A stretch of DNA of 64,000 bases from Polytrichum commune (taxonomy: Eukaryota > Streptophyta > Polytrichopsida > Polytrichales > Polytrichaceae): assembly GCA_950295325.1 (NCBI GenBank), contig OX485808.1, positions 10,420,501 to 10,484,500 of the forward strand. Reading direction: 5' to 3'. Below the pieces are notes generated by a model that was not told where the DNA came from, did no database searches, and saw only the letters and a program-made list of their open reading frames with translations. This document shows positions 1 through 64,000 of the stretch, piece after piece; the stretch's first letter is position 1; each line of letters opens with the position of its first letter. The position numbers and the translations under genes are program-made.

Positions 1-63
1 GCCATGCATTCTGTTATAGACCTTTTTGTGACATATTTTTGTGAATTTCTTTCTATTGTGCAG

Positions 64-3000
64 GATTCCTGTATAATTTCCAGACCAAAGAGCTTTACAA
101 TCTCAACTACTTGCAAGGTTTTGGTGATGTGGCCCTTGGGATTGATGGTGCGTAGGGTACTTATCAACCCTCTTTATATCTTTTGAGGTTTTCTAGGTCT
201 CTTTGGATTGCTGATGTTCATGGGCGAATAAAAAGTTTGTACATTTGGATATGTGTACATTCCATTTTTGACAAGTTGTTATTGATTGTTGTGATTCATC
301 CTAAACAACTGAACTATTTGATCTTGTTTCAAATTAGGATAGGTACATAGGTCCAAGTAGCTACCATTTAGACATAGTTGGCCTATCTTGATCCAATTTT
401 ACATCTTTTCAATGTTTGAAGGGGTGCACAAAGTTGACCTCGTTTTATCCCTAATATTTTATATACTTAAGAAACCATGGATTAGGGACTTAACAGAGTT
501 ATCCTTCAGTACAGATTCTTCAGGACATAAATCTAACTTCCCAGAATGGGAATGGTTGTGGGCGTGGCTACAGATTACATTGTATTTAAATCTGGTGTGC
601 TTATCACAACGCTCTTCGTATTTTTCACAACCACCATGTCTGTGTCGTTCACCTTAAGAGAGACACAGGCTCGCATGCTGAAGTTTACTGGTATATTTAC
701 AATTGCAACTCCTAGTGTAATAGAGCTTTAATTTTCTTTATTCTTTTTTCCTGATAACATTTTTTGTATGAAATCTTTGTAGTGCATACTTGTTAGATTC
801 TCAAGGTCATTGAATTTACATTTTTGTGCTTCATGCTTTACAGTGCAGTTGCAACACCATGCACGTCATCGATTGCCCACTTTTCGTCTCATCTTTATTC
901 ATGTGGTGGAGTCATTGGTCTTTGTTCCGGTGAGTAGAATTTTTATTATCAGATCCCCTTCAATTTTCAAGCACAAGGATTAGCTTGCTGTTTTCATAGT
1001 ATGACTATAGCAGGCCTTGCATATGGATTTCTTTAATGTTTGAAGGGGTCCCTTTAGAGGTGCATTTCTGTGAGGAACTAACTCATTTGTACCACCTAGG
1101 TTCTTTTAGTTCTAAATGTGTAGTTCAGTACAGGTTCTCATCTATATCTGTAAATCTCAGTGTCTGCTAAGAAGAATGGGGTAGTTTGCAAGTTCAAATA
1201 CAAGAACAGAGGCTATCTGACTTTCACGTTTATTACTAACTTTTGTGTGAGAGATTTTGGCCTGTTTTGCAGATAATGATTGGGATACTATTTTTCCTGT
1301 TCGAGTTTTTTGACGATCAACTGCTAGCATTCATGGTTCTCACTTTGGTCTGGCTTTGTGAGCTTTTTACCATGATCAGGTGAGAAGGTCAAGTGCTGTG
1401 GATAGCCAGCTAGTAGAAGGTCACCATGCTTATCATATTTGGGCAGATGCAATTTTCTTGAGGAGTGGATGAGTGAATTTGGTCAATAACTCTTTCAACT
1501 TTTGGTTCTCAAAGTTAGTTTTCTACGCAGCCTGTTTAATATTCTTATTGTGAGAAATCAGATGTCACAGTCTTTTAGTGAATTTTGCGCTGATATTTCT
1601 TGTTGTGGTGCAGTGTGCGGACTCCCATGTCAATGCAGTTTTTTCCATGCTTCTTTTTCCTTTACTTTATGGTTTTCCATATCTACTTTTTCTCGTATAC
1701 ATATGGTAAGTTTCTTCCATCTGTGCTTTTTGTAAGGTTTTGTGTTAAGAAAGCCACCATTGTGGTACAACAAAGTCTGTAAATTTCTGATGAGCAACCA
1801 AAGTATTTCCTATTAATGTTGTGAAAATAGAGTTATGGCGTTTTCAGTCACAAGGAATGCAATCAAACCTAGTGCCTGATGGACCGATCATTACAATTAT
1901 TTAGTTTACACTTTGTTGTGGAGTTTACATTAGTCTCTTCCTTTTTTTACTAGGGTTACTTGAGTAAGAGGTTCAAAAGGGAAAATTTGTTGAATTTGAT
2001 CAAGTGAAGCCTACACCAATGACCGAGTTACAACTTTTTGGATCAGGATTCTCATACCTTGCATTTTCAGCAACAGCAGCATTCATGCAGCATTTAGTAC
2101 TATACTTCTGGAATCGGTTGGAGGTGGGTCTCTTTAAACCAGAAATCTCCTAGAGACAATTCATATGGATTTCACTGTCTTTGGTTGCAATCAGTGATTT
2201 TGATTTTGATCAGGTATATGGGCCTAATTTGGTTGCTTTTCTTAATTGGACATGCATATTTAAGTGATCTGTGTTTAAGCGTGTTCCTAAAGAACAGACA
2301 TGAATAAAACACGTGTGTCAAAGAGATAGGACTACTTCTTCAAATTCTATTTGAGTACTCTAGACTCATTAGATAACACAATTGAGGGGACTGGGGTATT
2401 TGTTTAAAGAATTAGCAGACATGCACTTTTGACAATCCTAATTAAATCAAGGAAAATCCAATAGTAAGTTAATCCTTTACTTCAATGGGACTTTTTGTTG
2501 GGAGTTGGTCCCCTATTATTTTTGATTGGTTGTTTTGCAAACAATATCAATAATTTCTTTCCATCTGTGGTGCATCCTTGGAGGTAGTGTTTGAATTTGA
2601 ATGAAGAGCAATTTACTTTGGTTCATTGAGGGCCAAACTCATATTCTCACCTCTTGGAATGTCAAAATGAGTTTGACTCTCAATAACCAATTAAGAGTGC
2701 TCTTGCAAACCTCCACACTACCTCCAGGCATAGACCAAAAATTTATCAAACACGTTGTATGCAAGACAATTAAATTCCGATCAAAAGTCATGTTGAGTCA
2801 GAGGATATCTCCGTTGAATCCGATTCTTGCTGATGCTTCATCATAGATTTGCTAATGCAACACAAGTTATTTTCTGGAAATCCGATCCATTAAAGATGGA
2901 GAACATGACAGCCAACCAAATAACACCCACATACCTTACATGTTGCAAGTGCTGTCAAATTGCGCCTCTTGGAATGATATTTTTGTTTTGTTTCTGTGTT

Positions 3001-3744
3001 CAGGTACCTGCCCTCCAGTATTTTCTGCACCGGCGGACAATATTACAGCAACAAGGAGTTCATATCACATCCTCGACCATTCTTACTTCCACTGTTCAAG
3101 TGAATCAAGCCAACACAGTATTTCAAAGTATGCGAGGTATGGCAGGGTTGAACCACCTCCGATTTGGCACCTTGCACAACCAAGTGGGTATGCACCCACT
3201 TCCATCTTCTGGAACCCAAGGAACAACAAACTCGCGCCCTGAAAGTAGCGTAGAAAATAACAACTCAAATATCCCGCCCAATCCGACGCAACCAAATAAT
3301 AACCCAAATGCAGCAGGCGTGAACCAACCAGGAATGGGCAGCTGGATGAACACCCCAATGCATGAGATTGACAGTATTACATGGAGAAGAATGGAGTTAG
3401 AGAGGCTGCATAGAGATAGAGATAGGGAGCAGGGTACAGGGTTTGGTGGAGATGCCTCCTCTGTCCAAGCTCAAACTGCTCAAACTGCAAACTCTCCATT
3501 CACCACATATAGGTCTGTGTTACCTTGGATACTTGGGGATTCCTCCCTTTTCTTCCCAGTTTTTCATGACCTTGGCGGTACCCTAAACCCACAGGCACAA
3601 AACACTGAAGAATCTGGTGATGTGGATAATGCCACAACAAATTCGACGACCTCAGCTGATAGCAGTGCTTCCCAAAGTGCTGTTGACAGTTTAAGGAGTC
3701 GCCACGTAGACAATTCTGTGGGTGAGGGCACCATCACCCAATAG
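64..3744 (+). CDS. Membralin (TMEM259-like) membrane protein, 3' part
   Basis: This is the C-terminal part of a membralin homologue, a multi-pass endoplasmic-reticulum membrane protein linked in animals to ER-associated degradation. The gene enters from the left window edge. Seven exons join in consistent phase: 64-151, 545-690, 844-929, 1273-1379, 1614-1705, 2047-2123 and 3004-3744, giving about 444 visible residues. The central exons encode four or five hydrophobic helices with strongly conserved membralin blocks, for example FFTTTMSVSFTLRETQ, LQHHARHRLPTF, GILFFLFEFFDDQLLAF and FMQHLVLYFWNRLEVPALQ. The last exon encodes a hydrophilic tail rich in Ser, Gln, Asn and Pro, as expected after the last helix. 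The donor of the first exon (GC|GTAGGG at 151/152) was chosen because it is the only site giving the phase needed by exon 545. It is the weakest junction. Identification from family similarity is strong; the plant protein's function is not shown here. Confidence 0.85.
2217..2938. mobile_element. Terminal-inverted-repeat element in last membralin intron, carrying a nested insertion
   Basis: The left end (2217 onward, ATGGGCCTAATTTGGTTG) matches the reverse complement of the right end (near 2938, ATGTGGGTGTTATTTGGTTG). A shorter relative with the same ends lies at 37180-37528 in a CCDC39 intron and lacks the middle part (about 2465-2822). The terminal GGGTGTT-TTTGGTT motif resembles ends of plant Harbinger/Tourist-type MITEs, but no transposase or clear target duplication is visible, so the superfamily is uncertain. 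Confidence 0.55.
2470..2820. repeat. Foldback MITE nested inside the 2217-2938 element
   Basis: This segment is about 350 bp and is absent from the related element at 37180-37528. It is present alone at 30090-30445 in a CCDC39 intron, so it behaves as an independent unit inserted into the larger element. The ends are imperfect inverted repeats: ATCCTTTACTTCAATGGGAC on the left against ATCCTCTGACTCAACATGAC as the complement of the right. An inner inverted pair (TTCATTGAGGGCCAAACTC and GAGTTTGACTCTCAATAA) makes the whole unit foldable. Confidence 0.6.
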
Positions 3745-4803
3745 ACATCAGTTGTACATCAGCCTCTTTTTCATTTCAGGTATTATTACACACAGCTATT
3801 GCTGCGCTTTTGATTTTTTGGAGCATGAGTTTTTGGTATCCAACGGGAGCAGCAGATTTGTTCAGAGGTTTGAGAAGTTATAGGGACTGTGAAGAAAGAA
3901 GTCCACTCTTAGAGCTGAAGATTATCTTTTGTACATTTTGTTCATTATGTTAACTCAGGTGTGGGGGAAAAGGTGTAATCCACCACTAGAGGTTTTGAGC
4001 GCACAGGTCATCTGAAACACTTTTTATGTTGAAGCAATTAAGACGACTGAAGATGTTTGTACCATCTCAAGCTAGCAATTGTTTGTAGAAAGTGATTGGC
4101 AGAACGTGGTGACCTGAGAGGCTATGTTTGGTCTTGTAAATCATCTTTGTCAACTTCAATTGTTTGGTAGTAGAGAAACCCATTTCAGAACCTGAAAGTT
4201 GACTGTTTTGCAAGTTAACCTTTCCACGAATGATGGAAAGACGACTTCACCTCAGTCAAAGGCCCCACCTTGGTATTCCCCTTTTGCTGCCTTGTACCGC
4301 AAGAGAGTGCTACCATTTTTCATTGAAGTAGAGCTAAAATCAAACACTTTCAAGGTGGCAGAGGTTTACAGAAATCATGGTATGCATATTCATGTGCACA
4401 CCTAAAGTGGAGTCTCTTAAAATCTTTATGGCATTCATGTGCAACATCAATTTGATATGTTATTACATGAAGTGATGTTGGTGAAAGCTATTGCTAAGTA
4501 GTTTTATACATTTTGGGATGATTTTTAGGTGCACAAGCACCTGCAGGATATATTTATCTTTCCACTCTATACTGTCAACCTGCTGTCAGACTTATTTTGC
4601 TTGCTTGTCTGATTTACTTGTGAAATTACCACAACCCTCCACTCTGCCTGTTCTCTTTAATGACTTGACAAGATATCATTTGGCTGGAAAGTTATAGGTA
4701 TTAAAGTCAATCAATGCCATCTTAAATGTTGATGTGAATTGGTGTGAATACCTATTATCATTAGATTAGTGTTAACATGTACTAATTCCATTACACAGTA
4801 ATT
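3745..4803. other. Membralin 3' UTR and intergenic DNA
   Basis: No coding gene is seen. The first few hundred bases after the membralin stop are the probable 3' untranslated region. The rest is AT-rich unique-looking sequence up to the copia 5' LTR. Short open frames here (up to 68 codons) have no family features. Confidence 0.5.
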
Positions 4804-5107
4804 TGTGTCAAGACACCACCATCAATGTCGATTGGGTGTTAGTAGACCTAGCTTTGTCGTCATAGGAGCTTTGTCGTCATAGGATCTTATTTTGTAAGTA
4901 TAGTTATGATGTCTTGAGACTGTAGTAATATTATCTTGGAACTCTAGTTACCGACGAGGCATGCTACCTTGAAAGGTATCAAACCTTCTATAGCTATCAT
5001 GAGTAGAAGGTTAATAAAGAAGTGACCCCGTGCTTTGGGGTGCTTTCTTGCTTGTAGAGGTTTTATCCATCAATACTCTCTCTCATCTTTTCTCAAATTT
5101 TGTAACA
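4804..5107 (+). repeat. Copia 5' LTR
   Basis: From about 4822 to 5107 the sequence parallels the 3' LTR at 11625-11980, sharing TATCTTGGAACTCTAGTTAC, CGAGGCATG, TATCAAACCTTCTATAG, GAGTAGAAGGTTAATAAAGA and TTTTCTCAAATTTTGTAACA. The first 40-50 bp of the 3' LTR have no clear match here, so the 5' boundary is approximate or partly deleted. It carries three units of the 22-bp internal repeat that has five units in the other LTR. A 17-bp duplication (GCTTTGTCGTCATAGGA, twice) lies near 4850. Confidence 0.75.
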
Positions 5108-5790
5108 CGTTATCATCAGGAAGTTATAGCGAATGCTGTTGGTTAGGTAGAATTTTGTAAGAATGGTATTTTTTTAAGTTGTTCTAAGGAAAAAAAGAAA
5201 AAGGTGTAGTGACTGTAGAATATGATGTAGTAGTGTGAAGCGCGAGCAGTGTTTTTTTCGTTTATAATTGGGTCACAAAGTTATCGCGTTGCATTGGTGC
5301 CAGGATCAGTGTTTCCTTGGGGGTCATTAGCATTTTGGGATGATGGAAAGTACTTGAGAGAACAGTATACGATTTAGGATCGTGATTCCAGAAAGTAAAT
5401 TGATGCACTTGGAAAAATTATGTTTCTCCCCTCGCAGTTGATGGAGAAAATCACTTAATTGAGGCCCTTGATGACAAAATGCATTTACAAATGCGTGGCC
5501 TTGCTCAGAAAATTAAGGAATAGTCATTAGAAACTCTCAGAGATCATTTCGATGTCCAAGCATTAGTTTTCATGTAACATCACCTCAACCCAACATTACA
5601 ATTGCAATACCTCACCATAACGTTGGCTTGTGTTTGAAGCTGGTTGAGTCATCAACAAACAATATTTTTATCCAAGGCTTGTTATGATTGGACACATCTT
5701 TGAGTTCATGATTATCCAATCATAACCACATACAATGCAACGTTTGAACTTTCTTTGTGTGATGAACCATTTGATGATGCATAAATGATA

Positions 5791-8000
5791 TCACTCACCC
5801 CATAACCGTGACATAATATTTGGTTCCATAGGACATGCACAAACCTCTAGATGGAAAGGCATTGGTCTAGCCTACCCCACAGACCATAAAACAACCATCG
5901 AAGCCATCCACTGGGCTAGAATGGCGGCCAAAGAAGACTCAAACACGATCACCATACTCATAATCAACCATAACGACTGGACCACACAACAAATCCCACT
6001 TACCACAAGTGGTGACATACACACCCTCGCAACCATCCCTCCGCATACCATACTATATAACCCTACGCCGGAATAGCCAAAATATTACCAATATGTAGAA
6101 CCCTCACTCCCAACAATACTATGTATACATAACCATGCCAACCTCACACCAAGCCTAAAAACCCCACAAGAACTCACACAAGTACTAGAGCATACCATCA
6201 ACACACCCATAGATACATTCCCAATCAAACCCACAACCCCAAATTACCACATTAAATTCTCGAACATATGGAAAAACGCCCCCATAAAAAACATCCCCCC
6301 CCCACCAACAATCCCCCACTCAAACCTCCCTAGTAAATACTACCGCCAACACCCCCCCAAATTCCCCCCACAACAATGCATGTACACAGATGGCTCATTC
6401 ATTCCACCAACTAAGAACTCCGAAGGTCAAATAGAGGGTGACATTGCAGGTTCATGAGTATATAGCCCCAACACAAACATCCGCATATCAGAATGACTAC
6501 CAGGATATCAAAACATACTTAGAGCAGAATTAAATGCTATACTCATAGCAGTCAAAACCATTCAAGTCACACAAATCGAAACACACATCTTTACAGATAG
6601 CCTTAACATCATATATCTACTCAGACACCATATACAACACCCAACCTCACAACACCACCACCCTGACAAAATCCTCATAGCCGCCATAATACACCAAATC
6701 TACCTAACACCGAACTTAGTACATATACATAAAGTACATGCCCACACGGGCATCCAAGGAAATGAAATAGCCGATGCACTAACCAACGAAGGTACAAATA
6801 AAGAAAAACCCACTCCCACACCCCATATACACATCGCACACACTACACCATATTGGCTAACAAGTTGTCCCACAGCAACACGCAATGGGGCAATTCGAAA
6901 CTTGCACACATTCATCACAAAAACACACGAAAAACAAGAAGTTAGGTTGGCCCAACATAAACACCCATATGTAGATAAATGGCTTTCCAACAACCAAATA
7001 AACCACAAACTCTCCAACCACTTTTGGAAAAATAATAAAATAACGGACGCTCAAATCACCCAAACTCTAAAATTTCGATATGCCCAATACATGGGTAACC
7101 ATAGAAAGAATATTTTTTGGCCCCTCAAATTTCAAAATCTGAACTGTGCATTGTGCCGTAAAAACGAAAGAGACACATGGCCACACTTACTCTCAATGTG
7201 CGAACACCCATACTTAAAGGGCCTAAGAATAGCACGCCACAACAAGGCAGTCCATCTCATCACCCAAACACTCCAAGCCAACAAACACACCATATACTAC
7301 ACACTAACAAATGCAGGTAATATCAACAACAACAACCAAGAACAAACAGTCCCCGAATGGCTCATTGAATGCCTATGCCCCCAAACCAGCTGTCAGTGCC
7401 ACGCTAGACTAAGACCCGACATCCTATGTATTATAGGAGCCCCTAACCACACCCCAACACCCATGCTACCTTCACCCACACAAACCATCCAATTCATTGA
7501 ATTCACGTACTGCCACGATAGATTCCCAGAACAAGCCATAACACACAAACATGCCAAATACGACCCATTAATCAGCACTATACAAAGCAAGGGATGGAAA
7601 ACAAACCCCCTTATAACCATCACAACAGGAGTTAGAGGTGCCATACACGAACAATCCATCCAAAAATTAGAAGACCTCAAAATCCCAAAACCTAATATCA
7701 AAATCCTCATGAAAAACATACATCAAAACGCCATCAAATATCTCACATACCTCGTATTAAATAAAAGAAAACTCGATAACAAACAAAATACCGTTGCACC
7801 TCCCTAAAAATTTACCCCCCACTCCTTACAATATACTTCTTACATTATACTTTCTCTTTCTTTTCTACTAAAAGAGCCCACCTCCCAACGGAGGCATAAC
7901 TCCCCATGCTACAACACGGCCCGCCGTGTTTAGCATTCGGACAACGGGCTCACATTCACGCCGGTACAATGTGCGGGCGTTACTTTTTCTTTTTCTTTCT
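5791..8000 (+). mobile_element. 5'-truncated non-LTR retroelement inserted in the copia element
   Basis: The fragment is flanked by a perfect 13-bp direct repeat, TGCATAAATGATA, at 5778-5790 and 8001-8013, the signature of target-primed insertion. Only the 3' part of an element is present. It encodes the end of a polyprotein (5821-7807) followed by an untranslated tail with hairpin-capable GC-rich sequence (7870-7980) that ends in a CT-rich run instead of poly(A). The + strand is strikingly rich in A and C and poor in G compared with the flanking copia DNA, which helps place the borders. The perfect duplication and the 301-codon open frame indicate a younger insertion than its host. Confidence 0.8.
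5821..7807 (+). pseudogene. Non-LTR retroelement polyprotein 3' end: RNase H, zinc knuckle and endonuclease-like C-terminus
   Basis: One reading frame runs through the segment and is broken by three stop codons: TAG at 6074, TGA at 6455 and TGA at 6494. An RNase H domain is recognisable around 6377-6800: MYTDGSF (first Asp), then LRAELNAILIAV (Glu), HIFTDSLNIIYLL (Asp) and HAHTGIQGNEIADALTNEG. After it, 6902-7807 is open for 301 codons and contains a CALC...H...C cluster (near residue 84) and a segment RPDIL...IEFTYCHDR...KHAKYDPL. That segment resembles the restriction-like endonuclease/C-terminal region of some non-LTR elements. The reverse transcriptase itself is absent because of 5' truncation. 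Assignment to a named clade was not possible by eye. Confidence 0.7.
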
Positions 8001-9949
8001 TGCATAAATGATAAAATAATAATAAATAATAAATAAAATCTATCTACATTTCATGTTGTTAATATTATATTAATTCATGCATTACATGAAACATGCATTT
8101 TAAGAATATTCTAATCTTATGTCATTATATTATTGGTTAAGAAGCAAATTGAATTGTTTTTGAAGAGTCATAGTGAACAACCTATTGGAATGTCTCTTAT
8201 GCAGAGTGATACAACACAGATATTGACAATGCGATTCACATCTCAAGGATCGAAAAAAAAAAAATTGAAACTAGAGGGAAAAAAAATAAAAAATTGAACA
8301 CCAATATGAAGGAAATCTCAACGAGCACATAAGCATCACACTTCACATAACGATCGTTTTCCAAGGTTTTTATCCATACAATCTTTCTTATGAGATATAT
8401 GTGTTTGTTTCAAGTGTAGAACCAAGGGTCATATTGTCTAGAGTTGCAAGACAACACCTCACCTTGTAAAGTTTACAATGTACATAATAAGTAATGCGAC
8501 ACCCATGTCACATATGTAGAGAACATAGAATTGTCATACGATAGAATAGCTATAGATCCAATTGGAGATATGGAATCTCATACCACCTCTATTGATAAAT
8601 TTTTATATTTGGAATGTTTCTTTGTTGTTAGGTAGTGCTACCATTGACACTATTTTTTTGTGACAAAAAATGTTTTCTATGATGACAAAGCACATCACCA
8701 TCATAATTGGTAGTCATTTGGTATTATACCCAAATGGTGAAGTTTGTTTTGTTATGCCTAGAGGTACATACATACATGTCTCTAGAGTTGTTTATTAACT
8801 AATGTCTATTTGAAATTTATTGGGTTTTCAAGATGTTCAATGCAAAGGGTTTCACCTTCACACAACTAGAAATATAATCCAGAGTTGTTACAGATTTTGG
8901 ATCGTGATGGATGTCCAATTGAAGCCATTTTGATATACATCTCAGACGTATACACCGTTCCTTTGGTTTATTCACCCCAAGGGAAAAATTGCGGCATTTT
9001 GTATGAACAGATGGCATAAGTATTTGAGACACCCAAAATTTTCAGCAATGAGGTAAATTAATCCCAACATAAAATGCCTAGTGTAAAAAACTTGAAGATT
9101 TTTTATTGCAAAGTGCTAGTACTCATTCATCCCCCACATAGAACCAAAATGGACACTCAAAGAAGGGAAGGAATATATGTTGGGTGTGAATCATTTAACA
9201 TCATTCAAATCCTCCAACTGGAAACCTAATGTGAGGAAGATTCATTGGTTGTTTATTTAATGAAGATTTTTTTTTGTATTTTGTAGGAGAACAAAATTCA
9301 TGTATAGACTTGAACTTCAACACCTCATTTACTTCAAACATGTTTCCAAATCTTCACACCTGAGAATCAATTGAATGTATTTTGCACTTGAATCAATTAA
9401 CAAATAGACTACTTGATTCATTCGATAATGCAACAAATGTGATTAAGTCACATATCCCTACTGCTAATGTTCATGCATATCTAGAGAAACAAGTTGCTCA
9501 AACCACGCCCATGAAAAGAGGTTGTGGTCTTCGTGGTAAAGATCTTCAATTGTACAAACAACATTTTTTAGGTGGATGTATGTGCCACACGTGAAAATGT
9601 GCTTCCAAATATTGAACTGGATGACTCTGAAAGAGAAGCACCGGTTGATTCACTAAAAGATTGTAATCAATCTTGTGAAGACATGAAAGATCTTCAACCC
9701 CATAGACGATGTACCTAGGTAGAAGCATGTGTAGCATGCAAGGGTGTGCTTCCAAGCATTGAGTTGGATGGAGCACTAGTTAATTCAATAGAGATTGCAA
9801 TAAAATTTGTGAAAATAAAAGAGCTATGAGTCCATACGCATGTAAATTTAGAGGATGTATTTTTATTCCCATGTATCACAACACTTGGACAATAATTGTG
9901 ATCCGACAATTGTGCAGAGGCTCGTAGTGGAAGTGATTAGCCCACGTAG

Positions 9950-11340
9950 GAAGAGGTCATGAAATCTAAACTAAAGTCTTTGAGATTATGGAAGGAGTTT
10001 AGTTTAGTTGAGACTACACCAAAAGAGGTTAACCCAATGGCTTGTAAATGGACGTTTGGAAACATTTCCCGTTACAAAGTAGGATTTGTTGCCCAAGGCC
10101 TCACCCAACGTTCAAGAATTAACTATGAAAAGATGTATTCCCCTTCGATGAACTCAATTACATCAAGGTATCTCCTAAATTTTGCAGTTGATAAGAAATT
10201 GGAAACGAGTTGATAAATGTAGTTATCGCATACTTATATGGCAGTCCGGCAATCTGGATACTAATATATACATAGATATATAGATATATATATGTCCTTG
10301 CAAGATTGGTGGAATTCCAACACTCTCAAAGACAACCACGATACCTTAGATTTAAGAGAGCATTGTATGGCCATAAACATGCTAGCATGATGTGATACAA
10401 ATTTCGCAGATTTTTTTTTGATGGATCAAGGTTTCAAGACCGATGAGGTTTGCCCATGTATATTCGTTGAACGGACTCACACAAGGTTAGTTCTGTGACC
10501 ATATATGTTGATGACCTCAACCTCATCAGCATGATTGATATCATCTCCCAAATTATTCCTCAACTCAAAGGTGAATTTGAGATGAAAGATCTTGGAGAAA
10601 CCACCTTTTGTCTTGGTCTACATGTTGAAGATCTTGTAAGAGGCATTTTTTTACATTCAATTTTTGTACATTTGAAAATACTCGAGCGTTTCTCAATGGA
10701 TGCGGCTCACCTACTAAGTTATATGATGGTGGGACGGTCATTGGACCTAAAGAAGGATGAGTTTAGACCATGTGATGAGGGAGAGAAATGTTTGGGACTT
10801 GAGACTTTGTATTTGGCAAGCAATAAGTGCATTAATGTATTTGACGATTTGCACTACACATGACTTTGCATTTGTTGTTAATTTATTTGGTGGATTTAGT
10901 GCTAAGCCATTCACATGGTGTCAAACATACCTTGCAATACTTCCAAGGCACAAAGGATCTAAGACTGTTTTATAAAGTTGGAGAGGATAGCAACATCAAA
11001 GGATACATGGGTGTGGGTTATCTCTCCAATCCGCATCAAGGGAAATTATAGACATGTTATGTTTTCCTCAAACAATGAGCAACAATATCTTGGAAGTCAA
11101 GGAAGCAAAGTCTTGCAGAAACATCTTCAAGCCATTCAAATTTTATAGCCTTGCTTGAGGGTTCATGCAAATGCATTTGGTTGCGATTGATTGATGGCTT
11201 CATCAAAAGTTCTTGTGGTTTTTCCAATGTTCTAGAATCTTCAACAATAATCTATGAAGATGATGCATCTTGCATTGCTTAAATAAAGATGGGTTACATC
11301 AAAGGAGACTAAATCAAGCAACATTTTAACATCAGATATA
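9950..11340 (+). pseudogene. Copia reverse transcriptase and RNase H remnant
   Basis: Copia-type reverse transcriptase blocks occur in order but in shifting frames. At 9950-10213 they are WKEFSLVETTPKE, CKWTF and RYKVGFVAQGLTQ...INYEKMYSPS. Near 10350 an ALYGHKHAS-type block appears in a broken frame, and the catalytic box IYVDDLNLIS follows at 10501. Then come EMKDLGETTFCLGLHVE (10580) and the region equivalent to IGALMYL...TRPD (10825). RNase H-like remnants follow to about 11340 with several stops. Stops and at least three frame changes make it non-functional. Gag and integrase upstream (8014-9940) are too decayed to identify. Confidence 0.8.
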
Positions 11341-11571
11341 GATGTGAAGCAAATTAGGTATTTTGATAACCTAGCATACTTGTTTACTAAGTCATTACCG
11401 ACTGTTAGGCATAGACATAGTTTTAAAGGAATAGGGATGTAGAGATTTTCATTCCTATTTGACATGTAAACAATCATGCCTAGACCCTTCTGCTTTTTTC
11501 CCTCAACCAAATTTTTTTACCTCAAATATGAGGATTTTTATCATGGTAAGGTTTTTAACAAGGGAAGGTAA

Positions 11572-11911
11572 TGTGGTGTCTAAACGAAATACCCGTTATA
11601 TCTAGAAAGAGTGTTAAGAGAACAATGTCAATGGCGACTAAGTGTCGGTAGACCCAACTTTGTCATAGGGTGTCATTTAGGAACTATAAGAAGCTATCTT
11701 GGAATTATAGTCATGATATCTTGAGACTATAGTAATGCTCTCTTGGAATTATAGTAATGTTTTCTTGAAACTATGATAATGTTATCTTGGAACTCTAGTT
11801 ACCAACGAGGCATGTTACATTGAAGGTATCAAACCTTCTATAGATACCATGAGTAGAAGGTTAATAAAGAAGAAGTGACCTCTTGCTATGGGGTGCTCTC
11901 TTGCTCGTAGA

Positions 11912-11960
<49 letters not shown>

Positions 11961-11980
11961 TTTTCTCAAATTTTGTAACA
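11572..11980 (+). repeat. Copia 3' LTR
   Basis: This LTR starts with TGTGG after a purine tract and ends with TTTTGTAACA, like the 5' LTR. It contains five tandem 22-bp units (11695, 11717, 11739, 11761 and 11783; consensus TATCTTGGAATTATAGTAAT plus two bases). The 5' LTR has three. It also contains a long CT microsatellite (about 11912-11957) that is short in the 5' LTR. Confidence 0.8.
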
Positions 11981-12334
11981 CTTTGATAATTGAACTTTTT
12001 ATGTCGTTATAAGCTATTGGATAGATGTTATAATATTTATTTTAAAAAAATCCACACTATTTTGAGAAGGTTTAAAATAATATGTGATACTCAGTAACTT
12101 GCATTAATTTCTGGCTCACATTATGTCACACTCAGACTACAGTAATTACAAGATATTTCTCATCACTTTCTCCACATGTGTAGATCACAGAAATCCACAA
12201 ATGTAGTCTGAAATACTACTTAGTCTCAACTCATTGAAATTTCTTTGCGACTTGCAATGTAAAATATCCCTCTCTTCAAAATGAGAATCTCGTGTAGCTG
12301 AACACAAATTTGCAAGTAACAAATGGACCTAACC
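11981..12334. other. Intergenic DNA
   Basis: AT-rich sequence without a recognisable gene. It ends in the first copy of the 11-bp direct repeat TGGACCTAACC (12324-12334) that borders the next insertion. Confidence 0.4.
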
Positions 12335-13361
12335 AATGTCCGGGGAAAACCGGTATTTAGTGTAATGGTGGCCGGTTGGTTTTGTGAAAAGTCTGGTTGA
12401 ATTGGGAAAGTGGATGATGTGAAACCGGTGCTTGAAAAGAAAAAGAAAAAAAAAGAAAAAAGAAAAACGGATTTCAAGCGGCAACCATTTTGAGGAGGAT
12501 TTTTACCCGGATGGATTGTGAAATAGGCGGATTTCATCTGGTTTGATTCATCTAGGGGCGGATATCATCTGGTTCTAGGGTTTAGGTTAATATGTGTTTG
12601 TTGTAGGTTGTAGCAATTTGGTGAATGGTGGATAGGCGAAGCTTTTGCTTCATTATTGATGTTGACGGCTAGTGTTTAGAATGTATTATGCGTGTGTCTA
12701 TGAAAGATCTTTGTGGTGATCTTGATATTGTACTAATGGAAGCCATAGCTTTATGGAGGAACTCTACAAAGTTTAGATGGTTGTTTTCACATCCACAAAG
12801 ATACTTTTCAGGGTGTTTGTCTCTTGAAGGTGAAGATGATATTGCTAATTCTGACTCTAACAATTGATGAATTTCATTTTTGTATATAGTATGGTATGTT
12901 AGGTTACTCTTTTATCATGTTGTGGCCTCAAATCTAACATGAGGTTTTAAGATCTAGGTATGATAAAAGAGTAAATCCATGGCCATCAACCGGTTCATGA
13001 GTGATTTCAGGTTCAACTCCTGTTATGAATAAATTGTTGATCATTGTTGTTGAATGTTGATATCATTACATATTATTGTTGTATGTTGATATGTTCTTTG
13101 GGCGTTGTTTTTGAATGGTGTATGTTGTTTGTAGATATAATTTTGCTACATTGGAAACCGGCTTACTTATCAATGCCCAAGTTTTTGGCCGGCTGTCATT
13201 ACAATGAAGAGGAAACTAGCCAACACTTGAAAAAAAGTACAGGATATTAGCTGGTCCAAATTAATGGCAACAAGTTTACAACCAGTCAAATCCTGAAAAA
13301 ACCGGTCGAAGTTGTGAAGGGGCGGATTTTAGCTGGTTGAGCTCAAAAATCTCCTGAACCC
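12335..13361. mobile_element. Probable non-autonomous insertion with 11-bp target duplication
   Basis: TGGACCTAACC occurs exactly at 12324-12334 and 13362-13372, bracketing 1027 bp. The interior is rich in CCGG and repeats a GGCGGATTT-ATCTGGTT motif (12530, 12555 and 13321). It holds a long A/G tract (12431-12468). The left end (AATGTCCGGGGAAAACCGG) resembles the complement of the segment near 14575 (GTCCGGGGAG), suggesting a family. No strong terminal inverted repeats or transposase are seen. An 11-bp duplication would fit a Mutator-like or a retroposon origin. Confidence 0.4.
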
Positions 13362-16300
13362 TGGACCTAACCCCTTGATGTGTACATTTGCAAATAGGTA
13401 TGTAACTTCAAAGCTATGAGGTAAATAGAGTCTGTTGAAATACCCAATCATGAAGATGGTGCTAAAACTGTCTTTAAGCATTGGGAATAGATGCTATTAC
13501 AAGATTATTCTTAGTTGGTATTTGAAAGGGGTTTCTAAAGCACCAAAGTTTGGTGTATTTGAATTCCATATGTGAAAATTATAACTTGGGTTTAAACTTT
13601 TATTGCTACAATAAGCATCTATTTTATAGTGGGTGATCCAAAACGATCGTGAGAACCTTATATAGAGCAATGAACGGGTAGTGCCGGCAGTTAGTTACGA
13701 GCTAGCCGGTTGATTTTGAGAATTTCCGAATGCAATTGGAAAGTTTAGGAAGGGGTTCCGGAAGAAAATGAAGGTTTACGGAAATGGGCCGATTAGAAAA
13801 ATAAAATGCCGGCATTTCGGCAAGCTGCCCTAGAGTATCCACGGCAAATTGCCGATTGAGAAATTATTTTCACGGCGGGCAGCCGACCAAATATATATAT
13901 TTCAGGTAAGGTTTTCAATACTATGCATAGTTGGGGACTATGCCTTGTTGGCTTGTGGTTTGTTGGCTTGTGGCTTGTTGGCTTGTGATGCTATCCCACT
14001 TTGGAAGAAAGACAGTAAGTACCGTTTTTTGTATGCTAATCCTTCTTCTTATTTGAATTCTCCTAATACAGTGAGTATGAGTGATGTGCCTTGTTCGTTT
14101 GGGGCAATTGATACTAACGGCAATGGTATGCAAATCTTGTGACTTTTCAATACTAACTAGCCTCCGAATAATACTTGGACCCTTTTGTGGTGCTTGTATT
14201 TTTCGAAGGCTAAATCCTTAGCCCTAATATGGTAGGGGCTTTGCCAGGTTCAAATCTTGCTAAGGATACTATTTAGATGACAATAAATGGAGAGTGAATG
14301 CCCACATTGAATTAATCCACATTAATTCAAAAAAATTGAATAAATGATCATGACACATCCACCACCAAAATATAAAACCGGTCACACTTTAGACCTTCTG
14401 GAAATTGCATAAATGAAAAAAAAATTGCCGGCTAATTGCCTAAACACATTAGGAAACGGGGGCTATCAACCGATAAATTTTGCACTCTTTAGGCCACTTC
14501 CGGGTAAAATTTGTAAAATCCGAGCCACCTCCAGAAACCTCGGCAATTAGCCGGTTTCTCTACAAAACTCCCCGGACTGTGATATAGAGGTGGAGAGACC
14601 TTATCATAATTAATGTAAAGTTATCAGTTTGCACATGTGTTGTTCTAGCCCATTTGCTCCCATGAATACAAATTATTATACAACATCGCCATCCCCACGC
14701 CGTATGCATGCACAACATGTTGTTGTTGAACTCCCACCATCCAACCACCATCCCAAGAGAAATGTATCCACACCATGTGCCCTTGTTGTTTCGAAGTTCC
14801 AAAATGTTTACATTGTTTATGGTTTTAAATGTCATAGAGTATATTACTTGTGAAAATTTACTTGGAAGCTTAGAAACATCAAGTCCACTACTTGTCATCA
14901 TGACATGATGTGTCAAGAGAGAGATAACCCCAACTATTGGTGGTCACCTCATAATGGAGGTGGTCCCCTTTGATAACAAGCCATATGTGTCAATATAAAT
15001 AACCTATATATAGAGCATGAATCGTCTTTTACAGGGTGAAATTTAGCATGGCGCATTGGAGTATTTGAGATGATAATCTCCCATTTCACAATACAAGACT
15101 CGTGAAGATAACATAATTATTAATAAGCACTCTAATGCTAATTGTCATGTGGTTACACTAATGCACAACAAGTTGACCGTTAATGTAACCTTGGCATAGC
15201 CCTCATAATACAGTAAGTGACAAAAGTTTGACTAGTGACACTAAATACCATAAACACTATAGTAGAATAAGCAAATTTTAGGGTGTTACTCTTGCATAGG
15301 GTTTACAACTTTACATGAGGGTTGGGAGTACATTAGGGTCCAGGTCCAAGAAACTTGGGGTCCCAAAAATAGACCCTATTTTCGGACTCAACATTGGACT
15401 TAAGCTTAAAGATGGATTTCTTAAAGTAGGAGAACTATGTTCATGAGTGGGGATTGTCAAAATTCGGTGGAAAAGTGATGCCACATTAGATAGCGATGTT
15501 TCAAATTTTCATACCTCGGATCCATACTCTAGTATAAACTCCATGGGTCCAAAATTTAGTCCTCAACCTTATTTGTTGAGCAGGTTCCTTATACCATCAT
15601 GTAATTGCCCGCCATGGGGTCACACTCTATGTATTGCATGTGAATCATCTATCGTGTCATGTATTAAACGGTCCCACATTTTTGTCAAGCTTTACGTGTG
15701 ATAAGGCCCTCGGGGTTGCAGCCTTCCACAAATATAACCTAGCCCTTAGGCGAGAGGTGGGCCTTTGGTCATGAAAGGCCCTATCTATGTTACCTTATCT
15801 ATAACATAAACAATTCTGAATTTCTTTTCTTTGTTAATTTATGCTCATTATAGAGTGTAATGTTGTGGACATAGAAGGGTTTGGACAAACGATGCATTAT
15901 AGCATGTCATAATGTACCGTGCTTATTATGGCATGGATAATGAATACATGTCTAGAAACATACCCAAAAAGGTTAAGCAAAAATATGCCCATCATGTCTT
16001 GCAACGTGGAATTCAAAGGGTGCTGCCTGAAAACATGAGCCTATACATAAAGACTCTCTCTCTCTCTCGATTAACGCCAAGCCACTAAAGTCTTGATTTT
16101 AAACTCTTACATCAATCTACCTAGCAATGGTCCTCTTTGTAAATAAATGACTATTAGCTAAGGAGATCTAAGTCTACATACATGGAAAGAAATCATACTT
16201 ACCATGAAATGGATGTAACAAGGATGTAGATGAATAGTATAAATAACCATAGTAACAGATGTGACCCACGTCTCTAATCCACGGTAAAAATAAGGTTTAC

Positions 16301-17177
16301 AAGAACTTACCATAGGTAAGAACTCCAATATAAACCCTTAACCCTAAAAAGAGCCCTTTTTTTTACCATTCACGCAAGTGAGAGTTGTGGTGAGCTTTGT
16401 GTATACACACTAGGGTAATAGATACGTGCTAAAACTAAAAGTAAGAGAAACTAGGGCTCATCACCAAGAGGAGTATTCTACTTGAAGTAACCCAATCATG
16501 GCCAAGGAACATGTTTGAACACCCATATGTTGTTTTACAATGAGTGTTGTGATTTGGAATACTTTGATGCATTTGAAATGGATTAAGTGTGTGCGACATG
16601 GATAACAATTGGGTCTTGTTGTTATTTACCTTGTGTACGTAACTAATCCTCAAATGTTTGTTGGTTGGTTGCATGAGCACATGTGAGGCAGGCCCTTCAC
16701 ACCTTCAATACGATGATGTATTATGATTATGACATTTTATGCATCTCTATTGGTTGAAGTTACTAGGAACATTTCCCTTGTAAGTACTCCATACATGTGG
16801 TGGATTAGCTATGTGTACTTTGAGGTGAAGCAAGAAGATAGTTGATTGAACTTCCAAGGTATGGGACTGTCAAAATCAAACCTTTGTTGTTGGATATCAT
16901 TTGATAGCAGAAACCCTAAGTAAGGTACACATTCTTTCAAAGCAACTTAATCTATGACACAACTTGTCTATATTGTATAGCACATCCAGTTAGTCATATT
17001 GCAAACAACTCTATTATGCAAGCTATCATTGTGTTACCAAATAGGAAGATGCAAAAGAAATAGAAAGAGTCTTGTAGAAATTTCCATCCACCCACCCTTG
17101 TATTGAATGAAGAAGAGCTTGAAGGATTTGGCATTTGAAATGAAGAAGTTCAAACTTTGTAAAAGTTTTGAAAATTT

Positions 17178-17180
<3 letters not shown>

Positions 17181-17228
<48 letters not shown>
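17181..17228. repeat. CT microsatellite
   Basis: An almost pure (CT)n tract of about 24 units with one T-rich interruption near the 3' end. Confidence 0.9.
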
Positions 17229-17485
17229 CTTCCTTTGAAATCCATCTTTAATACCACATAATCAACAAATCTTAGGGCAAAATGCATTCTGCTCGAGCAT
17301 AATCCCTGCTCGTACATTGCGTGAGGCATAATGCCTGCCTCATGGTCTTTATAGGAAAACTCATAATAGCTTTATGCAAGGGAATGCCCTAAGGGGAGTG
17401 CATTGTGGAATTATGCCCTTTGAGCTGTGCTTTAAGAATTCCTTAATGCACTCCCTTTAGGATATTCCCTTATAAATAATTGATC

Positions 17486-17828
17486 GCTCATCCAAAAACA
17501 AAAGAATTATCATAACTTGTCATAATGTTGTATCCATGGAGGCTCGATATCATCCATTTACTCCCAAATTTTGTCCATGAGCTATTTGATCATGGACTAG
17601 ATAATTAATGAGAGGAGAGCCGATGACAAGTTGTGGGAGCTACTTGTCATCCTCCTACTCAAGCTGATTATTAGTCATAATTGATCAATTCATGGACAAA
17701 ATTTGAAAATTATAGATGATATATGCACCTTCATGGATGAAATCTTTTGATAAGTTTTGATAGCCCTTATGCTCTTGGATGAGCAATTTGTTATGACTAA
17801 TAACCAACTCTAGTAGGTGGATGACTCC
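17486..17828. repeat. Foldback inverted repeat
   Basis: The left arm 17486-17590 (GCTCATCCAA ... CAAATTTTGTCCATGAG) reappears as an imperfect reverse complement at 17690-17795 (CATGGACAAAATTTG ... TTGGATGAGC). A second inverted pair is nested with it: 17647-17684 (CATCCTCCTACTCAAGC...GATTATTAGTCATAA) against 17793-17828. The arms show many substitutions and small indels. This is most simply a decayed foldback MITE. Confidence 0.6.
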
Positions 17829-18876
17829 CCGTCCCCCCCCGGAAGCTTGTAAAGACCCATGCCATTTTTGCTTTGTCATATGAGGTATCCTTGCTTTGTG
17901 TAGTGCACTACAAATATTAAGTTTATACTAGTACATATTAATATTTCAGAGTGCATTACAAATATTAGTTCATATTAGTACTTGATTACATTTAATAACA
18001 CTTAATTAGTTTGAATGCGTATGAATACTTGTGAAGGTAGAAGGCATAACTTAAACTATTATAAAAAATACATACTAAATAAACACACTAATATAAGTTT
18101 CATTTTAGAATGACAAAGACTCTTTCAAATGGTAAGTCACTAAAATTAATGTTGAGGATTTTGTAATGCTTTTGACTTCCAAGTTAATTTCATGCTTTAT
18201 TGATGGTTTCACTTTTAAAATGAAATCTTAGTCAATTTCTCTTTTACTAAGTGAAAACGTACACATATATTGAATTTTAAACCTTGAAGGTGAAGTGCAC
18301 TCAATATGAGTTTTGTGAACAAGCAACCTTCAAAAATGGCAAGGATTTTTTTAAAAAAAGTCGGGCGGGACGGGCAGCAGTTTTCGGTCAGATCAGAATA
18401 TTTTGATTTTTTTCTGGGGGCTGCCCCCGCCCCTATCCGCTCCCCCTGAAAGCTCGTAGGGGGAGGAGGTTTAACGTGCCCCCGGATGGTTCAAGAATTT
18501 TTAGAGCCGTGGGCCATTCTCGTTAATCCTACGTTTAAATTACCTTCCGGACAGACCAGTGTTAATAACGTTTGTAGAGTTTCGGAGAGACCGATGTCGG
18601 GGGTGGTATTCTTGCGATGCCCAATGCAGCATAAGTTAGTCGGTTCACCTACACATCCTCTTCCGTTTGTTGCTCTTCTGTCTTCCGGTGGTGGTGGTGA
18701 TTGCGGGGATTCTTACTTGTCAAAATCCGTATTATTACTCTGTACAATAGTCGATTTGCAAAGCCTACCGGGGCTCCTTCAGTTTACTTAACTTAAGTTA
18801 CTCAGAGATCCCGTGTCTATTGTGCTTCCCATTTGTTACCGTGATTCCTTTGAGGCTGCGTAGGGTTTTGGGAGCC

Positions 18877-21800
18877 ATGGAGGCTCTGGCAGGTTGTCGC
18901 GGCAACCTGGCGTCGTCATCCTCATCGCATTCCTCATTCTTGGCTTCTTCAAGTCGGAGGATAGTGTTGCAATCCACCAGCAGCAGCAGGAGGCGAGTTG
19001 TTGTTGTGGGGTGTCCTGTGATTTGCTCAGCCTCGCAGAAGATTGAGACGGAGCCCACGAAGACGACATCCTCGCAGCCATACCCGGGTGGTCTGGGGCC
19101 GCACACCGGCCGCGATCCCACCGTCAAGAAGCCCAGTTGGCTGCGGCAGCGAGCACCGCAGGGGGAGAAATTGGCCAAGTTGAAGGAGAGCATCACCACA
19201 TTGAAGCTCAACACCGTCTGCGAGGAAGCTCAGTGTCCCAACATTGGAGAGGTACACATTTGGTTGCACAGCCATGGCCACTTTGAGCGCAGAGAGAGCG
19301 TTCTTTCTTTCTTTATTTTCCGAGGATTTGCATTACAAACCATCAAATTCACAGATCAACAGCATTTATCTCACATTGATTTTATCAAACATTGATTTTA
19401 CATTGATTCAACCACATGAAACTACAGCATTGTGTCAATGTCTACCAAAACACGGCTTTGCCATTGCATGACCTAAAAGGTCAATTATTGAATGAATCAT
19501 TAGTTAGATGTTGAGTCAGCACTGATGGAGATATTTAACCCCTGAGGGTTTACATCACAAACCATTAAACCTTTGAACAACATTCATTTCACATTGATTC
19601 AACCACGTTAAACTAGAACACTGAATCGATGTCTACCGAACACAGCTTTTGCCGTAGCAAGACCTCAAAGGTAAAATGTTGAATGGATCATTAGTTAGAT
19701 GTTAAGTTAGTAGTGATGAAGATATTAATCCCCTGAGGGTTTACATCACAATCACTAAATCCACAGATCAACAACATCGATTTCACATTGATTCGATTAC
19801 ATGAATCTACACCTTGAATTGATGACTACCAAACATAGCTTTGCCATTTGAACGTTTTGTTTCTGTGTTTTTATAGTTGCAAGATTAATGTTGAATGATC
19901 CATTAGTTAGATGTTAAGGTAGCACTGATAATGGTATTAGACCTGAAGGGTGGGTGTGTATCAGCACTAACTCAACATTAAATATTGGTCTCTTGCATTT
20001 TGAGATGTTGTCTGAGGTTTTGTGGGTTTTGTGGCGCAGTGTTGGAATGGCGGAGGTGGCGCAGGGGGTGAAGGAGATGGCATTGCAACAGCCACCATTA
20101 TGTTGCTGGGAGACACTTGCACTCGTGGTTGCCGTTTCTGTGCTGTTGCCACGAGCAGAAACCCTGCTCCTGCTGACCCCATGGAGCCTGAGAATACAGC
20201 CAAGGCAATTGCAAGTTGGGGGTAAAGTCCTTTTGCTTTATGCTCCGAATCACAAACCCCTAAATTCAGATTGTCAGCATTGGTGTTACACTGATTCAAT
20301 CACATCAAATTACAACATTGAAATATTGCCTACGAAACATAGGGTTGCAATTATGATCTTTTGTTTCTATATGTTATAGCTGCAAGATGTAATCGGTTGA
20401 GTTATGAGTTGAATCAATGTTGGATGAATCATTAACTAATGCCAAGTAGCAATGAAAAGATAATAAATTCTGTGTGTATGCCTATATCAAGTTCCTCATC
20501 ACAAACTTCTAAATTTAGAGATGAACATTGGCTTCACATTGTCTCAATTACATCAAACTACAATTTTGAGTCAATGCCTACCAAACATAGGGTTGCAATT
20601 TTGAATTTTTATTTCTATATCTTATGTCTGCAAGGATTTAAAGGTCGAAATATGATTTGAATCAATGTTGAATCAACTATTAGCTAAATGCTGAGTTAGA
20701 GCAATGAAACGACCCTGAACCTTGTGTATGTATCAGTGCTGGCTCAACTTGAATTTCAAGATGCCCTTTGGTTCTCAAAATTATGGACTTGTTTATCATT
20801 CACAAATATGCAACTTGTCAATACTTTTATAATACCTAGTGAGATGATGATGAGCAATGCAGTTGTATGTAGAGATTTGTATTTTCTGCCTGAAAGGTGA
20901 TGAGCTGTCAGATCTTTTTGTATCAATATTGTTGCTGATTGAGTGGTTACCTGTCAACAAATTGTGCAGAGTGGGGTATGTTGTGTTGACAAGTGTGGAC
21001 CGAGATGACATGCCTGATGGTGGGAGTGACCATTTTGCTCGAACAGTGAAGACTTTAAAGGTTTACGCACTGTATTTCCTCTGCGAAGGCTAGAAGATAT
21101 TGGAAAAGCCAGAATGCATATTGTGGTAGTTGTAGATGTAGCCTGAACTATGGAAACAGCTGCACAAATGCATTTTGCATGAACAAGTTGTGTATCATTG
21201 CAAATGGAGCTATGGTACATAAATTTCTTTTGATCCACCAATCACAATGTTAGAATTGAAGAAGCCAAATGTATAGAGATTCCGAAATAACCTTCATCGA
21301 ATGCTACAGTAGAAGAGAAGAGCTCCAACAAATAGGTTCTAGAGATCAAGGCCTATAATAGTTCATGGTTTAATATGCTTGTAGAGAATATTACTGCTGA
21401 AAATGCAAATCTCTATGCATCTTCGTTAAAACCAAGGGGTTTCTGAAACGATTTTCTACCAAATTGAGAAACCATTTGAGTCATGATAGTCTGTGAGTGG
21501 TTACTCCCCTCACAGATGTTTGCTTTTTGGGTTGCATTCTAATTTTGTTAAATTTTATCTTTTATTGTTTTTTGGTCTGTGCAGGCCTTGAAGCCCGAGA
21601 TATTAGTAGAGTGTCTGGTGTCTGACTTCAGGGGTGACTTGGCTGCTGTATTACATCTTGCCAATTCAGGACTTGATGTATTTGCCCATAATATAGAAAC
21701 AGTGAAACGATTGCAGAGAATTGTGCGAGACCCACGGGCTGGGTAAGTTATTCTCTATGTTTCTGTTGAGATGAATACCTGATTCACAATTCGAACCAAT

Positions 21801-23377
21801 CTCATGCTTCAGGTTTGAGAAACCCTGTTTAGAATAATGCAAAGGTTTTGTTGCTTTTTCTCCCTTTTTCCCTGAAAGCCAGGTATGATGATCTCAAATG
21901 ATGACTCACCCTTCACAATGCATCAAGCTCAACATGCTATTCCCCAAACACTAGACGAAATAGAAAATGAATTGTGTGGAAATCTTTGCATGTGTTTTGA
22001 CTGCTATGTGGTTTCTGATTTGATATTGGGTGCCTATGGAGGCAGGTATGATCAAAGCATGGCAGTCCTGAAGCATGCTAAGGGAGTGAGAGGGATGGTG
22101 ACTAAATCTTCTATTATGTTGGGCTTGGGTGAAAAAGATGAAGAAATCAAACAAACCATGCTCGATCTGCGTGCTGCAGGGGTAGACATATGCACTCTGG
22201 GCCAATATTTGCAGGTGAAATGGAAACCCATTTAGCAGCTTCATGTGATCTAGGAATTGTGAGAGGGCCAATGTAATTTTGTATCAATTGATACTGATTT
22301 ATTTATGCCCTACCCATGATCAACAGAATGAACAGATGCTACTTCTTTTTTCTGTTTATTACTATCAAATTTTGTCAATGATGTGTCCTGTGGTAGCTAC
22401 CCTAAAGTGTCCTATTAATGTGGAAATAGTTAAATGTGGGCCACTCTAATTGTATAGTCAGGGTGGAAATAATGTGGGTCCAAGATCCTGGGTCTTCCCT
22501 CAAGTCTCCCTGGACACTTCCAACCAACACCTAAGGTATTAGTTCAAGGACAAAAGTAGCATAAATCAAAGTAATCAGCCACATCAATTTTCTACAAAAA
22601 TGATTATTGTGGCCCTCACCGATTTAGTACTGAGATTTGGTGTGGGTTGAAACTTAATGTGGAATCTAGAGAATTATTGTGGCCCACACTAATAGGACAA
22701 ATTAAAGTACTTGTCATGAGCATCCCATGTTGTAGTTAGAAGCTGACTCTGCAAGGAATCAAAGCTTTGTTGTGTTGACATGCAATCACCATTTTCGTGA
22801 AATATGGGTCATTCTGTGCGTGTTGTCCTACTGGATTCTGACTTGGAGTACAGCTGGCTCATCAACTGTCACTGGAGTGTGATATTTGTGCACAAATATT
22901 TGGAGATGGCTAACCCTATTTTCTGTTTTCTGTGCAGCCCACGCCACTCCATCTCACAGTGAAGGAATATGTCACGCCTGAGAAATTTGATTATTGGAGG
23001 CAGTATGGAGAGTCTATTGGCTTCAGATATGTTGCCAGTGGTCCCCTGGTAAACTATTGTCCCTACCTAAATCTTCCATTTTCATATGCATGTTCAGTTC
23101 GTTTGTTTGGATGAATTTTTTTATGAACTTTGTATGAAATCATCAGTAGCCTTGTAAAAGACTGTTCAGCTCTTTAACATATCTTTTCTAAGTAGAATCA
23201 AAAGAGGGGCACTGTATCTTGATGAATAGTGTCATTCCTAGGTATTTGTTAAGTGCTCAATCTATCAGTTCCCTAACATGCTTTTGTGTTCTGTAGGTCC
23301 GGTCTTCTTATCGAGCAGGAGAGTTTTTCATTGAAAGCATGATTAGGGAAGAGCAAAAAGTTGCTACTCATAGTTAA
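18877..23377 (+). CDS. LIP1P: Lipoyl synthase, plastidial (radical SAM)
   Basis: The enzyme inserts two sulfur atoms into octanoyl groups on lipoate-dependent proteins such as plastid pyruvate dehydrogenase E2, using S-adenosylmethionine. Seven exons (18877-19251, 20040-20221, 20970-21060, 21585-21742, 22046-22214, 22938-23048 and 23297-23377) give 388 residues with all phases consistent. The first 50 or so residues are Ser/Arg-rich with few acidic residues, as in a chloroplast transit peptide. The auxiliary-cluster motif [12 protein letters not shown] spans the exon 1/2 junction. The radical SAM motif CTRGCRFC has cysteines near 152, 156 and 159. [61 protein letters not shown] and the terminal RSSYRAGE follow in family order. 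PYPGG...GRDP and [10 protein letters not shown] favour the plastid over the mitochondrial paralogue. A Gly-rich insertion ([11 protein letters not shown]) precedes the motif [12 protein letters not shown]. The start ATG was chosen because it opens exon 1 and has a transit peptide behind it. Confidence 0.97.
19335..20760 (+). repeat. Diverged tandem repeat array in lipoyl synthase introns 1 and 2
   Basis: Five related units carry ACATTGATTCAA-like, TGTCTACCAAACATAG-like and CATTAGTTAGATGTTAAG-like segments in the same order. Anchor positions are 19398, 19590 and 19783 in intron 1, and 20288 and 20535 in intron 2. Unit spacing is 192-193 bp in intron 1 and 247 bp in intron 2. Exon 2 (20040-20221) lies between units three and four. 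Confidence 0.75.
22400..22700. repeat. Small inverted-repeat element in lipoyl synthase intron 5
   Basis: GTCCTATTAATGTGG (22408) and GGCCA nearby are mirrored by the complement of TGGCCCACACTAATAGGACA (22680-22699). The roughly 300-bp span looks like a MITE. Arms are imperfect and no target duplication is clear. Confidence 0.4.
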
Positions 23378-25589
23378 TTTCAATGCAGGTTGATAGACCT
23401 TAGATTATTCTTTGCCAACACCAACTCAGGCTCCCATGGAGATATACTATTTTACACCATAGGTTGGTTGTGGTCGATCAGATTGATGTATTCATCACTG
23501 TTTATGGGAATGGGCTCCAAATAATGAGTTACACCTTGTTTAAAAAGGTGTCCTCACAAGCACTGAAAATATGTTCAGTTGTTGAGAATGTATTACATGG
23601 TTGTTCATTTAGAGGGATGAAAAGTATTACTTTGAAATGCACCCACATTTGGTTGATGGATACTTGTTACCTGAAAATCATTAAAATCCTCATGAAGTTT
23701 CATCATCTTCCTCTGATAAGAGTGGCCCTCCATCCATCCTACTTTTCCTTGGAGTTGTGGAATGTGGTCACGCTGTATCTATTAAACATTACTGTACATG
23801 CACCACAAGGCTTTAGACTGTACCCTTACCTAATCTATATAAGATCAGCCTCTATTTTACAATTCTAAAGTTGAACCATTGTAATTGGTGTGAAGGTTTG
23901 TATGCATTCCCTAAAGAGCTGACTTCAGGATAACTGAATAAAGCAAAAGTTTGTTGAACAAGAAGTCCACATTGTTACATTGCATATTAGCATGTACAAA
24001 TCATCTTTTGAAGTTGTCATTGCTTGTACAACGTATCTGTTATGTTTGCCAGCCTCCTCATTTGATAGGACGGTGAAGGTTGTTTTGCCCTCTTCTAAAT
24101 TAGCAGTAAAAAGGATCCTGTTGGAAATTGAAATGTTGGAGGTTTCTACATAGTTTGGGCTCCTCGTCCCTATATTTTCAGGACCCGAAATGGGTTTAGC
24201 TACTGCACCCCAAAGCTACTGACATCAAATTAAAAGGTTGGATGGACGCTGACAAAATGATCTGAGTAATTTAGGTACCTCACCAAAAAAATTTCTCTCC
24301 AAAATGAAAAATTTGAATTTGCATTTCGTGCAACCAATTTTGTGGAGTTGGCTGATGGTGTAACCGTCGCCATCATTATTTTACCCCGCGCACTAAACCC
24401 TAGTAGAGGGTACAAAGAAGTTCGACTTCGAAGTTTGTCTTGGAATTTCGTCTTTGAAGTTCCCTTTCACTTTCACACCGATGTATGCAAATATTAGGCT
24501 GAGTGCTTTCAGGGTACATTTGAAATCGTTTGGAAAGCTTCGATGTTCACCGAGCAAACATATGAGCCAGTGGTTACTCCATTCCAGGTAGACTTTCAGC
24601 CAAAAATTCTCCTGTGGTCTCTCTACACACGAGTTATTTTCTGCCATTTATGTTTTCTTCGGATAGGTATTTGGAACTCAAGATGGGAGTGGCAGAATTT
24701 GATTTCTTGAATGCAGAAATAGGGATGAAAAAGGAGATACTCAAAACAGTCAGTATACAAGGATCATCAGCACTACAGCTCGTTTTTTGAATAATTCGCG
24801 CCGAATGCATGTTCCTGGAGTGATGTAGATCGTGGTGAAAGAGGACATTTCGGTAATCAAATACTTGCTCGAGCACAATCTTAGGTGTTTGAAAATCACT
24901 TGCATCTAAGATCTATTTTGCAAAGACTACTCTCAAGTGTGAGTAGATATTGAAAATAAAGCCTGTAAAGACCTCGTGAAATAAACTACACATGCAAGGA
25001 CAACTCACTGTTTAGCCGACAACACGTGAATTATTTTATCCTATTTTATGTTCACTGACAGGAGCTCGCAGTCACGTGATTATATTGTAGCACTCATAAA
25101 TGGGCCCTCCAATCTCGTTGAGAATTTTGTTTTGTTTTGGTGCAGGATAGAATATATCATCGAACGTTCGAACTGTCAACCTCTGGTATTTTTTTGAAGA
25201 AAATGGTTATATGAGGCTGCTCTATTAACTGGCATTCAAAAATACTATAAATTTTCACTCATGTACAGAATGCCATGTAATCATCTCTACTATGCACATG
25301 CTTCATTGACCTAAATTGATATTTTAGGGTAACTCGGGTGAAATGTAATAATTATATAGAGTTGTTTGCAAGGCCTTTTTTGAGAACCGCAACATTTTTT
25401 TTCTGTTTGCGGCAGGCAGGTCTTGGTGTTTGAACGTCTGATACTCGCAAATCTGAGCTACAGAGACACATTGCAGTCTTTCACCTGGTAGTTACATCGA
25501 AGAAAGTGAACCATTAATTCCTCACATGTAACCAGCTGTAACTTGAATATGGGTTGGATGAGGTGTGAGACAATATTGAATAGACGATT
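23378..25589. other. Lipoyl synthase 3' UTR and intergenic DNA
   Basis: No gene is recognised. An AATAAA hexamer at 23937-23942 is a plausible polyadenylation signal for lipoyl synthase. A telobox-like AAACCCTAG lies at 24395 in a more GC-rich stretch (24360-24480), which might belong to a promoter. Open frames on either strand here are short and without motifs. Confidence 0.4.
23937..23942 (+). terminator. Candidate polyadenylation signal of lipoyl synthase
   Basis: An exact AATAAA lies 560 bp after the stop codon, followed by T/G-rich sequence. Plants tolerate many variants of this signal, so the assignment is tentative. Confidence 0.3.
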
Positions 25590-26330
25590 TAGTGAAACTT
25601 ACCCATTTGGTTTGCAGATTGCATTCACTTCTCCCAACTTTGCGCAATAAGTTCAAAGAAGGTGGGTGCATGCAACCTGCAAACCGCATCGTTCAATTAA
25701 ACCAAATCCTTCTCATCACACCCATGCCGATAATTGCAGTTGCGCAACTTTGGAGATGAATTTGAATTGACGATGTAGTGATACACATTTGGTTTGCAGA
25801 TTGAATTCGCCCAACTTTGCACAACATATGTAAAGATGTCGGTCCCATACAATCTGCAAACCAAATCGTTCTCATCACACCCATTCCGATTGCAATTGGC
25901 AGCGCACCTTTGCAGATGAATTTACAATGAGGATGTAGTGATAACCCTTTGGTTCGCAGATTATATGCATCCATCTTAGCAGATTGAATACTCCCAACTT
26001 TGCATCACAACAAGTGTAAAGAAGGTGGGTGGATGCAATCTGCAAATGACCGCATCGTCCCATCATTGGTCATGACATCCATGCCGGTTGCACTTGGCCC
26101 AACTTTGCAGTTGAATTTCAAATTGACGAGTTAGTGATACCCATTTCGTTTGCAGATTGCTTTCACCTCACCCAACTGTGCACACCAACATCAGCAAACA
26201 AGTTGGGTGCATGCAATCTGCAAACCACCGCATCGTTTAATCAAACCAAACCCAAACAAACCAAATCATTCTCATCACACCCACGCCGACTGCAATTAAC
26301 TCAACTTTCCAGTTGTGACAATGTGATATT
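25590..26330 (+). repeat. Tandem repeats upstream of CCDC39
   Basis: Four diverged units of about 160-196 bp are anchored by TTTGGTTTGCAGATTG-like sequence at 25609, 25791, 25951 and 26147. A half-unit is near 26428. Each unit also contains CCCAACTTTGC, a complementary CAATCTGCAAACC block followed by a CGCATCGT- or AATCGTTCTCATCA-like block, and CATCACACCCATGCCGA. The paired TTTGCAGATTG and CAATCTGCAAA blocks let each unit form a stem. The array ends about 180 bp before the CCDC39 start codon. Confidence 0.75.
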
Positions 26331-26506
26331 TGGAATTGAATCCTGGTAGATCCAGTTTGCTCACGCAATTTGGAATCCTCATTTCGGTCAACCAGCTGTA
26401 GAAGCATTTAAATCGTGGTATACAATTGGTTTGCAGGAAAATCTAAGTAGGCGTGGACCAGACTCGATTTAGGATTTCTTGACATCCGAGGTGACATCCG
26501 AAGATC

Positions 26507-29500
26507 ATGGACGGCGAAGAGCCCGATGATAGCAACGGCAGCGGGACGTCCGATGAAGACGACTGGGACAACTTGGAGGAATGGGGAGAGGAAGGAGAAG
26601 AACAAGGAGGGAACAATCCCGGCGCGGGAGGAGTGTCACCTACAGCCAGCTGGGACGATGGCGACGAGCCATGGGACAACATAGCTGGTCGCGGGGTGGG
26701 AGCCCCAAGGTCACCGCAAGATGTCGCAACTGCAAGACCCCAAGCCGCCCCTCCCCCAATGGAGGGGGTGCTGTCCCCCGGTGCACGGGAGCATGTCGTT
26801 GCGGAGAGTTTCGGATGGGGAAGCCAGGAAGCTTGGAACAGCGGCGAAGCTTCGACATCGAGTTCTCGTGGCCTGGGGCGTCCTCGCACCGAAGCAGAGC
26901 GTCTGGAGGAACTTCGTAGGCAAGGACACCGGTTGGAAGATGTGCAAGAGCTTGGGGGTGAGTGGGCTAATGTGCAAGGATGGGTGGTAAATCCAAGGGG
27001 ACCAACTCCTCCACCCATGGAAGGAGTGCTATCCCCATCCGCTGCGCAACATGGGGTTGCCATGGGTATCAATCTTGGCTCGGATGGTGATGGCATAGGC
27101 ATGCCTCAAAGAGGCCAACATCCTCAACATCCCCAACCATCCCAACAGCGTCCGCCGAGAACTCCTCCAAGTGCATTACGAGGAGTTGGCCAACCTCGTT
27201 CTGAAGCTGAGCGTCTTGAGCTTCTTCGAACCGAGAGGGCGGGGAATTTTCCTCCTGGAGTTGTTGCCATGAGTGGAGATGATGGATGGGCTAGATCTGC
27301 TGGCCCTACAATGAGCCCTGCGGAGCGTCAGAGACTGGCTCCGGAGGGAGAAGGTGTGCTGGCTGTGGGGATGAGAGAGGATGGTGCGTTTGCGGAGACT
27401 TTCAATTGGGGTGATGGGCGTGGGGAGGCTGAATGGGCTCAGACGGAGGAGAATGTTGTGCAGCGGGGGGCTGGGGTGCCTATGCATCCTACGGTGAGAC
27501 GGCAGCAGCAACAGCGGTTGCATTTGACTACATATGAGCGTGAGCTCTTGCAGCAACAGGTGAGTGATTCTTGGAAATTTTCGAGGTCCATTAGGTGTCT
27601 CCGTGCCATAGTGCGATTGAGATAATCCCATGTGTTAATTGGATGGGTTTACATTCCCTCCCAATCCTGCTATCGCAGCAATTGGGGTAGGTTCAATTGG
27701 CAGTTTTTGAGAGGTGCTTGCTGTCGGAGTCTGGGTGCTATGGTTGGAATAGAGAGGCAATCCCATGTGTTGGATTGATAGGTTTGCATTGCCTCGCAAT
27801 CCTGCAGCGCAGTGAACTAGTTAAGTTCAATCGAAAGTCCTTGAGAGGTGTTCGCATGCTTGCATTGGTTCTGCGTGACATAGTTGTAATAGAGACAATC
27901 CCATGTGCTGGATTGATAATCAACATTCCCTTCCGATCCTGCAGCGCAATGAATGGGCTAGGTTCAGTTGGATGACGGTGGGTCGTCTTCAGTGAGTCAT
28001 AGTGCCCCTCCTACCGATGCTCACTTCACGATTGTCCTCAGTTTTTTCCATCGCCCCTTCGCAACTTGGTTTTTCTCATCAGCAGATGAGTTGCTTGCAT
28101 TGGGCGTTTGCGCACCATAGTTGTATTAGATTGATAAGTTTACATTCCCTCTCAAGCTGAGGTGAGCAACAGGTGAGCAACTCCAGTGAAGTCAATCTGA
28201 AGATTTGGCAGTGATGGAAGTGGATGGATTGCCCTTCAAAGCTTGCTGCTTGAGGATTTTCCGAAATGTTTACTGCTTTCTGAGCAATCGAGCACTCAGT
28301 TTAAGCGGCATACATGTGAGGGTTAGGTCCCTTGTGATTTTTGATGATTATGTCTCCTTGCTTTATAAGAAATATTGGTTTTTGGTTTTTGATGGACAGT
28401 TACCTGAGGGTGTGGGCTTTCCTGGTGATTGGAGCATCAACTTACCAAGGGGGGAGGCGGTGCGACGCGGTGACGAAGTGGAGGAATGGGCCAGAGTGAT
28501 GGCCCCCACAGGACCACTCCCCGCAATTCATCCAGGGAATATGTTGGAACCAGAGCGAGATGTGGAGAAAGACTCCAACGCCACACCCTCTTCGTTCGAC
28601 AGCGACAAGAAGTTCAACCTCATCAAGGAGATCAGTACGAGGTTTCTGCCAGATTTCGCCAGCGATGAAAATCGTGCCCTCAACAGCATGGTCCAAGAAG
28701 CCGAGAGAGCATTGCGAGATGTCGAGGTATGTACTGCACATGGCGAACCATTCTGTTACAATTTATTTGCAGTAAATATCCGGGTATAGTTTGATAAATT
28801 TGTGCTGAATCAGTGTCAACCATAATGTTATTCAACTTGCCTCAACCATTATGGGCACCAATCCTTTCATGGAAAATTCTGAATTTATAAATAAAGGTCA
28901 TTGGTCCCTCTACATTGGTTCTGCAAGAAGTTCAAAGCAGATCTCAGATTATTTGAAGAAACACACTATGCGTAATTCTATAATTATGGTTTGATAAATT
29001 TGTTCCGAATCACTGCCAACTATATTGCGATTTAACGTGCATTATACCTCAACTATTATGGGTATCAATTCATTCATGGCAAGTTCTGAATTTGTTTATA
29101 AAGGTCATTGGTCTCCCTACATTGGTTCTGCAAGAAGTTCAAAGCATGTTTTGTAGATTGTTTGAAAAAACACACTATGCGTATTTCTGTAATTATCGTA
29201 TGCTTTGAACCAGGATGCTGTACAAGAGCAAGATGACCGAACTGCAGTAATGGAGGACCACATGAAACGAGTTCAGGAAGAGATTGCTGCAACTCAGCTC
29301 CGAGTTGAGGCTAAGAGACGTGAAATTGCTTCTGAAGAACATCTCAAAATATTGACAACCTTCCAAGCCGCAAGACTTAAAGTTCGTATTGGTACATCAG
29401 TTTCCTGAACAAAGTTCCATGGACCTTGTGGGTTTGTAACTGGAATTTAAGTCACTAAAACGAACATTGATGAGGTAAGGAATTTGTGGCGGCAGAGGGA

Positions 29501-32500
29501 GGTTACGAAGATGGAGAATGAGATGCATGACATGATGGAGAGGCTTCGCAACTTTCGTGCGACCATCTTACAAGGAAATGACAAGCTCGACAAAATCCGC
29601 CTTGTTCAGCAGTGGAATGAGGTTTGTTGTCTCATTTTGCTAAACAAACTCCGCCACAGCAAATTTTCAATCAAAATTCACCTTTGGATCTTTGTATAGA
29701 TTTCAGGGAACCACAGTACAAAAGGTTCTCGTGTAGTTATACACCTTCAAATATCAAAACAGACGAGATCAACTACTTAGAAGCATAGTAAACTGTGTTT
29801 AACTGTTTTCTGACAGCAAGAATTAGAACAATGGGTGCAAGCAGCTATGCAAAAAGATGAGGATGTAGTTGCTCTAACAAGCTATGCCAAGCATGATACT
29901 ACCCGCATCACAGCTCTGAGATTGGAAGAAAAAACAGCCTCTGGGGAGTTGGCCTCACTCGAAGACATGCTTGAGATTGAGATGTCAGAGACTCAGAGTT
30001 ATCAAATCCAACTTGACAGAACTGCAGAGGAATTCAGGTGCGACATCATACCATATATCCTCATGTAAGAAATTTTAGTCAACAGAGTCATCCTTTCATT
30101 CAGTGGGACTTTTTGTCAGGAGTTGGTCCCTATGATTTTCCATTGGTTGTTTGTTCTGCATGCAATATCAATAACTTCTTTCCACTTGTGGTGCAGTACA
30201 ATGCTCGTTGGGTGCAGTATTTGAATTTGAATGAAGGGGAACCTATTTAGTTTCATTGAGGGCCAAACTCAATTTAGCATCTCTTGGCAAGCCAAAATAA
30301 GTTTGACCCTCAATGAAGTAATATAGAATGTTCTTCAGTCAAACCTCCACACTACCGAGAATGCACCTGAAAACTTATTAAACATTGAAGGTGTTGTATG
30401 CAAAACAACGGACTCCCGACCAAAAGTCATGTTAAGTTAGAGGATAACAGCATTATAGAACCGTCAGATGTTTTTATGTACTTTCATGTCTCTTTGGACA
30501 TGTACTTTCATGTCTCATACATATATTTGCTTATACCAGATCACAGATCACTCTTTATCTACTAGGTGACATAAAATGACGCACTGAAATTTACCTTGAA
30601 TGAAAATGGTAATTCATGGGGTTGTGTGAATTAGGCGATTGCACGTCGAGAGGCAGAAGGTGATCCAAATGTGGGAGGAAGCTATTGAGTTGGTTCATCA
30701 ACGAGACCTAGAAATTCAAAGGTATTCAGAAGAGTTTGCTCGTCATAAGGGAGCCCTTCGCAATGGAAAACGTAGTTTGGATGCCCTTGACCTGAAGCTC
30801 TATAACGCAGCTGAGAAGAATGTAATCGCTTTTTACTTTTCCACCGTGTACCACTCTTTTTAAGCATTTGGATGCTATTATACCTCTTCAGCATTATCTT
30901 GATAAATCTATAAACTATCTACAATTTCTGGACGAGTCATTTGATTCTGGGAAAAATCCAATCAGGTCCATTTGCATCTATGCTTAGGTAAACTCAGTCA
31001 CAAATTGGGAACTTACATGAAGCCTTACAACCCATCATAGGTATTGAGTATATGTACATGCTGAGAAAGATTCTTAATTTTCTGCACATTTTTCACCGTG
31101 TATTTGACTTCAATAAGTATTAGGATTGCTTTTCAACCATCCAGGAGTCCTTAATCATTTCAAGCATCTTACTTTGAAATTTGAGAATTCGTACATATAT
31201 TGATGCCGAGAAATGTGGTCTGTTGTAGCGCTTAATCAATCTCTGAGTTCTTAAGAGATTCTTGTATTGGTGTGCTCTTAATACGAAATTTTCAGAAAGA
31301 CCTGGAAAGGGCTATTTATCTCAAAAATATAGATGCTCAACGACAACGTGATACCTTGCGACTAGAGATTGAAAGGTCAGATACTTATCCTTCATGCAGT
31401 AGCTGTATAATACCTGCATTTTTATATGGTTTACTCAAATTATCAGCTTTGTCGACAAGTACGTCCTCCTTGTGGTGATAGTGATTTCAAGAGTCTCAGA
31501 TACAATCTGCCAAACGTCAGTGATTTACTTACACAACCACATTTAATTCCTCTTATGGTGGACTTCAAGCAGATGTAGAGCACATAATTAGATTAGTGAA
31601 AGTAAAGTCCAGGTTGTTGGTTATGGTTGTTGATTACTTTTCCATGTCCAGCAAGTTACAGCCTTTTCCTAGCAGGAGGGTGTACCTTTTCCCATGAGCA
31701 AGTGTGGCGACTGTCATGGCTGCCTTTAACACTCACTCTATTTGGAGTAATCAAGAATTTTGCTGACTTCAAATAGGTGGAGAGTAGATATCGATTCCAT
31801 CGTCTACAGTATGGAATTTTTGTTAGTGAATTATCTGCACCAGAAATTCATTCAGCAGGGATAGTTTGTTGTTGTTAGAGCCCAACATATATACTGTATT
31901 TTTTCCATCACAGTTGTGCAAGAACCCGGGAAGAGCTTGTGCTTGTACGAACCAATTATATGCGAGCTCAGCATCGATTTGCACAGGAGACTGCAAAGAA
32001 GATCTATTTTCAAGAGGTTTATCAACAACTATATCTCATCTCACTTCGCATACACAAGAATGATTTGTTTTTCTTTCTTTCTAGAAAGTCGTTTTGTACA
32101 TGGCACACTCATCTGTATTCTCCAAATGAAAAGTGCACATCTTAGTCTGAGGATCAGAGGTGTAGATTCTAGTGCTAACTAGGTCATTCGTCATCACTAA
32201 CTAGGGCTCACTTGAGTGACCCGGTTTTTGGTTTTGATGATAGGAAATCGTGAGGCAAAAGAACATGCTCAATGATGCAAGGCAAAAACTGGAAAAAATG
32301 AAGAAAATGGTAGAGGAGGAATACAACCATTTGGATACACTTGAGAAACGAACCAATGCACTTGAGAAGTTACTAGACACTGAGGAGTTGAACCTCAAAT
32401 TGGCCAAAAAAGAAGTGGCAGACTTGCAAGAGAGACATTTCAGAGCATCCGAAAAACTTTTCTCCATAAAAGCTGCTGGTTTGTATCACACAGAGAACCA

Positions 32501-35500
32501 CCCGACCATAGCCACTGTTGGGAGCTCTTAAGTTATGAAAATTGCTGAATATATCTACTGACCATCTAATCTGTGGCCCTAAATCTCTTAAAATCAAATG
32601 TTTACCTGAAGTATGTGAGAAACTCCTGGTTAGGGAGTCCGAATTAGACTGGTGAGATTAAGTTGGGATGAATCAGCAAACGTATATAGGGGTAGGTTTT
32701 TATAGGATCCCTAACATGGCTGCCACGAACCTTAAGCGGTATATAATCAGATATTGCCATTGTGAAGTTACTCGTAAAATCAGGATCAATGCTGTCATAA
32801 CATTGACTCGGTGTGATGCAATTACTGTGCCACCGCACATGTTTTGATTCTTTTTATATTTTTATTTTGTACACAGAGAGTGACACTGGGCACGAAATCA
32901 AATCTGGGAAGACACAAGCCAGGACTTTATTGACCAAAATTGCTATTTTGGAGATGGACATGCTGAAGAAAGAAGAGAAGCTATACAATGCTGACTTTCA
33001 AATTCAGTTAATGGAAGGTAAAGTTGGCAGAGCAAGTGGCGAGAGAAAACCAGATGAAGAGCAGGCAACAACAAAGCAAATCAAAGACCTTGAAACCCAA
33101 TTGGCACAGGTCCAACAGGAAGAAGTGGCCATCATTGCTCAAGTAGGCAAAAATCCTAATTACCACGACTGCTCTTTATGATATTACGGTTACTATGTAA
33201 TTAAGTTCCTCTAAATAGAGCTATCCTTGATTTCTCTCAAAAGCTAATGTTTTGGAAGGGAGTTTCGCTCCATTTTTGACAATTTATATAGTTTAAGGAG
33301 CGTTCAAGTGGTGTTGGAACCCCCGAGCTTGGTGATTTGAAGTGGAGGTATTTGACTTTGGCCAAGAGACGGTTATAAAATAATGAACTCGTCACACTTT
33401 AGAGAGCACCATTATAGGTGCCTTCAAAGTTTTCCATGAAATTCATCTTTTTATAGCTGTCTTTTGGCCAAAGTCAAACGGCTCCCCTTCGTTTCACCAG
33501 AATTGGAGGTTGACACCACTTGAACACTCCTTAAACAACTTCAATCGTCAAAAAGTGAGCAAAACTCCCTTCCGAAATATGAGATTTTGAGAGACTTATA
33601 GGATGGCTCTACTGATTTGTGGTTGAATATATTGATATAGAAAACTTGTTTGAATTCCTCACTGATTTCAAGGAAAAAAATCTCACATACTTAATACCCA
33701 TACCACAAATAATTATTTCTGAAACCCCAACATATTTGGATCAGCTAAAAAAATCAAATGATACCATGCGTGCAAGTATACAACACAAAGATGAACTTGA
33801 GAAGAAAAATAAAAAACTCGGCGACAAGAATGCAGAACTCAACCTTGAGTGCGATTCAGGGCTCATAGGCAACAAGGTGAGATGTAACCAAGAACCAGAA
33901 ACACTGTCAACTAGGTTATTGCAATATGCAATACGCAATATGTGGAGGTCATTAGAGGAATAATACTTACATAGAAATACCCCAATAAGGGTGCAGAAAG
34001 TATAGCACTTTTATTATAGTAGGTGCACACGTGAGACCTATTTTCATTCTAATCTTGTATAAATTACAATTAAGTCCAAGGTTGGGAAAGCAATTTCTAT
34101 TGAGCTATGAATGTCCATGATAGGCCTTGATTAAAGAGAAAGAAGAGATTGCGTTGGAGGCAGACCTCTTGCTAATGGAAGTGAATAGGCTAACAGACTT
34201 GTTGCATTCGAAAGCTGGTACGATCAGAAAATAATTCTAGTCCAGTAATTAGCCACAGATGTACAAGTTGTTTAATTCACATCTTTAATATTCACAATTT
34301 CATTACATCAAGTAGGAATGCTGTCAAGCTCAATGTGTTGTACTCTCAATTCCTAGCACATTCTATACTTGACTTTGTGGGTCAGTAAGGAGATATATAT
34401 TTATTATTTTGAGCCTATAGAGACACAAGTTTCGGACATTTTCTAAATGCATATTTTGTCAAATTATCTGGAATAAGAGAATCAACACATATTTAACCTG
34501 AACTCATGTTAGAGCCCACCAGTCCAAAGTTTATTGGTTTTACACACTATGTTTAGTCACACATAGACTAATTTGGGGCGTCTACGTCCAAATTTGACAT
34601 CATGAGAGCTGAAAGATAGAGTGAGTATGGTGCACTCAATTACAGATGAAGTATTCAGTCTGGATCGCTTGAAGCAAAGGTTACAAAAAAATATGGAGGA
34701 CAGAAGGGCAGAAGTGGATGCACGTCAAGATATCCAACGACGTGAGATGAAGCTTATTGGTGAGGAGCTCCATGGCCTCACCGTCAAGCGCCAAAACCTT
34801 TTGTTGAACATTGACAGGGTAAGTATGATTTTGGGCAGAAAATCTAAATTGATGTTTTCGCAAGACATATCAACAAAGGAATCTAATGTTCTAGGTGCCT
34901 TTGTGTTGAGAACATAATCTGCATAAATCCCGGGAAGATGTGATGAAATACTTTATATGTTAATCTGGAAACTTTAATGAAGTCAGAAGTTGTGACTCTT
35001 CACCAACTCAGCAATTTAGTAATTGGTCTTCATGTAGCGTAAGTCATGACCAAACCAGGATTTTATATCTTCATTCTTTGAGAACTTGAAATCTAACTTT
35101 ACAGAATATACAGGCCCTCAGATTCTGAATAGATTTAGTTTTGAAATAATATTTTCTATGATTCATTCAATAAAACATAATTATCGAAAAGTAAAACTAC
35201 TTAAATAGTTCAAGTGGGCCTCATAGGCACCAACCATGAGTCACATTATGTGCCCATAAGTTTAATTTTAAAATTGGAACATAGAAGGCCATAATTGCGG
35301 GGAACAAGCTGCTTTTGGTGTCTTTAGTGAAACGACAGATGCAACCCGGGCTTCATTGTTGTTTGTAATCATCTGTAGTTGTCAAAAGTACATCAAATTT
35401 CAATCTCAAGAAATAAAGATAAGATCATCATTTAATCATATCGAACTTGGTGGCAACAGCTGGTGTGTAAGTACGGTAACCTCCGAGCCCGCATGCAGTC

Positions 35501-38500
35501 TGCTGATGGTGTTGAGATCACAGTTGAATTTTTTCTCAATAAACTTAAGACAGAAAGGGAGGAAGTTCAGAGCAGAGGAGCTGAGCTTCACCAGGAGCTC
35601 AAAAAGGTACTTAGAATTTTATTTTGAGTGCTTATCTTTTTTTCATATAGAAACGTTACACTACAATCATACTCATACAAATATTATTGGCCTACATTTT
35701 CTTAATTACAATTAATTTTCCAATTATTCAAGCACACCATAAATAACTTGGACGTAATGTGGCTTCAACCTACAATTGTACAATTGCGTATTCTGGAAAA
35801 TATGACTTAAGTAGGAACATTTGCTCATTTACAGTGTTTCGACTTACTGAAAATTATTATTTCTGGTAATGCAGGCTAAGGTAGACGTGGAGTTTCTTGA
35901 GAAGGCGACTGCACAACTTGTGCAATCCAATAATAACCTCCGCACCAGCCTAGCTGAAAGTGAAAGGAAATTTGAACTTGAGGAGGAAGCAAAGGTGTTG
36001 AAGGAGGATCTTGGAAAGTCACGGGATCAAGCTCGATTTAAAGAAAGGGAGGAGAGGTCCTTGTTACAAGTAAGTTTGATTATGCCATTACTGACCTGAA
36101 ACCTACAAGTTTTCAACCTTATATGAACATCCTTGCAAAGGGAAAGAACTCCCTAGTTCTTCAGCATAATTTGGTACCTACTTCAGTTGTGCAACATATT
36201 CATGTCATGCCAACTGGTTATCATACTTGGCTACCTTTAAATGAGAGCTGTTCTACCCTGAGCCGCTTTTGCCACTTTTGAATGAAAATTGGAAAAAAGT
36301 TGAGTATGTCAATTCCTTTTGATTTTACGGTCATTGGATGCTGTAGAAAGACCAAAGATCAATTTGTGCTACAACAAACATTGAAACCTCTCATAGTACC
36401 CATTGATACCACAGTTTTGATCCTTTTCACATCGTTGTAAGTCATATTTTGACACTGAAAAAAACCGTGAATTTAAGTGTTGACTTTCTCCTGCAATATT
36501 ATCATTTGTCGTTTTTCCTTTATATCCAGTTGGGTCATATAAAAGTGAAAAAATGTCCAATATCAAGCTAGCCCTTGGTCTACCATCGTAGGTAAATCCC
36601 TTTCTGATGAGTACACCTAAATGACTGGATTTTTATGAAGACAATTATCAGATGTCAAAGCTCAAGACGTTATGTCTTGGTCATGGCCATAAGACTGTCC
36701 AAATCACGACAAATAATGTTTTGTGACTCAGGCCTACTGGAGAGAGCGCTCCATTCATCTCTACTAGTGCCGGGGATGTAGATCCTATCTCTCCACATGC
36801 ACATGGGATCCAAGTGGATCTCAACTAATTAGGAACAACATGTGGCAGAATTTGAGAGAATATACCTTTCGGTGGAACAGAGGGCCTACTGCAGTAATAT
36901 GATACTTTGCTGAAATGCAGAGTCATACTGCCTTATGAGGCCCATAAGAGGCCAATAAGAGGCCAATTTTCTATCTGATGTGACCCGATTCATATGATAT
37001 GCATAATGCCATGCCACCGCTTCCTCACCCAAAAATAAAATGGAAAGAAAAGCTCTGGCATCGGTGCTTCCTTGGTTGTGGCATGGTCTTTAACCAACAT
37101 GCACCATGTCAACATGGACTCCTGGACCTTTTATTTTCTTGGAAAATTGCGCATGTTTAAGAGCAAATTCGGAGGTATGTGGGTGTTGTTTGGTTACATT
37201 TTTTAATGGACACCTATATTTTATTGGTGAGTGGTTAGGTGGGGATCAAAGAACAAACACCATAAAGGCACATGTTTAAATGAGGTTGGACTAGTCATCA
37301 GATTTTTATTGACTACTCCACACTCAATAGTGAACTCATTTGGGAGGACCTGTGAATTCAGTTAAGAATTTAACAAGCATGCACTTCCAATAATTATAAC
37401 TAAATCAAGGGAAGTTTGGTTTTGGTTGATCCTTCATCGCAGATTTCCTAATGCAAACACAAGTTTGTTGTGTAATTCTAATCAATAGAAGTTGGAGAAC
37501 ATGAAAACCAAACCAACTAACACCCCACAACTTAGTCTACTTGTACCTTTTAGGAAAGGCTTTGCCAAGTGAGGAATTTTTTTAATTAATAACTTAAATT
37601 GATCATAATAGGAACAACATATGGCAAAAGCATTCCAAGAATAAATATTTTGTGCTACATAAGGAACAAGCTCTGGTAGTTCAACAAGGTGCGGGCTCAT
37701 TTGTTAAAGTCAAAGTGAGAGAGGGGTCAGATTACAAGAGCCTCTATGATACCCTAACCAATGAGGAGGTTTTGATTTGTTCATTCAACCTCAAAGAAAG
37801 TCTCCCTGGCCGGTATTCATTACCTCTCATTATAGGGCACTGAAGGTGGTGAATATGTGACCATGTAACAAACTGTTTCTCCTTAGTGCAGGATTTGGCA
37901 GAAGTGGAAGCTCAGGTGGAAGACATAGAAAAAGAGTGTGCAACAGCAACCAAGACATATGAGAACCTTGAAATGAAAATCGAGCTTGCTCACAAAGATG
38001 AAACTGAGCAGGTAGTCAAGCGAAAACGTGCAGCTGCCCGCCTCAACACCCTCATGCGCGAACTCCGAGAAAATTTATCGTAATATCACACGCACCCATT
38101 TGTGACCTTTGTGATATTAGCTTTGCGTGATTTACTTAATTTCACATTTAAAATTTGACTGTTTACCTAAAACAAGATTCTGTAAGCATAATTGTGGTGA
38201 AGTTTAGTAGGCACCTAGAGGCTCTTGTGTGTAGCCAGCTAGGAAATAACAAGCTCAACTATAAATTTGCTTAAAGCAAGCAATTCACGTCTCGCCCTCG
38301 TATTATCTTTACCTCCTACATGTGCTGTAACAAACTGTAATATTCAGTATCAAAGATGGTAGAGTCATCCCAATTCATGGCACTCCCATGCTATGAATAG
38401 TCCCGAACGACAGCTGTTTTGATGAAATAAATCATCTAAAAACAGTTCAAATTTAGAATTGAAGATGTGTATCAGTTTTGGGACCATTTAAATTTATTTT

Positions 38501-39780
38501 TTGGATAACTATTTACGCTAAATGGGAAATTTCCATTGAAAGTTGTAGGATATGCGGAGGGTTATAGAAAAGTTAGGGCCTATTTTATTTACATCAAGTT
38601 TTAACCTAATTACCAATTTACACTATGATGGCCAAGGGCCCTGACCATGAAATTGTGAGGGCCCTTGAAATATATTTGAAGGGCATACCATAGAAAATGA
38701 AATTGAAATTTTGTGTGGTCATGGGCTTTCAAGTGTAGTGTGAAGACATAACTATGCGACTGGGCTCTCATCCGAAATTCGATGTTACTTCATTACTTCA
38801 TCTAGGTCCTTCTACACAATATTAAGTTGTAATAAATCAAGGTTTGTGAGATTTTGAAGTGTCTTGGTCTCCTGGTTTTGTATTAGACCCACCTCAAAGA
38901 GGTTTGAGGTGGGCTTGACGCAAAGTCTGTTAGACCAGAAAACATTTCCATGGTATACCATGTAGGTTTATATGTAAGGTTTTTCATCCACTCAAACTTC
39001 CATGATCCCTTAGGCCCTCAAGCTCTAGTGTAAAGCAAGTGGGACAGTCTTGGCATTTTCCACCAATGAGAGGTTTTAGATTTCAATCGTCATGGAACCT
39101 TAATAAGCTCTAGTTCTTAAGTTATTGATCCATGAAGCAATTGCTAAATATTCTACGGTATGCAATATATCCAAAATCAACACTTAACTTTATTAAAACC
39201 AATTGTATCTAGAAAATTTCTTGTACAATAAGTACATATGAAATTATGAGGATGGACACCACCTGAACATTTGGTATAAGTGTTGGTCGCTTACAAATGA
39301 AACTTGAAAACTTTTGCATACGTTATCCAAACAATCTGTTCTTTAGTGCGTAACTTAAAATCCTCTTGACTTTTTTGTAAGAAACAATAAAAATAATATG
39401 CCAGTGCTTATTATGTCAGGTTTAGGTTTGCTTTTCTTACTCCATTGGTGCAATGTAGGCCAGAGGAAACAACAAGGCTTGGAGGAGAATTTATTTTGGC
39501 AGAGATGAGGGAGTCCACGAAGGACGTGTTATACAAGCTGAAGCAGTTGGCCCAGGACAACCCAGACTATGCATCAGCCATTGAGAAGCGTGTTGTGCGG
39601 GAAGGCTTTAAATTACCCTCAGGTCCTGCAAATTCGCGGTCGAGTTTATCTGGATCATCCAGTGCAGGATCTGTTACTAGCAAAGGCTTTGGTCAAGATG
39701 GGGCAACCTCGAAGGGGAAGGCAAAGGTGATGCAAGGGGCATCATCAAGTGTTGTGAAGATGGAGTTTAAGGGAACATGA
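26507..39780 (+). CDS. CCDC39: CCDC39/FAP59 homologue, axonemal 96-nm ruler coiled coil
   Basis: CCDC39 pairs with CCDC40 to form the molecular ruler that sets the 96-nm repeat of motile axonemes and places inner dynein arms and nexin links. I read 17 exons: 26507-27559, 28400-28726, 29214-29381, 29475-29621, 29817-30037, 30635-30821, 31296-31375, 31914-32016, 32244-32478, 32877-33142, 33745-33876, 34124-34217, 34646-34818, 35460-35606, 35875-36069, 37892-38079 and 39459-39780. Phases agree throughout and give 1345 residues. From exon 2 on it aligns block by block with animal CCDC39: FLPDFASDENRAL, ASEEHLKI, LEQWVQAAMQKDEDVVAL, RLHVERQKVIQMWE, LEADLLLMEVNRL, and a Ser/Gly-rich tail ending SSVVKMEF. 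Most of the protein is heptad coiled coil. The first exon adds about 350 acidic Gly/Pro-rich residues absent from animal proteins (941 aa in human). In a plant its expected site is sperm flagella. Weakest points are whether exon 1 belongs to the gene and the junctions at 29381/29475 and 38079/39459. Confidence 0.92.
27590..27985 (+). repeat. Three tandem ~136-bp units in CCDC39 intron 1
   Basis: Units are anchored by AATCCCATGTGTTGGATTGA-like sequence at about 27625, 27760 and 27898 (spacing 135 and 138). Each continues with CATTCCCTCCCAATCCTGC and GGTTCAATTGG-like blocks. A partial fourth copy is near 28090-28160. The first unit begins inside the open frame after exon 1, directly downstream of the donor site. 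Confidence 0.75.
28789..29199 (+). repeat. Tandem duplication of ~200 bp in CCDC39 intron 2
   Basis: 28789-28988 and 28989-29199 share GTTTGATAAATTTGT, TTATGGGTATCAAT, AAAGGTCATTGGTC, TACATTGGTTCTGCAAGAAG and AAACACACTATGCGTA in order. The second copy ends just before the acceptor of exon 3. Confidence 0.85.
30090..30445. repeat. Foldback MITE in CCDC39 intron 5, second copy of the 2470-2820 family
   Basis: This 355-bp segment matches 2470-2820 along its whole length, for example GGGACTTTTTGTCAGGAGTT, CATTGAGGGCCAAACTC, CAAACCTCCACACTACC and CAAAAGTCATGTTAAGTTAG. Its ends are inverted repeats (ATCCTTTCATTCAGTGGGAC against the complement ATCCTCTAACTTAACATGAC), with inner CATTGAGGGCCAAAC and GTTTGACCCTCAATG arms. 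Confidence 0.75.
33217..33613. repeat. Large foldback element in CCDC39 intron 10
   Basis: Two arms of about 165 bp form an imperfect palindrome with a short centre. Left-arm blocks TAGAGCTATCC, GGAAGGGAGTTTCGCTCC, GTTTAAGGAGCGTTCAAGTG and TTTGACTTTGGCCAAGAGAC are mirrored in the right arm by CTTTTGGCCAAAGTCAAA, CACTTGAACACTCCTTAAAC, AAAACTCCCTTCC and GGATGGCTCTA. No coding capacity. It fits a foldback MITE. Confidence 0.8.
37180..37528. mobile_element. Terminal-inverted-repeat element in CCDC39 intron 15, empty relative of 2217-2938
   Basis: The left end (GGGTGTTGTTTGGTTACA) mirrors the right end (complement GGGTGTTAGTTGGTTTGG). The inside matches the outer parts of the membralin-intron element (AATTATAACTAAATCAAGG and CTTCATCGCAGATTTCCTAA against 2440-2460 and 2835-2860) without the 350-bp nested unit. 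Confidence 0.65.
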
Positions 39781-42700
39781 TGATCCCTTGAATGCGTATC
39801 TCATTGTTGACATATGCCAACTCAACATTCTTATCCTTTTCTGAGAAGGCACCATGCAACTAGCCCTGGTGCAAACCTTCAATTAGAGTCGCACATGTTA
39901 GTTGTAAAATGGTTAAATATTGCCAGGGATTTTGATATGCAACTTGCCAGGAATCTTGTCAAGAATCCCTTCAAAAAGGATTTATAGTTCGGCTGAAGAA
40001 CAAGTTTGTTTTGCCATCATTGTAACATTCAATTTCATCACCTAGTCCCAAACTCTCTTGAATTTGTGGTTTACTTACTTGCTTAAAGGTGGTTTACTTC
40101 CATAATTCTCCCAAAGGGAGGGGAATCTGAGAAATGTACTTTTTACCATAGCTAGACTTTGACAACTGCAGTAAGCTTTTCTAACACGTGTGGGCTTTAT
40201 TAATGTAGAAGAACACATTCCTTTTTTTCCAGAAAGCTGGAGGAATCTGGGGATTGTAATGTAGAAATGCATGGGATGAGTTGAACCAAACATTAAAGAA
40301 TCAATTCCTGCCTTGGAAGTCAAACTGTTTGTTGTAGGTGTTAAAATTATACTGACACTGCTGTTACGGGTCGATGAACATGCTAATTTTGAATTAGTTG
40401 CAATGTCATCTATCTATGGAGTTGGACACTACACTAAATATGAGATTATAGTGACTTACTATTCGGAATTACACAATGCTATATCTATTGACCGTACATC
40501 CCATATTTTACCAACAAATGCTAAATTGGTAGTTTGGACATTATAGAACATTGACAACTTTACTTGGTAAAAAAATGTTCCAATAGTAAAAAGATATAGC
40601 ACCGTGGAAATCCACATAGTAAGTCACACTAATTATCATATTTGGTGTAGTATCACTGTTGTGAACACTAAAGTATTTCATTGCTGACTTGTCCATTCTG
40701 TCACAGTCCAGGTAAATTCGTCCTGTCAGTTATCTGGCAAGACAATCTAAAAGCCTATATAAAGTTGAACATCCACAACCGTTCAATTCCGAAGAGAGAA
40801 AGTAATTACAAAATCAAGGGGAAAAGGTAAAGTAAGGGGCTACATACCACTTCAGGAAGTCTTTGTTGAGGGAATGAGTGGTATGGTCGTAACCAACAAC
40901 TCCGTCTTGTCTGTGGAAAGAATCCGTTCGCCCACAATCAGTTGGCAAAAGAGTCCTTAAGTGAGCACATAAACAAACTAGATGGGCTCTAGAATCAACC
41001 TTCCTTGCGGTGACTGATCTGATGAATACAATAGCAAGGAATACAAAAGCTCGAAGTTGGGAGATTCATGAATTGATATCAATGATGGTAATACAGCGAT
41101 GTGTGGACTCATAACGGCATAATCAGAACTGGTTAATCACTTGTTAACAAGTGATGGAGATTCACAGCGAATACTTTGAGAAGATCAAGGAGCTGCAGAT
41201 CTTGGGGACACTAGATTCGGAATTACTTGGCAAGTGAGTGATTCGCGTATCTCCAGATTCTGCTTGCACGCTCGAGGAATAATCTCTGTCCGTGTCGGTC
41301 AATGGCATGCAGGTACCGACTGTGTCCCTGAATCTTGGCTACTTGATTTGGGTGGTCTGCTTAATCATCACTGCGGTGACTTTCTCCAATAATCTGGCTA
41401 TGTTTGTTTGATATGACCATGGTTGGAATGGGGCTGAGATGAAGTCCACATGAGTAATTAAATCTATTCACCACTCAGCAGATCATCAGTTAGAATTCAT
41501 GCATTCAGGGCATTTGAAGCATTAAATCAAAGAATCACGATGACTGACAGAGGTAGAAATTCAGTGAAAATGGTTTGAAATCAATGGAGGGATCCAGAGG
41601 AAGATATGGTGTCAACGTGTCGATTGGCCACATCAATTTAGCACTTTTCCAATATTCACTCGACATTTTTTTGATCGTGCAAAGTGTCGAGTGGGCGGTG
41701 CTGTTCATTTAACACGACAAAGGTCACTTGCTTCCTTGACACTTTTCTCATCAATGAATGGAATGTCGAATGGGCTCGACCATTTTTGGGTCAAATGCAG
41801 GGTCGAATCCACCTTAATTAGTGGCCACAATAATTTCGTTAAATTGTGGGAAATGCAAATCATGTGTCATCGACACTATACTGTCGAATTAGAGCTATGT
41901 TGACTTTCCTCCCATATACACATATTTGTGGACTGCAAGGTATTACTCTGCAATCTTTAAACCAATACCCATGACTAACTAGAGACGAGTCTGAATCACA
42001 GTAGTATTAATACATCATGACAGGCCATCTCAAAACCCTCAACACAGATGTCACTCATGCAGAGTGTCTGAATCATGAGTAAGAAATTTGTGAAGCAATT
42101 TCTGTCAGTTATGACTAGTGAGTCAAACACTCTAATTGTACTTTCAAGCTATTTTTGGAAATTAACGAATTAGACAAAGGAGCTGTTCATGGTAAAACTA
42201 CGACACGAGAACATGAATATGATACCATATTCTCTGGCCATATATAGCGACAGCTGCTTATGAATACTGGTACTGAATTAGCGTGATTAGAAGGATGGAA
42301 TAATTAGACGACAACCACCTTCAGTCAAACATCCGCAGTGAGATGTCTGCATATCGATATTGAGCTCCTGGACTATATTCAGCTTGACACGCTTCAGTTC
42401 GTGTTACAAGTACTTTTCCGACGCCATGGCCGCTGAACCAGGGTGTAAGATCTGCCCTAGCCTCTAACTTACACGCTTCTTAGCTGTCCCACTCCCTGTC
42501 AAGCGGTTACACCTTGACTTAACCCTCTAGGCACTGTGCACATCTTGACCTAATTGTTTGTTTGAACCATCTCAGGACTGCTATCACTGGAGATTGGTTA
42601 ATAGTGCTCATCAGGTAAAGTAAGTTATGAGGGCCTTCGACTATAATGGTCTCTCTTAATTGGTATGGAATCAATCAGTTGAGGTTCCAGTTAGTCGTAA

Positions 42701-43863
42701 CTGTCTGAGGATTAATTCTACTTATATTTTCTTGTAAATTACAACTACCCACAAATTAGCTCCTCCTGTTACCGTTGGTTATGCTGTCGTTATATACATT
42801 AATACTGCAGCATGAACTCCTTATGTACTCCATCTTTAAATGAAGGTCCCCAATCAAACCTTGCAATTGTAACGATGGTATGTTGCAGAGTACTCCTGCA
42901 TGGCAATGTTGGAATTATACGTCACCCCTGATTAGGATACTTAATTACCTTTGATTAGATTATTACAGTCTGTCTTATGAAAACTCTTCAGATTAAAATA
43001 AGTGTCTTGATTACATGGTTAGTAAGGCTCTTGACTTACTGAAGCTTATTAATCAAGTGTACTCAAGACTAGCACTCATATTAGTCCTGAGAAGCCGTAG
43101 AGCTACTTTAGCCAACTTCAAAGTTGATAAGTTGAAGCTTGTATAGCTTGATTATGTAGTCTTTAGTGTAAACGTCAATACATCACTTGTTTGCATCATA
43201 TGGTTTGTACAGCCGAATTTTTCTTAAAGTCAGGGCAGCTCCCCATTATGAGTATAATGTCAGTTTGATGCCTTTTAATTACATGCCTGAACCTCGCAAT
43301 TGAGACATAGATTTGAGTCTATCACGGCACATGCCATACATATAATTAACCTGCACCGAATCGTGAGTGCAGTTTCATGATGCCATTGACTCGCTGAAAA
43401 TCCCAGAACAATTACGATTCCTGAATATGTAAAATTGTATATGTAATTACCTGCAGTGTAAGTTAGTAGTTCTATATGGTGTCATAGAGCTGTAACTGCC
43501 ATTTCAGATATTCGTGTTTATTTCCATGTCACAATGCATGGGCGCCGATTCCCCGGATCTCCTGATATCTCGTCTGCAGTAGTCCGTAGGATTGGAATGA
43601 AGAGAGTTATCGTCAGCAGTATTGTTCGATCGATGGCCTGCAACAGGCTAGGCTAGCACACAAAATGTGGTAATTTCGTTCAGGCTTCACTTCAGGCGGG
43701 AGGTAGTTTTGTGAACCATTCCCAGAAAAAGGCCCTTGCAGCAGCAGCTGTGCCATAAATTGCAACAAGCTGCAACAACCTGGCATGTGTGTCGGAGATG
43801 GAGGGCATTGCGCATGGAATACTTTGGTGAGTGTAACTCGATCGACATTGGGGATGTATGAGT

Positions 43864-43974
43864 GATCCACACGAGTGTCTTGGGGTCTTTCTCTCCTCAA
43901 TGATCGAGTTGGAGGGTCATCAATAATTCCAGTTCGTTGAAGAGAGAAACGACCCCGAGACTTTCATGTGGTTT
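43864..43974. repeat. Inverted-repeat pair 1 of a three-member family
   Basis: CACACGAGTGTCTTGGGGTC-TTTCTCTCCTC at 43866-43898 faces AGAGAGAAACGACCCCGAGA-CTTTCATGTGG at 43941-43971. The two arms are reverse-complement relatives. They enclose about 42 bp of unrelated sequence. Confidence 0.65.
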
Positions 43975-46844
43975 CCTGATGAGCACAGTTTATTTCAGCA
44001 ACATCAGCAGCAGCCAAGGTTAATATTTACAAAGGTACGTCCCCGATCATGAGAAGGTGTAGATAACTCCAAGTTATTATGAGAAAGTTCTGACATCACA
44101 TTATTTTTGTTTTCATTGTTGTGATGAATTACTGACAATACCATCGAAACAGTTTTAGTTCTGTACGAAAATTCATACGATTGAAATGGGGGTTAAGCCA
44201 TGTGCATATCAGGATTAAGAGATTTGAACGAACTTTGAACCCACCGAGTTGCGCAAGAATTTGGTGACGCTGTTGTTTTCATGCTCTTAAGTTTATTCCT
44301 AGGATAGAGTATCATAATGCATATACGTACCATTGAGTTGATTTAGTGGCTGGCATAGAAACGGCAAAGAATCCCCATATACTCTATGGGAAATTGTTTA
44401 TGTAGAACTAGCTAGCTGCATTAGATAAACTAGATTCAACTGGTTGTAAACTGGCTCTCATAGCTTGTAATTTGATATCAGCTGAAACATGACTTAATTC
44501 CTACTGGATTCTTGATGAATTTGATGAATTAGATGGAAAGTGGAAATTGGTGTAAGAGTCAGATGTCCTGCCACATGCAGCAGTCTTGGTTTACAGACGG
44601 CATCTGACACATTGGGTGACAAAAAACTCATGTGCTGTCAGTACATGTCAGTACATGTGACCTATAATTGTCCAGATCATTTGTGTACTGCGTCCAAATA
44701 TTTGTGTGTCATGTACAGAAATTTTGAGTTCATTCGATCAACGCATTTTCGCAGACTGGAGAAAGTCTGCCTTACACTCCGATTCGAAGTTGCAATTGCT
44801 GGCCCAGCTGCTACCTCCTATCAAACTATTTTTAGAGGCATCGGTTTGTGCAGACATAGTCCTTGTCTTCAACATAAAGCTACTGAATTCAATCCCCTAC
44901 AGTTTCCCTGAACATGTGAATTTGAGCAGGTGTAATTGCAAGTGTCAACTTGTAACATACTGCTCCTATGTCTGCATGTCCAGCGCGAGTCACTTAAAAC
45001 CGATGACATAAGGTACAATGCCTAATTCGAAGAATTTTTTCTCTGCACCCACTTCTAATAAAGATGTGAAACAATCATTTAGTGCAAGATGAATAGAAAA
45101 TCCAAATCGTGTCCATAGGCATTGGCCTCATAAATTTCAGAGCTCATGTGAATATCTTATGCATTATCAAAGTGAAGATTCTCATGCTCATTAAGTGGTC
45201 ATGACATTAGTGCATTTTGACTACGTTGAAATCAGCTAATTGAGCACAAAATATTGCAATTATGACACTTTCTCTCCATGGAAAGTAAGAATGTCACAAA
45301 GTTGGCAAACGAATATGACATTAAATCTATTGGATATATAGGTCCCCCAATTTTTTTGACTAGTATTGAGCCTAGAATAGTTAACATATTTGAGCACATA
45401 GTGCATTGTCTTTTTAAATACATCCCTTTTGATGTTTGTTCTTAGATCATCACCTAACCACATACCACTCAAATAAAGGTGTCCAGATTATTGCTATGTT
45501 TGGAATTAGGCACGTCTCCCCTACATAGTTTAAGTTGCGGTCCAATGTAAGAATAGTCATCAGGCGCCATCACAACATTGACTCCTCAATAAAGGATGCT
45601 GATATCCTCCACTATTTAAATGTCTTATGGAGATGTTAACCTGGAACCTATGAACTGTCCACTTTTGGTGAGAATACTCTTTTACCCTATGTCTGACATG
45701 TGTCAAATACGTTGGACATGCCTTCATAATGAACAATTTCAAGGCTCACGTGGTCATGGGAAATCTACCTGGAAATTCAAGATTCTCTACTGCATCAAAA
45801 TAATGAATCGAAGGACGACCTCTGGAATTGGCAAACCGTTGCGAATATTTCACTTGACCACAAATGGAGCTCATTAGACGTACACTACCATCATGACACG
45901 GAGCTGCCTCAGAAGAAAATTTCAAGTAATTAATGTGCAAGACTGGTACTAAAAACCATTCTGTTTCAAGGAAACTGCAAAAAGTAGCAGTACTGACGAA
46001 GATCGTAGAGTTTCTCGGATTCAAAGTATCATATAAATGAATCTATGATATTCTTCATAATTCTATACCTCAAAGACTAGATAAAGACCGGGAGTGAGTT
46101 GTATTCCTTGGTATAATAATCTATGTGTCTTCCTGGGAGTTTGAGTGAAGTTCTGAGATCTGAGATCGCTCTGCTTGTTGTTTGACTTGTCATTACCCCT
46201 GGTTCCTTATCAATCTTTTCCATTATACTGGGTAGTATGATGCGTCTGGCACTATGATGATTTCCCATTATAAAGCCGAGTTGTTCCTGATTGCAGATTT
46301 AACCTCTGCGACCTCGGAGTGTTCGCTTCATATTAGAATTTGAAGATCTGGATTGTTTTTCAAAAAATGAAGCCAGTCGTACCGGGGAAGCTGCCTCACA
46401 ATATTCTCTTCTGATTTATTCTTGGTAGCAGTATTGCTGCAAGTTCAGTTCACTAGCGACAGGAGAGCCACTCAATGGGGATTTATATATATGTATATAT
46501 AAAACTGAGATTATGCAATATACTGTGCCAGTTATTCTGCAGGAAGCTATCTCTGTCCGTCGACTCTAGTGATCCTACTTTATATTCTCAAAGTCAACTT
46601 GCTACACAGTCAAATTAACCTTCATTTGCAAAACATATATGTAACGAGCATCAATGCGGTTTATATTGTGGTCGGAAGGCTTAAAGTGGACTATACAGTA
46701 CTGAACGACAGCTTGTTCACGAGATTTCTAATGGTGGTTTCATTGAAGTTCCATGTGTCTTGCTGCTACATAATTGCGAAAGAGTCAGGTTAACACTCCC
46801 CATCCTCAATTCCGAAGTTTTAGTATTGGGATTTCATGTTTAAG

Positions 46845-47140
46845 TTTCTCCTTCTAGAAGGTTATTCTCAATCGATCAAACCTATTCAGGGTGACGTCTC
46901 TTCAAAAAGGTTAATATCTCATCAATCCTGTTTATGGGTTTCTCAATCATAATCCTGCTCAGGTTGTCTCTTCTTAAACCTGACTATTCTCAATCAACCC
47001 TGTTTATATATCCTCAATCAACTTGCTCATTCAGGTTTTCTCTTCTGACAGATAGATGATTCTCAAACAATGTCCAATATATATTTCTGCAACATAATTT
47101 CTCTTCTAATAGGTTAATATTCTCAATCAACCTTTATACT
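46845..47140 (+). repeat. Degenerate tandem array
   Basis: About five units of 60-75 bp share TCTCTTCTAAAAGGTTA-like, ATTCTCAATCAACC-like and TGTTTATAT-like segments (starts near 46845, 46897, 46967, 47040 and 47099). The units are strongly diverged. Confidence 0.55.
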
Positions 47141-50100
47141 CAAATTTGACGGTCCAGAGATCGAGAGATGCTATACTACAGCCTAGCTGCTACAATCAAT
47201 CACAATATTGTGCTTGTTTTGAGGATCAGTGAATTCGGAGGTGAACAGAATACGGTACTTACTTATACTAAACTAAGTCTGTAACGCTATCATGTCTCCT
47301 TGAGCAGCTGGAGAGTCAGGGTCTGCAGTGGTGCATGCGATAAATTCCCACATGTCTAATTAAAATTACTCCACTTCTTGGCGCCGAGCTGCAACATGGT
47401 ATGTGCTGCTGGTACAATGTGAACCTTGTGTAGAAGCCCAAATTTAGCATTGCATCTCACGTTACTTGTACGCATGAGTCTCGGACTCCGGGTCAAATGG
47501 GCCACCTCTTCACATGTTGACTCTTACAGATAGATATTCATCGTGTGCAGCTAATTGAATCTTGTTACAAATTTGACGTTCCTGCAGCTTGCCTAGAAAT
47601 TCGAATTATACTATTCGCCCTATCAACAATTTCATTTAAGGGTGAGTTTCCATGTATGCTGCTTGCCCACCAGACTCTGGTGCCAAAATTAAGGACAAAT
47701 GAAGATGAATTATGATGGAGTAGGGCTTGCATGTGCCAACCAATTTTTATTATGCTAAGCGTTTAGTGGGCACATGAAAGTCTACCAATGCTCATAACCT
47801 CCACATTCTAGTAGGCAACCACAATCTGGTTGATTTATTATCTTCATGAGAACACATCCAGCCCAGTATTACCTAGAATCTAGTGGGTCGATGATGGACA
47901 TGGAAATCCACGCTAAATACTGCAGCCTCTTCATGTTTAATCTTGAGAAGTGGACTTCCTTTGACTTGGGATTCTTGATTCTGGTGAGACCATCATCTTA
48001 CCAGTTTTAGTATAATATCTTACACTAACTGTAATTCAGTACTTACTGTTGATGATGACCTTGACTAGGCCACTGGAGCTTTTGACCAATGTTGACATTC
48101 TTTAAAGTTTGGATCATTATGTCCTAGAAGGTACAATAAACACATGTACTTGACCTGTCTAAATCCTTGTAATGTGGAAACTCACGGTTCGTACTGCAGT
48201 TTGTGATAGATCTTTTCTGTTTTATGAATGCCCACACTGCTGTGCAGGTGCAATGAAATTATATAATGTCATAATGTGACTTGTTGCCATACTGACAGAA
48301 GATGTCTTGTGGGTGGCTACTTTAGCAAGGAATGAGGGAGAAATTAGTAAGAAAGTATGGAAGTTCTGTAAGGTCACTGCTGTTCGAGAAGTACGAAGTA
48401 TGAATGTATGACGTACAGGATCGGAGAGTTGTCTTGAATGGGTCCTTCTTTCCTGGAGAACTGAGCTAAAAACTACACTGACTATCCTATAGTGAGGGCT
48501 GGCTAATAGTGCGTGTGGGAAATAAGGGAAGGTGAAATTATATTTCTTTATGCTATGAAGTTAGTGCCACCAGAAGATCTAGGGCTTGTGCAAAGTACAG
48601 AGTTTTCGACATTGTTTTTACCATATTTTGATAAGTAACAATGTTTCCACACCAATTTAAAACGCATGAAGTTGCGCTGTTGCTGCACCATCATGAATGA
48701 TTCTTAAAGTTGCAACCTCAGGCTTCAAAGTACTTTTGAGCACATCACTAATTTTCTTAAAATGTATGGTGAATGAGAATCTCTTCATGAATTTGGTATC
48801 ACTTAGTAACAATTTCAGGCCTCACTAATTTTGAGATTTAGCAACATAGTGCGTGTTTTGGGAATGAGTACTACGCGCACTAAATGGGATAATCAGTGTA
48901 GCTGCAATGTCTCCGAAACATTCATTCTCAAGCTTTCAGTTTTTGAAATGAGGATACGCAAACAGCAAACGTTCATCAGGTGCTTCACAGTTGCACCGTA
49001 TGTACTCATAATATATAGTTGAAGTTCACATAGATATATGAGGCGGCTGCGAATGCATTCGGTTCACGCACATAAGGCCAATGAAATGTGTTATGAGGCC
49101 ATCATCTTTCAGGGAAGCGATCAGATCTTTTTCAAGAACATCAAGTTTGATTACTTTCAGCTAGTTACAGATTTGGTGTATTGCAACATTGGTTGTAAAT
49201 TCTGGTCGTACGATTCAAATAGTAAGGTGCAAATAGATAATGACTTAGAGGCGAATAAATTGAGTGATGAAACCTGCATATGATTTCCAGAGAATATTAG
49301 GTGGAAGACGTACAGCACCACTTGTACCTTACAAATCACTACAGTAGTGAATCGCTCCATTATGTGTCAGCTTCAGAAAAGATTATGGAGTATACTCTGT
49401 ATTGGTGAAGGAGACCATTCTGAGCTGATTCTCGTGATGAGAAAGAGAGAACATCATGTTATAATTTAGTCAAGGAGGCTATCTGCATGAATTGGTTGTC
49501 CTAAGGATGTATATGGAAGTGAAGGGGACCAATCACCATGACCACATCGTGACCTGGACATGAAGAGATTGTAATGAACGGTGAATTGAAACATGAGGCA
49601 ACAAAGAGTTCATGCCTGATCAAGCAGAAGTACACACGGAAGAATTTATAGAATGGGAACCATATGAAATTCAATGAAAATTGGATTTAAAGGGACACAA
49701 TTATCTTACAGGTTACTATTATCTTCCTATGGCCAGATCTTCAGGTAACCTGAAGCGCCAATTCTTCGAAAGCACAAAATGTTTATGGAACCAGCATGAG
49801 GATAGGATGAGCTTACAAAAAACTAATTTCTTCAAGCGCCGAGTCTGGGCCCAACCATGGTAAAAATTGCCACATGTTCAGAAATCTGCTTATTGAGCAA
49901 ATTCCTCCCAGTCTTCCTCCTCTTGAACTGTGGCTAAAGCTTTAATATACTTCCAAGTTTTCTGTAATTGGATAGCTTTGCAGTTACATGATTCAGCTCA
50001 GTCTGCAAGCAAGGAGCACTCAAGACAAGGTGTTTTGCCATCAGGATGATCATGACTTAGATCGCCGACCTTCTGTCTGCAGTACGAAGAAGACTAGGAC

Positions 50101-50260
50101 ATGAGATGTCTATTCAACTTTCCTCCATGACCTGCTGAAAATTTCTGGAAATTGCAGTAAACTTCTCCACACAGATGACCATCTCGCAATTTCAAGTGGT
50201 GAAGAAGCTGTAGAAAATGGCCCAAAGATTGCTCTGAAAGTATATGGAGATGGCCCAGTG

Positions 50261-50424
50261 AACCACATGAAAGTCTTGGGGTCATTCCTCTCCTTAAAGA
50301 CTTACAACTTCTAGTGGTGAAGGCAGTAGCTGATGAGGTAATTGTCAACACTCCTTGCCACACAAGTTTTCAACTTCATCTTCAAGGAGAGAAAGACCCA
50401 AAGACTCTCAAATGATTCACACAC
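50261..50424. repeat. Inverted-repeat pair 2
   Basis: ACCACATGAAAGTCTTGGGG-TCATTCCTCTC (50262 onward) faces GGAGAGAAAGACCCAAAGAC-TCTCAAATGATTCACAC (50386-50423), the same arm family as at 43864 and 51663. Confidence 0.65.
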
Positions 50425-51662
50425 TTAATATTGTCGAATGATAGAACTCTTAAATCTGCAAATGTCGCTGCCATAGCCTCCTTCAGCACACTCCCTCCTT
50501 GGAATAACATCGCCGTTTGGTTGAACATGGAATACTATATATGAAGAGCACATCAGTCTTTGCAGCAAGGCACGTGGAGAGCTCTATTTTTCCTTCCCAC
50601 ACAAGTTTTTATAGCTGCTGCGAAACAGTAGATTGGCTAATAGAAAATTGGAATGACATTTATATATCCAGAGGCATCTTTGTCAATCTCTAGCTAGCCT
50701 TAAAGGATAAGCTTGTGTGCCTTTAGGTGAACAGGCGACTCTGGTCTTCAACTAATGTGAAAGGTATGTTTCTCCTTCCTATTGAAATCTAAGTACGTCA
50801 ATGACATGGTGATGTAGACACCTTCGAAGTGAGTTTTCTTGGGAAGAATTGAGTTCCAAAGTACCTCATTATTTCTCAACAACCAAAGACTAGCTCATAA
50901 TTGTGAAGTCGATCGATATTAAGATGAGAGGAAAAAGGTAAATAAGTGCACGATTTTCGTTTCAGGAGTTCATTTGTCACCGACTACATCATTCCCTCAG
51001 AATCGATATTGACTAATTGAATCATTCAGAGCTCTAATTGACGTTCTTTGGTCAACATTTAATTAGCGCTGTTCTCAATCTGCATATTATCCAAGAAAGA
51101 GTTATTACCTCTAATGCTAAATGCTGAATAACTCCACATTAGACAGTATAATTCAGGAAAAGCAATAAAGAACTGGAACAATCTCATACACAGAACAAAT
51201 AATCTTCTAATCTACGGTTAGAGTTACAATTTCTTGCCTGATGTCTGTCGACGATACAACAACTTTGATATTTGCAAGAAACTGGGGTTAATCTGCATCT
51301 TAGCCAAGTGCTTTCTTAATCATCCTAAGACTCATCATGTTGTACGAACAAATCTCATGATGAATATCATGATCAAGCTCCTTAATATCACAGCATGTTC
51401 ACCAAAAGAACCTTCGAATGTGATCAACAGGAGAGAGAAGAAAACAGAAATCATAACGTCGCTAAGTGGATGCTTCATACAACAAACCCTGCAATGTGCT
51501 GAATCTTGCCTGAATACGGTTGGTTGCAGAAGCCTGATGGAGCGCCGAATATGAAGCAAGCGCAACAGCTAGGGTCACCTCGAACAGGGTCTGTTGGCTA
51601 GCGCCTCCTGCATATATTGCAGATAGGTATGAATATCCAGCCTGGTACTGGTTCTGAAAGTT

Positions 51663-51878
51663 AACCACATGAAAGTCCTGGGGTCATTTCTCTCTTCAAA
51701 AGTGATGTCGATCGAAACACTGAAAAAGCGATTCGTTGCACAATAACTTGTACTTACGGCTGCTTCAAGTATATGAGATCACAACGTAGTCGTATGACCT
51801 ATATACCTTATAACAATCTTCGTACTCGATCAACCCGTGAGGAGAGAAAGACCCCAAGACGCTCGTGTGATTCACACA
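51663..51878. repeat. Inverted-repeat pair 3
   Basis: AACCACATGAAAGTCCTGGG-GTCATTTCTCTCTTC (51663-51697) faces GGAGAGAAAGACCCCAAGAC-GCTCGTGTGATTCACAC (51841-51877). The enclosed 143 bp differ from those of the other two pairs. Confidence 0.65.
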
Positions 51879-52847
51879 ATCTTTCGTCAGTTTGTTATCT
51901 GACCCCTTGAAGCTGGAGATCGTTTGTTATTGCTTTCCCTAGCCTGTAGTTCACAATCTGCAAGCAGTCAGAACAAGTAGGGAAGCCAGAGACCAAGGTA
52001 AGCAAGTAAAAGGTTTGCACTGTCAATTGCGTTTGGAGGACAGAAATCTACTGGTAAGGTATCTTTTTGCGGTTCGTTTGAACAACTATCGGAGGTTGGG
52101 CTGTAGCTTTTAAAGATACGGAAGGAAGGGGCTAAGAATGTCTGGAAGTCTGAAATCTGCAGCGGTAGCGAAGAGTACTATCCACTCGTGCAACATGCAC
52201 ATCTGCACAAGTGCCACTCTCAAGTACACCTTCATGTGTACGTTGCAGCAGCTTAGCACTGGTATGAGCATGAATAATTTGATAAATCAGGTATGAATCC
52301 AGGAAGACATGATCTTGTACACGTTCTACAGCCGTGTTTGACGGCCCTCAATGTACCAGCCAATTCCTGCAAACAGTAGTGACGACAAAATCATCTTGGG
52401 CTGTAGGAGATAATTTACTTGTTTAGGATTAATCTTGCAGTGGTGTACATCCTTGTAACATCATCAGCTATGGGTACTAGGTTACAGAGCCGGTCAAACG
52501 ACCTGACCCTAAACTCTGGGGTTCTGAGCCTCTTCTAGCTACCTGCAGATTGTATCTTGTCCTAAGTCGAGCCTAGCAATGAAAGTCTTCCTTTGGACCT
52601 AAATGTCGACACAGAAAAGCTGAACCGCTGAAAGCCAAGTGGTTTGAATCTGTATCATTCATCTGTGCAAAAACTTGACCTCCAGCTTCAACTATAATGA
52701 CACTGGTCACTGCTGGAATCAAACCTGATGAAACCGGCCTGAAATATGGGCTGTTGCAGTACTTGTACGGCTATAACAGTGCCTAGGTAACACTTATATT
52801 ACCTCTTCAGAGCTTCTTCTTGCAGAAAGCAAAATGCTTGAAGGCTG

Positions 52848-53165
52848 AGAAGAAATGGAGGCAAAATATTACATTCTCAACATTTTACATGTACATGTAG
52901 AAACTGCACATGTGGGCCACCCTATGATGAGCTACACAGTTAAGTTACTGCCAAATTGTGCACCGAGCTGCACGGATCATCTTCAGCTAATTCGATCGGA
53001 ACCACTGGAGAGATCACTGCGGAAGGCTGTGAGAAATGGGGGCAAAATGAACACTATTGATCGATTTCACATGTAGGCCAGTCTGATGAGCTAGTTAAAT
53101 TACTGCCAAATTGTATACCGAGCACGGATCATCATCATCGTCAGCTTCGAGTTGGATCAAGCACT
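52848..53165 (+). repeat. Tandem duplication of ~180 bp
   Basis: AGAAATGGAGGCAAAATAT and AGAAATGGGGGCAAAATGA start two units near 52850 and 53032. Both continue with TTTTACATGTA- or TTTCACATGTA-like blocks, GATGAGCTA, TTACTGCCAAATTGT, ACCGAGC, CACGGATCATC and CACTGGAGAG. Confidence 0.75.
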
Positions 53166-53557
53166 GGAGAGTCACAGACGGACTGCAGGAGTTATTGATA
53201 AGCTGTGATGACGGTCAAGGTGTCTACAGTTATGTGGGGAATGGTCAATGTGTCAGAACTGGTCGTCCGCTTGACCCGGCGTCTGGGAATGTTGTGAAGC
53301 GTGCGATGGTATAGTGGACAGTGGACAGGGTTAGGGTTAGGCTGCATTAATAAGGCCAGAATATCGTATCCAGCGCCCTGGCCTACGGAAAAGCTCACGG
53401 ACTGCAGCGTGCGAATGGCCAGGGAATCTGACATAGTGGCTCTGCTACTTCCCGGGGAGGCGTCCTGGACATCTGCAAAGCTCCGCCATAACTTAGTCTT
53501 ATCGACTACAGACACATTGCGGAACTCCCGCGCAGTACTCGACTCAAGAAGAACACA

Positions 53558-54432
53558 AAAAGCTTTGCCCAGTTTCTCGCTACACTTGTAAGTAGTAAGT
53601 TAAGTACCAACTGCCTGCAGCAACGATCATCATCATAACTTCAGTGACGCACAGCAAAATTTCAGTGCTGAAGAAGATTCCCAGGCTTCCAAAATCAGTA
53701 ATTCTTATGGACCTGCCTACATTATATTACAAGTCGAGGCTATACACGTTCGGAATCGCCGGTTCCGAAAACAGAGATCGGTGGCCAAGGTAAAAGTATC
53801 ATGGCCTTGACGTGTGCCTACTACTAACCTTGTGGAGCTTGGTTTCAAGGTTGGTCCCTCTTTTATTGGGTAGAAACGTCCATTTTCAACTCCGATTCAA
53901 CTCCAAGCCGAGACGGCGGTTTAATAAGGCATAAAGCATTACCTCCGTATCCCATTGGAGTTGAAAACAGACGGTTTTAACCAGAAAGGAGGGACCGACC
54001 TTGAAACCAGAATTCTTTTACCTTTTCCCACCCGGCGTTGTCGAACGTGTCTAGCCTGCCCTACAGCAGCTAGAATTGACATTGGTTCTATTAATATCAT
54101 TGTGTTCCTATATACAGTATGTTGGAGTCATGTAAGATGGTTTAGTTTCCTTTGTTATTGATGCCGAAATTATGGTTAATTTGCATCTCACCTTGCTAAT
54201 TTCACGTGCCTGCACACAAAATTTCACTGCTGAAGATTCCCTTTCCGAAGAAGCTTTGCCCGGTTTCTTGCTACAGTTTGTACCAACTGCCAACGATCAT
54301 TATAATTAGACTCCGGAGTCTGCACAGCACAATTTCAGTGCAGAAGATTCCCCGTCAGAAATCAGAAACTCTTTTGGACTATATCAGCAGCTAATATTGA
54401 CTTTGGTTCTAATAATATCTCTGTTTCTATAC
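53558..54432 (+). repeat. Diverged direct duplication with internal loss
   Basis: Sequence at 53560-53700 (AAGCTTTGCCCAGTTTCTCG, CCAACTGCC, AACGATCATCAT, GCACAGCAAAATTTCAGTGC) recurs at 54248-54350. The block at 54062-54117 (CAGCAGCTAGAATTGACATT) recurs at 54382-54432. The second copy lacks the roughly 350 bp between these blocks. Its right end coincides with the left end of the pogo-like element. Confidence 0.6.
53841..54008. repeat. Long imperfect hairpin
   Basis: Arms of about 52 bp at 53841-53893 (GGTTTCAAGGTTGGTCCCTC ... TTTTCAACTCC) and 53957-54008 (GGAGTTGAAAACAGACGG ... GGAGGGACCGACCTTGAAAC) are reverse complements with some mismatches. They are separated by about 63 bp. This could be a small MITE or a plant-style microRNA precursor. 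Confidence 0.7.
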
Positions 54433-55204
54433 AGTCTAACCTTGATAATATCACACCATCCGTTTCACCATAAAGTGTGATATAAACAAGGTGTGACATA
54501 TTTGATAATGTCACATTTTGAAGATTTGTGCATAATGTGATATTATCAAAAAAAAAGGAGAAATATAACAAATACAAGACTTCAATGTTTTTGAATGTAA
54601 AATATAATTCAAAATTGTGAATAACAACAACAACACATCATAATGTGTCATTGAGATCAGGTAAAGACCTCTCACTAGAGACAAAGAAGCTTCCAATGTC
54701 ACATTGTTTTAATGATGTTAAATGTCCAACACCAATTCTAATGAGTTTGTCATGGATTTTTTCCTTTCCTAACAACTCCTGAGTGTTGAAAATCTGAGAA
54801 CCTTGGCTAGCCATAAAATTCAAAACATCTTTAGCATATTTTTGTGCATCGCTTACCTTCACTACTTTAGACTCATCATCACTGCTATCAACGATCAATG
54901 GGTCTTCTTCCATGGAATAAAAGTACATGTTCGCCATCTTGCACTAATTGCACAAGCTCCTCAGTAGAATATTCCACCTGAAAATCATCTTCACCTTCCA
55001 TGTTTATGTACTCACCATCACATACAATCCATTCATATTTGATATTATCACATTTACACTACGGATTTTGGAAAAAATAGTGACATTATCAAGGGTGATA
55101 GGGATAATAACAAGGGAGTTTTACACTAAGAAAATCGGTTTCAAACTTTTAAGTGACAATATCAAGGTGTTCTATTAACAAGGGTGACATTATCAAGAAC
55201 ACTA
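54432..55204 (-). mobile_element. Small pogo-like (Tc1/mariner) DNA transposon
   Basis: The left end CAGTCTAACCTTGATAATAT mirrors the right end (complement TAGTGTTCTTGATAATGTCA). Both ends abut a TA dinucleotide, as expected for this superfamily. Many subterminal GATAATRTCAC motifs occur. The ends resemble plant pogo elements (CAGT-NN-AACCT). A 99-codon frame on the minus strand (54938-54638; DAQKYAKDVLNFMASQG, KIHDKLIRIGVGHLTSLKQC) looks like the C-terminus of a pogo/Tigger transposase, so this 773-bp element is an internally deleted derivative. Confidence 0.6.
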
Positions 55205-55796
55205 TATTCGTTAAATTGAGACTTTTTGGGCATTTTGAGACATTCACATAAATAAGAACAAGGATAAATGGAACACATATTGGAGAAAGTTGTAAGATGC
55301 GAACACTTTGTGTCGGGTATTTAGAACAAGAACCCCATTAATAACTCATATTTGGGATTGTTTAGGATGCGCAATCCAAACCTTAGGCCAAATTGAAGGG
55401 GAAATCTTAAAACATTCATATTATCGCACACAAAATATGAGATCTTGTATGAATATGTTTTAGGTAGGGCACTCCAAACCCTTAGACCATATTGAAGGGG
55501 AACTATGTGAACCAATATAATATAACATACAAAATATTCCAAACTCATATTTGTGATGGTTTAGTTAGGGCAATCCAAACCTTGGACCATATTGAAGGGG
55601 AAATCATGTGACACTTATATTATTGCAAAAAAAACATACAAAGTATGGCATGTAAAATGCATAGCATGCTAACACCACACATACATTGGATAGTGCGACC
55701 CAAAATGATGTTGCCTATGGCCCAAAACCCTACGCCTACTATGGCCTATCTAGCCTCGGAGATTGCCTCTTTTTCTTTTGTTTTTTTATCTTTTGC
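55205..55796. other. Intergenic DNA with tandem repeat
   Basis: No gene is seen. It contains the 100-bp tandem repeat and AT-rich flanks, and lies just past the 3' end of the last minus-strand exon. Confidence 0.5.
55340..55650 (+). repeat. Three tandem ~100-bp units
   Basis: Units are anchored by GGGCAATCCAAACCTT-like sequence at 55372, 55470 and 55571. Each continues with GACCATATTGAAGGGGAAAT and an ATATTAT...CATACAAAATAT tail. Confidence 0.8.
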
Positions 55797-56583
55797 CTAT
55801 TTTTCTTTTGCCTCTTTTTCTTTTGCTGCGGCTTCTTTTGCTCGCATTGCTTCAACATTCCTGAAAATCTCCGCCCCGCGACTATAGCCATTCTTGGGGT
55901 GACCGCCATCCATAAGACATTTTGGAGTCCGTCGGCCGCCCGAAATATACGTTGAAGAATTCGAATACGATGAAGTGGATTGTCTCGCATTTCTGGTCAT
56001 GGCGTACATACGCTCGAACTCGATGGACGCACTAGACCGCATAGGTTTACGGGTGGGAGCAACCTGCAACGCGTCATTGCAAGACCACATGTGTTAGTTT
56101 AGGGAGGAAGACCCAAACGTGTCACACGATCATTTTTTAAGTGCAAAATGATTGTAATGCGCGGTTAACCATGTTTTAGAGAGGGGGGGGGTTCACCTTG
56201 TCACCAGGGGCATTCCCATCGGAGTTGGCAAGGAGGGGCAAGGCGTCCCGCAAAGGAATAGGAAGGGTTCCACTCTTCGTTGGCCGTGCGTCCATCCGCA
56301 GCCGCCGTTGAGGTGTAATACTTCCGCCGGGCCGAGAGGGGGATGTCCGGACGCATTTGCGATTTATGCCCTTGAGCGGCGACGGGGACGGAGATCGCCG
56401 TAAGATTTGCTTGGGTGGGGGGCTATCGACGACGCCGGCGTCAATAGGCTCCTTGGAGTAGTCAATGGTTGACGCGGCGTCGTAAACGGTCTCGTAGAAG
56501 AAGCTCCCCAACTCTGACTCGCTGACGATGTCAATCGAGGGCTCCAAACGCTGGCGCAAAAAAGGAAACGAAACAAAACCCAA
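55797..56583 (-). CDS. Two-exon hypothetical protein or 3' exons of the upstream gene
   Basis: Two exons on the minus strand join in phase 0: 56550-56197 (donor GACAAG|GTGAAC) and 56063-55797 (acceptor TTGCAG|GTTGCT), ending in TAG. If translation starts at the ATG at 56583, the product is about 217 residues. It has an N-terminal segment with EPSIDIVSESELGSFFYE, a Ser/Pro/Arg-rich middle (RRSPSPSPLKG, RPGGSITPQRRLRM) and a C-terminus of Lys/Glu/Ala repeats (AKEAAAKEKEAKEK). I do not recognise the family. A CA microsatellite (56660-56687) and a stop codon separate it from the phosphatase exon. The acceptor-like TTTGCGCCAG before 56550 means it could instead be a downstream exon set reached by alternative splicing. 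Confidence 0.4.
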
Positions 56584-56656
56584 AGGAAGAGGGTTTGCTA
56601 GAGCGCGTGAAAATCAAGATACATATGAAGCATATATTACACAAAGTGGGCGGGCG

Positions 56657-56659
<3 letters not shown>

Positions 56660-56687
<28 letters not shown>
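56660..56687. repeat. CA microsatellite
   Basis: A pure (CA)n tract of about 14 units between the phosphatase stop codon and the next exon. Confidence 0.9.
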
Positions 56688-56691
<4 letters not shown>

Positions 56692-56695
56692 TGCC

Positions 56696-57508
56696 TCAAA
56701 TGAGCTTGTTAAATTTCGCGTGAGAGAACAACTCTCTGTACAAATGGTCTCGTGGATCCAAGTATCTCTCGCCTATCGGATTATTCCTAACAAAATTGTT
56801 TACAGGTAGTCCGCTTCCCCTGAGCGCCTGGAGGTATTTACTAAGGTCTAACAAAAATCGGTCCCGGACCTTCTCGACCGTCCACGTAGGGCAAACTATT
56901 AAGTTGGCCGTCGGGTTCAACATGTTCTTTGCGGCGCTGTCGTCCACCATGAGCGTGTTCTCCCGGGTGGGACGGACGTCGTAGGGGACACCTATCAATG
57001 ACGGACGCTGGTCCCAAAAAATGGGCTTCAAGACCTTGAGGTATTGGGGGGAAGCGGGGTTGTTTGGTTTTTTGACGACTTTGCCGTCCGGTGTGTACAA
57101 TATTCTACAGGCTTCCTGTGCTAGGACCATGCAGGGGGGCTCGATGCCCTTGAAGATGAACTCCACGACTGCATTGGTGTTCTCGGCCTTCATGGAGCTC
57201 CACACGACCACCCACCATCGTTGTTGGGCGATCTGGAGGAAGGTCCGAAGCCACGGGCGGAGGTGAACTAGCTTGCTCTTTATGAACGTGGGCGGCCCGT
57301 CGTAATTCGCGTCCTCGGGTTTGCAAAAGGCCACCGTGGGGGTCCTCGGGCAATGAACGCATTGGACGAGGACCCCGTTGAGGTCTAACACCAGGAACCG
57401 GGTCTTAGGCGGCAAAGGTGGAACGGGTAAAATGGGGGGGACCATCGCGCTACCTTCCTCGCTTCTTGGAGAGGCCCGGCGGGGAGCCGCGACGCTATGC
57501 TCCGATCC
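56696..57508 (-). CDS. FCP1/NLI-like HAD phosphatase domain
   Basis: The frame encodes a HAD-superfamily phosphatase of the FCP1/NLI-interacting-factor type, a family known for dephosphorylating the RNA polymerase II tail and other proteins. From the ATG at 57445 there are 249 residues. RFLVLDLNGVLV (about residue 17) is the nucleophile motif, WWVVVWSSMKAEN is motif II, and NTLMVDDSAAKN is the acidic motif. The usual second Asp of the DxD box is Asn (DLNG), a change that would remove the general acid, so activity is doubtful. An acceptor site (GTCTCCACAG at 57517-57508) puts the frame in phase with the donor at 58000/57999 of the upstream ParB-methyltransferase gene. The domain may therefore be the C-terminus of that protein, or a gene of its own. 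It ends at a clear TGA. Confidence 0.75.
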   Translation of the reverse strand, partial: GSEHSVAAPRRASPRSEEGSAMVPPILPVPPLPPKTRFLVLDLNGVLVQCVHCPRTPTVAFCKPEDANYDGPPTFIKSKLVHLRPWLRTFLQIAQQRWWVVVWSSMKAENTNAVVEFIFKGIEPPCMVLAQEACRILYTPDGKVVKKPNNPASPQYLKVLKPIFWDQRPSLIGVPYDVRPTRENTLMVDDSAAKNMLNPTANLIVCPTWTVEKVRDRFLLDLSKYLQALRGSGLPVNNFVRNNPIGERYLDPRDHLYRELFSHAKFNKLI

Positions 57509-57987
57509 CTGTGGAGACGAGCGACATAAGGCGGGGGAAGACTATGTCATGCTATGTCCACTTAAAGTGAATACAATATTTTCTGTGAAAAATACAAGAA
57601 CCACTATGCATAGGCGGCCATACAAATGCAAGAGGGGGCAAGAGGAAAAAATATACATTTGAACACGAAAACAAACATAAGGGCACAAAATAATAATTTT
57701 ATTGTTTGCAATGCTCTATGTACAAAATGCCTAGGGGTGCGAAGCCGCGTTGAACGATCCATTCAAACTATCCTAATTCAACATCTACAAAATTGTGTGC
57801 ACGCCTCCAAGTTCAAGTAAAATCGTGGGACGGGCGACGTTAGTGATCGTCGGGGGGGGGGGGGCTGAAGGGATGCGAGAGCGGATGGACGGGGTGGGGG
57901 CAGTTCCTCCTAGCTAGGGGGGACACGACCACGGCAACAAGACAATAGACCAGGAGTTTGGGTCGAGCGACCCAAACTGAGGAGGTC

Positions 57988-60900
57988 TCAGTGTATTACC
58001 TCTCCCTGGTCATGCCTGGACGCCATGGAAGCCTCCACCGCCTCCGCTTGTCGTTCTCTCTTGCCACCGCCTTCTCCGACGATGTCAGCACCCCTCTCCT
58101 GCAAGCGCTCAGTGTCAGGACCTTCTCCTAACCCAACCTCCGCATGTGCATCATGCATAGGTTCATCGATTGGGATAGGAGTAGAGGTATCACCAGGCCC
58201 TCGAGGACCTTCAACATCAGGCATGGGTGTGTCTCTTTCAGACCCATGCTGGTCCATTGAAGACTGAGCGGTAACGGGGTTTGGGTCGGCCGACCCAAAC
58301 TCTCGTGCATCATGAGATTGGCCTTGTTGCACTGTAAGGGGGGGCGGGTTTGGGTCGGACGACCCAAACATGTGGGGGTCGTCCTGCTGATGGGGCGGGG
58401 GGATCACCAGGGGCGGCCGAAGTGGTGGGGGGGTCACAGGTCTAGAAGACCCGGGAAGGCGCCATATATTGGGGTCATCCGCTTGTTGAACCGGCGGATA
58501 CGGACGGACGTGGGGGGGAACCATGTGCTGAAAGCTGAAGGAGGATTGCGGCACGGGCTGCGGAGGAATGTTCTGGGGAGGGAAGCCGGGGGGCAAGTGT
58601 GGAAATGAGCCCGGGGGAGCCACCACCAAACCCTGCGCCCACATGCCTCGAATCACTTGCGTGATCAAGTCCGCACTAGTTGGAGGTTGCGCCAATGCCC
58701 GCAGTCGCTCTTGCTCCAATAAGAGAGCCCTTAGCTCTGCCACTTCGTTCCGCACTGAGGGTTCTTCAGCAGCGGCCTTTTGCAAGCGGACGCGTTGTTC
58801 TTCGTCCCTTAACATCTTCTCGTTGGCTTCTTGCACGGTGAGGACTTCCGGCTTCACCTTCACCATCCCTGCGAAGGCACCTGGAGAGGGAGGGTCCGAC
58901 CTGAGCCGTTTCGCGAGCTCCATGTCGTCCTCGTCTTCGCTGCTAATGGCAATTGTCTCCTCGATGGCATAGTCGCCATAGAGTTTCTTGCCTTTTAGTT
59001 TCCTCCTCTCCCTGAACGCGGCAGTCGCATCCCTGGAGTACATGTCGCGGGCATCATCAACCGTCAGGACGGGCACCAACTTACTTTGTGGAGTTGCTAC
59101 CCGCATTGCCTTCTTTCGTTGAGGGGCTTCAGATTCCTGAGTGAAGCATGTTCCCCCTTCTTCGACCTCGCCCTCCACTTTAGCCTCTTCTTCCTCCTCT
59201 TCCACCTCCTCATCCTCCTCCTCCTCCTCCTCCCCCTCCTCGTCACGCGGTCGCCGAGAGGATGTGCCTAGATGCACTTGGACCAGAGGCTCTGGTACAG
59301 CAACTGGAACCTTTATGGCCAATTCTTCAGGGTTGACACGCCTCGCCTTATCCAGCGGGCTCTCACCCCCTTCAACAGTCTCCTCGGCGTAGCTCCCAGG
59401 GATCCAGTCTAGTATATCCATCTTCTTCGCCAATGATTTTTGGGCCTTGTAGAATTGGATGTCATTAAGGTCTACATAGCTGTACACGTTCAGCCCCAGC
59501 ATCTGCAGAAATCCCACCAGATGTTATTATATGGCATAACATGTGATTCCACCGAAAAGGGGAAGTACATACAAGACCTAATATCAATTGCAAAGGTTAT
59601 AGTTTGGGTCGAGCGACCCAAACTAGCATCAGTGTTAGTTTGGGTCGAGCGACCCAAACTAGCATCAGTGTTAGTTTGGGTCGAGCGACCCAAACTAGCA
59701 TCGGTGTTAGTTTGGGTCGCTCGACCCAAACTATGAAAACAATTATGGTAAGGAGCTTACCATGCCAGCGAAGACGGGCTTGGTGCCGCCGAAGACGTTG
59801 AATATACAGTCCCCTCTTCTCGTCAAGGCCCTCATTATTCGGAGATAGAATTCCATCCGCAACTCGTCCGAATGGTATATGGCATATTTTGCCTCGTCGT
59901 AGAGGGACTTACTTGCGCCCAGGCCTTCTGGAACTTGGAATAGTTTCTGCATCCGGGTTATGGGGTGGTTCTCCACCTTCAGCAAGGTTGCTTTGAACAC
60001 AAAGTACAAGCACAACAAATTCATGACTTTGGTTTTCTTGTCCTTTAGTGTCGTGTACACCCCCTCCGCCGGTGCAGCAATGTAGTGAGACTTAGACACC
60101 GCATACTCAGGCTGCAATTTCCTCACAATTTCATACACCTGCTCTGCTCTCCTATCCTCTACTATCCATAGCCACATATCGACCTCCCTAAGCTTAGGGC
60201 TTGCATACTCCACGAACTTCGACATGAAGGGCTCGTAGAAGGGTGTACCCATTGTGCCCTCAAACGTACTCCCAGGAATGCTCCGGAAGTCTATTATACC
60301 AAAGGGGAACCGGTCCGCTGCTCTTACTCGTATTTCTTTCCTGGAATCAAGGCCGGGCCATCCCTGGATTTTAATAGGGTCAAAAGCGACAAGGTTGAAA
60401 TGCGCATCCCCCTCAAAACTTACAATCTTCTTCTCTTTTATAAAGTTTGAGAAGGCACGCGTCGAGTGTTCTGGAAGAGCCAGGTTCTTCCCACCCTTCA
60501 CCAGTTTTGACTTTAGGAAGTCTTCTCCTGCCTCCCTGATCAGAGCTGCCATGGATGCACTGGTGAAGTTGTATTCAGACAAAAATGTTCTTTTCCGGGA
60601 TTAGCTTCTGCAGCTCCTGGACGATCATTGTTTTCTTCTTCCTATTCTCTGCCCATTCCTTCATTGTGTAGCATGAAGGAACAAAGGATTTCGGCTTGGT
60701 GAAGACTATTTTGGGGTACACCCAAAATCTCTTAGGGGTCGGGTTGTTGTGCAAGATGTGCGTTGCCGCCTTCCCCATTTCCGCCTCCGAAAGACCCTGC
60801 AGACTTCTAAAGAATTCTCTCATGAGAGGCTTCATCGCCTTGAATCGAGAGGACGAGTTGAAGAGGTTGCATGTGTCAGGATCCATGAGATCCCATGTCT

Positions 60901-62652
60901 CGTGTTTCTCAAACACTGTCTTCCACTTCTGCCAAACCATGTCGGATGATGTAATCAAGTAGATCTCTCCTCTTAGCTCATTGTACTTCTTTTGCTTGTG
61001 ACTTGAATTGTCAATTGAGGAGAACTTGTTTATCATTTGGTATTTGAAAAGCTGCACAAGAGCATAGAATGCGTGTTAATTCTCAATATATTGTTTCCAA
61101 ACAAAGAAGAAAAATGATGAACAACAAACTGCGTAGACAAACACAAACTAAAACACAAGGTTTAGGTCGAGCGACCCAAACTGTATGAAGAAACACAAGG
61201 TTTGGGTCGAGCGACCCAAACTGTATGAAGAAACGCAAAGTTTGGGTCGAGCGACCCAAACTGTATGAAGAAACCCAAAGTTTGGGTCGAGCGACCCAAA
61301 CTCTGTTTGAGAAACAATGCTCACCTCCCACTTTGGATTCTTGTCTTTTGCATTCTCCCTTTCCTTGGGAGGCCGGCCGTAGAACTCCCACACATCCCGC
61401 GATGCCATGATGTTCCTAATCCAAGAAGCTTGATATGCCCGCTTCTTGTTATTCATGTTGAAATAGCGGGAGATATAGCTCAGCCGGGTTTCGTCGTCCG
61501 ACCACACGACCAATGCCTTCCATACCTTCAATTTTCCTTTAGACCATTAGGATCATTCCACTCCGTCATCAGTTGAAGTTTCTTTGAAGCTTCAACACTG
61601 TGCTGACCGTCAATCAGCCAAAAATCGCCTTTCTCTATAGAAGGCCACATATCCGGTGTAGGCATTCTTTTGTGTCCCTGAGGCATGACAACAATAGTTT
61701 GCCTATCATGTTTAAACTGGTCGCTCACCATCTGGGCGATTAACCAATCAACATACGCATCTTCCTTTGCCCGAACGCACTTCTCTGGTGGCGCTAGGTG
61801 GCATTGTGCGATGTTGACATCAAACTTGAATTCTCTGCCCATGAAAAAACAATGTAAACACTTGGTGTCGAAATTGTTGAGTATTTTCTGGATCTCCGAT
61901 GGCTCCACTCCTTCCCCGGGCTTGGGCATACGTAGCTCCGGTGAAACAGGCTCATCTGTCATGGCAGATACTGACTCTCTCGGCCTCTTAGATGGTGTCG
62001 TCTGCCGGCTTTGTGATGGCGTCGGTGTTTCACTATCAGCAGGAGTTGCCGTAGGTGTTGTTCTCCTCGAGTCAGCTGGAACCGGTCGGGGCTTCCTCAT
62101 TGTTTGAGGTCTTGACGACCCTGCGCCCTCTTCAGCAGTCGCCTTGCGCCTCACAGCTTGTTGAGATTTTGACTTGCTTTGCTGGGTCTTGTTTATTGCG
62201 TTGATTGTCTGCTTAAGTTTAGTGAACCTGGTTGCAACCTTCGTGTTTGAAATGATCGCATCTATGAAGATTGTATCCGGTTTAACAATGTCTGGCTCAG
62301 CGCAGGATTCCTTCACGTATACTGGATCGAATGGCTCGGCTTGCTCATGCATGAACATGTGCACATTTTCCAGAGAAGAGTTTTCCAGGATGACGTCAAC
62401 GTGCTCTCCTAGAGCATGAACTGATGCCACCTCCCATCCCGTCAAAGCATCCCATGTGTGTTGCTCCTCCGTGCCAACCTTCAAAACAAGGAGGATTTTG
62501 AATTGAGCTGCCTTTACTACAAGAAAGGACCATGCAATTACAAGGTCTTCTTTTGCTACGTAGGATTGGTTTTTAGGAGTTTCGTGCTCCTGCCAGATCG
62601 CGTCTGGTGCCAGCTTGAACCATCGTTCTCCAGGTCTTTTCTTGGGGGGCAT
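57988..62652 (-). CDS. ParB-like/DGQHR domain fused to a degenerate N4/N6-type DNA methyltransferase
   Basis: Three exons in phase 0: 62652-61325, 61051-59761 and 59502-58000, about 1373 residues. If the last donor is not used the frame stops at 57988. Exon 1 carries GDFWLIDGQHSVEASKKL near residue 345, like the DGQHR motif of ParB-family domains, after a Ser/Pro/Thr linker. Exon 2 then follows the order of beta-class amino methyltransferases: PFGIIDFRS (place of DPPY, about 695), WIVEDRRAEQVYEIVRKL, then GDCIFNVFGGTKPVFAGM (place of DPFxGSGTT, about 865). It continues across the intron into MLGLNVYSYVDLNDIQFYKA, the usual strand with an acidic end. ParB-methyltransferase fusions are common in phages and bacteria. 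Key catalytic residues are changed. Exon 3 is acidic, then Pro-rich. Single-base frame breaks occur in an A run at 61532-61535 and a T run at 60581-60585 (minus-strand sense). The ATG directly follows a good acceptor, suggesting a non-coding first exon near 63610-63900. Confidence 0.55.
59601..59732. repeat. Four palindromes in a 36-bp tandem array (intron 2)
   Basis: Units are the palindrome plus AGCATCAGTGTT spacer. The fourth copy has the opposite centre (CT instead of AG). Confidence 0.9.
61159..61302. repeat. Four palindromes in a 40-bp tandem array (intron 1)
   Basis: Units are the palindrome plus a GTATGAAGAAACRCAARG-like spacer. The first copy has TTTAGGTCG in its left arm. The array sits between the donor at 61324 and the acceptor at 61052. 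Confidence 0.9.
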
Positions 62653-64000
62653 CTGCAAGTAGAAATACATATGTTAGTTTCGGTCGGGCGACCCAAACTC
62701 TTTCAAATCATATAGGCTTATGTCTGGGTTTAGTAACATTTATATATGGGGTTACTTTTCACAGGTTTGGGTCGAACGACCCAAACCTGTGCCTACAATG
62801 GCTAATGAATAATATATTATTTGGCTACGAAAACCAATCTTTAAGTTCATGGATACAACAATCATCACGAGCTACTGTTCTAGTTGTGGGTCATTTCATT
62901 ATTGCTTGGGTGTTTGAGTTGTTGTTTATAAGTGTAAGTATTGTTCGTAAGCAGTAAAAATTTACGCAAAGTTTGGGTCGTTCGACCCAAACTTTGTAGC
63001 GGTATGGAATGATCGGCTATGGCCTTAGATCATACCCAAGATGATGATTACCTAAATTATGAATTACCATTTCATGCGCTGTTTGGGTCGAACGACCCAA
63101 ACTCTGCAGATGGATTGGGTCGAGCGACCCAAAGCATGTGCTAGTTTGGGTCGAGCGACCCAAACTCTGCAGATGGATTGGGTCGATAGGGTTAGATATT
63201 CACCCAAGATGATGATTAAATTAATTATAAATGAACATTTGATGCGGAGTTTGGCTAAACCCTAGACCCAAACAGTGCTTATGGTTTGGGTCGAGCGACC
63301 CAAACTCTGCAGATGGATTGGCGCCCACGACCCAGAGCATCTGCTAGTTTGGGTCGAACGACCCAAACCATCTTTAGAGTTTGGGTCGAACGATCCAAAC
63401 CAGCTGGAGAGTTTGGGTCGCTCTACCCAAACCAACTGCAGAGTTTAGTGTTTTAGGGTTTCAAACTGAAGTTTGGGTCGTCTCTCGAAACACTTTTGAT
63501 TCCAGAGACCTTTATAATGTGTTTACGCAGCATATACAATGCTTATGCATTGTAGATGCTGCGAAACTCTAAAGAAATTGACACACATAAAGAAGTTGAA
63601 GAAATCACCTTGCTTTGCAAACTACACAACAAGCTGCTGTTGGAAGCAGTTCTAACAAGCTAGTCTTGGAAGCTGATTCTAGAAAGGATTGGATATCAGA
63701 AAACTAAGAACGCCTCACAAACATTCACTCTGAATTGAAGAAGCTTTCACAAACATTCACTCAGAATTAAACAATCCCTCACAAACATTCACTCAGAATT
63801 AAACAATCCCTCACAAACATTCACTCAGAATTAAACAATCCCTCACAAACATTCACTCTGAATGTAACAAGTGTTTACAAACATGAACAAAGAAGCTATC
63901 TGAAGGCCACACATGCATCCTGATTTTCAAACAATCATTCTAATTCCGAAATCACTCTACACTCACACATGAATGTTTCTAAGACCAGGAGGAACTGACA
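62653..64000 (-). other. Leader region of the ParB-methyltransferase gene
   Basis: There is no long frame. Upstream of the start ATG (minus sense) are an acceptor-like TACTTGCAG, then about 950 bp with ten palindromes. A donor-like CAAG|GTGATT follows at 63610/63609. A 5' UTR exon between roughly 63610 and 63900 and a long palindrome-rich first intron are the simplest reading. The 32-bp tandem repeat (63715-63874) would then lie in the leader or promoter. No TATA box was fixed. Confidence 0.4.
63715..63874. repeat. Five 32-bp tandem units
   Basis: Units start at 63715, 63747, 63779, 63811 and 63843, each TCACAAACATTCACTCAGAA plus a 12-base tail (TTAAACAATCCC). The three central copies are identical and the outer two diverged. 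Confidence 0.95.

Follow-up and report, generated by a model that had tools for sequence, protein, structure and literature searches.

What is the gene on the minus strand of this window (the whole 64,000-nucleotide stretch of moss DNA analysed), and what does it do in a plant genome? The sequence-only reading took it for a chain of spliced exons encoding a ParB-DNA methyltransferase fusion, either domesticated or borne by a mobile element. The blocks that it quoted are all present on the minus strand: GDFWLIDGQHSVEAS lies within the frame 61528-62673, GDCIFNVFGGTKPVFAGM closes the frame 59743-60600, and LGLNVYSYVDLNDIQFYKA opens the frame 57988-59523. The exon chain held for introns A and B (Table 1) and failed at the joins supposed near 61535 and 60595. 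These are not introns, because another copy (L037) is open straight across both; relative to L037, the frame of the window copy is shifted by one base near 61535 and broken by a short deletion near 60595. Since both changes of frame are mutations, the window copy is unable to make the whole protein, and it is a dead copy of the element described below. The model of the gene (gene 1) is also longer than had been proposed, continuing past intron C into a predicted fourth exon whose product matches the profile PF03031 (E 1.2e-15; 58 bits, above the cut-off of 21.8).

Table 1. Features of the transposon copy and of gene 1, in window coordinates unless a contig is named.
Feature	Position	Strand	Remarks
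Transposon	55198..64000, on to C6:10493002 beyond the window		17,305 bp in total; loci L036, L043
Left terminal inverted repeat	55198..55225	+	28 bp, perfect match to the opposite end
Target duplication CAAG	55194-55197		4 bp
Gene 1 exon 1	61325..62652	-	N-terminal region and DGQH block; frame shifted by one base near 61535; open in L037
Intron A	61052..61324	-	GT-AG, phase 0; four palindromes
Gene 1 exon 2	59761..61051	-	Methyltransferase-like block order, ending in IFNVFGGTKPVFAGM; short deletion that shifts the frame near 60595
Intron B	59503..59760	-	GT-AG, phase 0; four palindromes in the window copy
Gene 1 exon 3	58000..59502	-	YSYVDLND block; acidic, proline-rich tail; two codon-exact palindromes
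Intron C	57509-57999	-	GT-AG, phase-0 junction; predicted splicing
Gene 1 exon 4	56696..57508	-	NIF/FCP1-type HAD phosphatase-like domain; joined through predicted splicing of intron C
Palindrome GTTTGGGTCGNNCGACCCAAAC, 21 copies	57956..63432		Up to 3 mismatches

Gene 1 is an accessory gene of an abundant giant DNA transposon that makes 4-bp target duplications, so that the mobile-element alternative of the sequence-only reading proved right. The 4-bp duplication was identical in 9 of the 11 copies read (the window copy and 8 of 10 others). The element started at the point corresponding to 55188-55198 of the window in all 39 other copies scored (of 2390 candidates), and its far end fell within 7 bp of one point in all 35 copies scored (of 2074 candidates). 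Terminal inverted repeats, target duplications of constant length and multiple copies, the marks of a cut-and-paste DNA transposon, were thus all found. A second gene, divergent from gene 1, matches DUF7869 (PF25273, E 1.8e-42) and is probably the transposase; a literature search for DUF7869 found nothing. Target duplications are 4 bp in the Sola1 superfamily, as in these 9 of 11 copies, and 3 bp in CACTA/EnSpm. The moss element resembles CACTA/EnSpm in that its terminal repeat reads AACACTA, but differs in the length of its duplications, which are not the 3 bp of that group, and in the DUF7869 match of its second gene. Outside the palindromes, transitions in 30 copies affected 2.05% of CG, 1.72% of CHG and 1.14% of CHH cytosines, versus 0.31% of A/T positions, an excess that is consistent with past methylation of element copies by the host.

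The protein of gene 1 is conserved between subfamilies and is under strong purifying selection. Within the same genome, the 280-aa block of exon 2 gave 138 matches among those scored (of 1015 candidates), 123 of them free of in-frame stops, and exon 1 gave 111 (of 1106 candidates); copies of the gene are present on all seven large chromosomes. The ratio dN/dS between subfamilies was 0.030-0.119, with dS of 0.71-2.83, in 13 of the 18 pairs compared over exons 1-3 (in the other five dS was saturated and the ratio not computable).

A 22-bp palindrome accompanies the gene. The window holds 21 copies, against 0.00 expected in shuffles: 10 before gene 1, four in intron A, four in intron B, two in exon 3, one in intron C and none elsewhere. 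Intron B has one in L037 and three in L038. Palindromes precede both genes of the element, besides those within introns and, codon-exact, in one exon. The genome contains 9,231 exact sites and none of the reversed pattern used as a control. Among the first 100 sites listed, counted by hand, 77 were in three clusters with a copy of gene 1 (family I) in or near them; 19 were in two clusters with a member of a second, very different multi-copy gene family (family II) in or near them, and 4 were assigned to neither family.

The palindromes are conserved as DNA between subfamilies. In intron A the spacers of subfamilies A and B are 45% identical (44% when shuffled), and in each subfamily all 80 of the 80 fixed positions within palindromes match; in only five of the ten subfamily pairs did spacer similarity fail to exceed that of the best shuffle. 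At two places in exon 3 the codons TTT GGG TCG nnC GAC CCA AAC are unchanged in subfamilies A, B, C, D and E, and the middle residue varies among them. Within subfamily A, intron palindromes varied less than their surroundings (11/2244 versus 53/5596 changes, and 0/1140 versus 36/4332), and those of exon 3 did not (33/1098 versus 963/36385). CGs within palindromes had changed at about half the rate of other CGs (10/892 versus 192/9357), and so are not clearly protected.

Based on these results, we propose that gene 1 encodes a self-recognition protein, which probably recognises the 22-letter palindrome that the elements carry in arrays, perhaps acts against silencing, and is doubtful as a catalyst. 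In full, an accessory protein descended from the sort of ParB-methyltransferase described in algal transposons would bind the palindrome as a dimer, thereby marking copies of its own element, and would in this way control both promoters of the element, most probably by opposing silencing by the host, as VANC does for VANDAL; the fused HAD-like domain would serve as an effector or partner module. We favor anti-silencing over methylation of the sites because neither the canonical motif IV nor the ParB arginine is present any longer. We give this reading a probability of roughly 55%.

The ancestor of the protein may have been a bacterial-type enzyme that both bound and methylated DNA, and ancestry is where the strongest alternative differs: the DGQH and FGG blocks could be coincidental, and gene 1 a lineage-specific DNA-binding accessory protein. 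Such a protein would overlap with the one proposed here as to binding. No convincing profile match was found for gene 1, in keeping with that alternative. The ParB N-terminal (DGQHR-like) profile PF02195 did not match the window protein, the beta-class amino methyltransferase profile PF01555 gave nothing at E 10, and scans of PHROG, NCBIfam and PDB chains produced no convincing match; AlphaFold, given the 280-aa block alone, returned a pLDDT of 37, too low for the model to be informative. We compared the window family with 36 ParB-methyltransferases (L001, L072, L073 and 33 of 80 loci) using hhalign and hmmsearch. By hhalign, 7 of 150 shuffles scored as well as the methyltransferase part and 61 of 150 as well as the ParB part; in a further comparison 5 of 100 shuffles were as good. 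By hmmsearch, the three real sequences ranked 2, 7 and 26 of the 178 sequences scored, most of them shuffled. The likeness, at motif I only, is at most suggestive, and the family link made in the sequence-only reading is statistically unsupported, although the order, ParB then amino-methyltransferase, fits the algal transposon proteins as described in the available text of PMC12477816. Relatives were sought in viral contigs with the complete protein and separately with its ParB and methyltransferase parts, and in genome contigs with the ParB part; none was found with patterns that lacked the DGQH and motif-I blocks. The three PF02195 matches in the moss assembly itself are all on the small contigs C12 and C23, which are probably bacterial contaminants.

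Two observations stand against coincidence. The best hhalign stretch falls on the motif-I block, with the blocks ordered as expected, and the same palindrome also accompanies family II, which has statistical support for its methyltransferase part. The family II protein has a DGNHR motif with an amino-methyltransferase part downstream, which matched a PHROG DNA methyltransferase at 2.3e-9 and PF01555 at E 5.8e-5 (below that profile's cut-off), and gave an hhalign match of E 3.5e-9 that 0 of 200 shuffles equalled. Its ParB part did no better than shuffles (113 of 200 as good), and the exon has no Pfam ParB match. Between families I and II, 16 of 200 shuffles did as well as the real methyltransferase part, 20 of 100 as well as the whole protein and 12 of 200 as well as the ParB part, where the alignment is off the motif. 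Overall, we consider an origin outside the ParB-methyltransferases unlikely.

An active ParB-methyltransferase that binds the palindromes and modifies its element with N4-methylcytosine or N6-methyladenine seems to us rather improbable. This architecture was reported with that prediction for the brown-algal Sola1-1_Ec32, in the text available from PMC12477816, and family II keeps a motif-I-like block, VVDLTCSTG, along with its significant methyltransferase match. However, family II has FPDG where its phage relatives carry DPPY. ParB proteins have a conserved arginine in G.HR/GERR, and the window family has DGQHS rather than DGQHR in the three proteins scanned and DGQYN in L155. In beta-class amino methyltransferases, motif IV is (DNS)PP(YFW), followed by the SAM motif I and then an acidic strand. 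No [DNS]PP[YFWHR] was found in the window family over exons 1 and 2 and the beginning of exon 3 (about 958 aa). The stretch IFNVFGGTKPVF...YSYVD aligns at the position of SAM motif I, yet 7 of 150 shuffles do equally well, and the motif itself reads FGG[ST]K, not FxGxG.

The palindromes could instead be sites of the DUF7869 protein, as transposase or regulator, with the role of gene 1 unrelated to them. Both genes lie within the element, and transposase-bound repeats are common in CACTA-like elements. We judge this distinctly unlikely: with up to 3 mismatches allowed, no palindrome is subterminal, the gap to the first copy being about 2.8 kb at one end and about 3.8 kb at the other, and palindromes also occur beside family II, in three frame pieces of which (two from L158, one from L159) no Pfam family, DUF7869 included, was found. 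That gene 1 is a single host-domesticated gene is almost inconceivable despite its long open frames under strong purifying selection, since domestication at this locus is refuted by the 138 scored copies, the terminal repeats and target duplications, and the broken window copy.

The self-recognition reading can be set beside known systems. Phage and bacterial ParB-methyltransferases (for example L001 and L072) share the block order, ParB then beta-class methyltransferase, and are significantly similar to family II in the methyltransferase part, but not to the window family; theirs are single open frames, and L001 has DPPY. In the available text of PMC12477816, Sola1-1_Ec32 (21.5 kb) carries a ParB-like/DNA methyltransferase accessory gene, and similar proteins are cited for green and red algal transposons. 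The earlier view that no plant protein of this kind had been described therefore holds for land plants, as far as searched, and not for algal transposons. Compared by description, Sola1-1_Ec32 and the 17.3-kb moss element are both giant DNA transposons whose accessory and transposase-like genes lie on opposite strands, and both join a ParB-like to a methyltransferase-like part. The moss element differs in its host, a plant genome, in the added HAD/NIF-like domain, in the lack of the canonical motif IV, and in its candidate 22-bp palindromic site. This kind of transposon protein thus appears to extend to a land plant.

For the ParB-methyltransferases of transposons, binding and modification of the element's own DNA has been proposed, with no binding site named in the text available (PMC12477816). 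A candidate site is now at hand, conserved at the DNA level in introns and codons, present in thousands of natural copies and found beside two very different gene families, and it makes the self-binding proposal directly testable. The pattern suggests that selection may keep recognition, not catalysis. More tentatively, two deeply diverged families derived from ParB-methyltransferases, both apparently without the canonical catalytic motif and one with a HAD-type effector, might read one palindrome of more than 9,000 copies; this would be a transposon-borne, ParB/parS-like self-recognition system in a eukaryote, in which a former modification enzyme became a sequence-specific mark of identity, shielding or activating the elements that carry it in the face of silencing by the plant. 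VANDAL elements, which are MULEs, offer the closing comparison. In the available text of PMC5735166, VANC of Arabidopsis VANDAL is an anti-silencing protein whose motif is arrayed in introns and upstream regions. Both systems have an accessory protein and a short motif dense in the introns and upstream regions of the element, with tandem arrays in which copies are gained and lost; the motif is YAGTATTAY for VANC and, in the moss, a 22-bp palindrome that the protein would bind.

The gene (gene 1, of family I) lies within a DNA transposon with inverted repeats, target duplications and sharp ends that are shared among copies, in agreement with one possibility raised in the sequence-only reading, that it is borne by a mobile element. 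In DNA searches, all 39 of the other scored copies (2390 candidates) started at window positions 55188-55198, and at the opposite end 35/35 scored copies (2074 candidates) stopped within 7 bp of one point. The element is 17,305 bp long, its termini are 28-bp perfect inverted repeats, and the 4-bp target duplications were identical in 9 of 11 copies read at both ends (exceptions: L054/L055 and L066/L067). A second, divergent gene of the element (gene 2; L036, L043) lies beyond the window and matches DUF7869 (PF25273, 1.8e-42). We took it for the transposase, judging by its position and by its acidic motifs, which we presume to be transposase-like. To the right of the element, on the minus strand, is an 864-aa frame (L043:4286-6880) whose sequence resembles a Copia-type integrase and reverse transcriptase.

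Searches of the moss's own genome found at least 138 scored copies of the exon-2 block (1015 candidates), 123 of them without stops, on contigs C1-C7, and at least 111 scored copies of exon 1 (1106 candidates); both counts are lower bounds. Contigs C1-C7 (42-78 Mb) make up about 406 Mb of the 407.8-Mb assembly, and the window is part of C6. The small contigs C12 and C23 (61 and 20 kb) carry ParB genes and one ParB-methyltransferase gene (L001-L003) and are probably bacterial contamination of the assembly. Elsewhere, the window holds a lipoyl synthase N-terminus (PF16881 match) and, at 6497-7807, an RNase H match (PF00075) that is perhaps a LINE fragment. The NAM domain, which is a streptophyte domain, was matched by 28 exon pieces and was absent from 14 control genomes; together with the lipoyl synthase match, this agrees with a host among land plants or their near algal relatives.

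All of the sequence blocks originally quoted for gene 1 are present in the window. Its four exons were modeled with copy L037 as guide, and the predicted introns read as GT-AG and phase-0. The window copy is broken by a one-base frameshift in exon 1 and a short frameshifting deletion in exon 2; exons 1-3 of L037 are open and encode 1,388 aa, L040 has a frame change in exon 3, and exon 1 of L068 ends in a stop. The 270-codon exon 4 gives, in its window frame, a match to the PF03031 profile (E 1.2e-15).

Coordinates of the genes beside the palindromes
Feature	Location	Strand	Basis or content
Gene 1 exon 1	62652-61325	-	predicted splicing, L037 guide
Gene 1 exon 2	61051-59761	-	predicted splicing, L037 guide
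Gene 1 exon 3	59502-58000	-	predicted splicing, L037 guide
Gene 1 exon 4	57508-56696	-	predicted splicing, L037 guide
Family II gene	L157:7512-7997; L159 (C1:479511-482718)		DGNHR block and amino-methyltransferase part, beside palindromes

For exons 1-3, dN/dS was 0.030-0.119 with dS of 0.71-2.83 in 13 of the 18 pairs among subfamilies A, A2, B and C, dS being saturated in the other five. Exon 4, compared between A and B only, was far less diverged than the remaining gene (dS 0.216, dN/dS 0.152). Because dS is this low, the sequences suggest that the HAD/NIF exon 4 was exchanged or was a late gain or capture.

The palindrome GTTTGGGTCGNNCGACCCAAAC is present in 21 copies in the window (up to three mismatches; none expected), all within 57956-63432, and recurs farther along the element, chiefly before gene 2 at 67890-68668. 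There were 9,231 exact sites genome-wide, and none for the reversed-pattern control. The fixed palindrome positions in intron A were kept at 80/80 in subfamilies A and B, 58/60 in A2, 78/80 in C and 60/60 in D. The intron-A spacers of A and B had a likeness of 0.45, versus 0.44 for shuffled DNA; of ten subfamily pairs, five were no more alike than the top-scoring of 20 shuffles and five were more alike, C and D the most (0.85). In subfamilies A, B, C, D and E alike, two exon-3 palindromes use the same codons flanking a variable residue, and 251 of 268 palindromes were exact in the best-scoring 30 of the 138 copies. At C1:616088-617358, sixteen exact palindromes are spaced in 78-bp steps (one of 79, one double). 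By eye, there is also a short tandem repeat (unit about 32 bp, CACAAACATTCACTCAGAATTAA...) at 63740-63870, inside the element before gene 1.

A second, very different gene family (family II) is found beside the same palindrome. Among the first 100 sites listed, we counted 77 in three clusters accompanied by a family-I gene, 9 in L157 and 10 in L158, both clusters without one, and 4 that were left unassigned. The genes in L157 and L159 encode DGNHR and, farther on, RGPYQKSPRFFQDLIELFTPSNGRVVDLTCSTG; a related exon is at C1:2163336, 3.4 kb beyond the L158 array, and there were 150 scored matches to the gene (1451 candidates). The methyltransferase part matched a PHROG DNA methyltransferase (2.3e-9) and the reference set of 36 ParB-methyltransferases (3.5e-9; 0/200 shuffles as good), scored below the cut-off with PF01555 (5.8e-5; 23.6 bits, cut-off 26.7), and in the PDB matched DpnA only, weakly (E 0.29). 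In contrast to phage ParB-methyltransferases, family II has FPDG in place of DPPY. Its ParB part matched phage ParB at chance level (113/200 shuffles as good). Between two palindrome arrays in L158 is a perhaps transposase-like frame (4923-5993, reverse-complement numbering), a 200-aa piece of which had no Pfam match.

That the window protein itself is a ParB-METHYLTRANSFERASE, as first read from its motifs, is not proven. Library scans with it found nothing convincing for ParB or methyltransferase. The top hhalign stretch against the 36 ParB-methyltransferases fell on the motif-I block, in order, and was equaled by 7 of 150 shuffles; for the whole protein, 5/100 shuffles did as well, and the ParB part was at chance level (61/150). 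Against family II, shuffles were as good in 16/200 cases for the methyltransferase part, 20/100 for the whole length and 12/200 for the ParB part, where the alignment misses the motif. With hmmsearch, the window family matched ParB-methyltransferases no better than shuffles did. The case for this ancestry is made by DGQH, the block order, the palindrome common with family II and an algal precedent, the ParB-like/DNA methyltransferase accessory gene reported for the brown-algal transposon Sola1-1_Ec32 (PMC12477816), where similar proteins are cited for transposons of green and red algae. Literature searches aimed at bryophytes or mosses listed no transposon of this kind.

Cytosine transitions outside the palindromes were in excess (CG 192/9357, CHG 151/8770, CHH 402/35259; A/T 164/53014), a pattern that fits past host methylation. 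Within the palindromes, 10 of 892 CGs had changed. In subfamily A, palindromes varied less than the sequence around them in the two introns, but not in exon 3. Based on the transition pattern, the variation of the palindromes and the layout of the arrays, we favor a model in which the gene 1 protein would bind the palindrome and counteract silencing rather than modify DNA. The layout resembles that reported for VANC targets (PMC5735166), with arrays before both genes and in the introns of the accessory gene.
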